In this document: piece after piece, positions 1 to 64,000 of the stretch | How the letters are laid out: each line of letters begins with the position of its first letter | How positions within the stretch are numbered: position 1 is the first letter of the stretch | DNA from: Thermoanaerobaculia bacterium | Lineage (GTDB): Bacteria; Acidobacteriota; Thermoanaerobaculia; Multivoradales; J023 | Assembly: GCA_030431255.1 (NCBI GenBank) | Contig: JAUIJL010000009.1 | Span: forward strand, 62,001 to 126,000 | Length of the DNA stretch: 64,000 nucleotides | Direction of reading: 5' to 3' | Translations under genes and position numbers: made by a program | The notes under the pieces: model-generated | Database searches by the model: none | What the model was told of the DNA's origin: nothing | What the model saw: the letters and a program-made list of their open reading frames with translations, nothing else

Positions 1-2824
1 TGCACTCCGGGAAGGCTCCGGTGACCACCGTGAAGCTGCTCGAAGCCCGACGCTGGAACGCCGGAATCGGATCTCCGGTGTGGTCCGGTCCTTCGAAGAT
101 GCTCTCACCCGGCAGCTGCTCGGCGTTCTGCCCCACGGTCAGGTCGAAGAAGACCTGGTAGGTGCCCCGACCGACGAGCTGATCGAATTCCGTGGACCAA
201 AGTCCGGAGGGGTCTTGCTCTAGGGTGGTCCAAACATCGCTTCCATCCGGTCGACGAATCCGCGCCTGCACGGAGACATCTCCGACCAAGGGCAGGAAGA
301 CCGACGGCGCGGCGGTCAGACGAACGTTATCTTCGGCCGTCGCCACCCTGGGTTGGGCGTCGGTGAAAAAGCCGATGTCGGGATGGTGGGTGTAAGCGGT
401 CAAGATGGAGCGCTGCAGATCGCCGTTGGCGGACCAAGACTCCAGGGTCCAAAGACCAGGAGTCGGTCCGTCCAGTTGGACCAAGAAGAAGAATGCATCT
501 CGGGTAACCCCAGCGTCGATGGGCTTCACCAGCTCCCCGCCCGGGCCGTGCAACCTCCAATCGAGCTTCCAGGTATCGATGTTGTCGTTGCGCCCGGAAA
601 TCAGGAGATGCAGCGCTTCGGCCCCCTCCTCCACCGAAAATTCCACCTTGTCGAGCTTCACCGCCTTGGGCTCGTCGGGATCCGTGGGGGTCGGGAATTG
701 ACCCGGATCGTCGGCCACGGAAAAGCGATGCCGACTGAGCAACGGCGCTTGACCGGCCAAGCGGGCGGCGAGCTCCACGAAGAGGCTCGGCAGCTCGAAG
801 AAGTCCTCGCCGGGATACAAGCCACCGCCGGTCTCGGCGGCGATCTGCGCCGCCTCCCCTTCGTCGGCTTCCTCACCGATGGGCACGGCAAAGACCTGGA
901 CGCCGGCCTCTCGCAGGGCCGGCAAGACCAGCTCGGGCTCCGGATCCTCGTTGTTCTCGCCGTCCGTGAGCAGCAGGATCGATTGACGACGCCCGTCGTT
1001 CTCGGGCCGTTGGAAACGATCCAGAGCTTCTTGCAGCGCCGATCCGATGGCGGTGCGACCTCGCGGCGAGAGCGCGTCCACTTGGTTGGCATAGGCCGTG
1101 GAGGTGGCCGCATCCAGGTCGACCAGCGGCGCGGTTTCCGGATCGATCAAATCGTCGAACGTCACCAAACCCAGCTCCACGTCCGACGCTGTTTCGAGCT
1201 CGATCATCACCCGCGCGGCGGCCTGAACAAAGGCCATGCGGCTCTCGGTGCATTGTCCTTCGTCCACCGCGCCGTCGTTGTCGTCATCGAAGTCGTTGTC
1301 ACAAACCTCGATTCCGAAGTTGCCGCCGGCCGGATACCCCATGCTACCCGAACGGTCCAACACCACCAGAATCTGATCGCTGTGTGAAAGTCGATCCACG
1401 AATTCCGGAGCCTGTCGGCAATGCACGGGCATCTCGCTCTCGGGCAGACCGACCGGTTCCTCCAAGAATTCGAAATGTCGGGTCAAGGTCTGCCAATCCG
1501 ATTCGATTTCGCCGGTTTCCTCAAGGGTCATCAAGCTGTGGCGGGTCGTCGCCCAGGTCCCGCTCGGCCCGTGCCAACGCCAAGCGCAATCGGGGGCCCC
1601 GCAGGACAGGTAGCCGTTCCCGGTGGCGGTGAACGGCGGCACGTCCCCTTCATAGGGATTTGCCCAAAATTGGCTGACGTCGATTTCGACGCTCATATCG
1701 TCCGCGCCGTAAAACAGATTCTCCAACTCGAAGGTCGGCGGATCCTCGTCACCGAGCACAGCTACATTGCCACTGGAAAAATCCAGCTCCCAGGAGCCCA
1801 ACCATCGGATCTCTCCCCAGCTGATGTCGTCGAAATATCCTTCATCGACCGCCGCGACCAAGAGGAAGTGATGCTCTTCCTGATCCGGCACGTCTTGACG
1901 GGTCAGGAACAACTCCAACGGCACCCCGAGGGGCGAGCCCAGGGAATCTCGGAGACGAATCTCTCGGGTCTGATGGGCCGTCGCCCGCGCGGTGGCAAAG
2001 GAGCTCCCGTCGAACACACGGGTGTCGCCGAAACGCCAGAACGGTCCCTCTTCCAGACCGAGGGTGACCACCGTGGTGGCCACCGGCTCCGGACACGGCC
2101 CGACGCCGTCGCCGCGCCAGTCATCGTGGTTCCCGCGCACGCTGAGCTCGCTCATCATCACCGGATCACAAATGCCGCCCGGACATTCGGCATCGCGCAA
2201 GCACACCGCGCCGTCCGACTCTCCGCCCACACAGCGGGTCCTGCCCACGGGCTGCATCAGCGTGTGATTCTTTTCGTCCATGGCATCGGGCTCGAACCCC
2301 GGCCCGATGTCGCAAATAAATTGCTGCTCGGTCTCAGGGTTGTATCCGAAATCACGCCCGACCTCGGCGTATTGATCCCACAACCCGAAGACCAGATGGC
2401 CCGCCTCGTGGGCCCACGTCGAAGGCCTCTGATGATCTCTCTTGCAGATGGTGGAAGTCTTTCCGAGCGTGCCGAGCCCGAGCACCGGCGCGCTGGACCT
2501 ACATTCGCGGAAAATCATGCGGAAATCCGCTTCCCCTCGGCCGGTCTCACCACCGGTCAGCACCACCCGATCCAGCCGCACTTGACCGTCGGCGGCGTCA
2601 CAAAGCATCTTGCCGGTTTGGACCCAAGCGGCCTTCACATCCGCCAAATATTGCTCTCCCGGCGGCAAATCGAAATGCACATACACCGTGAGGCGTCCGT
2701 CACCGTTCTCGTCTTCCACCAACGAGCCGGATCCAGCCCAGGCGACAAAAGGAATCATCGAGAAAAAGAGGAAGGACGAGGCGAGCAAGCATAGAAAGCG
2801 AAGGGGCCGAGAGGTCGAGGTCAT
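1..2824 (-). CDS. Exported CLCA-like protein: HExxH metalloprotease site plus VWA domain (3' end beyond window)
   Basis: The reading frame is open from an ATG at 2824 to the window edge (941 codons, no stop), so the C-terminus is missing. AGGAG lies 8 nt before the start. Residues 1-30 form a signal peptide ending near AWA. H139-E-A-G-H143-L-V-F-G-L-W-D150-Q-Y matches the HExxHxxxGxxD zinc site of the CLCA/M64-type metalloproteases. A VWA domain follows, with its MIDAS motif D490-R-S-G-S, a D-rich loop and LLTDGENN about 80 residues later. Downstream is beta-rich sequence. In animal CLCA proteins the order metalloprotease, VWA, beta-sandwich is diagnostic, and the protein cleaves itself. That this bacterial protein does the same is inference. 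The long plus-strand frames over this gene are antisense shadows. It is transcribed leftward, alone, away from the gene at 3062. Confidence 0.85.
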   Translation of the reverse strand, partial: MTSTSRPLRFLCLLASSFLFFSMIPFVAWAGSGSLVEDENGDGRLTVYVHFDLPPGEQYLADVKAAWVQTGKMLCDAADGQVRLDRVVLTGGETGRGEADFRMIFRECRSSAPVLGLGTLGKTSTICKRDHQRPSTWAHEAGHLVFGLWDQYAEVGRDFGYNPETEQQFICDIGPGFEPDAMDEKNHTLMQPVGRTRCVGGESDGAVCLRDAECPGGICDPVMMSELSVRGNHDDWRGDGVGPCPEPVATTVVTLGLEEGPFWRFGDTRVFDGSSFATARATAHQTREIRLRDSLGSPLGVPLELFLTRQDVPDQEEHHFLLVAAVDEGYFDDISWGEIRWLGSWELDFSSGNVAVLGDEDPPTFELENLFYGADDMSVEIDVSQFWANPYEGDVPPFTATGNGYLSCGAPDCAWRWHGPSGTWATTRHSLMTLEETGEIESDWQTLTRHFEFLEEPVGLPESEMPVHCRQAPEFVDRLSHSDQILVVLDRSGSMGYPAGGNFGIEVCDNDFDDDNDGAVDEGQCTESRMAFVQAAARVMIELETASDVELGLVTFDDLIDPETAPLVDLDAATSTAYANQVDALSPRGRTAIGSALQEALDRFQRPENDGRRQSILLLTDGENNEDPEPELVLPALREAGVQVFAVPIGEEADEGEAAQIAAETGGGLYPGEDFFELPSLFVELAARLAGQAPLLSRHRFSVADDPGQFPTPTDPDEPKAVKLDKVEFSVEEGAEALHLLISGRNDNIDTWKLDWRLHGPGGELVKPIDAGVTRDAFFFLVQLDGPTPGLWTLESWSANGDLQRSILTAYTHHPDIGFFTDAQPRVATAEDNVRLTAAPSVFLPLVGDVSVQARIRRPDGSDVWTTLEQDPSGLWSTEFDQLVGRGTYQVFFDLTVGQNAEQLPGESIFEGPDHTGDPIPAFQRRASSSFTVVTGAFPEC

Positions 2825-3061
2825 GAAGGGAGCTCCTGATCGATAAAAAGTTAGGAGCAGCCGACCCCCACCTGCATCCTCGGCACCGCGCCGGGATCGC
2901 TTGAGCACTACGACTGGGTCGACCGCACGGTGAAATGTGCAATTGGGCTGCCCGCCGTTTCAAAGATTCAGCAAAGGGCGAATCCCTGTCCACCGCAGAG
3001 GTAAATCCCGCAAACCCACCTCCTCGAAGGCAAGCATCGAGAAGCGACTAGAATAGTCACC

Positions 3062-3568
3062 ATGTGGATCAACCCGCTAAAAACGACCGAGCTGCGCATC
3101 GATGCCTCGAAGGAAGTCGTCGAAGACCGACTGAGGACCCTGGTCGGTGCCGATTTAAGGATTGAGGGCGACACCCTCCGGGAGCGATGGCGAAGCGCCC
3201 GCCGAAGGATGAAAACCCCTTGCCTCGGAGGCCAAAAGGGCGACGCCTTCTACGTGATGCTGAGGCTGCCCTGGTGGTTTCAAAACTCATTCGAGCCGAT
3301 CACCAAGGTGCGTCTAAAAGAAACACCAACGGGGTGCACCGCCCGCTACCGGATCTCCTCCCACCCGTTTGTCCTCATCTTCTGCTTCTACGGAATGGCG
3401 ATGTTCTGGTATCTCGAGCTCGATGGCCCCATTGCGGGCTTCTCGTTTGCTGGGCTCTTCACCACCGTGCTCTCACTGATCATGGTGCTCACCCATTGGA
3501 TCCGTTCCCCCAAGCTCGATCGGACGATTCGTCGGGCCGTGGAGGGGAAAGACCCTGAATCTTCGTAG
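3062..3568 (+). CDS. Hypothetical two-TM membrane protein
   Basis: 168 residues. The first about 95 residues are soluble, rich in Arg and Lys, and contain an amphipathic stretch. Two hydrophobic segments follow (roughly residues 100-120 and 124-144), then a short basic tail. I recognise no family. The start ATG at 3062 is the first in the frame and has no strong Shine-Dalgarno sequence. The gene ends 16 nt before the HD-domain gene, so the two are probably co-transcribed. The arrangement resembles small membrane sensors with a cytoplasmic N-domain, but nothing in the sequence assigns a function. Confidence 0.65.
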   Translation: MWINPLKTTELRIDASKEVVEDRLRTLVGADLRIEGDTLRERWRSARRRMKTPCLGGQKGDAFYVMLRLPWWFQNSFEPITKVRLKETPTGCTARYRISSHPFVLIFCFYGMAMFWYLELDGPIAGFSFAGLFTTVLSLIMVLTHWIRSPKLDRTIRRAVEGKDPESS

Positions 3569-3584
3569 GGAGCTCACTTCAACG

Positions 3585-4220
3585 ATGAACGAACCTACCG
3601 GCGATCTCATTTCTTTAGATCGATGGACGAATAGCTGGCAAGCGCTCGGAGCAGCCCCCGTGGATGACAAGCTCCATGCACGAATCGTGGACGCCTACCG
3701 AGAGGCCCACCGGAAGTACCACAATCTTCAGCATCTGCGGGAGTGCTTCCAGCATTTTGAAGCCCTACGGGAGCAAGCGGATCACGCGCAAGAAATCGAG
3801 CTCGCCCTTTGGTTTCACGACGCGATCTACGAAACCCGCCGCAAAGGCAGTGAGCAGAAGAGCGCCGATTGGGCCCGCGAGCAGGCGCTCGATGCCGGAT
3901 TGGACCCATCCATCGCTGAACGCATTCATGGTCTGATCATGGTGACCCTTCACACCGCCGCCGCAGAGGGAACCGATGCCCAAATCATGATCGATGTCGA
4001 CTTGGGCATTCTCGGCGCCGGCACTTCGCGCTTCGACGAATATGAGCAGCAGGTCCGAGCGGAGTACAAATGGGTTCCCGGCCTGCTCTACCGCCGAGAA
4101 CGGCGAAAGATCCTGAAATCCTTTCTCGACCGGCCGACCATCTACTGCACGGAATCCTTCCGCGACCGGTACGAGCAACGGGCCAGGGACAACATCAGTC
4201 GCGCCTTGAGCCGTCTATAG
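3585..4220 (+). CDS. HD-superfamily metal-dependent phosphohydrolase (COG4339-like)
   Basis: 211 residues, the usual length for the COG4339 group of predicted HD phosphohydrolases. The metal-site pattern is visible: Y-H46-N-L-Q-H50 near the N-terminus, W-F-H78-D79-A-I-Y for the HD pair, a conserved helix with H-T at about 123, and D137-V-D139-L-G-I-L-G for the distal Asp. The C-terminal Y-x-x-E-x-R-x-x-Y-K-W and R-R-x-I-L-x-x-F-L-x-R-x-x-I-Y segments also fit the family. Substrate is unknown for most members. The gene follows 3062-3568 by 16 nt and ends 26 nt from the convergent gene at 4247. Confidence 0.85.
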   Translation: MNEPTGDLISLDRWTNSWQALGAAPVDDKLHARIVDAYREAHRKYHNLQHLRECFQHFEALREQADHAQEIELALWFHDAIYETRRKGSEQKSADWAREQALDAGLDPSIAERIHGLIMVTLHTAAAEGTDAQIMIDVDLGILGAGTSRFDEYEQQVRAEYKWVPGLLYRRERRKILKSFLDRPTIYCTESFRDRYEQRARDNISRALSRL

Positions 4221-4246
4221 GACTTCATCTGGCCTGCGGCAGATCC

Positions 4247-4726
4247 CTATCGATGGTCGCCGAAACGGACCACCGTCACCTTCGGCCCGATGCCAGGATC
4301 GAGGGAGCCCCTGAGGTCCCAGGGTCTCCCTAGGTTACATTCGACGATCGGGATCTTCAGCCCAACGGACACCCGGCGGGTGAGCCCGGCGTGAACGTCG
4401 ACTTTCCAGGAGCGCGTTTCGAAGCCGTCCAGCGCCGCCTCTATCCAATAGTCCGCAGGTGGGAGGTGGAAGAAGACGGCCTTGCCGTTTTCGTTGGTGG
4501 TCGCAGTCCGCAGACCAAAGTCGCCGGAGGTCATATCCGACCGAGTCGACAATCGAATTGTCGCACCGGCAAGGGCGACCTCTTGATCCGTGGTCTCCCC
4601 GGCTAGGGGCTCATTCTGAACAGTCACCACCAGGGTGCCGGTTTCACCTGCTTGCGCAACCGGCGTGAGCAAGGGTGCTAGGCCCGCGATGAGCAGAAGG
4701 ATGAGGCTGCAATTTCGGAGATTCAT
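4247..4726 (-). CDS. Exported protein with carboxypeptidase-regulatory-like (CarboxypepD_reg) domain
   Basis: 159 residues. Residues 1-26 are a clear signal peptide (hydrophobic core LILLLIAGLAPLL, cleavage after AQA). The mature part begins GTLVVTVQNEP, includes L-A-G-A-T-I-R-L and F-F-H-L-P-P-A-D-Y-W-I-E-A-A-L-D-G-F, and ends with a beta strand. This is the prealbumin-like fold of the carboxypeptidase regulatory / TonB-plug-adjacent domain. There is no enzyme domain, so it is probably a stand-alone binding or scaffold protein of the periplasm or surface. It starts 9 nt after the stop of the FESGD-tailed gene upstream, so the two are likely one operon. Confidence 0.7.
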   Translation of the reverse strand: MNLRNCSLILLLIAGLAPLLTPVAQAGETGTLVVTVQNEPLAGETTDQEVALAGATIRLSTRSDMTSGDFGLRTATTNENGKAVFFHLPPADYWIEAALDGFETRSWKVDVHAGLTRRVSVGLKIPIVECNLGRPWDLRGSLDPGIGPKVTVVRFGDHR

Positions 4727-4735
4727 CGGCGAAGC

Positions 4736-5584
4736 TTACCAGGCCGAGGTATCACCGGACTCGAAGCCGTCGGAGAAGATGATTCCGAGACCTTGGTTGA
4801 CGGAATAGGCTTTGGTGAACGTTTCGGAGCCGCCCGGTGGGATCACGGCATGCCATTGGAAGGCCCCTTCCCAATCTCCGGTGGTGAAGGGAAATCCGCT
4901 GCCGTCGAAGTTGGTGACGAGACCGTCTTGCATCAGCTCCCGAATGCTCACCGCCAAGTCGGCGGTGTCCGAGGCTTGCACCCCGATGGCGCCGGGGCCT
5001 TGAAACTCGCCGAAGGTGGTGCTGTCGGAGACCCTTACCAGCACCGGATCCTCGAGCAACACGGCTTGGTCGTCGGTCAGGGTGTCGGCCAGGTCGAAAT
5101 CCAAGTAGCCGAAGATATCGATGTCGAGAGGCTCGGAGCTGATGTTGGTGATGGTCAGCTTATTCACGATATGCGAGCTCGTGCCGCTGCTTCCGTCGTA
5201 TACGGTAGCCGACAACCGTGCGTCGAAGAGGTTTCTCGAAGCCACGTTGCTCCAAGTCGCCTCGCCGACGGGACCGGTGTAGCTCTCCGTTTGAGGAGCC
5301 GTGAACGCGGTTTCGTCGGAGTCTCCCGCGACCCGGAAGTACCAGGCATCCTCGAAGACGTTGTCCAGCCCCCCGTCGATGAAATAATTGCAATTATTAA
5401 GGTTATCCGCCAGATAGTGAATTCGTTCGAAAGTTGCCGTGCCGCTGGTGATCGTGCCCTGAGACCATGCGGGCGCGACTCCGAAGAGCATCCCAACCGT
5501 CAACAGGACGCCGGAGATCATCCGTGTCCGGCCGAAGCGAGAGGGATCCGAAGTCGAGAAAAATCGATTCGTTTCGAAATCCAT
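4736..5584 (-). CDS. Exported protein with C-terminal FESGD tail
   Basis: 282 residues from the ATG at 5584, which has GGAGG 8 nt upstream. A longer frame to 5728 has no such signal. A basic N-region (S-R-F-G-R-T-R) precedes the hydrophobic stretch MISGVLLTVGMLFGVAPAWS, giving a signal peptide of about 42 residues. The mature part is beta-rich and aromatic, includes a single cysteine (N-N-C-N-Y-F) and describes no known enzyme. It ends G-I-I-F-S-D-G-F-E-S-G-D-T-S-A-W, a tail shared with the proteins at 27935, 29906 and 32406. The next gene downstream (4247-4726) follows by 9 nt. Confidence 0.8.
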   Translation of the reverse strand: MDFETNRFFSTSDPSRFGRTRMISGVLLTVGMLFGVAPAWSQGTITSGTATFERIHYLADNLNNCNYFIDGGLDNVFEDAWYFRVAGDSDETAFTAPQTESYTGPVGEATWSNVASRNLFDARLSATVYDGSSGTSSHIVNKLTITNISSEPLDIDIFGYLDFDLADTLTDDQAVLLEDPVLVRVSDSTTFGEFQGPGAIGVQASDTADLAVSIRELMQDGLVTNFDGSGFPFTTGDWEGAFQWHAVIPPGGSETFTKAYSVNQGLGIIFSDGFESGDTSAW

Positions 5585-5761
5585 GTTGATGTCCTCCACT
5601 GAATACAAGTGTTGAGCGCCACACCGTGACGACGTCACGGGTCCTCTGATTGCTAAGGCGCTTTGGGACCAGGAATCCGCCCAAATCCATCCAATCGACT
5701 TTCGAGACGCAGCTTCGGATCTCGACAAGTCTTCAATCCGTCCGGCTTCTTCTCCAAAGAC

Positions 5762-5793
5762 AAGGGGGACGACGCCTAGGCACCGTCCCCCTT
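5762..5793 (-). terminator. Hairpin terminator after the 5838-9395 gene
   Basis: A perfect 10-bp stem (AAGGGGGACG at 5762-5771 with CGTCCCCCTT at 5784-5793) and a 12-nt loop, lying 45 nt past the stop of the minus-strand gene. The following minus-strand bases are only moderately T-rich (TTGTCTTTGG). Confidence 0.6.
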
Positions 5794-5837
5794 TGCTTCA
5801 GCGGCCACACGCCGAAGACATCAAACGATTCACCCGA

Positions 5838-8800
5838 TCAAGGCACATCCGGATGGGTGCGGGCGTCGAGATTTTCAAGCGGAACACCCGCCGGTGGCGG
5901 TGTCGGGAAGTAAGTCTGTGGAATGACACCGTTGAGCAGCGGGAAAGGCTGCACCGGCTGACGACGGGGATCGTCGTGCATTTCGACTCCCGAATCGAAG
6001 GTCAGTGCGTCTAGCGGACGCATGGTTGCCGACGGATTCTCCGCCGTGTGGCAGCTCAGGCAGAACGCGTTGCTAACCGAGTCCGGACGCGGGTCGTTCC
6101 AAACGAGCGGAATACCCTGCAAGTGGATCAAGGACCGCATGCATTCGGTGGCCATGATGCCGTGGGTGGTGCCGAGGCACACCGGCGACGACGAGGTGTC
6201 GGGACGCTCGCAGGCGAATTCGGAGTACGATGTCGAAAGCGGCGAGATGTCGCTGATGAAACGGCCGTGGGAGCCGTAAGCATCGTAGGCATCCGCCAAA
6301 TCTTCCAGCTCTTGGCTCGCGCTGCTGTCGACACCGACCAGGGTGCCGCCCGCGTGGTTACACACTTCCTCCACTGAGGGTTTGCCGCCGATGACTTTGA
6401 AATCGTCGACCCAGCCTTTGAAGCCGCCGGCCTGGGCACTCAACATCATGCGCCCGGGCTCTATCCTGAATGCGCTCAATGCGGTGATGTCCTCCTCGCG
6501 GTGGATGTTGTAACCATCTAGGAAAACCGTCACATCGAAGTCGGAGCCATTGGGTTCGGAGAGCACGGAAATGGTGCTCCACTTGTCCGTGGCAAGCTTC
6601 AAGAGCGGATCGGTCAGGATGACGTCGTGGCCGCCGTATCCTGTGCTCGTCGGCCATTTCAGGCGCAGGCGTTGCTGTGTGGGCTCCTGAACCAAATTAA
6701 GAAAGCTGCCGTCGGGCCAGGTGATCAGCCGCTGTACCGTGGTGGTGGACCGCGGATTGACCGACAGGGTGACGAACCACGGCGCCGACGCCATGGCCGC
6801 CGAATCGGGTTGCGACGGAATCACGTACTCCAGCCGATCGTCGACACCGTCGAGCCACAGACCTTTGGCCTGGAATCCACCGGCCGCCAAGGGCTCGACT
6901 CGACCACCGCCGAGCAGCCGGCCGTAGGTCGGCACGTTCCACGTCACCGCCGCTGCCAAGGGGTTGGGCGAATGGACGTCGCCGGCGAAATCCGCCACTT
7001 CCTGGGAGACCGCGGCAGCGCTGTTGGCGATATGCGGGGCCTTCGTATAACCGCGACCTTGGTAGGTCGCGGTGCCAGTTCCTTGCCGAAGGTAATCCCA
7101 TTCGAAGCCGTCGTTGTAACGGTTGTGGAGGGACATCGGCGCAAAGAAGTCACGCACCAGGTTCAGCGTTGCCCCCATCTCCGACACGATGAGAGCCGCC
7201 GGATGGTTGACATCGTCGAAGGCGATTTCATCCGTATCCTTCGAGCTCGACAAGTGCCACACGACTTCCCGCGGCGTCTCGGTTAGCAGGTTCGGCAGGA
7301 AATTGAATTGATTCTCAGGTGACGAAAGCGTCGTTTTTTCCGACGCGCCAATCTCCACACCGCTGGAAAGGTCGTCGTAAAGGTCGACCAAACGATGGTA
7401 AATCACGTTGTCGTGAATGCTGAAGTCGAGGTTGTTGTTGCGCGTGTCTAGAGTGAAGAATTTTCCTTGGGTCCACAGGCCACCGGCGGTAAGACCGATT
7501 TTGCGGCCACCGTTGAAAGGATCACTTGAAATCGTGGTGATGTTCGGCTCGGTCACCGACACCCCGAGGGGATGACCGAGGATCGGATAACGCGGCACGA
7601 CCTGATCGAGCTCGTTGATGTAGTAAAAGCTCTGATCGCCGGCGATATAGAACAGCATGTCGCCGTCCCGATCGATCCAAGGATAGGCTCCAGGCGTCAC
7701 GTTGAGGGGATCGCCAAGTGCCGTGCTGATTACCTTATTCTCGGTGTCCCGCATGGGGAACTTGGCAATTCCATAGTCCGCCATGTCGGGGTCGGCATAC
7801 ATCTCAGTGATGTGTTTGAATTCCGTCCAGCCATCGGGGTCGCAAGCGTCTAAAGTATCCGGGATTACTGAATACATGATCAAACCATTCACTTGCGCGA
7901 TCAACAGCCGGCCGTCGCCCGAAATCACGGGTTCGAGGATGTTGTTGCCTAGAATTTCGATACGCTCCGGATCGCCCAAACGGATCGGATCCGCCACCGT
8001 GGGCAGAGCCGTCGGATTGGAGCTCTTGGGATTCGACACCACTAAGCGAACTGGCGTCACCCAAAGCTCATCGTCGAAGCTGGCCGGGCCCGTGAAACGG
8101 GCAACCAGCGAAATGTCGTAGCAATCTTGAGCTCCGTTTGGATCGAGCACACCATCCGTGCATGCCTGGGGATTGCTCGATCGCCCCTTATGGCTCTGCG
8201 AGCGATTGTGATGGGACGAGGATCCGGCGAGCGGAGGGTCGCAAACGGCGATCGACGGAGCGAAGCTTAGATGGGTGGCCTCCACATCGCGAAGATTCTC
8301 GACAGTCTCGTATAGATTCTGCGTCGTAAAGTCCATGCTCGAAAAGTATTCGGGCAGGCCGGTATCCGTCTGGGCTTGACCGAGCGGCTCAGAGAAAAAC
8401 TCCGGGACTTGGACTTGGAAGTGTACGCCCAACCCATTGGCCCCGATGGCAATCCGACCGTCGTAGGTTTGACTCAGTGAGCTGGTGAGCCGGTTGTGGG
8501 GTGATGGAAAAACTTGCTGAATGCCCCCTCCACCGTTGAGCTCGTACTCCTCCCGCAGCACATCGATCGGCGACGCCGGAGGAAGGGGCATCGTGGAGTT
8601 GGCCGTCCAGGTTTCGTGCTCCGGCAAGCAGCTGAAGTCGACCGCCGTGCTCAAGCTGAACGCGGGTGGGTAGCCACCGACGAGCCCGTAGTCGGCGCAA
8701 TGCTCGGCGATCGCCTGCTGACAGGCGTCATCGATCTCCTCGGACCCGTGACTCACTGGACAGGCGGCGGAAACCTCCGATGGCACGGCTTGATCCTCTG

Positions 8801-9395
8801 CCACCCCCGGCTCGATACAAGCGTAGGTCAACGTGTTGCCCACCACGCTTATTGGACCGAATCCCACGTCACTGGTGCATTGTCGATTGATGCCGATATC
8901 GCAGTTGTGATTCGGCGGCGAGTAGAAGCTGGTGGTGGTGTTCAGGCACCAGGTATTGAGTCGTATTTCGTTGGCGGTCGGGCCGGGCGTGTCGCCCGGG
9001 TTGACTCGCGTATAGGTTTCGACCTGAACGGCATCGCCGGTCAGGCAAGTGACATCCATGGTGTCGGTCGTGCCTTCGGTGCCGAAACCGAAACCGCTGA
9101 CGTAACCCCGGCCGACGCAGAAATTGTGGACCGCGTTGTTGCACTCCAGGCTCGGTGTCGCCGACGAGGCACCACAGGTCGGTGGTCCGCCCGAGGGATA
9201 GAGGTCGGCCTTGAGGATTCGGTAACGCGCGGCCATGGCGTCCGAGTGCACGGTATCGCTATCGTTGGGGCCGAACGGTTGGTGTTGGGCATGGCCGGCA
9301 TGGGGCAAGACGAACGAGGAAGCGAGCACGGCGACGATCGCCATGCCTTGCGCGGTCGCGCGGAAGGGTATTCTCAATTCATTAAGTGAAGGCAT
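5838..9395 (-). CDS. Large exported protein with LamG-like domain and one CxxCH haem site
   Basis: 1185 residues, ATG at 9395 with AAGGAG 6 nt upstream. Residues 1-36 are a signal peptide (cleavage near GHA-Q). The first about 270 residues are Cys-rich and carry paired motifs such as C-N-N-A-V-H-N-F-C and C-Q-Q-A-I-A-E-H-C. The middle is a beta-propeller-like region with W-I-D-R-D-G-D-M-L. A concanavalin/LamG-like domain follows at roughly 840-1050 (A-K-G-L-W-L-D-G-V-D-D-R-L-E-Y and W-S-T-I-S-V-L). Near the C-terminus C1112-L-S-C1115-H1116 is a c-type haem motif beside a C-M-R-S-L-I segment. It is transcribed leftward and ends at its own terminator. I know no characterised homologue. Possible roles are an outer-surface redox or attachment protein. 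Confidence 0.8.
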   Translation of the reverse strand: MPSLNELRIPFRATAQGMAIVAVLASSFVLPHAGHAQHQPFGPNDSDTVHSDAMAARYRILKADLYPSGGPPTCGASSATPSLECNNAVHNFCVGRGYVSGFGFGTEGTTDTMDVTCLTGDAVQVETYTRVNPGDTPGPTANEIRLNTWCLNTTTSFYSPPNHNCDIGINRQCTSDVGFGPISVVGNTLTYACIEPGVAEDQAVPSEVSAACPVSHGSEEIDDACQQAIAEHCADYGLVGGYPPAFSLSTAVDFSCLPEHETWTANSTMPLPPASPIDVLREEYELNGGGGIQQVFPSPHNRLTSSLSQTYDGRIAIGANGLGVHFQVQVPEFFSEPLGQAQTDTGLPEYFSSMDFTTQNLYETVENLRDVEATHLSFAPSIAVCDPPLAGSSSHHNRSQSHKGRSSNPQACTDGVLDPNGAQDCYDISLVARFTGPASFDDELWVTPVRLVVSNPKSSNPTALPTVADPIRLGDPERIEILGNNILEPVISGDGRLLIAQVNGLIMYSVIPDTLDACDPDGWTEFKHITEMYADPDMADYGIAKFPMRDTENKVISTALGDPLNVTPGAYPWIDRDGDMLFYIAGDQSFYYINELDQVVPRYPILGHPLGVSVTEPNITTISSDPFNGGRKIGLTAGGLWTQGKFFTLDTRNNNLDFSIHDNVIYHRLVDLYDDLSSGVEIGASEKTTLSSPENQFNFLPNLLTETPREVVWHLSSSKDTDEIAFDDVNHPAALIVSEMGATLNLVRDFFAPMSLHNRYNDGFEWDYLRQGTGTATYQGRGYTKAPHIANSAAAVSQEVADFAGDVHSPNPLAAAVTWNVPTYGRLLGGGRVEPLAAGGFQAKGLWLDGVDDRLEYVIPSQPDSAAMASAPWFVTLSVNPRSTTTVQRLITWPDGSFLNLVQEPTQQRLRLKWPTSTGYGGHDVILTDPLLKLATDKWSTISVLSEPNGSDFDVTVFLDGYNIHREEDITALSAFRIEPGRMMLSAQAGGFKGWVDDFKVIGGKPSVEEVCNHAGGTLVGVDSSASQELEDLADAYDAYGSHGRFISDISPLSTSYSEFACERPDTSSSPVCLGTTHGIMATECMRSLIHLQGIPLVWNDPRPDSVSNAFCLSCHTAENPSATMRPLDALTFDSGVEMHDDPRRQPVQPFPLLNGVIPQTYFPTPPPAGVPLENLDARTHPDVP

Positions 9396-9434
9396 GTGAC
9401 ACTCCTTGGGTTTGGCTCAACCAATTTCGGCTTT

Positions 9435-9463
9435 ACCTTACACCTCCAATCTCGATAAAGCAA
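9435..9463 (-). promoter_or_regulatory. Candidate sigma-70-type promoter for the 5838-9395 gene
   Basis: On the minus strand TTGCTT (9463-9458) and TAAGGT (9440-9435) are separated by 17 nt in an AT-rich stretch between two divergent genes. The -10 box is a weak match. Confidence 0.35.
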
Positions 9464-9544
9464 GTTTTACACTTACAGATCTAAAATCTATGAGAATTTT
9501 CCCTTACGAGCAGGCACTCTCAAGATTTCATTGAGCTCTAGGAG

Positions 9545-12500
9545 ATGGACCAGGGCAGGACGCCCGAATTCGCAGTCGGGATATCCTCTTCCCGTATGGC
9601 CGACGATCACTTCCCCGCCCAAGATACTGAAACCCTCGGCGATGAGACCCTCGACGGCGAGCCCCTCGACGGCGAGCCCCGAGAAGAAGGAGCCGCCGTC
9701 GGGCCCTGGATCCGGGAGCCCGCGATCCTCGAGCGTGGCAGCTCTTTGGGCCGCTACATCGTGCTGCACAAATTGGGCGAGGGTGGCATGGGGCAAGTCT
9801 ACGCCGCTTACGACCCGGAGCTGGACCGGCGAGTGGCGGTGAAGATTCGGCGTTTCTCTTCCGACCACCCGGAATCGTTCTCGTCCCGCTTGCGCCAGGA
9901 AGGGCGGGCGCTGGCTCGGCTGCAGCACCCCAATGTGGTGACCGTCTTCGATGTCGGTGTGGCCGATCGACGGTTGTTTATCGCCACGGAGCTGGTCAAG
10001 GGCCTGACCGTGGATCGCTGGCTACAAGCGGAGAAGCGCTCGTGGCGCGAGGTGGTGGACGTCTTCATTGAGGTCGGCTCGGGCATTGCGGCGGCCCACG
10101 CCGAGGGCTTGGTGCACCGGGACATCAAACCGAGCAACATGATGGTGTCGGACCAAGGGCGGGCCCAGGTTCTAGATTTCGGCATCGCCCGTGACACGGA
10201 GCTCTCCGAAGGCTCGACCATCGACCTCGACGCCCTGAGCCGGACCGGCTTGCCCCCGGGATCGGCGCAGCCGACCCAAACCGGGGCGGTGGTCGGCACC
10301 CCGGGTTTCATGGCCCCCGAGCAGCGAGCCGGCAAAAAGGTCGGGCCGGCCGCCGACATCTACAGCTTTTGTTTGTGCCTGCACCTGGCACTCTTCCGCG
10401 AGCTGCCGGAAGAGCGCAGCAGTGAGCGGAACACACCGAAAACACCTGCCGGCGTCCCGGCGGGCGGCGGAGCCCCTACCGCCGGGACGCCGGCCGCGGG
10501 GGCGCCCGCGGGCCTGCGTCGACTGGTGCTCAGCGGCCTGCGACAGGATCCGGAAAAACGACCGGGCTCCATGGCCGAGCTGATCCACGACCTGCGACGA
10601 TTCCGCCATCGGGGCAGCCGGTTCCGCAGATGGCTGGCGGGCGTGACCATCGTGGCCCTTACCGCCACCCTTTGGTGGACTTGGCAGCGGTCTCAAACCA
10701 CCCCCTGCGCCACCATTTCCCAGCGGTGGGACGACGTCTGGAACGAAACTCGGGCCCAGGCCCTGGGGGAACGGTTCCAGCAAGTGGATCGACCGTTTGC
10801 CGCCGATGTTCGGAAAACCGTGCTCGCGGGCCTGGATCGCTTCGGAATCCAGTGGACGGACAATGCCCGCCAGTGGTGCCTTGCGGCGACCGACGGCAGC
10901 CTGTCCCCGGAGCTCTTCGATCTGCGCACGGATTGCCTGGATCTGCGGCTCAGGGCGGTGGACGCCACGGTCTCCCTGTTGGAAAAGAACACCGATAGAT
11001 TGGTGTCCAAGGCCGTGACCATGATCGATGAGCTGCCGGCGATTTCCGAGTGTTTCGACATCCGGGCCCTGCGGGCGCCGACGCCACCGCCCATGAGCCC
11101 ACAGCTGAGAGAGCGTTTGCCGATCCTGCTCCAACACCAGGCCGACGCGCGCGCGCTTTGGGCCGCCGGCGATTTCGATGCCGCCGCCGACACCACGGCC
11201 CGATGGGTCGAGGGGGCCAAGGCGGTAAAGCACTGGCCCCTCACCGCCGAGGCTCTGCATCAGCGGGCTTTGATCGAGGACGCCCGGCTCGACAAGGCCT
11301 CCGCAGACACCTTGGTGGAAGCGACCCTGGCCGCCGCGGCCGGCAATCACAACCGGGTCATCGCCGAATCCTTCGTCCGCTTGGTCAAAGTGGCGGGTTT
11401 GCATCTTCAGGACTTCGAGCGGGCCGACCGGTATGCCGAGCAGGCGGCGAGCGCCCTGCGGGCCTTGGGTAGCCCCGGCGATCTCCAGGCCCGCCTTCAC
11501 CACCAGATGGGCATCAACCTCAGGCACCAGGGCCGTTACGCAGACGCCCTCGACAGGTTACGCCGATCCTTGAGCTGGCGGGAAGAGCACCTCGGCAAGG
11601 ACCACCACACGGTGGCCGAAACCTTGCTCAGTCTCGGCAATGTTTACGACGATCTCAACGACCACGGCGCGGCACGCGAGAGCCTCGACCGGGCCCTGGC
11701 CATTCAAATCCGGCGCCTGGGTCCGTCCCACCCCGTGGTGGCGGAGACCTATGCGCGGCTCGGGACCCTCGCGCGGGAAGCCCGAAACCTCGAAGACGCG
11801 ACTCGATTCCACCGCCAAGCCATGGACATCCATCGTCGAGTCCATGGGCACGACAGCCCGGCCTTCGCCCAAAGCCTGACCTATCTCGGCGAGCTCCAAG
11901 CGCTCGACGGTCGATTCGGCGCAGCGGAGCAGTCCTTTGAGCAAGCTTTGGGGATTTTGGAGCAAAGCTTCGGGCCGGAGCACGCCCAGCTCGCCGTGGC
12001 CTACGCCACCATGGCGAGCGCTTGGACGGAAGCCGGGCGCGACGAGCAGGCCCTCGAGCCCTACGGTCGCGCCCTGCGCATCTTCGAGCAAGCCTTCGGC
12101 GCCGGGCACCCCCAGGTAGGAGTCCTGCGCTTCAACCTCGCCACCGTCAATCTGAGGCTGCGAAACCTGGAGGAAGCGGCGCGGGATTTCGAACGTGCCG
12201 CCGACATCTGGCGCCGGGCGCTCGGTGAGAATCACCCATTGGTGGCCAATGCTCTCACCGGCTGGGGCGACGCTTGGGTCCGGCTCGGTCGGTTCCGCGA
12301 AGCGCTACCCATGCTGCGGGAGGCAGACCGATTCGACGCTGAAGCCGATGCCGAGCAAGCCCGAGACCCCAAAGATCGGGCGGATACCGCGTTTGCCCTG
12401 GCCCGGGCCCTAGACTTGGCAGGCACCGAGCCGGATCGGATCGAGGAATTGGCCGAGCGGGCCCAAAAGCTCTACGGCACAGTTCCCGAAGCCAGCCGGC

Positions 12501-12556
12501 GGGAGCTCGAGGAGATCGGTCGATGGTTGGAAGAACACCCCAGTCCAAGACACTAG
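9545..12556 (+). CDS. Transmembrane Ser/Thr protein kinase with TPR region
   Basis: 1003 residues. The kinase domain (about 77-355) has L-G-E-G-G-M-G-Q-V, VAVK with K100, H-R-D193-I-K-P-S-N, L-D-F-G and G-T-P-G-F-M-A-P-E-Q, so all catalytic residues are present. A Pro/Ala/Gly-rich insertion at about 296-322 breaks the C-lobe and is encoded by an inverted repeat. One TM helix follows (W-L-A-G-V-T-I-V-A-L-T-A-T-L-W-W, about 362-378). The extracytoplasmic part then has tetratricopeptide repeats of the Kinesin-light-chain type from about 650 to 930. Family knowledge: such kinases are common in Acidobacteria and Myxobacteria. The start is uncertain: ATG at 9545 has AGGAG directly abutting it, and ATG at 9596 has none. 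The stop overlaps the convergent histidine kinase stop. Confidence 0.9.
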   Translation: MDQGRTPEFAVGISSSRMADDHFPAQDTETLGDETLDGEPLDGEPREEGAAVGPWIREPAILERGSSLGRYIVLHKLGEGGMGQVYAAYDPELDRRVAVKIRRFSSDHPESFSSRLRQEGRALARLQHPNVVTVFDVGVADRRLFIATELVKGLTVDRWLQAEKRSWREVVDVFIEVGSGIAAAHAEGLVHRDIKPSNMMVSDQGRAQVLDFGIARDTELSEGSTIDLDALSRTGLPPGSAQPTQTGAVVGTPGFMAPEQRAGKKVGPAADIYSFCLCLHLALFRELPEERSSERNTPKTPAGVPAGGGAPTAGTPAAGAPAGLRRLVLSGLRQDPEKRPGSMAELIHDLRRFRHRGSRFRRWLAGVTIVALTATLWWTWQRSQTTPCATISQRWDDVWNETRAQALGERFQQVDRPFAADVRKTVLAGLDRFGIQWTDNARQWCLAATDGSLSPELFDLRTDCLDLRLRAVDATVSLLEKNTDRLVSKAVTMIDELPAISECFDIRALRAPTPPPMSPQLRERLPILLQHQADARALWAAGDFDAAADTTARWVEGAKAVKHWPLTAEALHQRALIEDARLDKASADTLVEATLAAAAGNHNRVIAESFVRLVKVAGLHLQDFERADRYAEQAASALRALGSPGDLQARLHHQMGINLRHQGRYADALDRLRRSLSWREEHLGKDHHTVAETLLSLGNVYDDLNDHGAARESLDRALAIQIRRLGPSHPVVAETYARLGTLAREARNLEDATRFHRQAMDIHRRVHGHDSPAFAQSLTYLGELQALDGRFGAAEQSFEQALGILEQSFGPEHAQLAVAYATMASAWTEAGRDEQALEPYGRALRIFEQAFGAGHPQVGVLRFNLATVNLRLRNLEEAARDFERAADIWRRALGENHPLVANALTGWGDAWVRLGRFREALPMLREADRFDAEADAEQARDPKDRADTAFALARALDLAGTEPDRIEELAERAQKLYGTVPEASRRELEEIGRWLEEHPSPRH
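10451..10491. repeat. Inverted repeat inside the kinase gene
   Basis: GGCGTCCCGGCGG (10451-10463) and its exact reverse complement (10479-10491) flank a 15-nt loop. It encodes the Pro/Gly/Ala-rich insertion in the kinase C-lobe and looks like a REP-type palindrome captured in frame. Confidence 0.7.
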
Positions 12557-15500
12557 GAGCCGGCCCCACTGAGTTCCTCGAGGCAATCCGGACACAGGCC
12601 ATGGGTGAGCGTGGCGTCGGAGTGAGAGTCGAGGTAGGTCTCCAGCTCGGACCAGGTTCCGCCGTTGCGATCGTCACGGATTTTCTTGCATTGAGCACAA
12701 ATCGGCAGCAGCCCCCGTAGCGCTTTGACCTCCCGGCCCCGGCCCCGATGGACCTCGAGCAATTGCAAGTGAATGGCCACCCGGGCCAGCAGCTCATTTT
12801 TCGAGATCGGTTTGTGCAGGTAATCGTTCGCCCCCTCCGCAAAACCGATCATCAAATCGTCGACTTGGTGCTTCGCGGACAAAAATAGAACCGGCAGCTC
12901 TTCCAGCGATCGCTGACGGCGAATCTCCCGGCAGACTTCGTAGCCGGACTTCTTCGGCATCATCACGTCCAGGAGCACCAAATCGACGGCATGCTCCTCA
13001 AGAAGGCGCAGGGCCTCATCACCACCCTTGGCCCGCAACACCCGATATCCAGCCGACCGAAGGTGATTGGCGAGCACCTGACGGACCACGGCCTCATCGT
13101 CGACCGCCAAAACCTGAAAGCTATCCGGACGAGCCACTTGGCTCGAAGACTCTTCTGAGACGATCTGCATCGGTTCTTGGGTCGGCAGAAGCGCGGGATA
13201 GGTTTCTGCCGGCTCCTCGGAGACGAGCAGAGTGAAGAAAAATTGGGTGCCTTCTCCGGGTTGCGACTCGACCCACAACTTGCCGCCATGGCTTTCCACC
13301 AGGCGGCGGGCAATGGCAAGGCCCAAACCGGTGCCGCCGTAGGTTCGTTCACTGGACGCATCGGCCTGCTGGAAGGAGCGGAAGATCCGGGTTTGATCCT
13401 GCTCGGCAATGCCTATTCCCGTGTCGGCGACTCGAACCACGAGCCGCTGCCCCTCTTCGTCCACTCGGGCTGAAACCTCGACCGTCCCCTGCTCCGTAAA
13501 TTTCACCGCATTGCCCAGAAGATTGTGCAGAATCTGTTGCAGTCGCTGCTCGTCGGCGAGGGCTCCCGGCAACTTGGGATCGATGGCATTGATCAGCTGC
13601 AAATCCTTGTTGCGGGTCAGCGGCTCCAGCAGCGTGAGCACGACATCGGTCAAGGTGCACAAATCTACGGATTTGAGCTCTAGGTCCAGCTCCCCGTGCT
13701 TGAGCTTGGAAAAGTCGAGGATATCGTCCACCAAGCCGCCGATTCTCTGTCCATTGTGCACGATGAAGTCGAGCTGACGACGGACCTCCTTTGCCGAAAG
13801 CTGGTCGAAATCGTCGTGCAACGACTCGGCCAAGCCCACCATGCCGAATAAAGGCGTGCGCAGCTCGTGAGAGGTATTGGCCAGGAACTCGTCTTTCAGC
13901 TTGTCCACTTGACGGAGCTGGGCGCTGACCGCCTGCTCACGCTTCAGCTTGGCTTGCTGGGAGCGGACCCACAGCCCGACGGAGGTGATCAAGGCCAGGG
14001 CATAGAGGGTATAGCTCCAAGGGGACTTCCACCACGGTGGCACTACCGTGATAGCGAGGGTCGCGGGCTCCGGATTCCAAACTCCGTCGGGGTTACCCAC
14101 CTTGAGACGAAAAGTGTACTCACCCGCCGGAATGTTGGTGTAGGTGGCGCTGCGCCGCTCGGCGGAGGTTTCGAGCCAGTCCGGGTCGAAGCCGTCCAGT
14201 TGGAAGCTGTAGCGATTGCCCGGAGGATCGGCAAAATGCAGGGCGGCGAAGTCGAACGACACCATGCGATGGGACGGCCCGAGCACCAAATGCTCAGTGC
14301 GCTGGAGCGAACGTTCCAGCGGAGAGTCTTCGGACCGAGGTGAGACCGGCTGATTGCCGATTCTCAGCTGGGTAAAAACGGGCGTGGGTATGAATGGGTC
14401 GAGACGGATATTCTCGGGGAAAAAACTGTCGAAACCCTGGCTTCCGCCGAAAAACAGCTCCCCGCTGCGGGCGCGATGGGCGGAGCCGGTCGAGTAGGTA
14501 TTGGACTGCAACCCGTCCTCGCGATCGAAGAATGTGAAGACGCCGGTCGACGGATCGAAGCGATTGAGGCCGTGGGTGGTGCTGAGCCACAGCTGCCCGC
14601 CATCGTCCACCAAGATGGCAATGATGAAATTGGTGCTCGGACCCCGCTGGGATCCGTCGGATTCAAATCGACGCAGGACACCGCGATCTGCGTCGAGGCT
14701 ATAGAGGCCGCGATCCGTGCCGATCCAAAGCACACCGGAACCGTCTTCAGCCAAGCTCGTGACCCAGCCTTCTCCGGGGCGCAAAAAGGCCGGCAACAGC
14801 TCGGCCTGAGCGTCGGCTTGCTCCGGGGACAGCCTGAGCAAGCCGAAATCCCGAGTGCCCACCCACAAAATGCCCGTTCGATCCTGAAAGAGCGCGTCGA
14901 CAGCGGTTCGGCCACCGATGATTCGACGAAGCTCAAAATCGCCCCGGGAAGGTACCGGCCCGGTGGCGTAAAGACCGTTGTCCGTGCCCAGCCAAAGCCG
15001 ACCGGAATCGTCCACCACCATGGTCCGGATCAAATCGCGCCCTACCCCGGAATCCGGCGAAAGCCAGACGGGCTCGCGACGCTCAGGACCGAGCATCGCC
15101 AACCCGCTCGGCGTGCCGACCCAGAGATTGTGATCCCTATCCTCGACCAAGGCGCTGACCGTGGAGCTGGAAAGGCTGCTCGAGCCGGAGGAGCCGACCG
15201 CATCGGCAGCCGGATCCGCCGAATAGTGGCGAATCTGACTCGTCCGCCGGTCGATGCAATTGAGACCTTTATCCCAGGTCCCGACCCAGAGCAGATCCTC
15301 GTGGTCGAGCCAAATGCCTGAGATGTTGTTGCTGCTCAGAGTCGAGTCCGAGCCGGCCATCACCCGATAGGTCGCGAATTGCTCCGATCGACGATCATAG
15401 CGACTGACCCCGACGTAGGTGGATATCCACACCAGACCGGACCGATCCTCACCGATGCTCAGGATGCCGTTGCCGATCAAGCTATGGCGATCCTGGGGAA

Positions 15501-16440
15501 AGCTCTGGTAGCGACGGATTTCCTCGCTGTCGGCGAGGAAACGGAACAGCCCCGACGAGCCGCTTCCGACCCACATATCGCCTCGCTGATCCATATGAAG
15601 GGCGAAGATCCCTTCCTCGCTCAACGCGGGAAAACCCCCGCGGTGCTGCTCTACCTCGCCGCTTCGGGGATCTACCATCGAGAGCCCTTTGGAGGTACCC
15701 ACCCACAACCGACCGTCGGGCCCTTCAGCCAGCTGGTGAATTTGCTCATGGCTCAAACCCGCAGGGTCACCTGGATCGGACAAGAAACGGGTAAAGCCGG
15801 CGTCCTGTCCATCCAGCCGATTGAGACCGCGGAAGGTGCCGACCCAAAGCGTTCCGTCGAGGACAAAGAGGTCGTTGACCCGCGGATCACTCAGGGATCG
15901 AGGATCCTCGGGATCGTGGAGGAAACAGGTGACCTGCTCGGTTTCCAAATCCACGCCGGCTAACCCCTTGGCAGTACCCACCCAAAGCCGTTCAGGACCT
16001 TGAGCCACTTTGTCGACGGCGCCTTCTAAACACGGAGCAGACGTACCGGCGGGAGGGAAATGCACGAAAGATTCCCGATCGGCGTCGAAGCGATCCAGAC
16101 CGCCATTGGTCGCCACCCACAATCTGCCCCGATCGTCGGTGGTGCTATGCATCACGTGGTTGTGGACGAGGGATTCAGGATCCGACGGATCGTGTTGGAA
16201 GATGTAGAACTGGTAGCCGTCCCAGCGGGCGAGCCCCTCCCTGGTGGCGAACCAGAGAAAACCCGTAGGATCTTGATGCACGTGGTTGACCCTAGCGTGA
16301 GGCAATCCATCGTCGGCGGTGAGGTGGGTAAATCTCACCACAGGCTCCTGGGCCGACAGCCCGGACGACCCGAGATAGGTCACCCCAAAAACCGCCGCAC
16401 ACACGTTCAGAGCCCAAACCCTGAGAGACCACCAGTCCAT
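12553..16440 (-). CDS. Hybrid histidine kinase-response regulator with two-component propeller (one-component HTCS type)
   Basis: 1295 residues. A signal peptide or anchor lies at 1-31. About 14 Reg_prop blades follow (repeated L-W-V-G-T-x-x-G-L), then a Y_Y_Y domain (about 700-775, ending Y-T-F-R-L-K-V-G-N-P-D-G-V-W) and a TM helix at about 783-803. The HisKA domain has phospho-acceptor H858 in N-T-S-H-E-L-R-T-P. The HATPase domain has N and G boxes (V-A-D-T-G-I-G-I, G-G-T-G-L-G-L-A-I). The receiver domain has phospho-acceptor D1158 in L-V-L-L-D-V-M-M-P. The last 60 residues carry C-A-Q-C and C-P-D-C, a module also found after PAS or receiver domains in other bacteria. There is no HTH output, so it must signal to a partner. 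It is convergent with the kinase gene and their stops share the palindrome CTAG. Confidence 0.92.
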   Translation of the reverse strand: MDWWSLRVWALNVCAAVFGVTYLGSSGLSAQEPVVRFTHLTADDGLPHARVNHVHQDPTGFLWFATREGLARWDGYQFYIFQHDPSDPESLVHNHVMHSTTDDRGRLWVATNGGLDRFDADRESFVHFPPAGTSAPCLEGAVDKVAQGPERLWVGTAKGLAGVDLETEQVTCFLHDPEDPRSLSDPRVNDLFVLDGTLWVGTFRGLNRLDGQDAGFTRFLSDPGDPAGLSHEQIHQLAEGPDGRLWVGTSKGLSMVDPRSGEVEQHRGGFPALSEEGIFALHMDQRGDMWVGSGSSGLFRFLADSEEIRRYQSFPQDRHSLIGNGILSIGEDRSGLVWISTYVGVSRYDRRSEQFATYRVMAGSDSTLSSNNISGIWLDHEDLLWVGTWDKGLNCIDRRTSQIRHYSADPAADAVGSSGSSSLSSSTVSALVEDRDHNLWVGTPSGLAMLGPERREPVWLSPDSGVGRDLIRTMVVDDSGRLWLGTDNGLYATGPVPSRGDFELRRIIGGRTAVDALFQDRTGILWVGTRDFGLLRLSPEQADAQAELLPAFLRPGEGWVTSLAEDGSGVLWIGTDRGLYSLDADRGVLRRFESDGSQRGPSTNFIIAILVDDGGQLWLSTTHGLNRFDPSTGVFTFFDREDGLQSNTYSTGSAHRARSGELFFGGSQGFDSFFPENIRLDPFIPTPVFTQLRIGNQPVSPRSEDSPLERSLQRTEHLVLGPSHRMVSFDFAALHFADPPGNRYSFQLDGFDPDWLETSAERRSATYTNIPAGEYTFRLKVGNPDGVWNPEPATLAITVVPPWWKSPWSYTLYALALITSVGLWVRSQQAKLKREQAVSAQLRQVDKLKDEFLANTSHELRTPLFGMVGLAESLHDDFDQLSAKEVRRQLDFIVHNGQRIGGLVDDILDFSKLKHGELDLELKSVDLCTLTDVVLTLLEPLTRNKDLQLINAIDPKLPGALADEQRLQQILHNLLGNAVKFTEQGTVEVSARVDEEGQRLVVRVADTGIGIAEQDQTRIFRSFQQADASSERTYGGTGLGLAIARRLVESHGGKLWVESQPGEGTQFFFTLLVSEEPAETYPALLPTQEPMQIVSEESSSQVARPDSFQVLAVDDEAVVRQVLANHLRSAGYRVLRAKGGDEALRLLEEHAVDLVLLDVMMPKKSGYEVCREIRRQRSLEELPVLFLSAKHQVDDLMIGFAEGANDYLHKPISKNELLARVAIHLQLLEVHRGRGREVKALRGLLPICAQCKKIRDDRNGGTWSELETYLDSHSDATLTHGLCPDCLEELSGAGS

Positions 16441-16476
16441 CGAAGCTCCTCATCACAACCCACCAAGAGTGCGAAA

Positions 16477-16499
16477 GGGAACGGAATCTACCCGTTCCC
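16477..16499 (-). terminator. Hairpin downstream of the FHA/AAA+ regulator
   Basis: An 8-bp perfect stem (GGGAACGG / CCGTTCCC) with a short loop, lying between two minus-strand genes. Minus-strand bases after it read TTTCGC. It would separate the regulator transcript from the hybrid kinase gene at 16440. Confidence 0.45.
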
Positions 16500-16644
16500 C
16501 TCACACCACCACTTCCAGATTATACGATATGTATTGGCTCTTGCGCTGCTGGTTGCCGACTGCTCCCGCGGCAAGCACGAGCCTGCCAAAAAACCTTTAC
16601 TCTCCGCCTGCGCGCCTCTGAGGAACGAATCCAAGATTCGTCCC

Positions 16645-18477
16645 TTACTCCCCATCCCCTATGCCTAATCGTTGGACGCGTCGCGCCAAGCTGTTGCGTG
16701 AAATCTTGAGCAGATTCGCGGCTTGGGTTTGGTTGCCGTCGGTTTGCTCCAGGGCCCGCTGCACGATGACCCGCTCGTGGCTCTCCAGGTATTCCTCGAG
16801 ACCGTTCACCCCGAGCTCGAAGCCGTCCCCTTGCCCGGCACCGAGCTCGGCTCGGCTGATCGCCTCGGCCACGTGTTTCGAGTCGATGGCTTGGCCCGGA
16901 GGGCATAGATAGACCAAGCGGCGCACCACGTGGCGGAGCTCGCGCACGTTGCCCGGCCAGGCGTGCTCCTGAAGCCGTTGCAAAGCCTTGACCGTGACCC
17001 CGCGCACGTTGCGCCCGAGCTTGCGGCCGAAGCGCCGAAGAAAATAACCCACCAACAAGGGCAGGTCCTCGGTCCGTCGGCGCAAGGGCGGCACCCGCAG
17101 CTCGTAACCCGCGAGCCGATAGTAGAGATCCTGCCGAAAGGCTTTATCGGCAATCCTTTGGGGTAGATCCGCATGGGTGGCCGCCACCCAGCGGACGTCG
17201 ATGCGGATCGGCTTTTCCCCCAGGGGCGTGACCTCCCCTTCTTGCAACACCCGCAGCAATTTGGTTTGCAAAGCGATCGGCATATCGCCGATTTCGTCGA
17301 GGAAGAGGGTGCCGCCGTCGGCTTCCACCAGCTTTCCCTTGCGCCGGCTGACGCCCGTGGCCACCCCCTGGCCGATGCCGAAGAGCTCCGCTTCCAACAG
17401 CTCCGACGGCACCGCGGCGATGTTGATGGCGACGAAGGGCCCGGCGGCCCGATCCGACGAGTCGTGCAGCGCGCGGGCCAAGTGCTCCTTGCCGACCCCC
17501 GTTTCGCCGAGGATCAACACCGGCACCTCGTCCGCGGCCAACATGCCCAGCTGGCGGTAGACCGAGGTCATGGCCGCCGACGTTCCTGTGACGATGCCCT
17601 CGGGCAAGCGCAGCCCCATGGCCCCCTGCTCCGAGCTTTCGGCCACCCCCGGCTCGGCGGTCTCCGAGCGACGGTGCAGCAGGTGCAGACAGACCGCCAG
17701 CAGGCTGGGCTGCACGGAGACCACCGCCGTGCCGAATGCCGCCAACCCCAGGATGCTCTGCCCCTCACCGGGCCTGGGCAGACGGGCCGTCGCCAGACCG
17801 ACCTCCGGCAACAACAACATGCGAAAGCTTTCGTCTTGGGGCAAGGCCTCGGCTCGGGACATCTCATCGCGGCTCGGCAAACCACCGACTTCCCCGGCCG
17901 CCGCCAACACCCGCCCCGGACCTGCTTCCGGCCATTCCACCAAGCAGATGCCCCGAATCCCGAGGTGACGATTCAAATCCGCCATGGCGCCTTCGAGGTC
18001 CGGTGACGGCGCCAGGCTGAGCCGATCCAGCAGATCGCCCACACACCTCAGCACCACGCCGTCGATGGCGGATCCTCCGGCGGTCAGGTCCGACGTGCCG
18101 CCCAAGAGGGTGGTCGCCTTGCCCCGGGTGCTCCAATCCACCGCCACGGCCAGCTCCACATCGTCCCGGGAGATTTCTTCCAAGACGCAACGAACCGTGC
18201 CGAAGCCGAGGACGTCTCCGGGACCCACGGGTTGCCGTTGAATCGGCTTGCCGTTGACCGTGCTGCCGTTCTTGCTGCCGCGATCCTCGAGCACACATCC
18301 ATCGGCCGCCACCTGCAGGCCGGCATGAAATCTCGAAATGCCACGCCCTTCGAGCACCAATCGATTCCGGGCATCCGTGCCGATGCCGTTTTCACCGAGG
18401 GTCAGGGCCAGCAGTCGCCCTTCGTGATCCGAGAGGAGTCGCAACCGATAAAAGGAGTCTGCGGGGCTTGGGCTCAA
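16645..18477 (-). CDS. FHA-AAA+-Fis transcriptional regulator (sigma-54-activator-like, altered GAFTGA loop)
   Basis: 610 residues. An N-terminal FHA domain (about 10-105; R-G-I-S-R-F-H-A and S-K-N-G-S-T-V-N-G) should bind phosphothreonine. A GAF-like stretch (about 130-270) has no clear motif. The AAA+ domain has Walker A G324-E-T-G-V-G-K-E, Walker B T-L-F-L-D-E-I-G-D and a sensor-II arginine region (R-R-R-T-E-D-L-P-L-L). The Fis-type HTH is at about 565-605 (N-Q-T-Q-A-A-N-L-L-K-I-S-R-N-S-L). The loop that contacts sigma-54 in classical activators reads G371-V-A-T-G-V376 instead of GAFTGA, so sigma-54 contact is doubtful. The FHA domain suggests input from Ser/Thr kinases such as the one at 9545. 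Confidence 0.9.
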   Translation of the reverse strand: MSPSPADSFYRLRLLSDHEGRLLALTLGENGIGTDARNRLVLEGRGISRFHAGLQVAADGCVLEDRGSKNGSTVNGKPIQRQPVGPGDVLGFGTVRCVLEEISRDDVELAVAVDWSTRGKATTLLGGTSDLTAGGSAIDGVVLRCVGDLLDRLSLAPSPDLEGAMADLNRHLGIRGICLVEWPEAGPGRVLAAAGEVGGLPSRDEMSRAEALPQDESFRMLLLPEVGLATARLPRPGEGQSILGLAAFGTAVVSVQPSLLAVCLHLLHRRSETAEPGVAESSEQGAMGLRLPEGIVTGTSAAMTSVYRQLGMLAADEVPVLILGETGVGKEHLARALHDSSDRAAGPFVAINIAAVPSELLEAELFGIGQGVATGVSRRKGKLVEADGGTLFLDEIGDMPIALQTKLLRVLQEGEVTPLGEKPIRIDVRWVAATHADLPQRIADKAFRQDLYYRLAGYELRVPPLRRRTEDLPLLVGYFLRRFGRKLGRNVRGVTVKALQRLQEHAWPGNVRELRHVVRRLVYLCPPGQAIDSKHVAEAISRAELGAGQGDGFELGVNGLEEYLESHERVIVQRALEQTDGNQTQAANLLKISRNSLARRVQRLGIGDGE

Positions 18478-18511
18478 GACGATCTCCGACTGGGTGGATG
18501 ATGCCCGGATT

Positions 18512-21500
18512 TTAACCCGGAAGCTTCATCCCTTTCGTCGGGTCTGCCTGGAACGAACGGACCGCACCGGAACCGCTCTGCTGCGAATCCGGTAGCGCCC
18601 GGGTATCGGAGCCGCTGGAGAGATTGCCGGCGGGGTTCACCGTCCGCCAGCGGCGTCCGGTTTGGGTGTCGGTCACGATGAGCTCGTATTCGACGTTGGA
18701 AAGGGCACCGAAGAAGACCCAGAAATGGCCGTTGAGCTGCCGACCATCGAGAATCTTGACCATCAGCTCCAGATTCTCGGGCTCGAAGAACCAAAACACG
18801 CCGGTATCGCGGGTCAAACCGAGGCTGCGCCCTTTGCCTTCGAGACCGTCGAAATCTCGCCACAGCACGCGAACCTCAAAGCGATCGTCATCCCCCAGGC
18901 AAAGCACGCTTGGGGACGGCACACAGGGCCCGGTGCCCCCAGCGCTTCCCCGGAGCCCGGCATCGTGGCGAAACATCGGCCAAGAAGCCGCCGGCGACGG
19001 AGGCTTTGCATCCATATTCCAAACCGCGACGTCGCCTCGATGATTGGCCCACGCCAGCTCGACCTTGCCGTTGCCGTCCAAATCCGCCACCAGCGGGGTG
19101 TGGAGATAGCTTCCGTGGGCACCGGACGTGGCCAAGGGGAATCCCGCCTTGACCTCCCCTCGGCGGTTGAAGGCATAGAGATTGCGCGCTTCGACCACCG
19201 CGAATCGCCCCTCATCGGATGGATTGAGCACGCCGACGACGATATCCGCCTCTTCATCCCCATCCAGATCCGCCAGGGCCGGTGTGGCGAAACCGGGCAA
19301 AAAGGCACCGTCCCGTGGATTCCGAATCTCCACGGGGAACCCCGTCACCGCCTGCCCGTCGCCGTGCCAAGCCGCGAGCAGGTGAAGCTCTTCTTCGAGC
19401 CGGGTTTCGGACCCACCGACCACGACCTCCGACCTCAGATCACCGTCCAAGTCGCCCACCACAGGAGACGAGCACCATGCGGCATCGGCCGTGGCGCGTT
19501 GCGGCCACCCCGGCAACATCCGACCTCGGGCATCCACCACGACGACCCGACAGCTGACGAGATCCACAGCCACAGCCTCCAACACACCGTCTCCGTCCAC
19601 ATCTCCCATGGCCGGATAGGTCTGCTGAAAAGTGGTGGAGCCGACGCCCACCGGCCACCCATCGATGGGTGTGCCGTCGTGCTCGAAGGCGTAGAGCTGG
19701 TTTCCGTCGTCGGTAAACACTTGGAACACCATCTCAGGACGGCCGTCACCGTCGAGATCACCGATCGCCGGACGGGCCATGTCCTCGATGGCCTCGTCGA
19801 CGATCACGGGCTCAGCGAGGTGCGGCGAGCCGTCCGTGTTGAAAACTTCCACCGATCTTCCCGAGAAGACGTCGAAGACCCCCACCAGCTCGGGGCGACC
19901 GTCCCCGTCGAGATCCGCGGCGGATACGGTGGCCCCGATGCGTTTCGGCCAGCCGGCGACCGCGGTGCCGTCGTGGTGCCAGGCCGCGGCCCAGCTCTGG
20001 ACCGCCGGCATGACCACCTCCAGATCCCCGTCGCCGTCCAAATCCACGGGCAAGGGGCTTTTCTGCACGAAAACATCCACCGGCAAGCTCTCGTCTATAT
20101 TCCGCGGCCAACCGGGCACCAAGGATCCGTCGTGGCGCAGGGCGTATACCTCTTTCTCGAAAGCCACGAGCGTTTCCAGGGTGCCGTCGGCGTCGAGGTC
20201 CTCGGCGACCAGGTGATCGAAGAAGCCCAGCTGAAAGGACCCACCGCTATCGAAATTCAGACGAAAGGGCCATCCCGCTCGACGCTTGGGGTCGACGATC
20301 ACCGTCAGCTGCTCCTGAATGGGCTCGGCTCCGGCGCGCTCCACTACCAGCCGCAAGGGATAGAGCTCCCCGATGGCTCGATCCTGAAGCACCGACGTAT
20401 CCCAAGTCGCCAGATCCCCCTCCGCCACCGGCTCCGAGCCACCGGCCGATAGGGCCATGCCGTCCTGTCGCCAATCGCCGTTGTGGTCTTGAAACTCCAC
20501 GCGGAAGCGTTGGAAGCCGCCGCCGGAGGCCCGGCCGCGAATGCTCAGCACATCACCGACCCGGAATGCCGGTAGATCTTCTTCGGGGGAAAGGAGCTCT
20601 ACTCGATCCAGGACCACGGTGACCCGATCCTCGTAGGTGCGTCCCGCTGAATCCTGAGCTCGAAGCCTCAGCGTGTAATCGCCGTCCGGAACCTCGGAGA
20701 CATCCCAACTGAAACGGAGATCTTGCACCGACCCCTCGCCATCCAACAACGACGTCCACGAGCTCGGCAGCTCGCTCCCGCCGACTTCGAGCACATAGCT
20801 CACCAGCTGGTCGGCTTGCGCGATCCCACGGATCTCGATTCGATCCTCAATGAACGTCAGGGGCCTGGGGCTGAGCAGACGCACGCTGCCGCGGAGATCG
20901 CTGTCGAGGGCAGCCGACGCGTCCAACCGACCGTAGCCGGTGTTGATCTGCCAGCCGGGCTGTGAGCCCTGGGCGGCGCTGCCCCGCAGGATCTGACGTA
21001 CCTCTTCGTGGGTCAGATCCGGCCGCTGCTGCAATAGGAGGGCAGCGGTCCCCGAGACGTGCGGAGCCGCCATGCTGGTGCCCCACAGGCGTAGGTAGGC
21101 GTCGCCCACCTCGAACACCTCAGGGCCGGCGTGGACCGATGCCCGCAGGCTGAGCATGTTGACGAAGGTGGCGGTATCGGAATTATCGGGAATGCCTCCA
21201 CCGGGCGCTACCAAATCCAAACCGGTGCCGAAATTTGAGAACACGGCCCGCTGGTCCATTGGATCCGAGGCTCCCACGCTGATGACGTATCTGGAGGAGG
21301 CGGGATGGAAGTCTCGGGTTTCCCCGTAGTTGTTTCCCGCGGCCGCCACCAACACGCTGCCCAGGTCATAGGCCACCCCCAGGGCATCCTCGATCAGCTG
21401 GGAATAACCGATACCTCCCCAGCTCATGTTGATCACGCCGGCCCCCTGTTGGGCTGCGTAGACGATCGACTCCGCCAAATCGTCCGAAAAACCGATACCC

Positions 21501-22459
21501 GCGAGGCTCAACCCCTGGATGCACAGAACCTTCGCCCCGGGAGCCAGCCCAGCGATCCCGATCCCGTTGTCGCGCACCGCCGCCACGGTGCCCGAGACAT
21601 GGGTGCCGTGACCGTTTTGATCCTCGGGAAGATTGTCGTCCACCAAGACCCCTGCTTCCGGATCCCAGGTGCCGAAAAAATCCCAACCCCGGACGTCGTC
21701 CACATAGCCGTTACCGTCGTCGTCCACGCCGTTGCCGTCGATTTCGTCGTGATTGATCCACAAATTGGGTTGCAAATCCGGATGGCTGAAGTCGCAGCCG
21801 CTGTCGATCACGGCCACCAGCACGCCCATGCCGTCGGCGACGGTCCAAGCCTCCGGGGCGCGGATTCGGTGGTGACCCCAAAGATCCGCCAACCCGTGCC
21901 CCCACGAATCCTCGCTGGTCAGATAGGGATCCGAGCCCTCCGGCTCCTCCACCTGGGTGCTGACCCGAAATAGGGGCTCTGCCCACGAAACCCGCGGGTC
22001 GCGGGACAGTCGCTCGGCGAGAGCCTGGGGAGCGGCGCCGCCAGGAAATCGAAAAATACGATCCAACCCTCGGTCGACGGCCGCGGCGGACACCCGGGAC
22101 TTCGCCGGGTCCTTCAACCGCGGAAACACCGGCACCGCCGATCCCCTGGACACGCCGCCCGCCTTCTCGGCCAGGCCACCGAGCGCAGCCAGCTCCGCCA
22201 AGACTTTGTGCGGATCCGCCAGATCCGCCTCGAGCTTCACCACCACCGCCGAGCGCCGAGGCCCCTCCTGCTCACCGATCCAACTTCCCTGCCGATCGTG
22301 CCGAGTCGATCGCGGACCTGGGCTCGTCGGCCCCTCCGTCGACAAAGCTACGGGAGAAAAGCCGATCCAAATCATCAAGGAAAGCAACAGCGGCCTGCCG
22401 GCCGCCGCGTAAACCTGATGAGATTTCCGGACCGTGTCCAAAGAAGGCAAGTCGAGCAT
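18512..22459 (-). CDS. Exported subtilisin-like (S8) protease with FG-GAP-like repeats
   Basis: 1315 residues from ATG 22459, chosen for GGAG 9 nt upstream. Longer starts (22498, 22624) lack a ribosome-binding site. An h-region (PLLLSLMIWIGFSPVALS) ends near residue 42. An I9-like prodomain precedes the S8 catalytic domain, with D219 (D-S-G-C-D), H284 (N-G-H-G-T-H) and S462 (G-T-S-M-A-A-P-H). Beta domains follow, then FG-GAP/VCBS-like repeats from about 720 to 1130 (D-L-D-G-D-G-x-x-E). Last comes a C-x-P-S-x-x-x-L-C-L-G domain that recurs twice in the protein at 29906. The role is extracellular proteolysis, with the repeats probably binding Ca2+ or matrix. The stop is 34 nt from the regulator gene start at 18477. 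Confidence 0.92.
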   Translation of the reverse strand: MLDLPSLDTVRKSHQVYAAAGRPLLLSLMIWIGFSPVALSTEGPTSPGPRSTRHDRQGSWIGEQEGPRRSAVVVKLEADLADPHKVLAELAALGGLAEKAGGVSRGSAVPVFPRLKDPAKSRVSAAAVDRGLDRIFRFPGGAAPQALAERLSRDPRVSWAEPLFRVSTQVEEPEGSDPYLTSEDSWGHGLADLWGHHRIRAPEAWTVADGMGVLVAVIDSGCDFSHPDLQPNLWINHDEIDGNGVDDDGNGYVDDVRGWDFFGTWDPEAGVLVDDNLPEDQNGHGTHVSGTVAAVRDNGIGIAGLAPGAKVLCIQGLSLAGIGFSDDLAESIVYAAQQGAGVINMSWGGIGYSQLIEDALGVAYDLGSVLVAAAGNNYGETRDFHPASSRYVISVGASDPMDQRAVFSNFGTGLDLVAPGGGIPDNSDTATFVNMLSLRASVHAGPEVFEVGDAYLRLWGTSMAAPHVSGTAALLLQQRPDLTHEEVRQILRGSAAQGSQPGWQINTGYGRLDASAALDSDLRGSVRLLSPRPLTFIEDRIEIRGIAQADQLVSYVLEVGGSELPSSWTSLLDGEGSVQDLRFSWDVSEVPDGDYTLRLRAQDSAGRTYEDRVTVVLDRVELLSPEEDLPAFRVGDVLSIRGRASGGGFQRFRVEFQDHNGDWRQDGMALSAGGSEPVAEGDLATWDTSVLQDRAIGELYPLRLVVERAGAEPIQEQLTVIVDPKRRAGWPFRLNFDSGGSFQLGFFDHLVAEDLDADGTLETLVAFEKEVYALRHDGSLVPGWPRNIDESLPVDVFVQKSPLPVDLDGDGDLEVVMPAVQSWAAAWHHDGTAVAGWPKRIGATVSAADLDGDGRPELVGVFDVFSGRSVEVFNTDGSPHLAEPVIVDEAIEDMARPAIGDLDGDGRPEMVFQVFTDDGNQLYAFEHDGTPIDGWPVGVGSTTFQQTYPAMGDVDGDGVLEAVAVDLVSCRVVVVDARGRMLPGWPQRATADAAWCSSPVVGDLDGDLRSEVVVGGSETRLEEELHLLAAWHGDGQAVTGFPVEIRNPRDGAFLPGFATPALADLDGDEEADIVVGVLNPSDEGRFAVVEARNLYAFNRRGEVKAGFPLATSGAHGSYLHTPLVADLDGNGKVELAWANHRGDVAVWNMDAKPPSPAASWPMFRHDAGLRGSAGGTGPCVPSPSVLCLGDDDRFEVRVLWRDFDGLEGKGRSLGLTRDTGVFWFFEPENLELMVKILDGRQLNGHFWVFFGALSNVEYELIVTDTQTGRRWRTVNPAGNLSSGSDTRALPDSQQSGSGAVRSFQADPTKGMKLPG

Positions 22460-22913
22460 CGCGTCGATCTCCGTTGTAGAAACCTGGGAATCGTTCATGG
22501 CCAAGGTAGGCCCAAATGGAGGGGAGTCGCCGATCTCGGAATTTGCCCCCTTGTCCATGAATCCGAGCAACGAGCACTCGACAACGGCAGGTCGACGGTG
22601 CCGACCTTTGACGGTGCCGGGCACCTATCTCGGCCCCTCTTACGCGAGCCCCACGGGAATCGTCCATCCGCCGGTGCCAGGTTCCTTCTGGCCGGTGCCA
22701 GGTACCTTCCGCAGGCGCCGCCCGCAACCGGGCGACGCCCGCCCGAATTCGGGCGACAGACCCAAAAAAAGCGCCCAGATCCGCTTAGAAAGCGGGCTTT
22801 CGGGCTCGTCCACCGGCCGGCACAGGCATTGCTCTAAGCGTAGATATTCGACCCACTACCCGCCGGCCCCCAACTCCTCGACCGGCGGCCTTCCTCTCTA
22901 CGAAGGAGATGCC
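22460..22913. other. Intergenic region between divergent exported-protein genes
   Basis: 454 nt without a convincing gene. It holds both upstream regions, the GGTGCC repeat cluster, and just before 22914 an AAGGAG ribosome-binding site. Open frames crossing it are extensions or shadows. Confidence 0.6.
22591..22755. repeat. Cluster of GGTGCC-centred palindromic repeats
   Basis: GGTGCC occurs at about 22598, 22613, 22673 and 22694. Two copies form small palindromes (GGTGCCGGGCACC, GGTGCCAGGTACC). A separate perfect 16-bp palindrome CGCCCGAATTCGGGCG lies at 22740-22755. The pattern resembles REP-type intergenic repeats. Confidence 0.6.
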
Positions 22914-25334
22914 ATGCTTCAGACCCACACCCGTTTTCATCGACTCATCCTTTGTTGGATGCTCGCCCTGCTCACCCCCTTGCTGGTCGCTCCCGCCTGG
23001 GCTCAATTGGAAAATGAAGATCCGGACTCGGACGACGGTGAGATCCTGGTCGCTCGGGAAGACGCCGAGATGGTGAAGGTGGCGGAAGGTGACGGCTGGT
23101 TCCAAATGCACGTCTACGACAAGAAGAATCCCAACCGTGGCGTGGTCACCGATCTTCTCTTCGTGTCTCCCGAGGGCGTCGCCGACTTGCCGGTGCCCGA
23201 GTCGGAGAAAGAAGAGCTTTTGGTGGACTTCGGGCTGATCAAACCGGAAAAAGCCGACGGCCTCGGATCCAAGCCGGTGGCCGATCTGCCCGGCCTGATT
23301 CCGCAGCTGCAAAAACCCAATCCCGCCACCGCGGCCCACACCAAGTCCAGCTGCAGCACCGCCCCCGGCGGCGGCCCGCCGGATGACGGCGGCATCATCA
23401 TCATCGACCGCAACCACATGGAGGAATTCCATGAGACCAAGGCCCTCTACCCCGACTTGGTGAATGCCACGAACGAGAACGCCAAGGGCTGCTTCGGCTG
23501 GAACGACAAGACCAAAACCCGCAACTGGAGCCTGGCCAACAACACCATCGGTGACACCTTCAGCCTCGGCGGCGGCTTCAGCGGCAGCTATCAAGTGCAG
23601 CTGCCGTTCCAAACCACCGGCAATGCGACCCTCAAATATAGGGTGAAGAAATTCGCCTGTGTGCCCTATAAATTCAAATTCTCCAGCGTCCGCGCCCAGG
23701 GCAACGCGTCCCTCGGCGGCAACGCCAGCCTGTCGGCGAGCGCGTCCCTGGCCTACTCCTGGGATCACGAGTGGCAGGTGCTCAACCCGCACATCGCCAC
23801 TTTCAGCTTCTGGGTCGGCCCGATCCCCGTGTGGGTCGACATCAACCTGCCCACCTACGTCGGCCTCGGGCTCGACGCCGAGGTCAGCGCCAGCGTCAAT
23901 CTAGAAGCGGATTTCGGCGCCAACGGCACCTTCGACTACACCTGCACCAGCTCCGACTGCTGTGGCGACGAAAACTTCCAAGATCACTTCGACACCTCGA
24001 GCCTCACGGCCTCTTTGGAAGCGAAGATCGAGGCCGAGGCCAACGCCCGGGTGATGGTTCGCGCCGAGCTCTACGACGACTCCGTGCTCTACGGCGAGGC
24101 CGGCATCAAAGCATTCGTCGGTGCCGATGTGTGGGGCTATTACGGCAACACCTGCGGCGACGCGGACGGCAACGGTCAGAACGAGACGGTCCAGGCCTTG
24201 GTGGCCGACGCGGAAGCCGGTTTCGATTGGGTCTTCGGCATCGGTGGTGCCCTGGCCCCGGATCGTCAATGGACCAGCACCGGCAGCCGCTTCCCCCTGG
24301 GATTCTGGGACCTGCTCGGCGAAGGCGGATCCACGGCCCTATCCCCTCTGGTGACTGGACCCAACTCCGTGGAGCAAGGGCAGACCGCCATGTACACCGT
24401 GAAGATGCGGCCCTGCTACCCCTACAACGACGCGGTCAACCTCGACATCGGACCCGGCGAATGGACCGGCGATCCCCAGATCACCCAGCCGAAGAGCGCC
24501 CAGACCTTCATGAATTCCACCAACCTGAGTCGCGCGTTCACCCAAGCGGGTGCCGAGACGGTGACGGTCACCGCCACCACCGATGCCAAGGGTCGGGATC
24601 TGGCGGCTTCTACCTCCCGCAATCTCCAAGTCAACCCGGCCGCGCCGATCACGCCGATCAACGGCATGTGGTACAACCCCGCCCGCAACGGCAACGGCAT
24701 CAGCCTGCACCACAACAACCAAAACCAATGGGTGGTGACCTGGTACACCTACACCGCCTCCGGCACGCCGATTTGGTATCAATCCGCGGTTTCCACCATC
24801 CAAGGCAACGCCTTCAACGCCCCGCTTTATAAGGTCACCCTCGTGGGCGGTGCCCCCCAGCACACGGTGGTCGGCTCCCTGGGTTTGGTGTTCTCGTCCA
24901 CCACCCAAGCGACCTTCAATTGGAGCTTGAACGGACAAAGCGGTAGCGAGCCCTACCGCTTCCTGATCGGCAGCAACGGCCGTGGCGGCCTCTGGGGACC
25001 ACCGTCGGAGCCGTATTGGGGCATCGACGTGGCCGACGGCGGCGGCAGCATGGTCACCACCGTCACCTTCTACGCCGGCAGCCAACCCACCTGGGTTCAA
25101 GGCAGCGGACCGCGGGGCGGCGACGTCACGTTCAACCTGCTGCGCTTCACCAGCCCGGACCTCTGCCCGAGCTGCGGCGGCAATACCTTCCCGTCGAGCA
25201 CCTCCGCGGGCACGATCCGTCTGCAGATCGCCGGCGGCAATGCGACCACGGGAACCGTCAGCACCGCAATCAACGCGGCGGGCACGGTGTGGAATCGGAC
25301 CAACCTGCCGATCGTCATCTACTCGACCCCCTGA
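22914..25334 (+). CDS. Large exported protein with C-terminal GMWYNPxRxGxG domain
   Basis: 806 residues. ATG at 22914 has AAGGAG 7 nt upstream and opens a clear signal peptide (LILCWMLALLTPLLVAPAWA, cleavage before QLEN). An acidic linker and a region rich in Gly/Asn/Ser follow, with a beta-barrel-like repeat (G-N-A-S-L-G-G-N-A-S-L-S-A-S-A-S-L). Then comes a cysteine cluster (C-T-S-S-D-C-C-G-D), an Ig-like or PKD-like domain near 480-570, and a final domain beginning G-M-W-Y-N-P-A-R-N-G-N-G. That last domain is widespread at the C-terminus of exported proteins in Xanthomonadales-like and acidobacterial genomes and has no assigned function. The frame is open back to 22434, but the upstream part is not coding-like. 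Confidence 0.82.
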   Translation: MLQTHTRFHRLILCWMLALLTPLLVAPAWAQLENEDPDSDDGEILVAREDAEMVKVAEGDGWFQMHVYDKKNPNRGVVTDLLFVSPEGVADLPVPESEKEELLVDFGLIKPEKADGLGSKPVADLPGLIPQLQKPNPATAAHTKSSCSTAPGGGPPDDGGIIIIDRNHMEEFHETKALYPDLVNATNENAKGCFGWNDKTKTRNWSLANNTIGDTFSLGGGFSGSYQVQLPFQTTGNATLKYRVKKFACVPYKFKFSSVRAQGNASLGGNASLSASASLAYSWDHEWQVLNPHIATFSFWVGPIPVWVDINLPTYVGLGLDAEVSASVNLEADFGANGTFDYTCTSSDCCGDENFQDHFDTSSLTASLEAKIEAEANARVMVRAELYDDSVLYGEAGIKAFVGADVWGYYGNTCGDADGNGQNETVQALVADAEAGFDWVFGIGGALAPDRQWTSTGSRFPLGFWDLLGEGGSTALSPLVTGPNSVEQGQTAMYTVKMRPCYPYNDAVNLDIGPGEWTGDPQITQPKSAQTFMNSTNLSRAFTQAGAETVTVTATTDAKGRDLAASTSRNLQVNPAAPITPINGMWYNPARNGNGISLHHNNQNQWVVTWYTYTASGTPIWYQSAVSTIQGNAFNAPLYKVTLVGGAPQHTVVGSLGLVFSSTTQATFNWSLNGQSGSEPYRFLIGSNGRGGLWGPPSEPYWGIDVADGGGSMVTTVTFYAGSQPTWVQGSGPRGGDVTFNLLRFTSPDLCPSCGGNTFPSSTSAGTIRLQIAGGNATTGTVSTAINAAGTVWNRTNLPIVIYSTP

Positions 25335-25357
25335 CGGTTTCGAGCAGATGATGCCCG

Positions 25358-25486
25358 CTGCGGGGGCAAGCCCCGCGTCTATGTCGGAACGGTAACCGCA
25401 ACCACCGGGCGGGGGCAAACCCCGCCCTTACGTCAGAACGGGACCGACAACCAACGGGCGGGGGCAAGCCCCGCCCTTACGTCACT
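25358..25486. repeat. Three tandem copies of a GC-rich palindromic repeat
   Basis: Copies at about 25358-25391, 25407-25440 and 25455-25486, period about 48 nt. The core is GGGCGGGGGCAAGCCCCGCC, followed by CTTACGTCA in the last two copies; the first is more diverged. Each can form a hairpin with a CAAG or CAAA loop. They lie right after the stop of the gene ending 25334. Confidence 0.8.
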
Positions 25487-25580
25487 CAGATGATTTGACC
25501 AACCCAGCGCGTTGAGTCTTCCGGCTCCTTTATCGAAAATAGCGCTGCGCTCCCCCTAAATCTTGCTGAAGGGCTCTACC

Positions 25581-26702
25581 ATGAATTTTTCCGCTCTTGC
25601 CATTTCCCTCGCGGCATGGATCGCGATTCCGATGTGGACACCTGCCGAGGTTGACGCCACGCCGATCCGCCAGATCACCGAAGGCACGTCCCTGACCATC
25701 GATCGAGACACTTTCGAGCCGATCCAGCTGGTTCCCGAGTCGCTTAGGCTAGCCCGTGGACCCGACCACGGGTTCATAGGCTCGAGCTCTACGCGCGGCA
25801 CCTTTATCTACCGACCCCACGATTTCTACATCGGTTTCGACCGCCTGATCTTCATGGCGGACCAGCTCTTCCCGCGACAAACGATTCTGCTCGAGCTGAA
25901 GGTGCGGGTTCTGCCGACCACCCTGCCGGTGGCAGGCACCTTCGCCGAACACAGCTATGGCGCTTTTGGGCTCTATCACCAAGCAGCCACCGCCTTTGAG
26001 CTCTGCGACCCCTGGCAGCTCAACGGCAACGAGCTCAAATGCTCTCTCTGGCCGGTGGCCGGCGCGTCACCGGGATGGCTACCGGTCTACGGGGATTGGG
26101 ACGGCGACGGCTTTCATCTACCGTCGCTCTTCGACCCGGCCACGGGCGTCCTGCACCACTTGGAACGAGATCCCGATGCTGGAGAGCTGAGCATCACCCT
26201 CTCCGTGTTGATTCCGGAGACCGAATGGACTTGGCCCGTCGCCGGGGATTGGGACGGCAACGGCACCCAAAGCCTGTTGTTGATGAGCGACACGGGAGAG
26301 ATTTTCGAAGCTTTCGATCTCAACGCCGAACCGTGGACCCAACGGTGGTCGAATACTCTCGTCACCCCCCCGGGTGACGCTTTCCCATTTCCCACGCTCT
26401 GGCCGTTCTCCCAAGATGCGGCCCGTGATTCCGTGGCCGTGATCGATTTCACCAACCGAGCCCTGAGCTGGATATCTTTGTTCAAAGACGGGACCACTTC
26501 CGGCACCATCGAGCTGAACCGAATCGAAGGGCGACAGATTCCCTTTGCGGCCTCCTCCGCGGTTCTGGACAGCACGCCGGACCTCTTTTACCTGGAGCTC
26601 GAGGTGCTCGGGAATTCCGTCTCGTTGTGGATCAACCATTGGTCCTTCGGCCATCCTTCGACCTTGCCGCTCAAATTCCCCCACGAGCCCCCCGGAATCT
26701 GA
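25581..26702 (+). CDS. Exported beta-propeller-like protein, first of two tandem paralogues
   Basis: 373 residues from ATG 25581. A TTG start 18 nt upstream is less likely. A signal peptide (LAISLAAWIAIPMWTPAEVDA) precedes an Ig/cadherin-like domain (about 25-120, ending I-L-L-E-L-K-V-R-V-L-P). FG-GAP-like segments follow (V-Y-G-D-W-D-G-D-G-F, V-A-G-D-W-D-G-N-G-T). It ends S-T-L-P-L-K-F-P-H-E-P-P-G-I. The gene at 26783 encodes a paralogue of exactly equal length (1122 bp including stop) with the same tail. No enzyme motif is visible, so it is probably a cell-surface binding protein. Confidence 0.78.
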   Translation: MNFSALAISLAAWIAIPMWTPAEVDATPIRQITEGTSLTIDRDTFEPIQLVPESLRLARGPDHGFIGSSSTRGTFIYRPHDFYIGFDRLIFMADQLFPRQTILLELKVRVLPTTLPVAGTFAEHSYGAFGLYHQAATAFELCDPWQLNGNELKCSLWPVAGASPGWLPVYGDWDGDGFHLPSLFDPATGVLHHLERDPDAGELSITLSVLIPETEWTWPVAGDWDGNGTQSLLLMSDTGEIFEAFDLNAEPWTQRWSNTLVTPPGDAFPFPTLWPFSQDAARDSVAVIDFTNRALSWISLFKDGTTSGTIELNRIEGRQIPFAASSAVLDSTPDLFYLELEVLGNSVSLWINHWSFGHPSTLPLKFPHEPPGI

Positions 26703-26782
26703 GACTGCGGCCCGAATCCCAACCGACACCCGCTCCAAACCGACACCCACACCGAGCTCTATCGAGCCGCTGAGAGATATCT

Positions 26783-27904
26783 ATGAAATTCGCCACATTT
26801 CCCCTGCTCTGCCTGACCCTCATCCTTTGGCCTCAACCCGCTCAGGCCGCGGACGCTTTCGCGCAGACCCCTGAGGATCACCCGGTCACTCTCTCCCGAG
26901 ACGCTCTATTCCCCGACATCAGCACCAGCGCGTCATGGAGGGTGTCGCTCGCCCCGCAGCACGGCCAAGTGTCGATCTCGGCCGATCAGGTGCAATATGC
27001 ACCGACTCCCGGCTATGTCGGAGCTGACCGTCTCATTGTCGAAGCTGTGGGCGGTCCATTCAGCGCCAAGGGCCCCATCGAGGCGGAGGTGACGATCCGG
27101 GTCGTGCCCAGGGCTTTGCCGGCCACCGCCCGAAACGCCTTCAACGGCGCCCAATCCCCCGGCTTCTACGACACCGTCGAGCGCACGTTCAGCTTCTGCG
27201 ATCCCTGGGCGACCATGTACGGGGAGCTCTACTGTGCTCGCTATTCCGTGCCGCAAGCCGAGACGGGCTGGATTCCCGCCACCGGTCGGTGGCCCGAGGG
27301 AAATCTGAGCTTGCCGCCGCTTTTCGACGCCGAAACCGGGACCTTCTACAAATTGGTGAAGAACGGCGGCTCGGAGCTTCGACTCCACCAGTGGCTCGAG
27401 CTACCGGAAACCATCGGCAGCTGGCCGACCCTCGGCGATTGGGCCGGTGACGGCCGAGCTACACCGGCCTTCGTGGCTTTGGACGGCACGGTTCGAGTGG
27501 TGGACCCCGCCACCAAAACCGTCATCGCCGTGCTGCCCCGGCTCCTGGACGTGTCCAGCGAGAAAGCCAAGCCGTGGCCCGCGGTGTGGCCGGTGGAAGG
27601 GCGGGACACCCTCGCTTGGATCGACACCACCGAGCACAAGCTCCATTGGCATACGGTGAGCCCCGCTCCCGACTCGGAAACGGTGGGAGGAGAGGTGCCC
27701 GACCTCGTGCAGACCGGTCGACGGCTGCCCATCACCAGCGACGTGCTGGAATGGGCGGGCTACGGCGGCGCGCTGCTCTTCTTCGGGCCCACGGACATGG
27801 ACGGGGTGGACTATCTCTTGGGTTGGTTTCAGCACCCGGACGGCAACTGGCCCAGCCCATCGACCCTGCCGCTCAAATTCCCCCACGAGCCGCCCGGCAC
27901 CTGA
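26783..27904 (+). CDS. Exported beta-propeller-like protein, second tandem paralogue
   Basis: 373 residues. The signal peptide is clear (FPLLCLTLILWPQPAQA, then ADAFAQ). The Ig/cadherin-like domain has Y-A-P-T-P-G-Y-V-G-A-D-R-L-I-V. The shared F-C-D-P-W and G-D-W-A-G-D-G motifs align with the previous gene, and the C-terminus S-T-L-P-L-K-F-P-H-E-P-P-G-T is nearly identical. The bodies of the two proteins have diverged far more than the last 14 codons. It is separated from the first paralogue by 80 nt and is convergent with the gene at 27935. Confidence 0.78.
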   Translation: MKFATFPLLCLTLILWPQPAQAADAFAQTPEDHPVTLSRDALFPDISTSASWRVSLAPQHGQVSISADQVQYAPTPGYVGADRLIVEAVGGPFSAKGPIEAEVTIRVVPRALPATARNAFNGAQSPGFYDTVERTFSFCDPWATMYGELYCARYSVPQAETGWIPATGRWPEGNLSLPPLFDAETGTFYKLVKNGGSELRLHQWLELPETIGSWPTLGDWAGDGRATPAFVALDGTVRVVDPATKTVIAVLPRLLDVSSEKAKPWPAVWPVEGRDTLAWIDTTEHKLHWHTVSPAPDSETVGGEVPDLVQTGRRLPITSDVLEWAGYGGALLFFGPTDMDGVDYLLGWFQHPDGNWPSPSTLPLKFPHEPPGT

Positions 27905-27934
27905 GCCTCGAAACCGCTGCTCAGCCGGCGACGG

Positions 27935-29290
27935 CTACCAAGAGCTGGTGTCGCCGGACTCGAAGCCGTCGGCGAAAATTTGCATCGGATCGGCCACCCC
28001 TTCGATGCTGAAGCAGCGGTAAGACGTGCCCGTTCCCCGCGGCCCGGTACCGTCGGCATTGGCCACGTCACGCCACACCACCGCCACCTGGGGACGCCCC
28101 TGGCTATCCGGCTCGGGCAGGAAGCGAACAGCAGGCCGATCCTGCACATTCTGGGTGAAGGTATTGACGGTCGTCTCCCCGCCGATGGGGTTGCCCAGAG
28201 GATCGTAGACCTGCATATAGACATCGAGCTTGTCGACTTGGGTGTCGGCGGCATCACCGGCCCACACCACCGCGGAGAGATTTTCGGGCCCGTAGGCGAC
28301 CGCCGGCTGCCCTTGGGCATTTGCCGTCGTCGTGTTGACGACGAAATCATTGCCGATGGGATTGCCCATGGCGTCGAATCGGCGAGCGCGGACGTTGACC
28401 GGATCTCCTGGAATGTCGACGAAATTCTCCCAAACCACCGTAAAGCTGCCGTTGGTGGGATCGGCGGCGACCTGGGGCAAGTTGTTGGGCATACCGGCCG
28501 TGGTGCTGATATCAAAGGACGGCAACACCGTCGGGGTGCCGCCGGAGAGATCGACGATATTGCCTCGGATGGTGACGAAATCCGTCGACGGAATGATCAG
28601 CCGGTTGCCGGCCGGATCGAGCAAGGCGACGTCGGCGTTCAGCCCGGGGCCCAACTCGATGGCGCCGCCGTTCGGCACGCCGGTCGATCCGTCCACTCGC
28701 TGGGCCCGCACGGTAGGGGTCGCGCCGGGAAGATCCGAATAAACGACCGTCACCTCACCACTTTGATTGACCGCCACCCCGGTGTCGGCAAAGACCGGGT
28801 CCGGGAAGGTCGCGATATTGTCGATCGGAAAAGTCGAGAGATGGGTGCCCGATTCATCGAACGTCGCGACCCTGACCATTAAGGTCTGGGAAGCGGTTCC
28901 GTCGACGGCGAAGGCGAAGGCGACGAAATCACCGTCGTCCGTGGGGTTGCGGCTGCGGGCGCTGCTCGGCGTGGTCTTCGAGCTGGAGCTGACGGTCACG
29001 GTTTCCGAGCCGGCGTCCACGGGATTGGGCGTGCTGTGGAATTGATCGGTGAAAAATTGGAATTCCGGTGACGGCGGCGGGTTTCCTCCGGCAAACAACA
29101 GCCCCCCCATCAAAACCTCACCGGAATTTCCCCGAATGGATTCAAAGCGAGGCCCCACCACTTCGTCAGCGGCAACCGGGGTGCCCCCGATTTGCCCCTC
29201 GGCGGTGGGCACAACCGCCGGACCGGCGAAAAGAGTCGTGGGCGTGAGCATCAAGCACAGCGAGATCGAAGCGAGCACGAATGGACGCAT
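27935..29290 (-). CDS. Exported beta-propeller-like protein with FESGD tail
   Basis: 451 residues from ATG 29290, which has AAGGAG 8 nt upstream. The frame extends to 29341 without a ribosome-binding site. A signal peptide (FVLASISLCLMLTPTTLFA) precedes a mature part with repeated motifs of the form V-x-V-V-W/Y-x-D/N-x and R-A-R-R-F-D, G-N-P-I-G, typical of secreted repeat proteins with 50-60-residue blades. It ends M-Q-I-F-A-D-G-F-E-S-G-D-T-S-S-W, the same tail as at 4736, 29906 and 32406. No catalytic motif was seen. Confidence 0.82.
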   Translation of the reverse strand: MRPFVLASISLCLMLTPTTLFAGPAVVPTAEGQIGGTPVAADEVVGPRFESIRGNSGEVLMGGLLFAGGNPPPSPEFQFFTDQFHSTPNPVDAGSETVTVSSSSKTTPSSARSRNPTDDGDFVAFAFAVDGTASQTLMVRVATFDESGTHLSTFPIDNIATFPDPVFADTGVAVNQSGEVTVVYSDLPGATPTVRAQRVDGSTGVPNGGAIELGPGLNADVALLDPAGNRLIIPSTDFVTIRGNIVDLSGGTPTVLPSFDISTTAGMPNNLPQVAADPTNGSFTVVWENFVDIPGDPVNVRARRFDAMGNPIGNDFVVNTTTANAQGQPAVAYGPENLSAVVWAGDAADTQVDKLDVYMQVYDPLGNPIGGETTVNTFTQNVQDRPAVRFLPEPDSQGRPQVAVVWRDVANADGTGPRGTGTSYRCFSIEGVADPMQIFADGFESGDTSSW

Positions 29291-29505
29291 GATGGACTCC
29301 TTGGAGATTGGCAGAAGTTGTTTCCTGCCCGCTCTACGCAAGGAATCAAGAATTCAGATGAATCTATACGCTCACACCGCCAAGTCGAGGATCTCGGCAC
29401 GGTTGTCGGAAGCGTCGAAGCAAAGTCTCCTGGGGTTGGGTTCTCAACAATTGTAGTCGGCCCAGGCGTTAGATAGGCTTCGTCCGAGCCGACCCCGAGG
29501 AACCC

Positions 29506-29811
29506 ATGAGCGAAACGACGAACGTAGAAAACCAGCTGCTTCAGAAAAGACTGCGCTTCCTATTGCGAGCCTACATAGCCTGTTGGCTGGTGTTTTATTT
29601 CGCCATCAAGAAACAGACACCCGTGCTCGACGTCCAAGCTCAATTGGCCGAGCTTCAAGGCCTGACCTGGCTCACACCCATGGCATTCGTCTGGATCGCC
29701 GGCACCCTGAGCTTCACCCTGATCGCCGCCATCTATTGGCGACTGACCCGTCCACCGGCGCCGGAGGCGTCTTGGCGGGATGTGGTTGACGGGGAGATTG
29801 ATGGGGATTAG
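29506..29811 (+). CDS. Small membrane protein, two TM segments
   Basis: 101 residues with hydrophobic stretches at about 22-34 and 58-77, and a charged tail rich in Asp and Glu. ATG at 29506 has GAGGA 4 nt upstream. I recognise no family. It stands alone between the divergent gene ending 29290 and the gene at 29906. Confidence 0.6.
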   Translation: MSETTNVENQLLQKRLRFLLRAYIACWLVFYFAIKKQTPVLDVQAQLAELQGLTWLTPMAFVWIAGTLSFTLIAAIYWRLTRPPAPEASWRDVVDGEIDGD

Positions 29812-29905
29812 ACCCCCAAAAGGCCTGTGTTAAATTTCCTTCCACCAAAAAGCTTTCAAAGACTTCGGGCCCAATGACCCGAGCACAACCCAAAGGAAAC
29901 ACATC

Positions 29906-30784
29906 ATGCGCTCGACGATGGGAATGACGACTTGGATATTGGCGTTCTTTTGTGGGCTCAGCTTCGCGCCCGCGGTTTTTGCGGGAGTTGGCACCTGTGT
30001 CCCGTCGGCGACGACTCTGTGTTTGGGCGGCAATCGATATCAGGTGGATGTGGATTGGCAATCGACGACGTCTTCCGGGGAGGGGCAGGTCTTCTCCTTC
30101 GCCACTACGAATTCCGGATTCTTCACCCTCGAGGATCCGGATACGGTGGAGGTCTTGGTGAGCGTGTTGGACGGTTGCACGATCAATGACAACAGCTGGG
30201 TTTTCCTGGCGGATCTCTCCTCCAATCAGATGACCCTCACGGCCGCCGACACCAGCGGTGGGGCCTCGCAACAATACGAGTTCAATCTCGGTGCGAGTCG
30301 CAATCCCCTGGCGGATACCAGCGCCTTGGCTTGCCCCACCTTCATCTCCCCGGTACCGCAGGCTCCCTTGTTGAGAAGGGGCTCCGATCCCTACCTCGAG
30401 ATGGTGTCCGGCCGTTTTCGTGTGTCGGTGGAATGGGATTCCCAGACCGCCGGCACGGGTCCCGCCACTCCGGTCCATCTCACGGATTCTTCCGGGGCGT
30501 TTTGGTATTTCAACGACCGCAACCTCGACATGTTGCTCAAGATCGAGCCCCATCCCAGCAACGGCTTCTATCGCCTCGTGGCCGGCTCCCCCAGCACGGT
30601 CGGCTTCACGATCACCGTCCAGGACACCTGCCTGGGCACGACCCAGGCCTACTCTTTGATGGAAGGCGGGCCCTTAACCACCGTCATCGATGAGCAAATG
30701 CACGCCATCGACTGTATCGATCACGTCTTTGCCAACGGCTTCGAGTCCGGAGATACCTCCCTGTGGTCGAGCACGGCTCCTTGA
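29906..30784 (+). CDS. Exported protein with two copies of a Cys-x-Leu-Cys-Leu-Gly domain and an FESGD-like tail
   Basis: 292 residues. ATG 29906 has AAAGGA 8 nt upstream and opens a signal peptide (WILAFFCGLSFAPAVFA). Copy one (about 30-145) begins C-V-P-S-A-T-T-L-C-L-G-G and has the pattern S-G-F-F-T-L-x-D-P-D-x-V-E-V-L-V-x-V-L-D. Copy two (about 160-275) begins S-G-R-F-R-V-S-V-E-W and has A-F-W-Y-F-N-D-R-N-L-D-M-L-L-K-I. The same domain closes the subtilisin at 18512. It ends V-F-A-N-G-F-E-S-G-D-T-S-L-W-S plus five residues, so its FESGD tail is slightly internal. The next gene starts 8 nt downstream. Confidence 0.82.
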   Translation: MRSTMGMTTWILAFFCGLSFAPAVFAGVGTCVPSATTLCLGGNRYQVDVDWQSTTSSGEGQVFSFATTNSGFFTLEDPDTVEVLVSVLDGCTINDNSWVFLADLSSNQMTLTAADTSGGASQQYEFNLGASRNPLADTSALACPTFISPVPQAPLLRRGSDPYLEMVSGRFRVSVEWDSQTAGTGPATPVHLTDSSGAFWYFNDRNLDMLLKIEPHPSNGFYRLVAGSPSTVGFTITVQDTCLGTTQAYSLMEGGPLTTVIDEQMHAIDCIDHVFANGFESGDTSLWSSTAP

Positions 30785-30792
30785 AGACACCT

Positions 30793-32223
30793 ATGACCTT
30801 GACCGCCAGGGCCTTGGGTCTGGCCGCCGCCTTGCTGCTTTATGCCGGCTGTGGTCGCTCACCGGAGCCCGAATCGGCGCCCCCGCCTGCCCCAATTCCC
30901 GAGCCGACGGTCTACTACGAAGCGGCGATGAAAGCGGCGGCCTGGATCGATGCCCAAGCCAGGGAGACGGAGCATGGGCTGGCTTGGGGAGAGAAGAAAG
31001 AGCTTCCCGAGCTACCTCCGGAAATCTCGGCGGAATTCCTACCTTTCGGCCTGACGCTCTACAGCGGCACGGCGGGGACCGTGCGTTTTTGGCTCGACGC
31101 CCACCGCCACACCCAGGGCCCGGGACATCTGGACCGGGCGGTCCGGGGAGCCGACGAGCTTTTGGCACACCTGCCGTCGGCGGCTCCCGAGGACCCGAAT
31201 CAAATCGGTTTCTACGGCCTATACGACGGTTGGGCCGGCATCCTCTGGACCCTGGAGCAGGTCCATCAAGCGTCCGGCGAGCCCAGGTTCCGAGAAGGTG
31301 CCAGGCGTTTGCTCGATCAAATCCACGCCTGCGCCCAAGAAGCCGGCGACGGGGTCCACTGGGGCGAGACCAACGAGCTTTTCTACGGCAATGCCGGATT
31401 CGGTCTCGTGCTGTTGTGGGCCGCCGACACCTTCGAGCACCCCGAGTCGGAAGCGCTGGCGACGCGCGCCGGACGATGGCTGCTGACCAGCTCCGAGCCC
31501 CGACCCGGCGGTCGCACGTGGCCTTGGGGTCCTCAAAATCCCGATCTGGTGATGCCCAACTTCTCCCACGGCACCGCCGGCGTGGTTTATTTTCTGGCAG
31601 CCCTCTATCGACGGACCGGCGAGCAGGCTTTCCTCGATGCGGCTCTGGAAGGCGCGGGTCACCTGACCGAGGTCGCCGAAACCGCCGACGGCAAATATTG
31701 CTTGGTCTTTCACCACGAAAACAAAGGGGACCGCAAAGGCGGCGAGGACCGCTACTACCTGGGCTTCTGTCACGGTCCCGTAGGCACCAGCCGCATGTTC
31801 GAGCAGCTGTATCTGGCGACCCAGGAAGCGCAATGGCGGCAGTGGGTCGACCAGGGCAGCCGAGCCATTGCCGAGTCGGGCATTCCCGAGCAGGAGACGC
31901 CGGGCTTCTGGAACAACGTCAGCCAATGCTGCGGCTCGGCCGGGGTCATGGATCACTTCGTCCACCAATATCGACGCACCGGTGATCGCGAGCATCTGGC
32001 CTTCGCTCAGCGCATGGCCGACGACCTGCTGAGCCGGGCCGAGTCGGAGGGCGAGGGTCTGAAATGGGTGCAGGCCGAGCATCGGGTGAAACCCGAGCTG
32101 TTGGAGGCGCAGATCAGCTACATGCAAGGAGCGGCCGGCATCGCGGCTGCCTTGCTCCACCTCGACGCGGCCCTGCGCGACCTCGACGTGGAGCCTCTGC
32201 GTTTGGTGGACGATCCTTGGTAG
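30793..32223 (+). CDS. Exported LanC-like (lanthionine synthetase C-like) lipoprotein
   Basis: 476 residues from ATG 30793, the start that gives a signal peptide. A GTG at 30763 would overlap the previous gene. An imperfect lipobox (L-L-Y-A-G-C) near residue 19 predicts a periplasmic lipoprotein. The rest is an alpha/alpha toroid with the Gly-rich inner-helix motifs of the LanC family: F-S-H-G-T-A-G, F-C326-H-G-P-V-G, Q-C379-C380-G-S-A-G and Y-M-Q-G-A-A-G. LanC proteins use Cys, Cys and His to bind zinc and activate cysteine thiols for lanthionine rings. Here the His of the second Cys-His pair is replaced by C380, while the first Cys is followed by His. No LanB, LanM or precursor peptide gene lies nearby. 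The function is unknown. Confidence 0.85.
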   Translation: MTLTARALGLAAALLLYAGCGRSPEPESAPPPAPIPEPTVYYEAAMKAAAWIDAQARETEHGLAWGEKKELPELPPEISAEFLPFGLTLYSGTAGTVRFWLDAHRHTQGPGHLDRAVRGADELLAHLPSAAPEDPNQIGFYGLYDGWAGILWTLEQVHQASGEPRFREGARRLLDQIHACAQEAGDGVHWGETNELFYGNAGFGLVLLWAADTFEHPESEALATRAGRWLLTSSEPRPGGRTWPWGPQNPDLVMPNFSHGTAGVVYFLAALYRRTGEQAFLDAALEGAGHLTEVAETADGKYCLVFHHENKGDRKGGEDRYYLGFCHGPVGTSRMFEQLYLATQEAQWRQWVDQGSRAIAESGIPEQETPGFWNNVSQCCGSAGVMDHFVHQYRRTGDREHLAFAQRMADDLLSRAESEGEGLKWVQAEHRVKPELLEAQISYMQGAAGIAAALLHLDAALRDLDVEPLRLVDDPW

Positions 32224-32405
32224 GACCCTGAGCGATACCGTCGAGTCGGCAGGATTCCCAAACAGGTGTTGTCGGATCCTGACTCGAGGGTCGGTCCGAG
32301 AGCGCATTCCAGGACGATTCGGCCGCAATTCTTGGCGGCTCCGCCGTGGCATTGATGTTGCTCTGTTGAGGGGCATCGTCAATTCCACAGAAAGTGAGCC
32401 CCCTC

Positions 32406-33515
32406 ATGATTCGCTTCCCGAACACTCGATGCCCTTCGACGAGCCGACAGCCTGCTCGTCTTCCATATGCCTGGGTCGTAGGCGCCGCCCTGCTGGCGGT
32501 CCAACCCGTCGTCGCCGAGCCGTTTGCCTACATCACCAACTTCTTGGACGGCACCGTGTCCATCGTCGATCTCGGGCCGTCGCCGGCAGCGGTGGTGGAC
32601 ACGGTCACCGTCGGCGCCAATCCCTACGGTGTAGCCGTGGACTCCGATCGACAGATCATCTACGTGGCCAATAGCGACGACAACACGGTATCGGTGATCG
32701 ATGTCGGCCAGATCCCCGCACAGGTCATCCACACCGTGTCCGTGGGATCGGAGCCCAACGGCCTCGCGGTGACCCCGGACGGAGGTCTCGTGCTGGTAGC
32801 CAACTACGCCGGCAACTCGGTTTCGGTAATCGACGCGAGCTTGACGGTGCCCGCGGTTATCGACACGGTGGCGGTCGGCGAAGGTCCGGAATATTTGGTC
32901 ATCCATGCCGACGGCACCCGGGCGTACGTGGGCAACACCGAGGACAACACGGGCACCAGCACCGTGACCGCCATGGGCATTGCCTCCACCTCGGTGACGG
33001 TGCTCGACACCTTCGACGTCGGTCCAGAGGCCCACGGCGTCGCGCTGGCACCCGACGGTGATCTCTGGGTGGTCACCGCCGACGACGGCAAGCTGAGCTC
33101 TTTCGAGACCGAAGCCGACACCCACGACAGCCTGAAAAGCGTCGACACGGGAGCCCGGCTCTACGGCCTTACCCTCTCGCCGACGGGAGATCGCGCCTTT
33201 GCCGGCAATCCCGAGGGCAGCGCGATTCTAGTGGTCGACATCACCGCCGAATCGCCGACGATCATCGACACCATCGACGTGGGCCAAGCGGTGTTCGGCT
33301 TGGACACCAGCGCCGATGGCGGGCTGCTCTACGCCCTCAGCATCGGTGACCAGCTGCTTCGGACCTACGACGTCTCCCAAGTGCCCGCGGTCCTGCTTCC
33401 CACCACCGAGGTCGGTCAAGGTCCCCTGGCCCTGGGAGACTTCGTCTCTCGACAAAGCCCGCTGATCTTCGCCGACGGCTTCGAATCCGGAGACCTCACG
33501 GCCTGGTCGAAGTAG
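32406..33515 (+). CDS. Exported YVTN-type beta-propeller protein with FESGD tail
   Basis: 369 residues from ATG 32406. A GTG at 32394 is possible. The signal peptide ends AVQPVVA. Blades repeat about every 42 residues with Y-V-A-N-x-x-D-N-T-V-S-V-I-D and G-x-x-P-x-G-L-A-V-x-P-D-G, the YVTN (surface-layer) propeller signature. It ends L-I-F-A-D-G-F-E-S-G-D-L-T-A-W-S-K. Such proteins are usually surface-bound binding platforms. Convergent with the metallophosphoesterase gene at 33680. Confidence 0.88.
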   Translation: MIRFPNTRCPSTSRQPARLPYAWVVGAALLAVQPVVAEPFAYITNFLDGTVSIVDLGPSPAAVVDTVTVGANPYGVAVDSDRQIIYVANSDDNTVSVIDVGQIPAQVIHTVSVGSEPNGLAVTPDGGLVLVANYAGNSVSVIDASLTVPAVIDTVAVGEGPEYLVIHADGTRAYVGNTEDNTGTSTVTAMGIASTSVTVLDTFDVGPEAHGVALAPDGDLWVVTADDGKLSSFETEADTHDSLKSVDTGARLYGLTLSPTGDRAFAGNPEGSAILVVDITAESPTIIDTIDVGQAVFGLDTSADGGLLYALSIGDQLLRTYDVSQVPAVLLPTTEVGQGPLALGDFVSRQSPLIFADGFESGDLTAWSK

Positions 33516-33679
33516 CCCCTCGGATCGGTTGCCTTGGCAGAAGGGGCGCGCTGGGATAGAAATCTTGCCGATGGACACCCCTTCGAAGAGGACAGCACGA
33601 TTCCAATCGAGGAGCTGCGCCTCGCCCACGCTCGTCGGTTGATGGCGCTCGGCCGATGGGAAGCCGGGAATTACACCGG

Positions 33680-36046
33680 TTACGGACTCGCCGGTTGCAG
33701 CGTCGTCGTCACGAAATGGGTGACGTCGAAGGTCTCGACCCAATCCTCTGCGTCGTGATCTCTCACCCTGGAGATGATCTTGTCGCTGTGGACGAAGAGG
33801 CAGGACGATCCCTTATTCGCGGCCGTCGCCCCCACACTCAGGTGTTGCACCCCGTTTTCGAGGTGCTCATGACCACGACCTTCTCCATCGAGATTGCCGT
33901 AGGAAAGATGGAGATGGCCGCTGGCGTAAGCCACGACATTGGGATGATTCAGAAGTAGCGTTCGGACTTGAGGCGACTCGAGCATGTAGTGATCGAACGG
34001 GTAATTCTTGGGGTCGTAGTTGTCACCACTGCCGTAGGTCGTGTTGGACAACGGCGCGTGAAAATAGATCACGGTGGTGGTTTGGGTATCCGCCGCCAGC
34101 TCGTTGGTCAGCCACGTCAGCTGATCCGGGCCAATGGAGCAGATGTGGTGGCTGGGCCCGGACACGCTCAGGGTGCTCAACGTGATGAACCGGATTCCGC
34201 GAATCGTGGTGGAATACCAAAGCGGCCTCTCCGTCTCGTATTGGTATCGATCCAAGCCACAATGCAAATCCGAGTTGCCCGCCATGGGGAAGAGAGGGGT
34301 CAGCGCCCGTGGCTCGAGGTAAAGCCGGTAATCCGGCCAATACTCGCAATGTTGCGTCAGGTCTCCCAACACGAAAAGGGAGGAATGGGGCAGGTTCTCC
34401 AGATCATCCATGGCGATGGTGGCATTCTCCACCGTATTCGGATTGATGCCGAATTGGGGATCCCCCATCATGCACACGGCGAGAGCGTCCTCCAGGGCCA
34501 GCTTGCCCATGTCGGTCCAACCGCCGGCGTTCGAGGTCAGGGATTGATCGTAAGTGGTGAGATACACCGTCTTCTCTCCCTCGAAACCGCTCTTGAAGGT
34601 AAGACTCAACCGTAGAGTCATCGTATCCCCCACCCACTCCACGGAGCTCTCGGCCACGTCGAGCTTGACCTGGGAATTCTCGACACTCGCCCCTGGAGTC
34701 CCGGGCACGAGGCCTGGTCCCTGCCAGCCCGAATCGTCATCGTTTCTGAGAAAGAGCTGATCGACCGTACGGTTGTAGAAGACATAGGTCGAGTCGGCCC
34801 CCGACAAGGTGTCGTTGATGATCAGGCCGGCTCCGCGGACATCCTGGGCGCCGTTGGCATCCTTGAATTCCATGGCCAGGTCCCTCGGCTCGCCGATGAC
34901 GGCAAAGGCCGGCAGAACCGGCGTGACGTCCCCAAGAGTCGGCGCGGACGGCCCCGCCGGAGCGAGAATCGTCCACAAGCCGGAGTTGATCCAGCCCGAG
35001 TTGTTGCTGAGTGAATCGGAGGCGTGCACAAAAACGCTTTTGTCCGCCGGCAATCCACCCGCGATGAAATCACTCTTGAAGGTGACGTTGGCGCGCAATC
35101 GCAAAATATCGGCACCGATGGTAGAGACTTCGGTCTTCGCCGCGTCCAAAATGCATTGGGTGTTTTGGATCGTCGCCGAGGAGCCCGGAGCAACCCCGCC
35201 GAGCCACGCCGTATTGCCGTCGTCCCGCAGACGCAGCAGATCCGTCACCGGGTCGTAATAAACGTAACACGCGCTATTGCCGGTCACATCCTCGTTAATC
35301 TTTAGAAAGAGAAATCGAAGGTCGCGCCAGCCGTTGGTGTCGGAATAATCCACCTCGATGAAGGCATCTTGATCCACGTAGCTCGACGCCGGCAGCATCG
35401 GCGAGGTGACCTCAGCCGTCGGCGGGTTGGTCCAGCCCTCAGCAAGCACCGTCCAAGCCGCGAGGTCCTGCCAGCCGGAATCAGCTCCAGATTGATCCGA
35501 CGCGTGGAGATAAACATGTTTGGTCGCCGGCAGGGTGCCGGCGATAAAACCGTGCCTAAAGGTCAGGTTGGCGATCAACCGAATGGTGTCGGTACCGACC
35601 TGCTGCACCGAGGTCTCGGCAATGTCGAGAATGCATTGGCTGTTCTGCAATGGCGGAACCGGCGAGCCGGGAATCGCCGAGCCCGGCAACCAATCGGTAT
35701 TGTCGTCATTGCGCAGTCTGAGCAGCTGGTTGCCGCCGTGGTAAGAAACATAACAAGCCGTGGTTCCGGCCACCTCTTCGTTGATTCTTAGAAACATAAA
35801 AGTGAGATCGCCGGCGCCGTCGGGATCACTGAAATCGGCGGTCACGAAGACCTCTTGGCTGGTGTAGCTGACCCCGTTAGCCGGTAATAATGCGACCGCC
35901 TCCGGCGCAGCCGCAAAGCTCGGCATAGCCGAAAATATGAGCGAGAAGAGAAAGACGAGGCAACGCATGGTCGCCCTTGGGACTCCTGAGTCCCGAAAGG
36001 CTGAGCTGATGTCGAAATGAGCTGGTTTTCTTTGGACTGTCTTCAT
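33680..36046 (-). CDS. Exported calcineurin-like metallophosphoesterase with three N-terminal repeats
   Basis: 788 residues. ATG 36046 has AGGAG 7 nt upstream, though a signal peptide only begins at M27 (MRCLVFLFSLIFSAMPSFA), so ATG 35968 is an alternative. Three repeats of about 160 residues (about 48-205, 207-365, 370-530) share D-x-x-G-x-x-D-x-x-x-x-x-x-I-N, Y-V-x-Y, L-x-L-R-x-D-x-x-x-x-W and N-x-Q-x-x-L-D. The C-terminal phosphoesterase has G-D-P-Q in place of the usual G-D-x-H, then G-D-L-T-Q, G-N-S-D in place of G-N-H-D, F-H-A-P and G-H-L-H-L-S. The first-motif histidine and one metal-ligand residue thus differ from the family norm. Confidence 0.85.
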   Translation of the reverse strand: MKTVQRKPAHFDISSAFRDSGVPRATMRCLVFLFSLIFSAMPSFAAAPEAVALLPANGVSYTSQEVFVTADFSDPDGAGDLTFMFLRINEEVAGTTACYVSYHGGNQLLRLRNDDNTDWLPGSAIPGSPVPPLQNSQCILDIAETSVQQVGTDTIRLIANLTFRHGFIAGTLPATKHVYLHASDQSGADSGWQDLAAWTVLAEGWTNPPTAEVTSPMLPASSYVDQDAFIEVDYSDTNGWRDLRFLFLKINEDVTGNSACYVYYDPVTDLLRLRDDGNTAWLGGVAPGSSATIQNTQCILDAAKTEVSTIGADILRLRANVTFKSDFIAGGLPADKSVFVHASDSLSNNSGWINSGLWTILAPAGPSAPTLGDVTPVLPAFAVIGEPRDLAMEFKDANGAQDVRGAGLIINDTLSGADSTYVFYNRTVDQLFLRNDDDSGWQGPGLVPGTPGASVENSQVKLDVAESSVEWVGDTMTLRLSLTFKSGFEGEKTVYLTTYDQSLTSNAGGWTDMGKLALEDALAVCMMGDPQFGINPNTVENATIAMDDLENLPHSSLFVLGDLTQHCEYWPDYRLYLEPRALTPLFPMAGNSDLHCGLDRYQYETERPLWYSTTIRGIRFITLSTLSVSGPSHHICSIGPDQLTWLTNELAADTQTTTVIYFHAPLSNTTYGSGDNYDPKNYPFDHYMLESPQVRTLLLNHPNVVAYASGHLHLSYGNLDGEGRGHEHLENGVQHLSVGATAANKGSSCLFVHSDKIISRVRDHDAEDWVETFDVTHFVTTTLQPASP

Positions 36047-36367
36047 GGTGTTGCTCCTAAGATAGGTTCGTCCCTACCGCTAGGCCCGCCCCAAAGTTGA
36101 GCCGATCGTTCAAGAGCTGAGCGGCTCGCCGCTGAAAAGGCTGATTTTGGGGGTCGGATTGCGGTTTCGGTGTTCATATAGGACGTAGTAGCAACGCCGC
36201 TGCCGGCCTCGCCAACGGCGCGACCATTTCTTCCCTCAAAGAAAAATGGGTAAAGCTTGAAGCGCAGAGGTTTGGGATATGCTTGCCGCCGGAAACACCG
36301 AATACGACCCGATCGCCCTCCCCCGGCAACGGCGCGCTCCGGCCACGAAGATCCGCGGAGAATCCCC
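36047..36367. other. Intergenic region between divergent genes
   Basis: 321 nt separating the metallophosphoesterase gene from the ECF sigma gene. Both promoters must lie here. I could not identify a clear -35/-10 pair, repeat or RNA. Confidence 0.5.
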
Positions 36368-36994
36368 ATGTTCTTGGTGCTGCTCGACACCCCGAAACGA
36401 CCGGCCGGCGCGTTGGACGATGCCGTGGCCGCGTTTCAGCGCGGGGAGAACCGGGAGCAGAGCTTTCAGGTGGTGGTGGAGCGTTTCTTCAGGCCGATTC
36501 AGGGTTTCTTCGCCAAACGGGTGCGGTCGCCGGAGGATCGCTTAGATCTCACCCAAGAAACCTTCTTTCGCGCCTATAAGAGCCTGGACGGCTTTCGCGG
36601 TGAGTCGAAGCTGTCTACTTGGCTTTTTCGCATCGCTTACTACACATATCAGCACTATTTACGCACTGGTATGTTGCGGGACGACGACGTCAGCCTCTCG
36701 CCCGTGGATGACGCCGACTTCGACGGAGACGAAAGGGTGGCTCGGTCGACGGCTTCGGGGGCCGATACGGGCCTTTTGCGGCGAGAGGAGCTTCGATTGC
36801 TCTCCGAAGCGATTCGGGATCTGCCGCCGAAGATGCGTCAATCCGTGACGTTGCGGGTGTATCGGGATCGCAGCTACCAGGAGATCGCCGACCACATGGG
36901 CATTTCGATCCAGACCGTCAAAGCCCATCTCTTCCAAGCCAAGCAGCAGCTTCGCAAGCGGTTGGAAGGTTATTTTGAAGACGTGGATTTTTGA
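36368..36994 (+). CDS. ECF-family RNA polymerase sigma factor
   Basis: 208 residues from ATG 36368, which follows CGGAG by 7 nt. The frame is open to 36257 but the extra residues are not sigma-like. Region 2 is clear (D-L-T-Q-E-T-F-F-R-A-Y-K-S-L-D-G-F-R-G-E-S-K-L, with L-F-R-I-A-Y-Y-T). Region 4 has P-P-K-M-R-Q-S-V-T-L-R and the HTH S-Y-Q-E-I-A-D-H-M-G-I-S-I-Q-T-V-K-A-H-L. The anti-sigma gene starts 3 nt after its stop and the CHAT gene overlaps that, so the three are one transcriptional unit. Expected role: control of its own operon and a regulon in response to the membrane partner. Confidence 0.92.
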   Translation: MFLVLLDTPKRPAGALDDAVAAFQRGENREQSFQVVVERFFRPIQGFFAKRVRSPEDRLDLTQETFFRAYKSLDGFRGESKLSTWLFRIAYYTYQHYLRTGMLRDDDVSLSPVDDADFDGDERVARSTASGADTGLLRREELRLLSEAIRDLPPKMRQSVTLRVYRDRSYQEIADHMGISIQTVKAHLFQAKQQLRKRLEGYFEDVDF

Positions 36995-36997
36995 TCG

Positions 36998-37795
36998 ATG
37001 GCCGACCTAGCTCCTAGAAAAACTCCTTTCAAAGACGCGCTGGCCGAGCACGTGGAAGCTCCCGACCCCCTCGCCGAATCGGTGATGGCCTTCCACGAGG
37101 GAGCCATGAACGCCGAGGATCGGACCGCGTTTGCCGCCCGGCTGGAGACGGAGCCCGAAGCCCGGGAGCTGCTCGACGAGCTGCGCGCGTTCGAGAAGGC
37201 CGAGATCGACGACGGGCTCGATGCCGCCTCTGAATTTGAGGTGGCGTCTACCCTCCGGGCCATCCGGCAACGGGAGCAGGCCGCTCCGCGAACCCCTACC
37301 AGCGCTCCGCCGCGCCGGACTTGGATGGCGGTCGCGGCTTTAGCCGCCTTGAGCCTCGGGCTCGGGACCGCTTGGCTCGACACCCGTCAAGAGCTGCTGG
37401 AGCTGAGGTCCGCGCAGCCGGAAGCAGGGCTCCAGACGGGTCCGAAGGGCCTCCAGACGGCGACAATCCACCACTTGACCGGACGGGAGCTGCGCAGCAG
37501 CCCGGACGAGCCCGTGCCCCAGATCCGAGGCGACACCGGCCGTCACGTGCTGGTGATCACACCGAGTCTTTCCCTTGAAGCGGGCCAGATCGTCAGCTGT
37601 ACCATCACCCGCGCCGGCTCCGACGAGCGGCTCGTGGGTCCCCTGCAAGTCGCCACCACCGAGGACGGTCTCCTGATCTTGAGCCTGGAGAAGGATTTGC
37701 CGTCGGCCGGGGACTACGAGCTGCGCTTGGCGGATCCTGCCTCCGGCGAACAGCTGGAGACCTTCCCGTTCCAGTGGGGCTCCGCCTCCTCTTGA
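36998..37795 (+). CDS. Predicted membrane anti-sigma factor
   Basis: 265 residues. The N-terminal cytoplasmic part has the anti-sigma pattern F-H-E-G-A-M-N-A-E-D-R-T-A-F-A-A-R-L-E-T-E-P-E-A. It lacks the usual H-x-x-x-C-x-x-C zinc site, so it belongs to a zinc-free class. One TM helix lies at about 110-124 (M-A-V-A-A-L-A-A-L-S-L-G-L-G). The extracytoplasmic part is beta-rich and ends in an Ig-like sequence (Y-E-L-R-L-A-D-P-A-S-G-E). It begins 3 nt after the sigma stop, which suggests translational coupling, and overlaps the CHAT gene by 22 nt. It probably holds the sigma factor at the membrane until a signal, perhaps from the CHAT lipoprotein, releases it. That is inference. Confidence 0.75.
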   Translation: MADLAPRKTPFKDALAEHVEAPDPLAESVMAFHEGAMNAEDRTAFAARLETEPEARELLDELRAFEKAEIDDGLDAASEFEVASTLRAIRQREQAAPRTPTSAPPRRTWMAVAALAALSLGLGTAWLDTRQELLELRSAQPEAGLQTGPKGLQTATIHHLTGRELRSSPDEPVPQIRGDTGRHVLVITPSLSLEAGQIVSCTITRAGSDERLVGPLQVATTEDGLLILSLEKDLPSAGDYELRLADPASGEQLETFPFQWGSASS

Positions 37796-40755
37796 GGCGC
37801 TACCGTCGAAGCCACTGGCTCGCCAGGACGGCGCTGCTCGTCGGCTTCATCGCTTGCGGGCACCCAGAGGACGCTGAGCGATCGTCGAGCGCGGACGACC
37901 TCAACCCCGAGCCGAAAGCCACGGCGCCGCCGTTTGAAGAAGCTCCCTCCTTGTCCCTGGACCAGGCCCACACACTCGACGCCTGGCAAGGAGGCCAACG
38001 TCGGATCCTTGGTATGGACCTGGTGGCCGGAGAATACATTTCCGGCACGGTCACTCAAGCGGGCATCGACGTGGAGCTGGAGATTCGCGATCCGGACGGC
38101 AACGTGTTGCTCTGGGTCGACACTCCCGTCAGTGGCTCGGGGGTCGAGACTTTTCACGCCATCGCCGATCGAGACGGCCGCCACACGCTCGAAATCCACG
38201 CCTTCGGAAGGGGCGAGCTCGAGGGCACCGTTTCCGCTCAGCTGAAGGAGCACCGGGCCGCCTCGGAGATGGACCATCTTCGGGTCCACGCCACGCGCCT
38301 CGCATCCGAGGCGGAACGGATGCGTCAGAAATTGCGACGGCAATCCGAGCTGGTGGAACCGGCGCTCGAGACCTATGGCCGAGCGGCCGAGCAATGGCGT
38401 CAAGCCCAGAGTCCGGCCGAGGTCGGACGCATGCTCATGGAAATGGGCGCGATCCGCTGGCGATACGGCGGTGAGATCGAAGCGGCGGATCGACTGCTGG
38501 CGGAAGCCCAACCGCTGTTGGCCGAGCACGACGCCAGCTACCGCGCTCGCCTGCGCCATTATCGGGGCGAGCTGGCGGTGGCCGCCGGTCGCCCCGCGCA
38601 GGCCCGCGACCACTACGCCGCCGCGGTTGAGCTGTGGCCGGCGGTCCAGGGCGTGAATCTCGCCGGTACCCTCAACAACCTGGGTTTCATCGAGCATCGG
38701 CTGGGGCTACCCCAAGGGGCGATCGAGAGCTATGGCCGCGCCCTCGAGCTTTGGCGTCAACGGGGTATTGAAGCCCAAGAAGCGCGGACGGCCCACAATC
38801 TGGCCAAGGTCTACCTTTGGATCGGCGACTACGATCGGGCGCGAAGCCTCCTCCACCGGGCGGCGTCGATCCGTGAGCAGCTCGACGCTTCCACGGATCT
38901 GGCGTCGACCTGGGCCGCCCTCGGCCAGCTGGATGCGGCCGAGAACCGGCTCGACGCGGCCGAGGCCTGGTTCGAAAAGGCGGCCGACCTCCATCGCCGG
39001 TCCGGCGAGGAGAAGTTGGAGGCCTACGCCCTCGTGGACTTGGCGGTGGTCGCTCGCCGGGCCCAACGCCTCGACCAAGCGGAGCGACTGCTCCGTCGAT
39101 CCCTGCCCATGCTCGAACGGAACGGAGCTCGACGGCAATCCGGCAGGGTCCTGGTGACCCTCGCCCGCTTACACCTCGCCCGGGGCCAGAGCTCGGAAGC
39201 GGCACGGCTGGCGGCGTCGGCCCGGGAGATCCTGGAAAGCAGCGAGGACCCGATGGATCTGGCGGGCGTCTACGCCCTGACCGCCCAAACCTTGAACGCC
39301 GACGGCAAAGCCGAGCAGGCATTGTCCTTCGTTCGACGGGCGGTGGACGCCGTGGAGCGCATCCGCAAACGCCCGACGGATCGACTTCATCGCGCCTCGT
39401 TCCTGTCACGGGTGATCAACGTCTTCGAAACCGCCATCGAGGTGGAGCTGGCTCGGGGCGGCGAGCGCCGAACGGCCCGAGCGCTGGCATGGGCGGAGCG
39501 ATCCAAGGGGCGTTCTTTTCTCGACGAATTGGTGGAGGGCGAAGCCGATTTTGATCGACCCTACTTCGACCCTGGGCTCGCCCTCGACGCCAACCTGGAG
39601 GCCGTGGGTCCGGCGTCGACGGAGGACGGCGTCCTGCTGCTCTACTTTCTCGGTGACCGTGGATCCTATCTTTGGAAATGGAGTGCCCAGGGGATCCGCA
39701 TGTGGCCCCTACCTCCCGCCCGCGAGCTCGAGGCCGGAGCGCGCCGGCTCTACCGGCTCTTTTCCGGGCGCCCGAGGCTGGAGCTTGCTCCCCGGCTGAA
39801 ACAGGCTCAGCTTCATTGGAGCCGGGTGCTCTTGCCCGAGGATCTCTTGCTCGAAACGGTGACCCGGGCCCCGGACGCGCCTCCGCCGCATCTGCGGATC
39901 GTTGCCGACGGGGCGCTTCACTACCTGCCTTTCGGAGCCCTGTTGGGCGCTGTCGAGAACGACATCGAGGGTGACATTGAGCGACGTCCCCTGATCGAGC
40001 GCTTCGACGTGTCCTACGCGCCGTCTCTCACCATCCTCCGACATCTCGAAAACCGTCGACGCGACCGGCAGCTCACTGCCGAAGAAAGCACCAGCAAACC
40101 GCAAGAGCTGCTGGTGGTCGCCGACCCGGTTTACGAGATCGACCCGCGGTGTCCTTCCACAACCCCCGACCAGGGACCCGGCAAACCCTATCGACGGCTT
40201 GCCGGCAGCGCGGAGGAGGCGGCTTGGCTCAAAGCCCACGTGCCGGGTGCGCGGGTGTTGAGCGGTTTCGAGGCTCGCGCCGATCATCTACGGGCCCTGG
40301 ATCTGAAACGTTTTCGCCGCATCCACTTCGCCGTGCACGGCGAGCTCGGCACCGGCGCGGGAAAACGCCCGCGGCTGGTGTTGGCGCAGCGGGACCGACG
40401 CTGTGAGCCTTCGCCGTCGTCCCTGGAAATCGGCGACATCTTCCAATGGCGTCTGCGCAGCGAGCTGGTGGTGTTGGGCGCTTGCAAATCCGGACTCGGC
40501 CGGGACCTGCGGGGCGAAGGCCTGATCGGCATGACCCGGGCTTTCCTCCAAGCGGGATCCTCGCAGGTGGTGGTCAGCTTGTGGGACATGGACGACCGGA
40601 CGGCTTCCCGCTGGACCACGTATTTCTACGAAGCCCTGGCCGCCGGCGCCTCCGGGCCTTCCGCCCTGCGTCGAGCCCAGCTTCGCCTACGGCAAGAAAG
40701 CGGCGACGACGGAGTTTTTTATTGGGCTCCGTTCGTGCTCTTCGGAGCGAGCTAG
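37774..40755 (+). CDS. Exported lipoprotein with TPR repeats and CHAT (caspase-like) peptidase domain
   Basis: 993 residues from GTG 37774. A TTG at 37792 is also possible. A basic N-region and L-L-V-G-F-I-A-C-G give a lipobox, so export to the periplasm as a lipoprotein is predicted. An N-terminal beta-sandwich (about 60-150, G-x-Y-I-S-G-T-V-x-Q-x-G-I-D) precedes 8-10 TPR repeats (about 190-560). The CHAT domain (about 640-990) has H855 in H-F-A-V-H-G-E-L and C904 in V-L-G-A-C-K-S-G, the caspase-like catalytic dyad. CHAT proteases in other settings are activated by partners and cleave specific proteins. Here, placed after an ECF sigma and its anti-sigma, cleavage of the anti-sigma or a related membrane protein is a natural hypothesis, not shown by sequence. 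Confidence 0.88.
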   Translation: MGLRLLLRRYRRSHWLARTALLVGFIACGHPEDAERSSSADDLNPEPKATAPPFEEAPSLSLDQAHTLDAWQGGQRRILGMDLVAGEYISGTVTQAGIDVELEIRDPDGNVLLWVDTPVSGSGVETFHAIADRDGRHTLEIHAFGRGELEGTVSAQLKEHRAASEMDHLRVHATRLASEAERMRQKLRRQSELVEPALETYGRAAEQWRQAQSPAEVGRMLMEMGAIRWRYGGEIEAADRLLAEAQPLLAEHDASYRARLRHYRGELAVAAGRPAQARDHYAAAVELWPAVQGVNLAGTLNNLGFIEHRLGLPQGAIESYGRALELWRQRGIEAQEARTAHNLAKVYLWIGDYDRARSLLHRAASIREQLDASTDLASTWAALGQLDAAENRLDAAEAWFEKAADLHRRSGEEKLEAYALVDLAVVARRAQRLDQAERLLRRSLPMLERNGARRQSGRVLVTLARLHLARGQSSEAARLAASAREILESSEDPMDLAGVYALTAQTLNADGKAEQALSFVRRAVDAVERIRKRPTDRLHRASFLSRVINVFETAIEVELARGGERRTARALAWAERSKGRSFLDELVEGEADFDRPYFDPGLALDANLEAVGPASTEDGVLLLYFLGDRGSYLWKWSAQGIRMWPLPPARELEAGARRLYRLFSGRPRLELAPRLKQAQLHWSRVLLPEDLLLETVTRAPDAPPPHLRIVADGALHYLPFGALLGAVENDIEGDIERRPLIERFDVSYAPSLTILRHLENRRRDRQLTAEESTSKPQELLVVADPVYEIDPRCPSTTPDQGPGKPYRRLAGSAEEAAWLKAHVPGARVLSGFEARADHLRALDLKRFRRIHFAVHGELGTGAGKRPRLVLAQRDRRCEPSPSSLEIGDIFQWRLRSELVVLGACKSGLGRDLRGEGLIGMTRAFLQAGSSQVVVSLWDMDDRTASRWTTYFYEALAAGASGPSALRRAQLRLRQESGDDGVFYWAPFVLFGAS

Positions 40756-40788
40756 GTCCATCCGGGAATGTTTTCTCGGTGGAGCGAG

Positions 40789-41484
40789 CTAGCCCCCCGT
40801 GGGGTCGTTGCCGGGATCGTCGTTTTCGTGGGTGCCGCCGAGCAAGGAATCGTCGTCGCTGTCGTCGCCGTCTCTGAGGATCCGCGGCTCTTTGGCCTTC
40901 CAACCGCTACCCGCGCCCTCATGCCCCGCCGCCGAGATCAGGCCGTTGACCGAATAGAAGAGCTCGGGACGGGAACCCAGATCGCCCTCCACCAACGAAA
41001 TAGCCGATTCGATGTTGAAGCTGCGCGGTGGCCCCACAGAATGCTCAGATTCGCGTCGACAGTCCACGGCCAGCCGATAGCTGGTCAAGCTCACGACGAT
41101 GCTCTCGATGCCGTCCCGTTTGCCGAGATTTACTACAAAACGATGCAGACCGCGCGGCTCGTTTGAGCCCCCGACGACCTCCGGATCCAACGAGGGATCC
41201 GAAGACGGCCCGAGGTCGGCGGTGAAAATTCCTACACCGTCGGCCACGATCGGCTCGCCGACGGTCGGTCCGATCACCATCGGCAACGACGAGCGGCTGC
41301 CGTCTAGGTAGACGAATTCCACCTCGTCGGCCTCAGTCACATACAAAAAGAATTCGGGGTAAGCACCTCGGCCATTGGCCTTGGGTGAGGACGCCACGTG
41401 CAGACCGAATCCCGTCGCCCGCCTTGTATCGACTACCTCGAAGATGGCCTTGTGGACCGGTCCGAGCTGAAGGTTTTTCGTCAT
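40789..41484 (-). CDS. Hypothetical protein, no signal peptide
   Basis: 231 residues from ATG 41484, which has GAGGAG 7 nt upstream. The frame continues to 41649 but the upstream residues look non-coding. The sequence is beta-rich (A-I-F-E-V-V-D-T, F-F-L-Y-V-T-E-A-D-E-V-E-F-V-Y-L-D) with a low-complexity Asp/Gly/Asn tail (D-G-D-D-S-D-D-D-S-L-L-G-G). There is no signal peptide or TM segment. I recognise no family. It is convergent with the CHAT gene. Confidence 0.65.
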   Translation of the reverse strand: MTKNLQLGPVHKAIFEVVDTRRATGFGLHVASSPKANGRGAYPEFFLYVTEADEVEFVYLDGSRSSLPMVIGPTVGEPIVADGVGIFTADLGPSSDPSLDPEVVGGSNEPRGLHRFVVNLGKRDGIESIVVSLTSYRLAVDCRRESEHSVGPPRSFNIESAISLVEGDLGSRPELFYSVNGLISAAGHEGAGSGWKAKEPRILRDGDDSDDDSLLGGTHENDDPGNDPTGG

Positions 41485-41699
41485 CCCACTCTCCTCATGG
41501 TTATTCGATCCGTGTGATTTTCCCATGCTGTGTCGACGCTGGTGCCATTTGTTTAGTGGCATGTGTCGATTCGCCATGTGTCGAGGCCGCCATGAGTTTA
41601 GAAGCGACATTTTTCGACTTTCTCTAAACATCCCACCGAATCCATGCACAAACCCTCCTACAGACCCAATGAGCCATTCATCTATAGGAGGAATTAAAC

Positions 41700-43355
41700 A
41701 TGGAACCCACTAATAACTCTCAAAAATCGGTCCCGGCCGGGGCGTGGCTAGGCCGATGCCGGCAGGGCCTCTTGCCTTTGTTGGCGATCATCGTTTCGAC
41801 CCTGACCTTTGCGGGCGACGCCTCGGCACAAACACCCGTCAAGCTCAAGATCACCATTCAAACGGTGATCTCCCAAGACTGCATGGACGTCTGGCCCTGC
41901 GACGGGGCGTCGTATTACGCCAGAGTCCTCTTCGACGGCGCCATCCACAGCAATATCCGCCAAACCTCGCAATGGTATGGACGGGACACCATCTTTCCCA
42001 ATTGGGATTTCGTCTGGAATACCCACAGCCAGGGCACCGTGGACGTGGATCTGGAGATTTGGGATGAAGACGGCTTTCTCCGCGGGCCCGACGATCAATT
42101 GGATCTGGATCCGGCGCCCGGCCCCACTGTGGATGCCCGACGCCTGAGCTTTCGAGTCGATATTCAGGAGTGCATGAACGGCACGAATTTCGGCTTGACC
42201 GGCGAGGCCTCCGGACGTTGCGGCCAAGTTCGCTCCACGGGCAGGGAGCCGGGCATTCGCGGCACCGTGATCCTCAATGTGGAGGTCGAGCGACCGCCCC
42301 AGGCCCCTGGCTTGCGGGTCCGCTGCCTGCACGATCCCATCTGGCCCCAGCCGGGCGACACGGTGACGGTGACCGCCGAATCCCTCAACGATGCCGAGGT
42401 GGGCAAAACCGCCGTGGGCGGCTCGGATCTCGAAATCTGGACCGATCCGGCCAACGGCCCGGCTCAAACCTGCACCGGCGACACCTGCACCTTCCAGGCC
42501 GGCCCTTTCCAGAACGGCACCGGTGGATTCACCTATGGGTGTTTGGTCAGAAACGGCGGCAACGAGGCATGGTCGGGCTGGCGCACCACCCAAGTCGGCA
42601 ATCCATCGGGCAATCGACCTGTTCCGATCTTGCTCACCGGCTCGCCGTCCTCGCGCATCGACGTGGTGCTGGTGCCGTCCCGGCAAGTTTGTACCGCCGG
42701 CTCTTGCGTCAACTACACCTCAGCCTTGGACCCGGTCTTTTTGAACCGTGCTCACCAAGTGATTCGCGACGCCTACTACTCGTGGGATATCCACCTGCGC
42801 AACCAAGACAGCCTCAATTTCTGGCTGGCGACGGATCTGGGTCACGCCGCCCAAGGCTTCGTGCTCGACGCGCCGGCGGATTGGACGAGCGTTTATTCCT
42901 TTGCCGACGTCGGTGTGCTGCTGCACGAGAATTCCTTTCGCGACGCCGCGCGCCCTTGTGATCGCATTTTTTCGAGCGAGCCCTTTTCCCCCGGAACCAT
43001 CGTGCACGAAACCGGTCATTCACCGTTCGGGCTCACCGACGAATATTGTTGCGATCCGCCCTACGATCAGAAGGCCAAATTCCCCAATGTTTACCGCAGC
43101 GAGGCGGCCTGCCACGCGGACATTCCCGACCTGCTCCACTGGGAGCCGAGCCGTGTTCCCGCCGACTGCCGTGAGATTCAACAGACCCAACCGAACGGCT
43201 CCGTGCATCGCACCGGCTGGTGGGTGTCGGACCCGCCCAACAACGATCTGATGGCGGGCAGCGGTGATCGGCGTCCCCAAGCCGCGGACACCCGGCGCAT
43301 CGAGTGGATTTACGACATGTGCAACGAAGCAGCCTGCCTGGACGTGCGGCCCTGA
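41700..43355 (+). CDS. Exported M64/CLCA-like zinc metalloprotease
   Basis: 551 residues. ATG 41700 has a strong AGGAGG 9 nt upstream. The signal peptide has a 20-residue N-region (LLPLLAIIVSTLTFAGDASA). A C2-like beta domain (about 50-170; V-D-L-E-I-W-D-E-D-G-F) precedes an Ig-like region and a metalloprotease domain with H436-E-T-G-H440-S-P-F-G-L-T-D447-E-Y. That HExxHxxxGLxDEY signature fits IgA-peptidase M64 and CLCA-type enzymes. Cysteines flank the site (E-Y-C-C-D). A CARDB-domain gene follows 14 nt later in the same direction. This is the second protease of this type in the window (see 1-2824). Confidence 0.88.
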   Translation: MEPTNNSQKSVPAGAWLGRCRQGLLPLLAIIVSTLTFAGDASAQTPVKLKITIQTVISQDCMDVWPCDGASYYARVLFDGAIHSNIRQTSQWYGRDTIFPNWDFVWNTHSQGTVDVDLEIWDEDGFLRGPDDQLDLDPAPGPTVDARRLSFRVDIQECMNGTNFGLTGEASGRCGQVRSTGREPGIRGTVILNVEVERPPQAPGLRVRCLHDPIWPQPGDTVTVTAESLNDAEVGKTAVGGSDLEIWTDPANGPAQTCTGDTCTFQAGPFQNGTGGFTYGCLVRNGGNEAWSGWRTTQVGNPSGNRPVPILLTGSPSSRIDVVLVPSRQVCTAGSCVNYTSALDPVFLNRAHQVIRDAYYSWDIHLRNQDSLNFWLATDLGHAAQGFVLDAPADWTSVYSFADVGVLLHENSFRDAARPCDRIFSSEPFSPGTIVHETGHSPFGLTDEYCCDPPYDQKAKFPNVYRSEAACHADIPDLLHWEPSRVPADCREIQQTQPNGSVHRTGWWVSDPPNNDLMAGSGDRRPQAADTRRIEWIYDMCNEAACLDVRP

Positions 43356-43369
43356 GGAGGAAACGGATC

Positions 43370-44422
43370 ATGATCACAAGACTCAAAGACACGATCTCCA
43401 ACGCCGGCTTCCAACCCGTCTCCGAAGCCACACCCGAGCGAAAAACCACCCCCTTGAGAAATGAGCCAACCATGAGAAGACCCAGCACAACCCAGTGGAT
43501 CCTGCTGCTCAGCCTATGGACCACCTTCCTGAGCCTGCCGTCGGCCGCCCAAATCGACCCGTCCAAGGAGCCCGTTCCGTCCCTGAGCGACGCCGTCGAC
43601 ACGGAGGCGAGATCTTTCGTGGTGGAGATGCAATTTCATGGTCAAAACGAGGTCACCCTGACCTCGGTGGACGTCATCGACGCCATCCCGCCGTCCCGCC
43701 TGGGGGGCTCCGGCGCCTATCGGGTGGAGATCCTGAACGGCGAGGGAAGCCGCATCGAAGCCTTCGATTGGTGGGATCCCCAAGAGGTCCAGCACGACGA
43801 CGGCAACGGTCGACACTCCACGTCGCTACAGCCGGTGGCCACGGGAAAGATGATCTTCCCCTTCTCCCCCCGAGCCACGGAGCTGCGGCTCAAAGACCCG
43901 AGCCTCGGCTTCTCGGTGCTCATCGTCGACTTGGAAACCCCGGCCCACCACTACTGCCGAAACCGTCCTTGGGAGCCCCGCTGTCGCGAGCTGATTCCGC
44001 CGAGCGAAGACCCCAATCTCGTGGTCAGCCTATTCGCCCGTGCCGCCGTGCCATCCAGAGAAACCATGGAGCTGGAGGTGCGGGTCACCAATCTCGGCGG
44101 GGGTGAGGCCTTCGGCACCCTCCAAGATCCCGACGGATATATGGTGGATTTGGTCCTTTCCACGGACCAACGCCTACCCGAGGAATGGGCCGTCTTCGAG
44201 CCGGTCTTCGTGGAAGACGTCTTGCTCGAAGGAGGGCGCATCAGCAACACGGAAACCCTGCCGGGAGGCGAGAGCATCACCTACACCACCGAGGTCAGAC
44301 TGCCCGAGCACACCGAGCCCGGCACCTACTGCCTCGGCGCCCATGTGGATCCGGGCCACGCGGTCCAAGAATCCGTGGAGCTCGACAACACCTTCTGCTT
44401 CCAATTGACCGTGGAGCCCTGA
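43370..44422 (+). CDS. Exported protein with CARDB-like domain
   Basis: 350 residues from ATG 43370, preceded by GAGGAGG. An internal ATG at 43472 begins a more usual signal peptide (MRRPSTTQWILLLSLWTTFL) but has a weak ribosome-binding site. The C-terminal about 150 residues (L-V-V-S-L-F-A-R-A-A-V-P, V-T-N-L-G-G-G-E-A, L-P-G-G-E-S-I-T-Y-T-T-E-V, L-D-N-T-F-C-F) match the CARDB Ig-like cell-adhesion domain. It follows the metalloprotease gene by 14 nt, so it may be its substrate or anchor. The terminator at 44496 follows. Confidence 0.8.
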   Translation: MITRLKDTISNAGFQPVSEATPERKTTPLRNEPTMRRPSTTQWILLLSLWTTFLSLPSAAQIDPSKEPVPSLSDAVDTEARSFVVEMQFHGQNEVTLTSVDVIDAIPPSRLGGSGAYRVEILNGEGSRIEAFDWWDPQEVQHDDGNGRHSTSLQPVATGKMIFPFSPRATELRLKDPSLGFSVLIVDLETPAHHYCRNRPWEPRCRELIPPSEDPNLVVSLFARAAVPSRETMELEVRVTNLGGGEAFGTLQDPDGYMVDLVLSTDQRLPEEWAVFEPVFVEDVLLEGGRISNTETLPGGESITYTTEVRLPEHTEPGTYCLGAHVDPGHAVQESVELDNTFCFQLTVEP

Positions 44423-44495
44423 TCGCTGCCGGCTGACAACACCTGTAAGGACCCCTCAAACCCAACACCTTCAACCCAAACCCTTTTGACCCGAC

Positions 44496-44527
44496 GAGCA
44501 AGGCGGTGCTGCGGCACCGCCTTGCTC
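44496..44527. terminator. Strong hairpin between convergent genes
   Basis: A perfect 13-bp stem GAGCAAGGCGGTG / CACCGCCTTGCTC with a 6-nt loop, located 73 nt after the CARDB gene and 37 nt from the convergent membrane protein gene. It is symmetrical, so it could serve both. Confidence 0.75.
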
Positions 44528-44564
44528 CTTGATTTCGCGACCCCATCCGTGAATCGTCAGATCC

Positions 44565-45845
44565 TCACGGTCCGGCTCCTACGGATCCACCGCTCGATTC
44601 GGTCGGAGGATCGCTCTCCAACACCGGGCCTCCGGCCATCCTGGCGCCGAGCCAAGTGCCCAAGATCAGGGTGACGAAGCTGAGCACGGCCAGACCGATT
44701 CCGAGGTGGAAGCCATCCACATCTTGGCGGGTCACCAAAACCCAGAAACGCCACACCGCGGGCATGAGGAACATCTTCCGCCAGTGGCGCCAAGCCAACC
44801 AAGCGGTGGCCGCGATCAGCGGCACGTCCGCCCACCAAGATGGGCTGGGCAGACCCTCACCCGACCAACCCCAGCAGGAGATGCTGAGGTAAAAGAGCAG
44901 GACGGCCGCGAAAGGGTAGATGCCCTCACGCCGAATGCGGGCTTGGTAGAGGCAGACCGCTCCGAGGACCAAGCTGGTGACCATCAAATAATCCGGCGAC
45001 GACCAGACCAGCACCACCGCGGAAATGGGCCAAAGGGCGGCCGAATCTTTGCTGATCCAAATCACGGACAGCAAAATTGGAAGGAGGAAATAGGTTTCGA
45101 GATCGACGGCGAAAATGGATTTCCAGGCCCAGGCATGCATGCCCAAACCGATGGGCAAAGCCCAGGTCAACGCTGTACGGGCGCGCGTCAGCACCGTTCG
45201 CCCCCAGTCATCAAGCGTCGCTTTGGAAGCGATCGCCAAGGGCCGTTCTCGGAGCAGCAACAAGAGAAATCCCAATCCCCAACAGACGAGAGCCAACACG
45301 TCATGGGGGCCGGCCCAGCCGTTGTCGAGCGCCGTAGGGACTACCGCGATCAAACCGAGGCAGATCGACGCCAAGCTGAAGGCCCATGGCCGCATGCGGA
45401 GCTGCAAGGCCCAGCACAGCCCCAAGATCTTGAACGGCGCCAGGACGGCCCAAAGCACGGCGGCCCCACTGTCGTACGGCTCAAAGTGGGCCACCACGTG
45501 GGTAAAGGACGTAGGATCCAACAGAAATAAGCATTCCACGAAGGCCAAGAGCACCGCCGGACGGATCAGCCCCCTTCGATGGAGCCAAGCCGCGGTCAAA
45601 ATGAGACACAGCTCATAACCTTGGACCACGCCGACAAGCGCCAGATGCCCCAACGTCCAGTCCACCGGGCTACCCTCAAGGCCTTCGCTGATCAGCAGAA
45701 TCCCACCCAACAAGCTCAAGGCGCTCATGAAGTAGAAGGGATTGTAGAGCACCATCCAGCGGTGGAGCAGAGCGCGAGCACGATCCTTTTTTTCACGATC
45801 GGTCGTCGGCTCGGCATCCATGGCTTGGACGTAAGCATCATCCAT
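44565..45845 (-). CDS. Polytopic membrane protein
   Basis: 426 residues with about 10 hydrophobic segments spread over the whole length and many Trp residues. The N-terminus is charged (about 30 residues) before the first TM (Y-N-P-F-Y-F-M-S-A-L-S-L-L-G-G-I-L-L-I). The C-terminus is Gly/Ser/Pro-rich. I recognise no transporter signature. The start at 45845 has no strong ribosome-binding site, and a second in-frame ATG lies 24 nt inside. Confidence 0.75.
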   Translation of the reverse strand: MDDAYVQAMDAEPTTDREKKDRARALLHRWMVLYNPFYFMSALSLLGGILLISEGLEGSPVDWTLGHLALVGVVQGYELCLILTAAWLHRRGLIRPAVLLAFVECLFLLDPTSFTHVVAHFEPYDSGAAVLWAVLAPFKILGLCWALQLRMRPWAFSLASICLGLIAVVPTALDNGWAGPHDVLALVCWGLGFLLLLLRERPLAIASKATLDDWGRTVLTRARTALTWALPIGLGMHAWAWKSIFAVDLETYFLLPILLSVIWISKDSAALWPISAVVLVWSSPDYLMVTSLVLGAVCLYQARIRREGIYPFAAVLLFYLSISCWGWSGEGLPSPSWWADVPLIAATAWLAWRHWRKMFLMPAVWRFWVLVTRQDVDGFHLGIGLAVLSFVTLILGTWLGARMAGGPVLESDPPTESSGGSVGAGP

Positions 45846-46011
45846 TTGCTTTTACCCCCATGTGTACATTTCAAGATTCACATCATCAAATCCTGCAAAT
45901 ATGCGTACGCATGAGGATCGGCGCCCGTTGGGACCGGCATGTGCCCTGTCGATTCTGTGGTCATGGCCCGGTGGACCGAACCAAGCGCCGATGCAGGCCG
46001 TATCCCAAGGC

Positions 46012-46299
46012 ATGAGTCACGACGATCTCACCCCTGATTCGGAACAGCCCCTAGCCGTGCCAAGGGTCTCCCCCATCGGCCTCGTGGAGTATCCAGACGA
46101 TTTCACCGCCTCCCCTCGGGAAATCAGCCGAGGTTTGCGCAGGGCAGTTTGGGCCCTGCTGATCTTCTTCGCCGTCGCAACCGTCGCCACCAGCATCTTG
46201 AGCGTCGGTGCCTATTGCCTGACCAGCGACGGCGCCGACACTCGCTCCCTGCACGCCGGGCCGCTTTTCAGCGAGCCGCAGGCCGAGCCATCGGAGTGA
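46012..46299 (+). CDS. Small single-TM protein (start uncertain)
   Basis: 95 residues from ATG 46012. The frame is open to 45862, but the upstream part (rich in Pro, Trp and Gly) is not obviously coding. Other possible starts are 45901 and 45991. It has one TM helix at about 46-66 (A-V-W-A-L-L-I-F-F-A-V-A-T-V-A-T). The cytoplasmic N-part is acidic. Function unknown. Confidence 0.5.
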   Translation: MSHDDLTPDSEQPLAVPRVSPIGLVEYPDDFTASPREISRGLRRAVWALLIFFAVATVATSILSVGAYCLTSDGADTRSLHAGPLFSEPQAEPSE

Positions 46300-46329
46300 A
46301 ACGGCATTGTTGAGGGAGCAGACGCCTCA

Positions 46330-47019
46330 TCATTTCGGCCCTTCGAATTCACCGTCTTTATAGCCATCGTCAAAGATCCACCAGGCAGAGCTGGCATAGG
46401 TATCGATGACCACATGCAGGAGGGTCGTGCCCTCCGGAAGATGCACGACGACTTGTAGCCAGGGGGGACCGTAGGGGATCCACCAATCCTCGTAGAAATA
46501 GGAGCTACCGGCCGGCAAGGTCGGATCTGAGGCCGGAAGCCGGTGTATGACTTCCTCTTCCGGGCCGGGTTCTCCTTGAATATCGAAGTAACCCGTGACG
46601 GTCGTCGGGGGAGCTTCTTCGCCGAGATAGACCACCTGGAGACGCACCTCGGTGAACAGCTCCACGTAGAGATAGCTGGGTATGGTGAAGACCATCGCCG
46701 CGTCGGGGGAGCCTGAAAAATAGCCGCCACCGTGGTCGGGGGTGTACGAAACATCGCCGTAGGCCCAGGCCAAGGGATATTGAGCCTCCGAAGGAAACTT
46801 GGCCCGCAGCAGAGGTTCGGCGTCACCTATGATCAATGGCACGTTGGCGTCAGGGTGAATCTGATGAATATCTTGATCCGTGATGAAGTCCCAGCCCGCC
46901 ACGGTGGAGAATTCCTTGAAGCGTTCAGCCGGCGGTAAAAGATCGCCGGCGAGGACCTCGATGGGCGTGGTTAGGGTGCACAGCATGAGTCCGAGATAGC
47001 AGATAGGTCGATGCATCAT
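46330..47019 (-). CDS. Exported hypothetical protein
   Basis: 229 residues. AAGGAG lies 2 nt before the first ATG and 5 nt before a second adjacent ATG, so translation may begin at 47016. A signal peptide (ICYLGLMLCTLTTPIEVLA) is followed by a beta-rich mature part (Y-L-Y-V-E-L-F-T-E-V-R-L-Q-V-V-Y, W-L-Q-V-V-V-H-L-P). The D-D-G-Y-K-D-G-E-F-E-G tail is acidic. No family recognised. Confidence 0.7.
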   Translation of the reverse strand: MMHRPICYLGLMLCTLTTPIEVLAGDLLPPAERFKEFSTVAGWDFITDQDIHQIHPDANVPLIIGDAEPLLRAKFPSEAQYPLAWAYGDVSYTPDHGGGYFSGSPDAAMVFTIPSYLYVELFTEVRLQVVYLGEEAPPTTVTGYFDIQGEPGPEEEVIHRLPASDPTLPAGSSYFYEDWWIPYGPPWLQVVVHLPEGTTLLHVVIDTYASSAWWIFDDGYKDGEFEGPK

Positions 47020-47044
47020 CGCTCCTTGTCGATTGACGGCTCTT

Positions 47045-47100
47045 GAGTCGATACCTGTGAGTCGATACCTGTGAGTCGGTTCAGGTGAGTCGCTGAGGAT
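47045..47100. repeat. 14-bp tandem repeat array
   Basis: Two exact copies of GAGTCGATACCTGT (47045-47058, 47059-47072) followed by two degenerate copies to 47100, in the upstream region of the gene ending 47019. Confidence 0.8.
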
Positions 47101-47182
47101 CTCTGCCGGCCCTACGCAGCCTCCCCGACCACAGATGAATGGATCTTCGAATTTCTAGCGGAGCCGACTCTAAAAATGGGAA

Positions 47183-47221
47183 ATCCCGCCGACCCGTGAA
47201 AATCCACGGGGTCGGCGGGAT
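47183..47221 (-). terminator. Terminator of the subtilisin gene 47255-49876
   Basis: A 16-bp stem (ATCCCGCCGACCCGTG with its complement, one bulged G) and a 6-nt loop, 33 nt past the stop. Minus-strand sequence after it is TTTCCCATTTTT, a good T-tract. Confidence 0.85.
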
Positions 47222-47254
47222 ATCGAGCCAGAAATCAACGGCCCGGTGGGGACG

Positions 47255-49876
47255 TCAGTTGACGTCGAGCAAGAGGCCGTAACCGATTGGCGGAGGGGGT
47301 ACCAATAGCGAAGGCTGGTAAACCTGAGCGCAATAGGTGCCGCCCTGGCCCGCCGGCACGTTATACGTCACCCAACCCGAGGCTCCCGTCACCGACCCGA
47401 ATCCGGACCGGTGCAGCCTCACGCTCGGCCCGCCTTGGGCGGTCAACACGGAAGCGTTGATCGTTTGATTCTGCTTGACCGGGAAGCAGTAATAGTCTTG
47501 ATCGCTGATCGTCGACCACTCTCCGGTGACGCCGAATTTATAAAACTCCGGCAACTGCTGAGCGGTCGAAATGGAATCGTTCGGCGCCGAGGTCTCAGGT
47601 CGATTGACGACGCCTTTCAAGGTGTAGGGAGCGGTACCGCTAGATTGGCCGAGCCCTCCCGAGGTCACCGCCATGAAGTCCGCGTACCACCAGGAAGACG
47701 TCGTCCAAGCAAGCTCCGAGGTGGTGCTGCCGTTGGTCGATGAGGCTTCGAGGAACGGGATGGGGCCGTTGTTGTTACAGGTGATGCCGATCTGGGAGAC
47801 CGAGTACAACCAAAGATCGTAGTTGAACGGCAGGTTGGATAGATCGGCCCGAAGCACATCGCCGGGTGCCATGCCATGGACTCGATAGTAGTCCGCGTCC
47901 AAATCGTCACCGATATAGCCCTGGATGATCTCCCCCGACAGCACCTCCCGTGCGTGCCGCAGCTGATCGTTGGTTTCATAGGGATCCGTGCCCAAGAAAC
48001 CGAGATCCATCAACCCGTAGCCGTAGACCGGATTCCATCCACCCGGCGAGCTCACCGTGCTCGAGAAATAGCTCTGGGAGGTGTTGTTGTTGAGCAAGGC
48101 CTTGATGCCCGGGACATCGAGATTTCCGTTCTGCTCGAGGAGGAGCGCCACGGCGCCGGCCACATGGGGCGCGGCCATGCTCGTTCCGCCGTTGGGTATA
48201 TATCCGCCACCGGTTGCGACGGACTCGACGAGCATGCCAGGGGCCGTGAGCTCCGGCTTACGCCGACCGTCCCGAGTCGGTCCCCAGCTGGAGAAGTCCG
48301 CGATCATGCTGCGCTGCATTTGGCTATTGAAGCTGCCGAAACAAGGCTTGGTGGTATGAGCACCGACCACGATCGCCTGTTCGGAGGTGCCGGGCATGCC
48401 CAACGTCTCTTCCCCGTCGACGTAGGAGGTGAAATAGGGTGCATCGTTGGGATCGGCGGTGTTCGACCGGACCCAAAAATCGATTTCGCTGGAGCCGCTC
48501 GGCACATTCATGCCCGAGATATCGATATGCCAATTGCCAAAGCCGAAACCCGATAGCGGCACGTTGTTGTCCCAATCCCAATTGCTCACAAAGATCTCCA
48601 CCTCATTGGCCGAGGTCCCGGGGGCGTAGACGGGAGTCGACGTGTTGCAGAGGATGACCCAACCCGACGCCGTGGTCAGAGACGAGCAAGCGTTGTTGCC
48701 GGATCCCAAGGGTTGCGTCAGATAATCGCCGCTGGGCGTCACTAGGTGCATGAGCAGATCTTCTCCCCCCGGGTAATAGCCGAGGACCTGGACCCAATTG
48801 TAGTTATTGGGAGTGGGATTCGAAACCAAGGGAAACGGCTGGACCTCCAAATCCGGGCCGATCACAGACAGCTGATGGAAAGTCTTGCGCTCGGCGTGAA
48901 TCCTGTCCATGCGCTCATTGCCGGCGGCGATCACCACGGCTCGCCCCGTAGACCCTGAGAGCACACTGTCGATGTGGCTCTCCATCGCCGAGGTGCCGTC
49001 GTGGGAGCCGCCATGCCCGCCCAAGCTCAGGTTGATCACGACTTCTTTGTTTTGTTGGGCGGCAATCTGAAGGATGTAGTCGATACCCAAAATAATCGAG
49101 TTGGAATAGAAATCGGTTTTCACCACCACAATGTCGGCTTCGGGGGCCATGCCCGCCATCTCATAGGCGCTACCCCCACCATTGGGGGCTGCGCCGTTGC
49201 CGGCGGCAATACCGGTGACGTGGGAGCCGTGCCCATGGATGTCCATTTGGGAGCAATTGTTGTTGTCAATGTCATTGGAGTTGCAAAATACGTTGGGGGC
49301 TTGGTCCCAAACTCCTAGGATCCGGGTTAACCCCGTATTTGGATCCTTGAAGTTGGGATGGCTCCAATCGATTCCGGTATCGATGACCCCGATGATCACA
49401 CCGTCGCCGGTCAAGCCGGTGAACACGCCACCGGATTCCGTCCGCAGGTGATCCGCGCCCGTATTCGGCACGCTGGTTTCGAGCACCGGTTTCAGCTTGT
49501 AGGGCAGGCTGATCGAGTGCACTCGGGGATGGTGGGCCAGCTCCTGCAGACGCTCGGGCAGGATATCGATCGTCGCCCAACCCGGGCTCGAGCTGCGGAC
49601 CACGGCGCCCAACCGCTTCAGCTCGTCCTCGCCGGCTTCGGTTCGAACGTGTAGGGAGAGAGCGGGCCGACCGTCGACGGTGGCGCGTCCTTGGGCACCG
49701 GCAAACTCGCTACGGAGGCTGTCCGGAATTTCTTCGCTGGGACGGTCGATCAGGGGTTGCAGCAACCGATGGACCACGGCGGCGCCCTCTTCGGCGGCGC
49801 TTATCGGACCGGCAAATCCCAGCCCAACGGCCAGAATCGCAATCAAAAGATGGGACAGAAGGGATCGAAATCTCAT
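47255..49876 (-). CDS. Exported subtilisin-like (S8) protease
   Basis: 873 residues. ATG 49876 has AAGGAG 7 nt upstream. The signal peptide ends GPISA. An I9-like prodomain (about 60-130) precedes the S8 domain with D166 (D-T-G-I-D), H216 (H-G-H-G-S-H) and S566 (G-T-S-M-A-A-P-H). A large insertion separates the histidine and serine (about 350 residues, with P/PA-domain-like sequence), as in bacillopeptidase-like S8 enzymes. The C-terminal region contains pre-peptidase-type beta domains (D-A-D-Y-Y-R-V-H, S-D-Q-D-Y-Y-C-F-P-V). It is divergent from the ECF sigma gene 49945, with only 68 nt between, and ends at its own terminator. Confidence 0.92.
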   Translation of the reverse strand: MRFRSLLSHLLIAILAVGLGFAGPISAAEEGAAVVHRLLQPLIDRPSEEIPDSLRSEFAGAQGRATVDGRPALSLHVRTEAGEDELKRLGAVVRSSSPGWATIDILPERLQELAHHPRVHSISLPYKLKPVLETSVPNTGADHLRTESGGVFTGLTGDGVIIGVIDTGIDWSHPNFKDPNTGLTRILGVWDQAPNVFCNSNDIDNNNCSQMDIHGHGSHVTGIAAGNGAAPNGGGSAYEMAGMAPEADIVVVKTDFYSNSIILGIDYILQIAAQQNKEVVINLSLGGHGGSHDGTSAMESHIDSVLSGSTGRAVVIAAGNERMDRIHAERKTFHQLSVIGPDLEVQPFPLVSNPTPNNYNWVQVLGYYPGGEDLLMHLVTPSGDYLTQPLGSGNNACSSLTTASGWVILCNTSTPVYAPGTSANEVEIFVSNWDWDNNVPLSGFGFGNWHIDISGMNVPSGSSEIDFWVRSNTADPNDAPYFTSYVDGEETLGMPGTSEQAIVVGAHTTKPCFGSFNSQMQRSMIADFSSWGPTRDGRRKPELTAPGMLVESVATGGGYIPNGGTSMAAPHVAGAVALLLEQNGNLDVPGIKALLNNNTSQSYFSSTVSSPGGWNPVYGYGLMDLGFLGTDPYETNDQLRHAREVLSGEIIQGYIGDDLDADYYRVHGMAPGDVLRADLSNLPFNYDLWLYSVSQIGITCNNNGPIPFLEASSTNGSTTSELAWTTSSWWYADFMAVTSGGLGQSSGTAPYTLKGVVNRPETSAPNDSISTAQQLPEFYKFGVTGEWSTISDQDYYCFPVKQNQTINASVLTAQGGPSVRLHRSGFGSVTGASGWVTYNVPAGQGGTYCAQVYQPSLLVPPPPIGYGLLLDVN

Positions 49877-49944
49877 GGGTTTCTCCTTGCTTTCGGGCCG
49901 GCGAGGGGACGCCGCGCCCTTGAACGTATCCTTGAAGGAATGGG

Positions 49945-50622
49945 GTGACTCACCTCTGTAGCGCCGTCACCCCTCGAAAACCATCATCCCGATCCGATGC
50001 TTTTGAAATCTGTAAAATCGTCCGGCACAAATGGAGTCGGCCCGAAAGGAGACACGGCATCGACACCCGCGGCGCGATAACCCAACTACTACAGCAGTGG
50101 CGCAATGGCGAAGGCCAGGCGCTGGACGAGCTGACACCTATGATTTATGCCGAGCTCCATCGGTTGGCGAGCCATCACATGCGTCTCGAAGATCGTGGTC
50201 ACCTCTTACAAACCACCGCCTTGGTCCATGAGGCCTTCCTCCGCTTGGTGGGCGCCGACGTGGACTATCAGGACCGCGACCACTTCTTCTCCCTCGCCTC
50301 CCGGCTGATGCGCCGGGTGCTGGTGGATTTGGCCCGTCGCCGAAAGACCGACAAACGCGGTGGCGGCGTCTCAGCCCTAGAGCTCGACGAGCAACAGGTG
50401 GCGATCGAGCCCGACGAGGCGATTCTCGAGCTCGATCAAGCGCTCCAGGATTTCGCTAGGATCGATCCGCGGAAGGCCGAGGTCATCGAGCTGCGCTACT
50501 TCGGCGGCTTGCAGGTGGCGGAAATTGTGTCCATCGTCGGACGGTCCATTGCCACCGTCGAGCGTGACCTGCGCATCGGCAAGGCCTGGCTGAAACGCCA
50601 CATGGAGGAGGATCCATCGTGA
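49945..50622 (+). CDS. ECF sigma factor of the TIGR02999-like class
   Basis: 225 residues from GTG 49945 (AAGGA 5 nt upstream). The sigma domain itself only begins near codon 39, an ATC at 50059 preceded by AAAGGAG 8 nt upstream, which would give 187 residues, the family norm. Both starts are possible. Family motifs are L-L-Q-T-T-A-L-V-H-E-A-F-L-R-L-V, F-F-S-L-A-S-R-L-M-R-R-V-L-V-D-L-A-R-R and V-I-E-L-R-Y-F-G-G-L. No anti-sigma gene is present. The Ser/Thr kinase gene starts 9 nt after the stop. In this class the partner kinase is thought to control the sigma factor. Confidence 0.9.
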   Translation: MTHLCSAVTPRKPSSRSDAFEICKIVRHKWSRPERRHGIDTRGAITQLLQQWRNGEGQALDELTPMIYAELHRLASHHMRLEDRGHLLQTTALVHEAFLRLVGADVDYQDRDHFFSLASRLMRRVLVDLARRRKTDKRGGGVSALELDEQQVAIEPDEAILELDQALQDFARIDPRKAEVIELRYFGGLQVAEIVSIVGRSIATVERDLRIGKAWLKRHMEEDPS

Positions 50623-50631
50623 AGCCGAGCG

Positions 50632-53208
50632 ATGGACGCTGACGGATCGAAGCAGGTAGAGTCGACGAAGCCCGATCCAACCGTCGGCTGGAGCCGGATC
50701 GAGGCCGCTTTTGACGAGCTGTTGGATCTAGAAGCCGCCGACCGTCCAGAAGCGCTCGCCCGGCTTCGAGTGCGGGATCCCGCCCTCGGCCGCGAGGTCG
50801 CTGCCTTGCTCGCTGCCGACGAAGCACCGGGCGACCCCCTCGGTGAAGCCGTGTCCGACGCCCTGGAACGGTCGGTCACCGAGGAGAGGACCCCGGAGTC
50901 GATCGGTCCCTATCGGATCCTTCGGGAGCTCGGTCGTGGCGGCATGGGAATCGTCTACTTGGCCGAGCGCGACGACTCCCAATATCGTCATCTGGTCGCG
51001 GTCAAGCTGCTCAAACGCGGGCTGGAAACCGCCGATCTCCTGCGGCGTCTGCGCCAAGAACGACAAATCCTCGCGGGCCTGGAGCATCCCGCGATCCCTC
51101 GCCTGCTCGGCGGTGGCTCGACGGAAGGCGGCCAACCGTATTTGGCCATGGAATTCGTCGATGGTGAGCCGATCGACATCTACTGCGACCTCCATCGGCT
51201 CGGCATCAAAGACCGGCTGGAGCTCTTTGCCCGGGTTTGCGACGCGGTCCAATACGCCCACGGCCAGCTGATCGTGCATCGAGACCTCAAACCCGCCAAC
51301 ATCCTCGTGACCGCGGTGGGGGATCCCAAGCTGCTCGACTTCGGCATCGCCAAGATTCTCGCCGCCTCTCCCTGGCCCCACACCCGAGCGGAGACCCAAT
51401 GGGGGGCCCGGCTCTTGACTCCGGTCTACGCCAGCCCGGAGCAAAGGGCCGGCGGCCTGTTGTCCACGGCCACCGACGTCTACTCCTTGGGCGTGATCCT
51501 GCATCTGCTGCTCACCGGTCGGCTTCCGGAAACCGACCCAGGCTCCGACACAAGTCCTGCCTGCTCCGCCGAGCACATCGCCGATCGCCGTGGCACGACG
51601 CCCAAAGGTCTGCAAAAAAGACTTCGCGGTGATCTCGAGACCCTGCTGGTTAAGGCATTGCAGCCGGAGGCCGGACGACGATACGGCTCGGTGCAGCAAA
51701 TGGTGGACGACATCCGCCGCCATTTGGAAAATCGGCCGATCAGCGCCAGACCGGATGCTTGGACTTACCACGTCGGTAAATTCGTCCGCCGCCATCGGAC
51801 CCAAGTGGTGGCCGGCGTTTTGCTCTTCGCCAGCCTGTCCGCCGGATTGGTCGGCACCACTTGGCAGGCCCATCGGGCGCGCCGACAAACGGCGCGAGCC
51901 GAGCACTTCCTCGACATGTTGGTGGAAGCTTCCCGGGCCGCGGACCCGTGGGCCAATCCGGGAGAGGTCGTGCCCGTGGATCGGGTGCTCGACGATTGGG
52001 CCCAACGTTTAAGGACCTGGATGCGGCAATATCCGTCGGACCAAGCCATGGTGTTGGAAACCATCGGACGGGTTCGCCTCCACCAAGGCCGCTTGGACGA
52101 CGCGGAACAGGCCCTGAGCTCGGTGGTCAGGGAGCACGAAACCAGCGGTGCCGAACCGGAACACCTCTCTCGGGCGCTCGCCGCCATGGCGGAGCTTCGC
52201 TTTGCACAGGGCCGCTGGCAAGAAGCAGAGACTCAGGGCCGTCGAGCGCTTTCCCTGCGTCGGCAGGCGGGCCCGGACCACCCCGAGCTGGCCGAGAGCC
52301 TCAACGATCTGGGTGCCATTCTGGAAGCCCAAGGACGATCCGAGGAAGCCCTCCAATTCTATTCCGAAGCCTTAGAGCTTCGACGCCGGCTGCTCGGACC
52401 CGAGGATCCCGCCACCGCCAATTCCTTGGGCAATCTGGGCGCCCTGGTCTTCCACCAGGGTCGGCTGGACGAGGCCGAGCTCCATCTGCGGAGCGCGGTG
52501 GCCACCTTGGAAAAGGCCTACGGGCCGGCGCATCCCACGGTCACCGAGCACCGCACCAATCTGGCGGAGGTGCTGCGGCAGAACGCGAAGGTCGACGAGG
52601 CCGAGACCCTCATGAGGGCCGCCCTCGCCGCGCAGCTTGAAGTGCTGGGCGAAGGCCACTCCCAGGTCGCTCGGAGCCGCGTCGGTTTGGCTTCGATGCT
52701 CTTCCAATCCGGGCAGGCCGACGAGGCCGAGCGGCTGTTGCGGGCCGCCATCGACAGCCAATTGGAGTCTGCGGGGCCCCGGCATCCGATCGTCGCCGAG
52801 CTCAGCATTCCCCTAGCCGATCTTCGATTTCGACTCGGTGACGTCGACGAAGCCGAAGCTCTTTATGAGAACGCGGTCGATATCTGGCGATCCCAGCCAA
52901 ATGCTCGGCCGACGGACCGTCGACGAAGCTTGGGACGTTTGGCCAATCTTCGAAGCCATCTCGGCCGTCACGAAGAGGCCGTCCCACTCTTTCAGGAGCT
53001 GCTCGACGTGACCCCCGGATCCCGAGAGGATCCGGGATTGAATCGCGGTCGATGGCTGCTCGCCCTAGGCAAGAGCCTCGCCGCGCTCGGACGAGCCGAC
53101 CAAGCCTCGGAGGTGCTCACAGACGCGGCTTGCCTGCTGCAATTTCAAGGCAAGGATCCCGCGGCCGCCATCGAGGCCCTCGAGCGGCTCAAGGCATCAC
53201 GCATTTGA
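50632..53208 (+). CDS. Transmembrane Ser/Thr protein kinase with TPR repeats
   Basis: 858 residues. An acidic N-terminus precedes the kinase domain (about 93-370): L-G-R-G-G-M-G-I-V-Y, VAVK with K125, H-R-D218-L-K-P-A-N, L-D-F-G and a degenerate activation segment (T-P-V-Y-A-S-P-E-Q). One TM helix (V-V-A-G-V-L-L-F-A-S-L-S-A-G-L-V-G) lies near 397-413. The C-terminal TPR array runs from about 475 to 840, with repeats of 42 residues. It is the partner of the ECF sigma 9 nt upstream, a gene pair typical of Acidobacteria and Planctomycetes. The last 20 nt overlap the convergent gene 53189. Confidence 0.92.
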   Translation: MDADGSKQVESTKPDPTVGWSRIEAAFDELLDLEAADRPEALARLRVRDPALGREVAALLAADEAPGDPLGEAVSDALERSVTEERTPESIGPYRILRELGRGGMGIVYLAERDDSQYRHLVAVKLLKRGLETADLLRRLRQERQILAGLEHPAIPRLLGGGSTEGGQPYLAMEFVDGEPIDIYCDLHRLGIKDRLELFARVCDAVQYAHGQLIVHRDLKPANILVTAVGDPKLLDFGIAKILAASPWPHTRAETQWGARLLTPVYASPEQRAGGLLSTATDVYSLGVILHLLLTGRLPETDPGSDTSPACSAEHIADRRGTTPKGLQKRLRGDLETLLVKALQPEAGRRYGSVQQMVDDIRRHLENRPISARPDAWTYHVGKFVRRHRTQVVAGVLLFASLSAGLVGTTWQAHRARRQTARAEHFLDMLVEASRAADPWANPGEVVPVDRVLDDWAQRLRTWMRQYPSDQAMVLETIGRVRLHQGRLDDAEQALSSVVREHETSGAEPEHLSRALAAMAELRFAQGRWQEAETQGRRALSLRRQAGPDHPELAESLNDLGAILEAQGRSEEALQFYSEALELRRRLLGPEDPATANSLGNLGALVFHQGRLDEAELHLRSAVATLEKAYGPAHPTVTEHRTNLAEVLRQNAKVDEAETLMRAALAAQLEVLGEGHSQVARSRVGLASMLFQSGQADEAERLLRAAIDSQLESAGPRHPIVAELSIPLADLRFRLGDVDEAEALYENAVDIWRSQPNARPTDRRRSLGRLANLRSHLGRHEEAVPLFQELLDVTPGSREDPGLNRGRWLLALGKSLAALGRADQASEVLTDAACLLQFQGKDPAAAIEALERLKASRI

Positions 53209-54097
53209 TGCCGAGCAAGGTGACGCCGGCCGCCGGCGACATGCGCTCGCCTCCCACCGAAATGCCGATCCCAGCCTCTGTTTCGAACGGTGCGGCGTCG
53301 AGGCCAAAGGGTAGAAAGCTCGCGTTCAAGGCGTCGGTGATCGCGGAAACCCCGGCGCCGGCATTAGCCGCGGCCTCACCGGTCAAATAGACCGTCAACC
53401 CCGCCTGCCAATGCTCTCGAAGCGGTTCCGCCATAAGCGCCTGGGCCTTTGGCACGACCTTGGTGGGCAGCTCCCGATGACGCCAACCGGGATCGAACGG
53501 ATCGTCACCACCCATGGTCACTTTCGCGGTGATTTCTGAGCAGCCGAACGGCCAACCGATGAAGATTCGACCACCGGGCAGGCCGTGTCCACCGGCATGA
53601 CCACCCGAGCCCGGCGGGTCGGGTTCCCACAGCAGAGCCACCACCGGCCCGACGATGGTCCGATCCCCGGAGCCTTGGAACCAAGACCCGTCACGGGTTT
53701 GAGCTTCCGGAGATACTGCCATGTCCGCAAGGGGAACCGTCACTCCTTCACGAACCACCACCCATGCCAGATTAGAAGCCCGCCCGCCGTGGATCACCGC
53801 TTGCAGGAGGTTGGGGGTCACCGCCAGCACCTCTCCGGTGGCCACCAACCCCTGGCCATCCACCAGCACCACGGAATAACGGGAAGGGTCCGCGATAAAG
53901 CCACTTCCGGTCAGCTCGATGACGTCACCGGCAGCGATGACTTGCGGCGAAACGCCCGTGATTTGTGGCAGAGCCTGGATCGGCGCCGACGTCAACAGGC
54001 CGGCGCCGATCGCCAGGAGCAAGAAAAGACCGAGCATCGGGGACAAGCTCGGCTCAGGAGAAGACCATTGGCTCGATCGGGAGAATCTTTTGTACAT
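53189..54097 (-). CDS. Exported IPT/TIG-domain protein
   Basis: 302 residues from ATG 54097, with GGAG 5 nt upstream. The frame extends to 54142 without a ribosome-binding site. A signal peptide with a long N-region has h-core MLGLFLLLAIGAGLLTSA. An IPT/TIG domain follows directly (P-Q-I-T-G-V-S-P-Q-V-I-A-A-G-D-V-I-E-L-T-G-S-G-F). The rest is Gly-rich with no enzyme motif. It overlaps the kinase gene end by 20 nt. Confidence 0.78.
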   Translation of the reverse strand: MYKRFSRSSQWSSPEPSLSPMLGLFLLLAIGAGLLTSAPIQALPQITGVSPQVIAAGDVIELTGSGFIADPSRYSVVLVDGQGLVATGEVLAVTPNLLQAVIHGGRASNLAWVVVREGVTVPLADMAVSPEAQTRDGSWFQGSGDRTIVGPVVALLWEPDPPGSGGHAGGHGLPGGRIFIGWPFGCSEITAKVTMGGDDPFDPGWRHRELPTKVVPKAQALMAEPLREHWQAGLTVYLTGEAAANAGAGVSAITDALNASFLPFGLDAAPFETEAGIGISVGGERMSPAAGVTLLGIKCVMP

Positions 54098-54183
54098 AGG
54101 GGCTCCGAAACAGATCGCGGAAAGGGTGACGACAGAATGCATCCAGAACGAATGCCAACACGAGGCTGGATGTCACCTATTAT

Positions 54184-54226
54184 CCACAATGTGGTTCCAC
54201 AATGTGGTTCCACAATGCGGTTCCAC
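54184..54226. repeat. 13-bp tandem repeats of a small palindrome
   Basis: Three copies of CCACAATGTGGTT (54184, 54197, 54210; the third has TGCGG) with a partial fourth. Each contains the dyad CCACA-A-TGTGG. It lies upstream of the IPT/TIG gene. Confidence 0.8.
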
Positions 54227-54326
54227 GAGACCTATCCGCGCTACCTCCAAGCGCCACCAAGGGAACCGTCGTCGGCCCCACTGATGAAGGCGAGCCTTGA
54301 GCTCCGCGGCCCTAGATGGTTTGAGC

Positions 54327-55214
54327 TCAGCGGCTCCTGAACAGGCCATTCAGCTCCCCGTAAGGCAGAGCTTCACCGGCATAGTTGAAAGTGCCTTCTT
54401 TCAGCACCTCGCTCGCCGCGCGGTCGAACGCACCCAATGCAGCCCGGGCGAGGCTCGAGCCGACACTGATCCGAGTGACACCCATCTCGGCCAAGTCTTG
54501 AACGCTGCCTTCGAAACCCGCCAGACCCATCACCACGTTGACCGGGCGATCCACGGAAGACACCACCGACGCGATATCTGCTTTCGAGCGCAAACCGGGC
54601 GCGTACAAAACGTCGGCACCCGCTTCCTGAAAGGCTTGGAGCCGCCGAATCGTGTCGCTGAGATCCGGCCGACCGTGGAGAAAATTCTCAGCCCGGGCGG
54701 TGAGCATGAATGGAATCTTCTTTCTCCGAGCCGCTTCCGCTGCGGCTCGGATTCGGTCCACCGCCAGACCGAAATCGTAGATGGGCTCTTCGGTGTCCCC
54801 GGTGGAGTCTTCGATGGAGCCACCCACAAGACCCACGCGCACGGCTCGATCGATCACCACCGCGACATCCTTTGGGTCCGCGCTCCATCCGTTTTCGAGA
54901 TCGGCGCTCACGGGAAGATCGGTCGCCTTGACGATGTCACGGGCATTCGCCAGGGTCTCGCCCGACGAAACCGCGCCATGGCCATCGCTCCTGCCCAAGG
55001 CAAAGGCCAAACCCGCGCTGGTGGTGGCCAACGCCTTAAACCCTCGTGCCGCCAACATTTTCGCGGTCCCCGCATCCCAGGGATTGGGAATCACGAAGCA
55101 GTTTCCAGGCCGGTGCAGGGCCTGAAATCGCTCCCCTTTTTCGACTTGTTTTTCGACTTGTTTTTCGACGTGGGCGCTGCTCACGGATCTTCGCCTTCGT
55201 CGGCTCCTCGACAC
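54327..55214 (-). CDS. Isocitrate lyase/PEP mutase-superfamily enzyme
   Basis: 295 residues from GTG 55214. An alternative GTG at 55184 removes a basic leader. The TIM barrel is recognisable: F-V-I-P-N-P-W-D-A-G-T-A, A-L-A-T-T-S-A-G, V-S-A-D-L-E-N-G (metal-binding D), G-G-S-I-E-D-S-T-G, L-T-A-R-A-E-N-F, and G-A-D-V-L-Y-A-P-G-L. The lyase K-x-C-G-H motif is absent, so isocitrate cleavage is unlikely. These subfamily proteins are often annotated as PEP phosphonomutase or 2-methylisocitrate-lyase-like. The N-terminus carries three V-E-K-Q repeats encoded by a 12-bp tandem repeat. Confidence 0.8.
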   Translation of the reverse strand: MSRSRRRRRSVSSAHVEKQVEKQVEKGERFQALHRPGNCFVIPNPWDAGTAKMLAARGFKALATTSAGLAFALGRSDGHGAVSSGETLANARDIVKATDLPVSADLENGWSADPKDVAVVIDRAVRVGLVGGSIEDSTGDTEEPIYDFGLAVDRIRAAAEAARRKKIPFMLTARAENFLHGRPDLSDTIRRLQAFQEAGADVLYAPGLRSKADIASVVSSVDRPVNVVMGLAGFEGSVQDLAEMGVTRISVGSSLARAALGAFDRAASEVLKEGTFNYAGEALPYGELNGLFRSR

Positions 55215-55636
55215 GGACGTTTGCTCAACGACGCGATCTTCAATCGTCCCAACAAGCTCTCAGGGCAATCCACGGCTGGGTTGCCGGCGCGGTCCAAGAG
55301 CCCTAGATCGAGGCCGTATCTCTCCTCAATCTTCCACGTCTGGGTCGATGGTGGTTGCAGCGAGGCAGGTTCAGGCAAAGAGGCCTTGGGCTGTGCCCTT
55401 GCCTTCCGGGAGTAGGTGGTCGGCCGATCATGGACACCCGATTCGCAGTGGGTCATGCGGATGATTCCTCGGAGTAGGCTGCTGGAGGTGCGTGCTTTCG
55501 AAGCCACGGACTCGGACACGAAGGGTAGCGGTAAATGCTTCAACAAAACTGGATGCCGTCTTATTCCCGCCCTGGAGATTTTTCTCTCGATCCACTCACT
55601 TTCGCAACCCGAAGGGTCTGATCGATCGGCCCAGCA
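55215..55636. other. Intergenic region before the PEP-mutase-like gene
   Basis: 422 nt between two minus-strand genes. An open frame at 55181-55546 exists, but its composition is not coding-like and I recognise nothing in it. Confidence 0.45.
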
Positions 55637-56089
55637 TCACGACCTAGAAGGTCGATCCCCGATCCAATACCGCGGACCGGGCCCAAGCTTGGCAGCGCGG
55701 TCTCCAGGATTCGCCAGTCGGCAGTTGGCGAGGGACAAACACCCGCAACCGATGCATTGATGGATACCCCGCTTCAACCGCTCGAGCTCTTGGATGCGCT
55801 CGTCGATTCGCTGCGTCCAAGTTCCGGCCATTCTCGACCAATCCTCAGGACTGGGTGCCCGATTCGGCGACACCGCGCTCAGCTCGTGGCCGATTTCCTC
55901 AAGGGTGAGCCCGACGCGTTGGGCGTAAACGATGAAGGCAATGCGTCTCAATACCGACCGGGGAAAGCGCCGATGCCCAGAGCCCGCCCGCTCGGAGCTG
56001 ATCAACCCCTTTTCCTCGTAAAAACGCAGGGCCGAGGAGGCGATGCCGCTGCGTTTCGAAACCTCTCCGATGGTCAACAATTCGCTCAT
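55637..56089 (-). CDS. soxR: SoxR-type MerR-family redox sensor
   Basis: 150 residues. The MerR HTH is at about 5-75 (I-G-E-V-S-K-R-S-G-I-A-S-S-A-L-R-F-Y-E-E-K-G-L). The [2Fe-2S] ligands are C112-I-G-C115-G-C117-L-S-L-A-N-C123, exactly the CxxCxCx5C spacing of SoxR. The coiled dimer helix (T-Q-R-I-D-E-R-I-Q-E-L-E-R-L) precedes it. SoxR senses redox-active compounds and activates one or a few promoters by untwisting a long spacer. The divergent gene at 56204 has such a promoter. Confidence 0.95.
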   Translation of the reverse strand: MSELLTIGEVSKRSGIASSALRFYEEKGLISSERAGSGHRRFPRSVLRRIAFIVYAQRVGLTLEEIGHELSAVSPNRAPSPEDWSRMAGTWTQRIDERIQELERLKRGIHQCIGCGCLSLANCRLANPGDRAAKLGPGPRYWIGDRPSRS

Positions 56090-56114
56090 GGTCTTAGTAC
56101 ATCAAAATTTCTTC

Positions 56115-56145
56115 TTGACTTCAAGCTCACTTTAACTTGTAGCCT
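56115..56145 (+). promoter_or_regulatory. MerR/SoxR-type promoter with 19-bp spacer
   Basis: TTGACT (56115-56120) and TAGCCT (56140-56145) are separated by 19 bp, longer than the usual 17, as required for MerR-family control. The spacer holds an imperfect dyad (CTTCAAG ... CTTGTAG). It faces the SDR gene. Confidence 0.65.
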
Positions 56146-56203
56146 TTCTCCGTCAGCCCGCAAAACAACGGCCGACTCACCATCCACCACTGAGGAAAGC
56201 CCC

Positions 56204-56929
56204 ATGCTAAATACCGATACATCGAAGCAGTCTCCAATTCATTCCCTGAGCATCGCCGTTACCGGGGGTACCTCCGGCTTGGGGCTGGCCCTGGTAGAAA
56301 CCCTGAGCGGTCTGGGCAATCAGGTCGCCTTCGTCGCTCGCACCCGCGAGCAGGTCGAGGCTGTTTCCCAACGATTCCCGAAGGCACACGGCATCGTCGG
56401 TGATGTCTCTCAAAAGGATCAGATCTATCCCATGGCTATGGCGATCACCACCGCCTTGGGCGGATTGGACGTGCTGATCAACAACGCCTCAAGCCTGGGG
56501 CCAGTCCCTCTGAAACCGCTGGCCGACACGGACTGTGAAGACCTGGAGCAGGCCCTGGCCACCAATGTGCTCGGCCCCTTCCGCCTCACCAAAGCCCTGC
56601 TCGGCGCGCTCGCCGCCTCCGCCCGCGACGGTCGTCGGCCGTTGGTGATCAACATCAGCAGCGATGCCGCGGAGAACGCCTACGCGGGCTGGGGTGCCTA
56701 CAGCGCGAGCAAAGCCGCGCTCGCCCACATGAGCCGCATCTGGCACCAAGAGCTGGAAAGCCTCGGCGTGTCGGTCCTGGCCGTCGATCCCGGAGATATG
56801 GACACTCCCCTGCACGCCTTGGCGGTCCCCGACGCCGACCCCGCGGACCTGAAGCCGCCCGCCCAAGCGGCGGCCGAGCTGGTGGCCTTGATCGAGCAGA
56901 GCTCCGCACCCCTGGCGGTGGCGTCATGA
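56204..56929 (+). CDS. Short-chain dehydrogenase/reductase
   Basis: 241 residues from ATG 56204 (GAGG 8 nt upstream). The upstream open frame belongs to the SoxR region. The classical SDR motifs are present: T-G-G-T-S-G-L-G (NAD(P) binding), N-N-A-S, the S in I-S-S, Y-S-A-S-K (catalytic Tyr/Lys) and V-D-P-G-D-M-D-T-P. The arginines in A-R-T-R-E-Q suggest NADP(H). Located behind a SoxR-type promoter, it may detoxify quinones or other redox-active compounds. It overlaps the next gene by ATGA. Confidence 0.93.
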   Translation: MLNTDTSKQSPIHSLSIAVTGGTSGLGLALVETLSGLGNQVAFVARTREQVEAVSQRFPKAHGIVGDVSQKDQIYPMAMAITTALGGLDVLINNASSLGPVPLKPLADTDCEDLEQALATNVLGPFRLTKALLGALAASARDGRRPLVINISSDAAENAYAGWGAYSASKAALAHMSRIWHQELESLGVSVLAVDPGDMDTPLHALAVPDADPADLKPPAQAAAELVALIEQSSAPLAVAS

Positions 56930-58092
56930 GAGCCGCCCATCAACCCATCCAACGTCCAGCGGCGGCCAAGCTGCTGATCGCCGACGCCCGGGGTGCGCTG
57001 CGGCATGCCGCCCGGTCCGCGCTGGTCGACATCCTGAGGCCGGGTGATTTGCTGGTCGCCAACGACGCGGCCACCCTACCCGCCAGCCTTCACGGATTCC
57101 ACGGACCGAGCGGTGAGCCCATCGAGGTGCGTCTGGCGGGTCGGCCGTCCATGGACTTCGACGACGTGCGCGACTTCACCGTCATCGTCTTCGGCGCCGG
57201 TGATTTTCGCGATCGGACCGAAGATCGGCCCCTGCCACCCCACCTGCGATTGGGAGATCGCTTGATCCTCGGTCCGTTGCGGGCCACCATCAACCAACAG
57301 TTGGGTCACCCGCGGCTGGTCAGGATCTCCTTCAACGGTCCGTCCCAAGAAGTTTGGGCGGGCATCGCCGACCACGGTCGACCCATCCAATACGCCCACA
57401 TCCAGCAGCCCCTGGATCTTTGGGACGTGTGGACGCCCCTGGCCTCACGCCCTGTCGCCTTCGAGCCGCCGTCGGCCGGTTTCCTGCTCAGCTGGAGCCT
57501 GTTGGCCGAGCTGGAGTCGAAGGGAGTCGGCTTCGCCACCCTCACCCACGCCGCCGGTATCTCGTCCACCGGTGATCCCGCTTTGGACGCTCGGCTGCCC
57601 CTCGACGAGCCCTATTTCATTCCGCGAGCCACCGCGGACGCTATCGCCGAGACCCAAACCCGGGGCGGGCGGGTCGTGGCCCTGGGCACCACGGTCACCC
57701 GTGCCCTCGAGCATTCCGGAAGCCTTCGGGATGGGCTCCGGCCGGGACCCGGCCTCGCGACCCAACGCCTGGGACCCAAGAGCCCTATTCGAATCGTCGA
57801 TGCCATCCTGACCGGCACCCACGAGCCCGAGGAAAGCCACTACCAGCTACTGCACGCCTTCGCCGATCGCGAGCTCTTGCGTCGCATCACCAACGAGCTG
57901 GAGGACAACGACTATCGGACCCACGAATTCGGTGATTCCCTGTGGCTCGAGCGCCAAGCCGCGCGCCGAGCCGTGCACTCGGCCGAAAGCAGCGAGCCAC
58001 TGGCTTGGATTCGCAAGCTGAGCGGGTTTCCGGGCATGGCCGAAGCCACTTTCGGCTCTCGCGGGAAGTACGTCGGTGTCGGTGAGACGTGA
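56926..58092 (+). CDS. QueA-like S-adenosylmethionine:tRNA ribosyltransferase-isomerase family protein
   Basis: 388 residues, close to QueA length. QueA landmarks are recognisable but altered: L-L-V-A-N-D-A-A-T-L-P, P-I-Q-Y-A-H, P-P-S-A-G-F-L (QueA has P-T-A-G-L-H-F), L-G-T-T-V-T-R-A-L-E (QueA V-G-T-T-S-V-R-T-L-E) and Y-R-T-H-E-F-G-D-S. The loss of several invariant residues suggests a divergent paralogue rather than the queuosine enzyme. It is translationally coupled to the SDR (ATGA), so a shared small-molecule pathway is plausible. Confidence 0.8.
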   Translation: MRAAHQPIQRPAAAKLLIADARGALRHAARSALVDILRPGDLLVANDAATLPASLHGFHGPSGEPIEVRLAGRPSMDFDDVRDFTVIVFGAGDFRDRTEDRPLPPHLRLGDRLILGPLRATINQQLGHPRLVRISFNGPSQEVWAGIADHGRPIQYAHIQQPLDLWDVWTPLASRPVAFEPPSAGFLLSWSLLAELESKGVGFATLTHAAGISSTGDPALDARLPLDEPYFIPRATADAIAETQTRGGRVVALGTTVTRALEHSGSLRDGLRPGPGLATQRLGPKSPIRIVDAILTGTHEPEESHYQLLHAFADRELLRRITNELEDNDYRTHEFGDSLWLERQAARRAVHSAESSEPLAWIRKLSGFPGMAEATFGSRGKYVGVGET

Positions 58093-58136
58093 TGCCTCTC
58101 GCCTTGCCTTGTCCTTGGTCTTGTTGGTGAAATGGT

Positions 58137-58164
58137 GGAGCCGCGCCGAGGAGAGCGCGGCTCC
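58137..58164. terminator. Hairpin after the QueA-like gene
   Basis: A 10-bp perfect stem GGAGCCGCGC / GCGCGGCTCC with an 8-nt loop, 45 nt past the stop. It is followed by C residues, not T, so a termination role is uncertain. Confidence 0.4.
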
Positions 58165-58199
58165 CCCCGATTCTGCGCTGAGGATGAGCCGGCTGTTTC

Positions 58200-59198
58200 A
58201 TGGGAAAAATCACCTCACTCTTCGTCAGGAAAGTCGTTCACGAAGTCGACCGGAGCGTCGACAAAGACGCCCTGCTGCGATCCGTGGGCATCGATCCCGA
58301 CAGCCCGGTGGATCCCAAGCAGATGTTGGACGATGTCGAGTACTACGCCCTGCTGGAACGCATTGCTGAGCTCGACCCAAACACCATCTCCCTGCCCCTG
58401 AGGGTCGGCGGCGCCATGCGTTGCGACGAATACGGCGCTTTCGGCCTCGCCTGGAAATCGGCGACCCACCTTCGAGGATCGTTCGAGCGCGCCGAGAGGT
58501 ACGCCCGGGTGCTGACCAGTGTCTCCACTTACGTGTTGGAGCCCAGCGACGACGGCGGATTCATGCATCTCAACCGCGAAGGAGAGCGTCGCCTCGGATT
58601 GCGACTGTCCAACGAGGCGACCATCGCCAGCATTTGGTCCATCACGCGGCAAGTGGCGACCCAAGAGCACCCACCCCTCGGCATCTACTTCAAGCACCCG
58701 GCCCCCGAGACCCTCGCCCACCACGAGTCCTATTTCGGCTGCCCCGTTCATTTCGACACGGACCGCGACGCCCTGCACATCTCGACCGAAGCCCTAGAAA
58801 CCCCCAACCAGCTGGGTGACGTCGGCCTATCCCGATTCTTCGAGAGCCATCTCGAGGAAGAAGTCGAAAAGCTTTCGGACGACAGCTCACTGGAAAAAAG
58901 GGTCCAAATCCGAATCGCCGACACCCTGAGCGAAGGCGTGCCCACCATCACCTCCGTCGCCAAACACCTCGGCATGAGCGGACGGACCCTGCAACGCAGA
59001 TTGTCGGACCGTGGAAGCTCCTTCCAAAAGCTGGTCGACGAGTCCCGGCGTCAATTGGCTGAGCGTCTTTTACAACAAACGGATTATTCGCTGGCCGAAG
59101 TGGCGTTCATGACGGGATTCTCCGAGCAAAGCGCGTTTACTCGGGCCTTCAAACGATGGGCTGGACAGACACCCCGGTCCTATCGGTTGGAGTCTTAG
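58200..59198 (+). CDS. AraC-family transcriptional regulator with Arabinose_bd-like N-domain
   Basis: 332 residues. The N-terminal part matches the AraC Arabinose_bd-type (OruR/ArgR-like) domain (Y-Y-A-L-L-E-R-I-A, L-P-L-R-V-G-G-A-M, Y-G-A-F-G-L-A-W-K-S). The C-terminal double HTH is clear: V-A-K-H-L-G-M-S-G-R-T-L-Q-R-R-L and S-L-A-E-V-A-F-M-T-G-F-S-E-Q-S-A-F-T-R-A. Likely target genes are the neighbouring oxidoreductases, but no binding site is visible. Confidence 0.93.
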   Translation: MGKITSLFVRKVVHEVDRSVDKDALLRSVGIDPDSPVDPKQMLDDVEYYALLERIAELDPNTISLPLRVGGAMRCDEYGAFGLAWKSATHLRGSFERAERYARVLTSVSTYVLEPSDDGGFMHLNREGERRLGLRLSNEATIASIWSITRQVATQEHPPLGIYFKHPAPETLAHHESYFGCPVHFDTDRDALHISTEALETPNQLGDVGLSRFFESHLEEEVEKLSDDSSLEKRVQIRIADTLSEGVPTITSVAKHLGMSGRTLQRRLSDRGSSFQKLVDESRRQLAERLLQQTDYSLAEVAFMTGFSEQSAFTRAFKRWAGQTPRSYRLES

Positions 59199-59315
59199 TC
59201 TGCGGCTGCACTACTGACCGCTCTGGGGCTAGAGTGCCTTTTCCGGAACAATTCATGAAAGTTTGAGCCAAGAACTCTGCGCGGCTTGCGAAAAAGCTCG
59301 TCAAAGCAGACCTCT

Positions 59316-59568
59316 TCTTACCCCGAAGGGGTTAGATCCAATAGCCCAGGGTAAGCGAAGCGCCACCCTGGGTTCGAAAGCACGTGAATCCCGAACCCTG
59401 AAGGGGTTCTACAAACGCTGCAAACACGCAATTTCCTACGATTCAACACGGATAGTTGGGACCACCGTTTGTGAAACCCCGTTGGGGTTTGGGACGGGAT
59501 GGCCACACGACCCAGGACGGCGCTTCGCTTGTCCTGGGCTGATGAATACAACCCCTTCGGGGTAAAGA
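59316..59568. repeat. Long inverted-repeat element (about 102-nt arms, 48-nt centre)
   Basis: Left arm 59316-59417 and right arm 59466-59568 are imperfect reverse complements over their whole length. Shared blocks include ACCCCGAAGGGGTT, CAGCCCAGG/TAGCCCAGG and AAGCGAAGCGCC. Smaller palindromes nest within each arm (e.g. ACCCCGAAGGGGT). Frames on both strands give peptides that resemble each other (K-R-S-A-x-L-G, G-F-x-K-R, R-F-A-x-P-G-L), as expected of a palindrome and not evidence of genes. Similar AACCCC(N)GGGGTT-type elements are abundant in Planctomycetes and Verrucomicrobia genomes. Confidence 0.85.
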
Positions 59569-59754
59569 TCTCAGTCGGTACGCTCATCTCCACGACCGGT
59601 GTCACGTTCAGATTTCATGGCTAGACGCCCCAGCCCTGCATCCCACTACTTCCGAGACCCTCGCCATGCGAAGCTACGTGCCCTCCGGGCCGCCCCGCCA
59701 GGGCAAGGGTTTGCAAACCTCGGAATTCATTCCGTGGCGGATCGTCTTTGGCCG

Positions 59755-61350
59755 CTAATCTCCATTGGTCCCTGGCGGGCATCCTTGGAGGCCTCTCGAC
59801 GGACGCCACCGCTCATCGAGCCAGTGTCGTGGCCGTTGTAGGGCCTCCGGAATCTCTGTTTCAGAATCTCCACAGGTGGAAATCAGCTGCTTCTGAGTAA
59901 GGTTGCGAGTTTCCGCCAACTTTGCTCCGTAGAGCTTCGCGCCTCGAAGGTTCACGTTGATGAGATCCGCACCGTTGAAGCTCGCCCGGAAGAGGTATGC
60001 GCCACTGAGATTCACGTGGTTTAGGATTGCGTCGCCGAGATTCGCTTCCGCGAGGCTCGCTCCTTCGAAATTGGCGCTGCTGAGGCTCACGCCGCTGAGA
60101 TCAATACCACTAAGGTTCGCGCCACTGAGGTTCGCGCAGCTGAGGCTCGCGCCACTGAGTTTAGCGCCGCTAAGGCTCGCGCCACTGAGGTTCGCGCCAC
60201 TGAGGCTCGCACCACTTAGGTTAGTGCGCTTGAGGCTCGCACCACTGAGATTCGCGCTCCTGAGGTTCGCGCTCCTGAGATCTGCACCGAAAGAGATGGC
60301 TGCTTCGCTGAGGTTCGCGCCTTCGAGGTTCGCGTAGCTTAAATGCACACCCTCGAGGTTCGCGCCATGGAGATCTGCACCTTCAAGATTCGCGCCGACA
60401 AGTTCCGCTTGGCTGAGGATCGCGCCACTGAGATCTGCCCCTTCGAGGTTCGCGCCGCCAACTTCCGCGCGGCTAAGGTTAGCGCGCTTGAGATCTACGC
60501 CGCTAAGATCCACGCTACTGAGGTTCGCGCCATGGAGATTTACGCCTCTGAGGTCCATTCCGGAAAAGTCAACATCGACAAGTGTCAGGTTAGACAGCCC
60601 GGCTCTTCTGATCAACCGGGAGATCACATCGGGGCTTTCCTTCCTTTGCTCAAGCGCTCTTTGCAACCCCAACTCCTTCAGATTGGAATCTTTGCTTCCC
60701 AGCAGCTCAGCCGCGAGCTCCAGAGAAGTCTTGCCGGATGTTGCGCTCAGCTGTTCCCGCAGTCTATCGTTCTCTGCGCTGAGTCGAGTCATCTCTGCTG
60801 TTACGGCCGACAGATCCAAGTCGGGAGGTCTCACCCAGCCCTTCAGATCCTCTCGCTTGTCGAGGGTCGACATGGACTTGAAGACTGCCAGCTGAATATC
60901 TCTCGATTCCTTCCAGAACTCGACGATCCTCTCGGATATCACCAACTCGCGAAACTCTTTGAGCTTCTTCGGGTGCTTCATCTCCAGGAGCTTGCTCCCT
61001 CCCCCGCTCGCTACCCGCTCTTCTAGAGCGTCCTCGTCGGCAACCACCGCGAATAGCGGCTTGCCGATCTCTTGTGCGTATTCAAATTCGAGGTGGGTGT
61101 AGCTCTTTCCGGTGGTGGGCTCAATGCTGCCGTAACGCCCGCCTAGGATGAGCAAATAGACGTCGGACTCGTCGATCCATTGCTTGATTACGGCCATCTG
61201 GGACTCATCCCCGGCGGTGAAAAGCTCCATGCCTGCCGGGATATGGCCAGCCGTCAGAATCGCGCCGACAGCGGCTTGCCGCTCTTCGATGAGGTCCGTG
61301 AACGTCGAGGAAACAAAAACTTGCAGGCGGCGCTTGACGAAATCAGCCAA
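59755..61350 (-). CDS. DUF4062 - coiled coil - pentapeptide-repeat protein
   Basis: 531 residues. Residues 6-110 match DUF4062 (R-L-Q-V-F-V-S-S-T-F-T-D-L-I-E-E-R, Y-L-L-I-L-G-G-R-Y-G-S, S-Y-T-H-L-E-F-E-Y-A), a Rossmann-like domain often fused to NTPase or repeat modules in bacterial conflict proteins. A helical linker (about 120-250) contains a coiled coil (T-A-E-M-T-R-L-S-A-E-N-D-R-L-R-E-Q-L). About 45 pentapeptide repeats A(D/N)LxG run from about 255 to 490, forming a quadrilateral beta-helix. There is no signal peptide. A decayed TIR gene lies beyond its start. Function unknown; a role in defence or stress sensing is inferred from the domain mix. Confidence 0.88.
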   Translation of the reverse strand: MADFVKRRLQVFVSSTFTDLIEERQAAVGAILTAGHIPAGMELFTAGDESQMAVIKQWIDESDVYLLILGGRYGSIEPTTGKSYTHLEFEYAQEIGKPLFAVVADEDALEERVASGGGSKLLEMKHPKKLKEFRELVISERIVEFWKESRDIQLAVFKSMSTLDKREDLKGWVRPPDLDLSAVTAEMTRLSAENDRLREQLSATSGKTSLELAAELLGSKDSNLKELGLQRALEQRKESPDVISRLIRRAGLSNLTLVDVDFSGMDLRGVNLHGANLSSVDLSGVDLKRANLSRAEVGGANLEGADLSGAILSQAELVGANLEGADLHGANLEGVHLSYANLEGANLSEAAISFGADLRSANLRSANLSGASLKRTNLSGASLSGANLSGASLSGAKLSGASLSCANLSGANLSGIDLSGVSLSSANFEGASLAEANLGDAILNHVNLSGAYLFRASFNGADLINVNLRGAKLYGAKLAETRNLTQKQLISTCGDSETEIPEALQRPRHWLDERWRPSRGLQGCPPGTNGD

Positions 61351-61477
61351 CGGTAAACCCTTCCCTCACTTGATAGCGATACTGTCGTCCTTCAGGCAAA
61401 TCTTACCATTGTGACTCGCTCCACATGTCTGTCGACGCGATTCTCTTCGGCGTCTACCTAAGTAGCGCGGACCTGAA

Positions 61478-61830
61478 TGTGCGGATCTTCGGATGCGCTT
61501 GATCGACCGCGGCATCTACATCTGGGGACAAGGCGCTCCTCTCCTTTTCGGAAGAATTTCTTCGTAGCTCCTGGGTCGAGGCGGAGGTCGGCCATGGCCG
61601 TCGAGAATGAAGAACAGCTCCCCAAGGATGGGGGCGGAAGGTCGACGCAATCATCCCCCTCGACCTCGCCGGCTACCTCGAGAGGTGGCTGGTCGGACCA
61701 CGGACCAGCGTCGATGGATCCGGATACCCTGGGCTGTAGACCAGTCCGCGACGCAGCTCAAGCGGGTGTGTCCGGCCCTTCAGACGGAACGGGCCCCAGA
61801 CACCCCTGTCGAAGCTCTAGCTGCCGTACT
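61478..61830 (+). pseudogene. Decayed TIR-domain gene fragment
   Basis: Pieces in different frames reconstruct a TIR domain: L-I-D-R-G-I-Y-I (about 61498-61522), D-K-A-L-L-S-F-S-E-E-F-L-R-S-S-W-V-E-A-E-V (61527-61589), M-A-V-E-N-E-E-Q-L-P-K (from 61594, shifted by one base), V-D-A-I-I-P-L-D-L-A-G-Y-L (from 61641, back in the earlier frame) and Q-L-K-R-V-C-P-A-L-Q (about 61760). In known TIR proteins these come in this order (IDxAIRxxDKLLLxLSE, SxWVxxEV, IPLxLDGYL). There are at least three frameshifts and stops, so it is non-functional. The relatives are often TIR-pentapeptide fusions. Confidence 0.65.
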
Positions 61831-62078
61831 CACAGCGCCCCCTCTAGTGTTGTAAAAACGGCAGAGGGTTTGCTAGCATCTCCGATCTCAAAGCTCACGA
61901 GGAAACGGGCGCTTGCCAGATCGATCTCCCCAGTTGGCGCAAGTACATATGTGGTGTAGACACATGTTAAGCTGCCAATCTGAAGGTTTCGTTGGTGACG
62001 CGGCTGGAGATGTCCATTAGTTTTCTATTCGACGTGTTAAAGATTAACTTGGGTGTGGCCACCTGTCGGGAGAAAATC

Positions 62079-62675
62079 ATGAGACTAGTCGAAAGTATGA
62101 GGGCTCGGCTCTCTCAAGGGATGGAAGCTGACCAACTCTCCAAAGCGTTGAAGTCTGTTCCCTTTGAAGCATGGGCTATTCCGGTAGTTGCTGGAATAGT
62201 TTGCTACAGCCTGTTGATGCTGGCCGCGGCGCTATTCTCCGGTGTGGCGGGTGGCTTGATCAAGTCTTCATCCAGATTTTGGACCATCCCAACATCCGAG
62301 CAGACCGCAGTTGTCTTAGGTGGAGGGTGTGCGATCTTCGTCCTCTTCTTTATTGCAGTCATTGGGGTTGGTGTGCTTTTTGTGCGCTTAGCCGTAGGAG
62401 CAGAATTACAAAGAGGACAGTTAATTGTCGGAAGCTCTTTGGCAGCCGTTTTTTCTTTCGTTCCGATAGGCCTGCTCTATGACTTAGTATCGAGTGCGCT
62501 CCACTTTGAGCCAACGATCAGCAATATCTTGTTCAAGATCTTGAGTCTATTCATCAACATTGTCTGGGTATTTACGCTTGGGGCTTTCGGCGGGTTTCTC
62601 GGCACTAAACTTCCAAGTCTCACGAACTACAGCAGCGGTATTTCAGGAGGTCGATTGGTAGACAACGATCATTGA
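62079..62675 (+). CDS. Four-TM membrane protein, lower GC than its surroundings
   Basis: 198 residues from ATG 62079, which has GGGAG 6 nt upstream. The frame is open to a TTG at 61992. A short amphipathic N-part is followed by four hydrophobic segments (about 33-58, 80-105, 118-140, 152-180). The base composition and codon use (many A/T third positions) contrast with the neighbouring genes and suggest acquisition. No family recognised. It lies just beyond the TIR remnant on the same strand. Confidence 0.7.
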   Translation: MRLVESMRARLSQGMEADQLSKALKSVPFEAWAIPVVAGIVCYSLLMLAAALFSGVAGGLIKSSSRFWTIPTSEQTAVVLGGGCAIFVLFFIAVIGVGVLFVRLAVGAELQRGQLIVGSSLAAVFSFVPIGLLYDLVSSALHFEPTISNILFKILSLFINIVWVFTLGAFGGFLGTKLPSLTNYSSGISGGRLVDNDH

Positions 62676-62931
62676 GGCTCCTTGGTTTATTGTTATTCTT
62701 GTTCCCAATCCACTTTTTGGCAGAGGAGCCGGCGACACATCCCCAGGCTGTTTCGTCGGACACCATGGGCCCATGCGCCGAAGCCGGCAGGATGGGTCAA
62801 AGATGACACCCCGCCCGGCTCACGTTGGCGCGAGGTGTCAAAGAGTTGGCGGCAGCCGTCAAGAATCTTCCCGCCGCTGTCGGTAGTTTTAGCTTGCAAC
62901 CCAAACACTAGACTCAACAAGGGAGCAAGCT

Positions 62932-63825
62932 ATGACCCATCCTCAACAAAGCAGCCAAGAAAGCAGCCAAGACAACAGCCGACAGAACAACCAAGCCTCC
63001 ACCGGATTGACCCTCGTGCTCGGAGGCACCGGCAAGACCGGACGCCGTGTGGTCGCCGGCCTCAAGGCCAAGGGCGTGCCGGTTCGTGTGGGCTCTCGCT
63101 CCGCTTCTCCGGCTTTCAGCTGGGACCAAGAGTCGGGCTGGGACGCCTGCTTGGAGGGTGTTGAATCGGTTTACATCAGCTATGCCCCGGACCTCGCCGT
63201 GCCCGGCGCGACGGACTCTATCCAGGCTTTCACGGACCGGGCCAAACGCCACGGCGTGAAACGCCTGGTGCTGCTTTCCGGTCGCGGTGAGGCCGAGGCC
63301 CAGGCCTCGGAGCGGATCGTGCAGGACAGTGGCCTGAAATGGACGATCGTCCGTGCTTCTTGGTTTCACCAGAACTTTTCGGAAGGTGCCTTCATCGACA
63401 TGGTGCTCGCCGGGGTGATCACTCTTCCCGCAGGCCGGGTGAAGGAGCCGTTCGTCGATGTGGACGACATTGCGGAAGTGGCGATCACTGCGCTCACGGA
63501 GCCCGGCCACAATGGCGAGCTCTACGAGGTGACCGGGCCTCGTCTGATGACTTTTGACGACGCCGCCGCCGATCTAACCCGAGCCATCGGACGGAAGATC
63601 ACCTATCACCAGATTTCCCACGATGCCTTCGTGGACGGTGTCCGGGACTCCGGTGCACCGAAAGAGGTGGTCTGGATGATGGACTACCTCTTCTCCACCG
63701 TGCTCGACGGTCGCAACGCTCAGCTGTGTGACGGAGTCCAACGGGCCTTGGGCCGCCCACCCAAAGACTTTGCCGACTACGCTCGGGAAATCGCCGCCAC
63801 CGGACTGTGGAAAAAGGCGTCGTAA
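62932..63825 (+). CDS. NmrA-like NAD(P)-binding oxidoreductase
   Basis: 297 residues. ATG 62932 has GGGAG 7 nt upstream. A Gln/Ser/Asn-rich N-terminus precedes G-G-T-G-K-T-G-R-R-V (GxxGxxG NAD(P) motif), L-V-L-L-S-G-R-G-E, W-T-I-V-R-A-S-W-F-H-Q-N-F-S-E-G and P-F-V-D-V-D-D-I-A. These are the marks of the NmrA/atypical SDR group, which includes quinone reductases and redox sensors. A DUF1772-like membrane protein gene follows 68 nt later, a common pairing. Confidence 0.92.
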   Translation: MTHPQQSSQESSQDNSRQNNQASTGLTLVLGGTGKTGRRVVAGLKAKGVPVRVGSRSASPAFSWDQESGWDACLEGVESVYISYAPDLAVPGATDSIQAFTDRAKRHGVKRLVLLSGRGEAEAQASERIVQDSGLKWTIVRASWFHQNFSEGAFIDMVLAGVITLPAGRVKEPFVDVDDIAEVAITALTEPGHNGELYEVTGPRLMTFDDAAADLTRAIGRKITYHQISHDAFVDGVRDSGAPKEVVWMMDYLFSTVLDGRNAQLCDGVQRALGRPPKDFADYAREIAATGLWKKAS

Positions 63826-63893
63826 GGCGCGCCCAACTCTACAGCCCGTGAAACCATCAGCAGTAGTCCAACCTCTGAGACGGAGAAAAATCC

Positions 63894-64000
63894 ATGGGAT
63901 TGTTTTCGATGAGCTTGTTTCAGATAAACCTCGTGTCGGCGACCTTGCTCTGCTCGTGGGCAGCCGGCTTCCTCTTCGCGTTTGCGGTGGTCATCATGCC
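63894..64000 (+). CDS. DUF1772 (anthrone oxygenase-like) membrane protein, 5' part only
   Basis: Open from ATG 63894 (CGGAG 9 nt upstream) to the window edge, 35 codons. The visible residues run L-F-Q-I-N-L-V-S-A-T-L-L-C-S-W-A-A-G-F-L-F-A-F-A-V-V-I-M-P, the first TM of DUF1772 proteins. Only a fragment is seen, so the family call rests on this motif and on the NmrA neighbour. Confidence 0.6.
   Translation, partial: MGLFSMSLFQINLVSATLLCSWAAGFLFAFAVVIM

Follow-up and report, generated by a model that had tools for sequence, protein, structure and literature searches.

What does a LanC-like protein do when its gene encodes an export signal and stands without a LanB or LanM gene beside it? The LanC enzymes known so far either cyclize peptides in the cytoplasm together with a partner dehydratase or, as LANCL proteins, work inside eukaryotic cells. 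We address this question for one gene in a window of 64,000 nucleotides (the whole stretch of DNA that was analyzed), which sits on contig C27 of a host genome of 10.2 Mb in 54 contigs. The open reading frame at 30793-32223 on the + strand, with an ATG start and 476 residues, is confirmed as a real gene, lying far beyond chance because its protein matches Pfam LANC_like with 105 bits and three cysteines are kept in 92 of 93 rows of the family alignment; an Rfam search gave no match. What is unusual here is location together with solitude: an exported, partnerless LanC-like clade. The best overall explanation, to which we assign a probability of about 0.42, is a distinct, mostly exported, stand-alone LanC clade performing zinc-thiol addition chemistry. 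The features referred to below are as follows:

29906..30784, + strand: upstream secreted protein with a GFESGD C-terminal motif, 8 nt from the LanC-like gene and on the same strand
30793..32223, + strand: coding sequence of the predicted exported stand-alone LanC-like protein, 476 aa (LANC_like 105.4 bits; AF2 model pLDDT 89.8)
30793..30852, + strand: signal peptide; Cys20 is the probable site of lipid attachment (hydrophobic stretch by the export rule; lipobox YAGC non-canonical at -3)
31567..31569, + strand: His259, counterpart of LANCL1 His219 (proton donor) by profile alignment; His in 72/72 rows of alignment A2 and in 36/36 LanM/LanC
31768..31773, + strand: Cys326-His327, counterparts of LANCL1 Cys276 (zinc) and His277 by profile alignment and column counts
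31927..31932, + strand: Cys379-Cys380 (CCG), counterparts of LANCL1 Cys322 and His323 (zinc) by family and profile alignments
32065..32127, + strand: family signature loop W425..Q445 (consensus WxxAEHRxxPxxxxAQTGYMQ), at which LanM/LanC cyclase domains have mainly gaps

LanC membership and the predicted zinc site

The LanC-like identity proposed in the earlier note is borne out by both the profile match and the fold ranking. Pfam LANC_like covers residues 86-458, scoring 105.4 bits against a cut-off of 23.2, and is matched by 72/72 alignment members with the best E-value among all families, and the NCBIfam models for LanM, LanL and LanKC are matched in their cyclase part only, far below their cut-offs, again by all 72 members. 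An AF2 model built from the 72-row alignment reached a mean pLDDT of 89.8 and a pTM of 0.89 (the single-sequence model was poor, with a pLDDT of 53.9). When it was compared with known structures using VIA-align, LanC-type chains came out on top, from CuvL (Z 37.9, rmsd 3.0, 354 residues aligned) through GCR2 (35.0), LANCL2 (34.5), LANCL1 (33.3), MadC (33.2) and NisC (32.7) down to PneKC (24.1), and the top ranks of Foldseek agree. Other toroids, raised in the earlier note as possible better matches, fit worse: GH47 scores 22.6, the Thioredox_DsbH chain 7tkv_B, which we take to be YyaL-like, 20.7 (rmsd 3.8, 301 aligned) and GH76 20.4. By profile and predicted structure, the window protein is thus a LanC-family alpha/alpha toroid. 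The YyaL/thioredoxin-domain toroid was rejected on its position under the LanC chains, and GH127 as the true family was ruled out on score: it matches residues 379-414 only, at 21.2 bits against a cut-off of 24.9, and LANC_like does better across the members. Weak matches at E up to 0.01 nevertheless recur in the family, to GH127 in 58/72 members, GH76 in 35/72 and GH88 in 30/72, with weak pectate lyase and C5-epimerase matches in many members as well; the GH-type matches occur in 0/8 LanC domains of the window's own genome.

The active site appears complete. Positions C326, C379 and C380 (codons 31768-31770, 31927-31929 and 31930-31932) are all Cys in 92/93 rows of the family alignment, which includes four duplicate rows, and the one exception, L014, ends at a contig edge; in alignment A2, C326, C379, C380, H259 and H327 are each kept in 72/72. 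Profile alignment to LANCL1 pairs C326 with C276, C379 with C322, C380 with H323, H259 with H219 and H327 with H277, so that, as judged from sequence, the zinc triad (Cys, Cys, His/Cys) and the catalytic His lie on the right columns. At the level of this alignment, the possibility raised in the earlier note that the three Cys are far apart finds no support. As described in PMC9934072, zinc binds the thiolate in LANCL1, His219 protonates the enolate and His277 stabilizes it, the last position being mostly Tyr in bacterial LanCs and Lys, Asn or His in LanMs. The LANCL1 GSH contact His274 aligns with Gly or Ser in the exported family. Where the earlier note saw a changed zinc motif, C379-C380 does stand at the expected Cys-His site, and the change is not new: a CCG variant is already known in ProcM-type LanMs, according to PMC10027976. 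We therefore discarded the motif as the novelty of this locus, because it is a published variant and is found in 11/36 LanM/LanC proteins from related genomes; CuvL carries it too.

The closest known systems share some features with the protein and differ in others. The cyclase domain of CuvL (curvocidin synthetase; PDB 8cav/8car), the best fold match, is also the best profile match and has the same QCCG motif; CuvL is a trifunctional synthetase, whereas the window protein is a lone, probably exported cyclase-like domain. LANCL proteins are intracellular, with a Cys-Cys-His zinc site, and the eukaryotic-type enzymes add GSH to Dha/Dhb. Compared with LANCL1, the window protein has an export signal and lacks the His274 GSH contact. 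Human LANCL1 and LANCL2 resemble it in being stand-alone, in their fold (Z about 33-34.5) and in their His219/His277 pair, as given in PMC9934072. ProcM-type CCG LanMs share Cys, not His, as third zinc ligand (PMC10027976), and differ in that the window protein has no dehydratase domain, has an export signal and has no recognized precursor peptides. NisC and other class I LanCs share the fold (Z 32.7) and the catalytic His (His212 according to PMC9934072); the window protein differs from them in having His327 for the usual Tyr, no LanB partner and an export signal. Stand-alone "LanC family" proteins from Streptomyces, Georgenia, Nonomuraea and Mesobacillus records are 31-37% identical and keep the CCG, but 0/7 have an export signal, and those of Mesobacillus and Nonomuraea lack the catalytic His.

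Export signals across the clade

The lipobox of the window protein, Y17-A18-G19-C20, has Tyr at -3, off the usual pattern (PROSITE PS51257), and our export rule classed the protein as SEC, not LIPO. Of the lipoprotein signal claimed earlier, export is the well-supported part and the lipobox the part that departs from the pattern; lipidation at Cys20 is likely, if not assured. Under this rule a protein counts as exported when a twin-Arg motif is combined with a moderately hydrophobic segment, or when a segment of strong hydrophobicity lies close to a possible start. Since the choice of start favors finding a signal, shuffled and internal controls were run, and 22% of shuffled N-termini and 15/77 internal stretches were positive. 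Of the 80 loci, 77 have a readable N-terminus, and 70 of these are positive for export, 35 as Tat, 29 as Sec and 6 as strict lipoprotein. The remaining 3 were excluded: two are cut by contig ends, and L117, counted as unexported on the tree, has an N-terminus too short for a signal. By the same rule, 0/7 plasmid-record relatives have an export signal.

On the tree, where export states of rows added later were set by eye, the three states (Sec/lipoprotein, Tat and none) require a minimum of 9 changes, of which just 3 separate exported from unexported proteins; the route has therefore changed and the location has been kept. The Tat route carries folded proteins, which would fit a site that receives its metal in the cytoplasm. 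Many Gemmatimonadota members with Tat-type signals start with Met-Cys (L085, L087, L089, L090, L095, L106, L107, L115, L119 and L121, among others), with more Cys or His ahead of the twin Arg, as in MCRLCDHVLTRRSFL; it would be odd for the n-region in front of the signal to bind metal. In the open-license literature searched, no paper describing a LanC-like enzyme with an export signal came up; subscription journals may hold one.

Distribution, clade residues and genomic solitude

Five strong relatives were found in 98 genomes searched. A search of contigs with the single protein as query returned no relative, only 13 pattern stretches; with the alignment as query it yielded 317 confirmed relatives, the best 80 of which were studied. 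By record title, these best 80 of 317 fall into nine phyla (Acidobacteriota, Gemmatimonadota, Planctomycetota, Aminicenantes, Armatimonadota, Bacteroidota, Ignavibacteriota, Binatota and Pseudomonadota), labels that come from metagenome-assembled genomes and may be wrong in individual cases. Members above 400 bits occur in 13/396 genomes of the window's phylum and, in the phylum to which the Gemmatimonadota record L106 belongs, in 27/200 genomes. In a quick maximum-likelihood tree the family forms one group apart from the LanM/LanC rows (SH-aLRT 97, with long branches flagged).

Residues conserved in at least 90% of the 72 rows were compared with 36 LanM/LanC sequences, which identified P255, N256, H307, Y322, R334, W373, E429, R431, Q440 and the loop at about 425-445 as specific to the clade. 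P255, N256, W373, E429, R431 and Q440 are invariant in the family and rare or absent in the 36 LanM/LanC sequences: the N256 column is Gly in 36/36, and E429, R431 and Q440 (72/72 in the family) are found in at most 2/36. Such residues suggest a distinct substrate pocket. The window protein itself is off-consensus at E195, M335, I441, S442, A451 and V472. A sister group (L039, L041 and L154) keeps the three Cys and has lost the catalytic His, and L155 and L156 have lost both the zinc Cys and the catalytic His; all five remain intact open frames, L154-L156 with Tat-type N-termini. Some relatives must therefore act differently. The Tat-signalled paralogues L155 (G313) and L156 (G348) are each the sole LANC_like match of their own genome. 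Two further proteins are worth recording. L017, in G078, is another, distant LanC-like protein that looks exported; its signal is Sec-like and its motif the normal CHG. In L078 (about 4947-9329), a LanC-like domain follows, as a fusion, a secreted protein with DUF5107 and TPR repeats.

We searched for LanM as PF13575 and for LanB as PF04738. The window's own genome has 12 LANC_like matches, most of them inside long LanM-type frames, with five PF13575 and three PF04738 matches, all off contig C27; by these counts it belongs to a lanthipeptide-rich acidobacterium. Neither family has a match on contig C27, so the earlier statement that no LanB or LanM gene adjoins holds, and no precursor peptide was recognized near the gene in a reading of the small-ORF list. 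The class I LanC setting, with LanB and a precursor alongside, is thus not found here (no PF04738 on the contig and no conserved neighbor), and the N-terminal dehydratase or kinase-lyase domain of LanM, LanL and LanKC is absent from the 476-aa protein. The same solitude is seen more widely. In 38 genomes chosen from family holders (19 of them the genomes of 19/80 loci, two, G313 and G348, holding a zinc-less paralogue instead, and one, G465, an unexported member), the gene is the sole LANC_like gene in 30; PF13575 occurs in 5/38, PF04738 in 8/38, and 28/38 have neither.

A survey of 53 non-redundant loci, in 50 of which the gene caller recovered the target, yielded 28 close same-strand neighbors, a mixed bag. 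No widely recurring family was found among the neighbors scanned, all but the one beside L086 (19 directly, 4 as longer frames and 4 via a same-cluster relative). In one Gemmatimonadota group the gene lies between a PD40-amidohydrolase on the upstream side and a PLP decarboxylase on the downstream side; these and an M19 dipeptidase were rejected as conserved operon partners, belonging almost wholly to one syntenic Gemmatimonadota group.

The secreted protein encoded upstream is possibly co-transcribed with the LanC-like gene in the window. It had been put forward as a Cys-rich partner. "Cys-rich" overstates its 7 Cys in 292 residues, one of them within the signal peptide, and its role as a conserved partner was rejected: it belongs to a large repeat family with 48 paralogous matches in its own genome and members in 54/59 genomes (its own included), and the family stands beside 0/85 LanC-like loci (81 distinct), with flanks of differing length and, in part, on short contigs. 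Its closest relative, in G005, lies on a different contig from the LanC-like gene of that genome. A FADGFESGDTSxW-like C-terminal motif recurs on secreted proteins, at 29906-30784, 27935-29341 and 32394-33515 in the window and at 122 places genome-wide, and it looks like a sorting or anchoring tag; the reversed GFESGD pattern, by comparison with these 122, occurs once in the genome.

Proposed role and competing readings

The protein is likely a zinc-thiolate enzyme that works by itself, outside the cytoplasm and apart from lanthipeptide biosynthesis, and whose reaction and substrate we infer. C326, C379 and C380 would hold zinc, with the protein folded around it outside the cytoplasmic membrane; the zinc would bind and activate a thiol or thiolate, and His259 and His327 would assist its addition to an alpha,beta-unsaturated acceptor, both as in LANCL1. 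The acceptor would be a dehydrated Ser or Thr residue, or the reaction would run in reverse. As a one-gene enzyme, it would have as its target a protein, peptide or small molecule outside the cytoplasm, not a lanthipeptide precursor encoded nearby. We consider the exported, LanC-fold and zinc-site part of this proposal very probable and the thia-Michael part, a chemistry drawn from homology alone, tentative. The loss of His274, the losses of the catalytic His and, in L155 and L156, of the zinc Cys in sister proteins, and the weak GH127, GH76 and GH88 matches count against it.

The weak GH127, GH76, GH88, pectate lyase and C5-epimerase matches, seen in 0/8 LanC domains of the own genome, the clade-specific W190, W373, W425, E429, R431 and Q440 and the fusion of L078 to DUF5107 and TPR all speak for an exported zinc enzyme with other chemistry on the LanC scaffold: a hydrolase, lyase or epimerase whose substrates are glycans or peptides and in which the three-Cys zinc would activate water or substrate and a ring of conserved Trp would bind the substrate. 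PMC10352776 suspects such roles for Bacteroidales LanC-likes near CAZymes, but all examined LanC catalytic columns are kept in our family, unlike those Bacteroidales proteins. Moreover, 72/72 members match LANC_like, which gives a better E-value than every other family, the best LanC chains lie more than 10 Z units above glycoside hydrolases, and the GH127 match of the window protein is short and below cut-off. We judge this reading unlikely.

The intact sister frames that have lost the catalytic His (L039, L041 and L154), or the zinc Cys as well (L155 and L156), would agree with a non-catalytic envelope zinc-binding scaffold, chaperone or thiol-buffering protein; His259 and His327 are kept in 72/72 of the main clade, though, and a mere zinc holder would not need them, which makes this role quite improbable. 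A lanthipeptide cyclase acting on an exported peptide or on the neighboring secreted protein would account for the gene 8 nt upstream on the same strand and for the lanthipeptide enzymes elsewhere in the genome. That the upstream family, with its 48 matches in the genome, stands beside 0/85 loci (81 distinct), that its G005 relative and the LanC-like gene are on separate contigs and that dehydratases are missing from 28/38 family-bearing genomes render it highly improbable.

Returning to zinc-thiol addition, its boldest form, extracytoplasmic thia-Michael chemistry on proteins or peptides by a one-gene zinc enzyme present in many phyla and sent to the envelope via the Sec, lipoprotein or Tat route, is possible if somewhat unlikely; it could, for example, cap or cross-link dehydroalanine in envelope proteins, as a bacterial extracytoplasmic counterpart of LANCL. 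A branch of the LanC family that is conserved, exported, partnerless and equipped with an intact active site points either to thioether chemistry in the envelope or to a new reaction on the LanC scaffold. A "lanthionine synthetase" annotation on such genes is no sign of lanthipeptide production, and either reading would be directly testable on the purified protein.

What the first reader, a model, noticed from the sequence alone, without database searches (positions are those of the whole stretch)
59755..62675. Possible undescribed conflict locus: DUF4062-coiled coil-pentapeptide protein, decayed TIR gene and membrane protein
Seen: an intact DUF4062-pentapeptide gene, a broken TIR gene beside it, and a membrane protein of lower GC, all inside a patch of high intergenic content and next to a long inverted repeat. 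Known: TIR and DUF4062 are signalling or effector domains recurrent in bacterial immune systems, and TIR-pentapeptide fusions exist. Inference: the pentapeptide helix is a sensor or scaffold, DUF4062 an effector or adaptor, and the membrane protein a possible partner; the TIR gene would be a lost alternative effector.
Basis: partly seen in the sequence, partly recalled or inferred. Interest (0 to 1): 0.75.

Follow-up and report, generated by a model that had tools for sequence, protein, structure and literature searches.

The report
Swarozyc-type NADase with pentapeptide-helix sensor
A bacterial gene joins a probable NAD-destroying, anti-virus "suicide" enzyme of a kind first described in 2026 to a long pentapeptide beta-helix in place of the usual virus-sensing tail; this looks like a natural sensor swap and has not been tested in the laboratory.

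Summary
The gene at 59755-61350 (-) is real and intact. Residues 1-205 match KpSwz, the founding protein of the Swarozyc antiphage system (PDB 10wc, E 1.4e-28; preprint PMC13174449, May 2026), in which DUF4062 is a TIR-like NADase. The catalytic Glu aligns with E88, invariant in all 66 aligned proteins. The rest is predicted as a small helical cap and a continuous pentapeptide beta-helix (about 45 repeats), replacing the portal-binding C-terminal domain of KpSwz. None of 84 other homologues examined carries pentapeptides; in a tree the module falls among proteins with the ordinary short C-terminal domain, so a C-terminal swap is the simplest history. The "broken TIR gene" is a frameshifted C-terminal remnant (about 61434-61691) of a pentapeptide-TIR protein; an intact 499-aa relative exists in the same bacterial family. 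The membrane protein is a low-GC orphan with no evidence of partnership. The inverted repeat is a dispersed genomic repeat. A relative has the flanking genes without the cargo, and a complete HEC-01 candidate defence pair lies about 11 kb away. Verdict: probable single-gene NADase abortive-infection system with an exchanged sensor, a new variant of a just-described kind. Activity and trigger are inferred.

The parts
59755..61350 (-). DUF4062-stalk-pentapeptide gene, 531 aa, TTG start with a GAGGGAAGG ribosome-binding site
   Evidence: homologues start at the same place
60826..61350 (-). TIR-like DUF4062 module (aa 1-175), predicted NADase effector
   Evidence: phmmer to KpSwz 10wc E 1.4e-28 over aa 5-204; AF2 mostly pLDDT above 90; Foldseek to RPS4 TIR E 1.6e-4; DNPH1/MilB Z about 12.9
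61087..61089 (-). codon of E88, equivalent of catalytic E97 of KpSwz
   Evidence: aligned with the E97A position of 10wc; invariant in 66 sequences
60736..60813 (-). helical stalk (aa 180-205)
   Evidence: AF2 helix 180-205; aligned with the KpSwz stalk start
60592..60735 (-). helical cap or linker (aa 206-253)
   Evidence: three helices in both AF2 models; no homologue found
59911..60591 (-). pentapeptide beta-helix (aa 254-480, about 45 pentapeptides)
   Evidence: PF00805 7e-88; single-sequence AF2 pTM 0.78, mostly pLDDT above 90 over the helix; 4yfo Z 18.7
59758..59910 (-). C-terminal tail (aa 481-531), motif LTxKxL...GD..T.IP.ALQRPxHW shared with other pentapeptide proteins of this genome and order
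   Evidence: L135 and L033 carry the same tail
61434..61691 (+). frameshifted remnant of the C-terminal TIR domain of a pentapeptide-TIR protein (pieces 61434-61478, 61499-61528, 61527-61589, 61591-61629, 61626-61691)
61992..62675 (+). orphan low-GC membrane protein ORF; not shown to belong to the system
59318..59565 (.). inverted repeat (arms 59318-59373 / 59510-59565), member of a dispersed genomic repeat; incidental

Best explanation
A single-gene abortive-infection defence protein of the Swarozyc kind. The N-terminal TIR-like DUF4062 domain is an NADase held inactive in dimers by its helical stalk. A phage component, or a host component disturbed by the phage, is recognised by the C-terminal pentapeptide beta-helix; assembly on that target aligns the stalks and releases NAD+ hydrolysis, so the cell dies before phage are released. 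Shown here: intact gene, homology to KpSwz, conserved catalytic Glu, predicted fold of each part, absence of the usual C-terminal domain, and patchy occurrence. Inferred: NADase activity of this protein, antiphage function, and the pentapeptide as trigger domain.
For: KpSwz (10wc) match E 1.4e-28 over aa 5-204 with the catalytic position a Glu; E88 invariant in 66 sequences; experimental work on KpSwz: NADase, portal activation, abortive infection, E97 and auxiliary domain both required. AF2: confident TIR/NDT-like fold, stalk helix and continuous beta-helix. Tree: the window module lies in a clade (93/97) with short-tailed homologues from other phyla. Patchy: 5 of 396 genomes of the phylum. 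The related pentapeptide-TIR architecture occurs intact in the same family. HEC-01 candidate defence pair about 11 kb away; a relative lacks the cargo between the flanking genes.
Against: No second DUF4062-pentapeptide protein was found, so there is no conservation of the fusion to show selection on it. PADLOC counts for neighbours of homologues did not separate near from far genes. The pentapeptide could be a scaffold, localiser or inhibitor rather than a sensor.
Confidence: 0.6

Rival explanations
1. The pentapeptide array is an oligomerisation scaffold or localising part only; another protein (perhaps host gyrase or a DNA-bound factor, as for Qnr/MfpA) signals infection.
For: Pentapeptide proteins such as MfpA and Qnr bind gyrase and act as DNA mimics (own knowledge; folds matched); pentapeptides are listed as superstructure-forming domains in other conflict systems (PMC7159879).
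Against: KpSwz already oligomerises through its TIR-like domain and stalk without the tail domain. The array here has only mild net negative charge (21 D+E against 13 K+R), not obviously a DNA mimic.
Confidence: 0.2
2. A recent accidental fusion without function: a DUF4062 module joined to a resident pentapeptide gene in a decaying patch.
For: Singleton architecture; beside a decayed pentapeptide-TIR gene; C-terminal tail typical of resident pentapeptide proteins.
Against: The 531-codon frame is intact with catalytic Glu and conserved motifs kept although the window module has a long branch (0.51), and the beta-helix register is preserved over about 45 repeats. A useless NADase fusion would be expected to decay.
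Confidence: 0.15
3. A multi-gene system in which the membrane protein (61992-62675) or the intact form of the TIR gene is a required partner.
For: Adjacent in a low-GC, gene-poor patch.
Against: The membrane ORF lies on the other strand, has no homologue in 59 relatives or in plasmids and matches no family; the TIR gene is broken; KpSwz acts alone.
Confidence: 0.05

Closest known systems
Swarozyc (KpSwz, Klebsiella pneumoniae; PDB 10wc, 11cq, 11cv; PMC13174449)
   Same: DUF4062 TIR-like module, catalytic Glu position, following helical stalk; single gene; patchy distribution.
   Different: The C-terminal HTH/winged portal-binding domain is absent, replaced by a helical cap, a pentapeptide beta-helix of about 45 repeats and a tail; activity and trigger untested.
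Pentapeptide-TIR proteins of relatives (G003, L134:5824-7320; G046, L029)
   Same: Pentapeptide beta-helix joined to a TIR-superfamily domain; same bacterial order; the decayed neighbour in this window belongs here.
   Different: Order of parts reversed (pentapeptide first, canonical TIR last); TIR_2 rather than DUF4062.
DUF4062-FGE-sulfatase and DUF4062-DnaB_C proteins (L076, L090, L096, L098, L100; L069)
   Same: Same DUF4062 module with an exchanged C-terminal domain.
   Different: C-terminal part is an enzyme-like domain, not a beta-helix.
Pentapeptide repeat proteins (NP275/276, HetL, Qnr, MfpA)
   Same: Right-handed quadrilateral beta-helix fold.
   Different: No fused NADase; Qnr and MfpA act on gyrase.

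Membership tests
Swarozyc (KpSwz type) | DUF4062 TIR-like domain | tested here: met
   PF13271 7e-30; 10wc E 1.4e-28
Swarozyc (KpSwz type) | catalytic Glu (E97 of KpSwz) | tested here: met
   E88 aligned, invariant in 66
Swarozyc (KpSwz type) | helical stalk after the TIR-like domain | tested here: met
   sequence match runs to KpSwz chain residue 195; AF2 helix 180-205
Swarozyc (KpSwz type) | C-terminal HTH/winged auxiliary domain that binds the phage portal | tested here: not met
   C-terminal part is a helical cap and pentapeptide beta-helix
Swarozyc (KpSwz type) | NADase activity, portal activation, abortive infection | not testable with these tools
   needs experiment
Swarozyc (KpSwz type) | defence-island neighbourhood | tested here: inconclusive
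   HEC-01 pair about 11 kb downstream; near/far PADLOC counts of homologues not separated
TIR-like NADase superfamily (DUF4062 / STIR clan) | TIR/NDT-like fold with acidic catalytic residue | tested here: met
   Foldseek RPS4 TIR E 1.6e-4; DNPH1/MilB Z about 12.9; E88
pentapeptide-TIR family (for the remnant 61434-61691) | C-terminal TIR sequence of this family | tested here: met
   43% over 51 aa to L029, 0 of 1000 shuffles as good
pentapeptide-TIR family (for the remnant 61434-61691) | pentapeptide array upstream of the TIR | tested here: inconclusive
   only a 15-aa pentapeptide-like piece (61434-61478) remains
pentapeptide-TIR family (for the remnant 61434-61691) | open reading frame | tested here: not met
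   pieces in three frames with stops

The most novel reading that the evidence does not exclude
Natural sensor exchange in Swarozyc: the same NADase-stalk module is triggered through a pentapeptide beta-helix that recognises a different phage or host target than the portal, making pentapeptide helices a class of phage sensors shared by DUF4062 and TIR NADases.
Probability: 0.35. Interest if true: 0.7.

Novelty: new variant of a known kind. Interest (0 to 1): 0.5.

Why it matters
Pentapeptide proteins are very common in bacteria and most have no known role. A NADase of a proven antiphage family carrying a pentapeptide helix exactly where its relative carries the phage-binding domain makes a sensor role directly testable. 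It also suggests that the DUF4062 module accepts different sensors, as canonical TIR domains do.

Tried and rejected
Pfam TIR models on the three frames of the TIR remnant: no hit; identity came from a pentapeptide-TIR relative instead. PADLOC on the two intact window proteins: no hit (the 2023 library predates Swarozyc). Viral-contig scan for the module: nothing; phages: two distant hits only. Neighbour counts with PADLOC: at most 11 families among 145 near genes, more models but few evident proteins among 109 far genes; no conclusion. KpSwz did not show among the structure-search rows printed; the library ends in April 2026, so nothing follows from this. Linker aa 200-262: no homologue. Membrane protein as partner: no support. 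A promoter/terminator scan gave chance-level counts.

Full report
What is there. The window is contig C27:62001-126000 of a 10.2 Mb genome. At 59755-61350 on the minus strand lies an intact 531-aa ORF with a TTG start. Pfam finds DUF4062 at aa 10-92 (7e-30) and pentapeptides over the second half (7e-88). A model built with 66 homologues gives a confident TIR/NDT-like domain and a helix at 180-205. A single-sequence model of aa 200-531 gives three short helices and an unbroken beta-helix from about 254 to 480 (mostly pLDDT above 90, pTM 0.78), followed by a disordered tail. Foldseek matches pentapeptide proteins and, for the N-terminal part, plant TIR RPS4 (E 1.6e-4); VIA-align adds nucleotide hydrolases DNPH1 and MilB (Z about 12.9).

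Which family. A sequence search of the PDB returns KpSwz (10wc; also 11cq, 11cv) with E 1.4e-28 over aa 5-204. The preprint PMC13174449 (May 2026) reports that DUF4062 is a TIR-like NADase family, that KpSwz restricts phages by abortive infection with NAD+ loss, that the phage portal activates it, and that both E97 and the C-terminal auxiliary domain are needed. Counting along the 10wc chain, which carries E97A in a construct starting at residue 15, the mutated position aligns with E88 of the window protein (own count). E88 is invariant in all 66 aligned sequences.

What differs. Among 80 homologous loci from the genome collection no pentapeptide run occurs apart from the window's own gene. 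Most homologues have a short C-terminal domain of roughly 90-150 aa; five have FGE-sulfatase and one DnaB_C. In the window's phylum only 5 of 396 sampled genomes carry the module at E <= 1e-15, and the other four lack pentapeptides. In a tree of the module the window protein sits in a group (93/97) with short-tailed proteins from Geobacteraceae, Verrucomicrobiota, Planctomycetota, Myxococcota and Pseudomonadota. The simplest reading is replacement of the tail domain by a pentapeptide helix. The C-terminal tail of the window protein (LTQKQL...GD.ETEIPEALQRPRHW) recurs in resident pentapeptide proteins (L135, L033), which suggests the donor type.

The TIR remnant. Frames of 61351-61991 hold pieces in consistent order: a 15-aa pentapeptide-like piece at 61434-61478, then IDRGIYIWG, DKALLSFSEEFLRSSWVEAEV, ENEEQLPKD and GRKVDAIIPLDLAGYL. 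They match the TIR end of a pentapeptide-TIR protein in a genome of the same order (L029; 38.5 bits; 0 of 1000 shuffles). In a genome of the same family (G003) an intact 499-aa pentapeptide-TIR gene lies beside a frameshifted one (L134). The remnant is thus a decayed pentapeptide-TIR gene, 5'-truncated close to the start of the DUF4062 gene and divergent from it. Two NADase-type domains joined to pentapeptide helices meet in this locus, one intact and one dead.

Surroundings. In G003 the AraC-type gene (70% identical) is followed after 283 bp by the homologue of the anthrone-oxygenase-like gene at 63894, without the 4.7 kb between them here. That stretch also contains an NmrA-type gene, so part of the difference may be loss in G003. 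The inverted repeat belongs to a dispersed repeat with pieces at about ten other places. The membrane ORF is an orphan. Just outside the window, at C27:134676-136447, lies a two-gene system matching PADLOC's HEC-01 models at 3.8e-195 and 2e-69. PADLOC counts in the neighbours of homologues are inconclusive; the preprint reports that over half of DUF4062 genes neighbour a defence gene.

How it most likely works. The DUF4062 dimer is kept inactive; the pentapeptide helix binds a cue of infection, the stalks are aligned, NAD+ is hydrolysed and the cell stops before phage release. The NADase step is supported by homology and active-site conservation; the sensing step is inference from the position of the domain and from the pentapeptide-TIR parallel. 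Rivals are a scaffold-only role, a non-functional fusion and a multi-gene system; reasons are given in those fields.

Novelty. DUF4062 as an antiphage NADase is known since May 2026. The word pentapeptide does not occur in the main text of that preprint; its supplement could not be read, so the architecture may be listed there. I therefore class this as a new variant of a known kind, not as a member of the KpSwz type, since the auxiliary domain was tested and is absent.

Noticed in passing
L125:10677-12448 (window coordinates 72676-74447, beyond the window end): Complete two-gene HEC-01 candidate defence system (AAA ATPase and small partner) about 11 kb from the DUF4062 gene.
   Followed up: partly
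L134:4973-7320 (G003:C53): Tandem pentapeptide-TIR genes in a relative, one intact (499 aa), one frameshifted.
   Followed up: partly
59318-59565: Long inverted repeat with CCCCGAAGGGG-type ends, pieces dispersed at about ten other genomic places.
   Followed up: partly
L002 (G000:C15:501324-501512): Second, divergent DUF4062 in the same genome, at the start of a 1065-aa open frame with a P-loop motif resembling STAND-type proteins.
   Followed up: no
L076, L090, L096, L098, L100: DUF4062 modules fused to FGE-sulfatase domains in Thiotrichales, another C-terminal exchange of the same effector module.
   Followed up: no
61992-62675: Orphan low-GC (48.8%) membrane protein with no homologue in 59 relatives or in plasmids.
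   Followed up: partly
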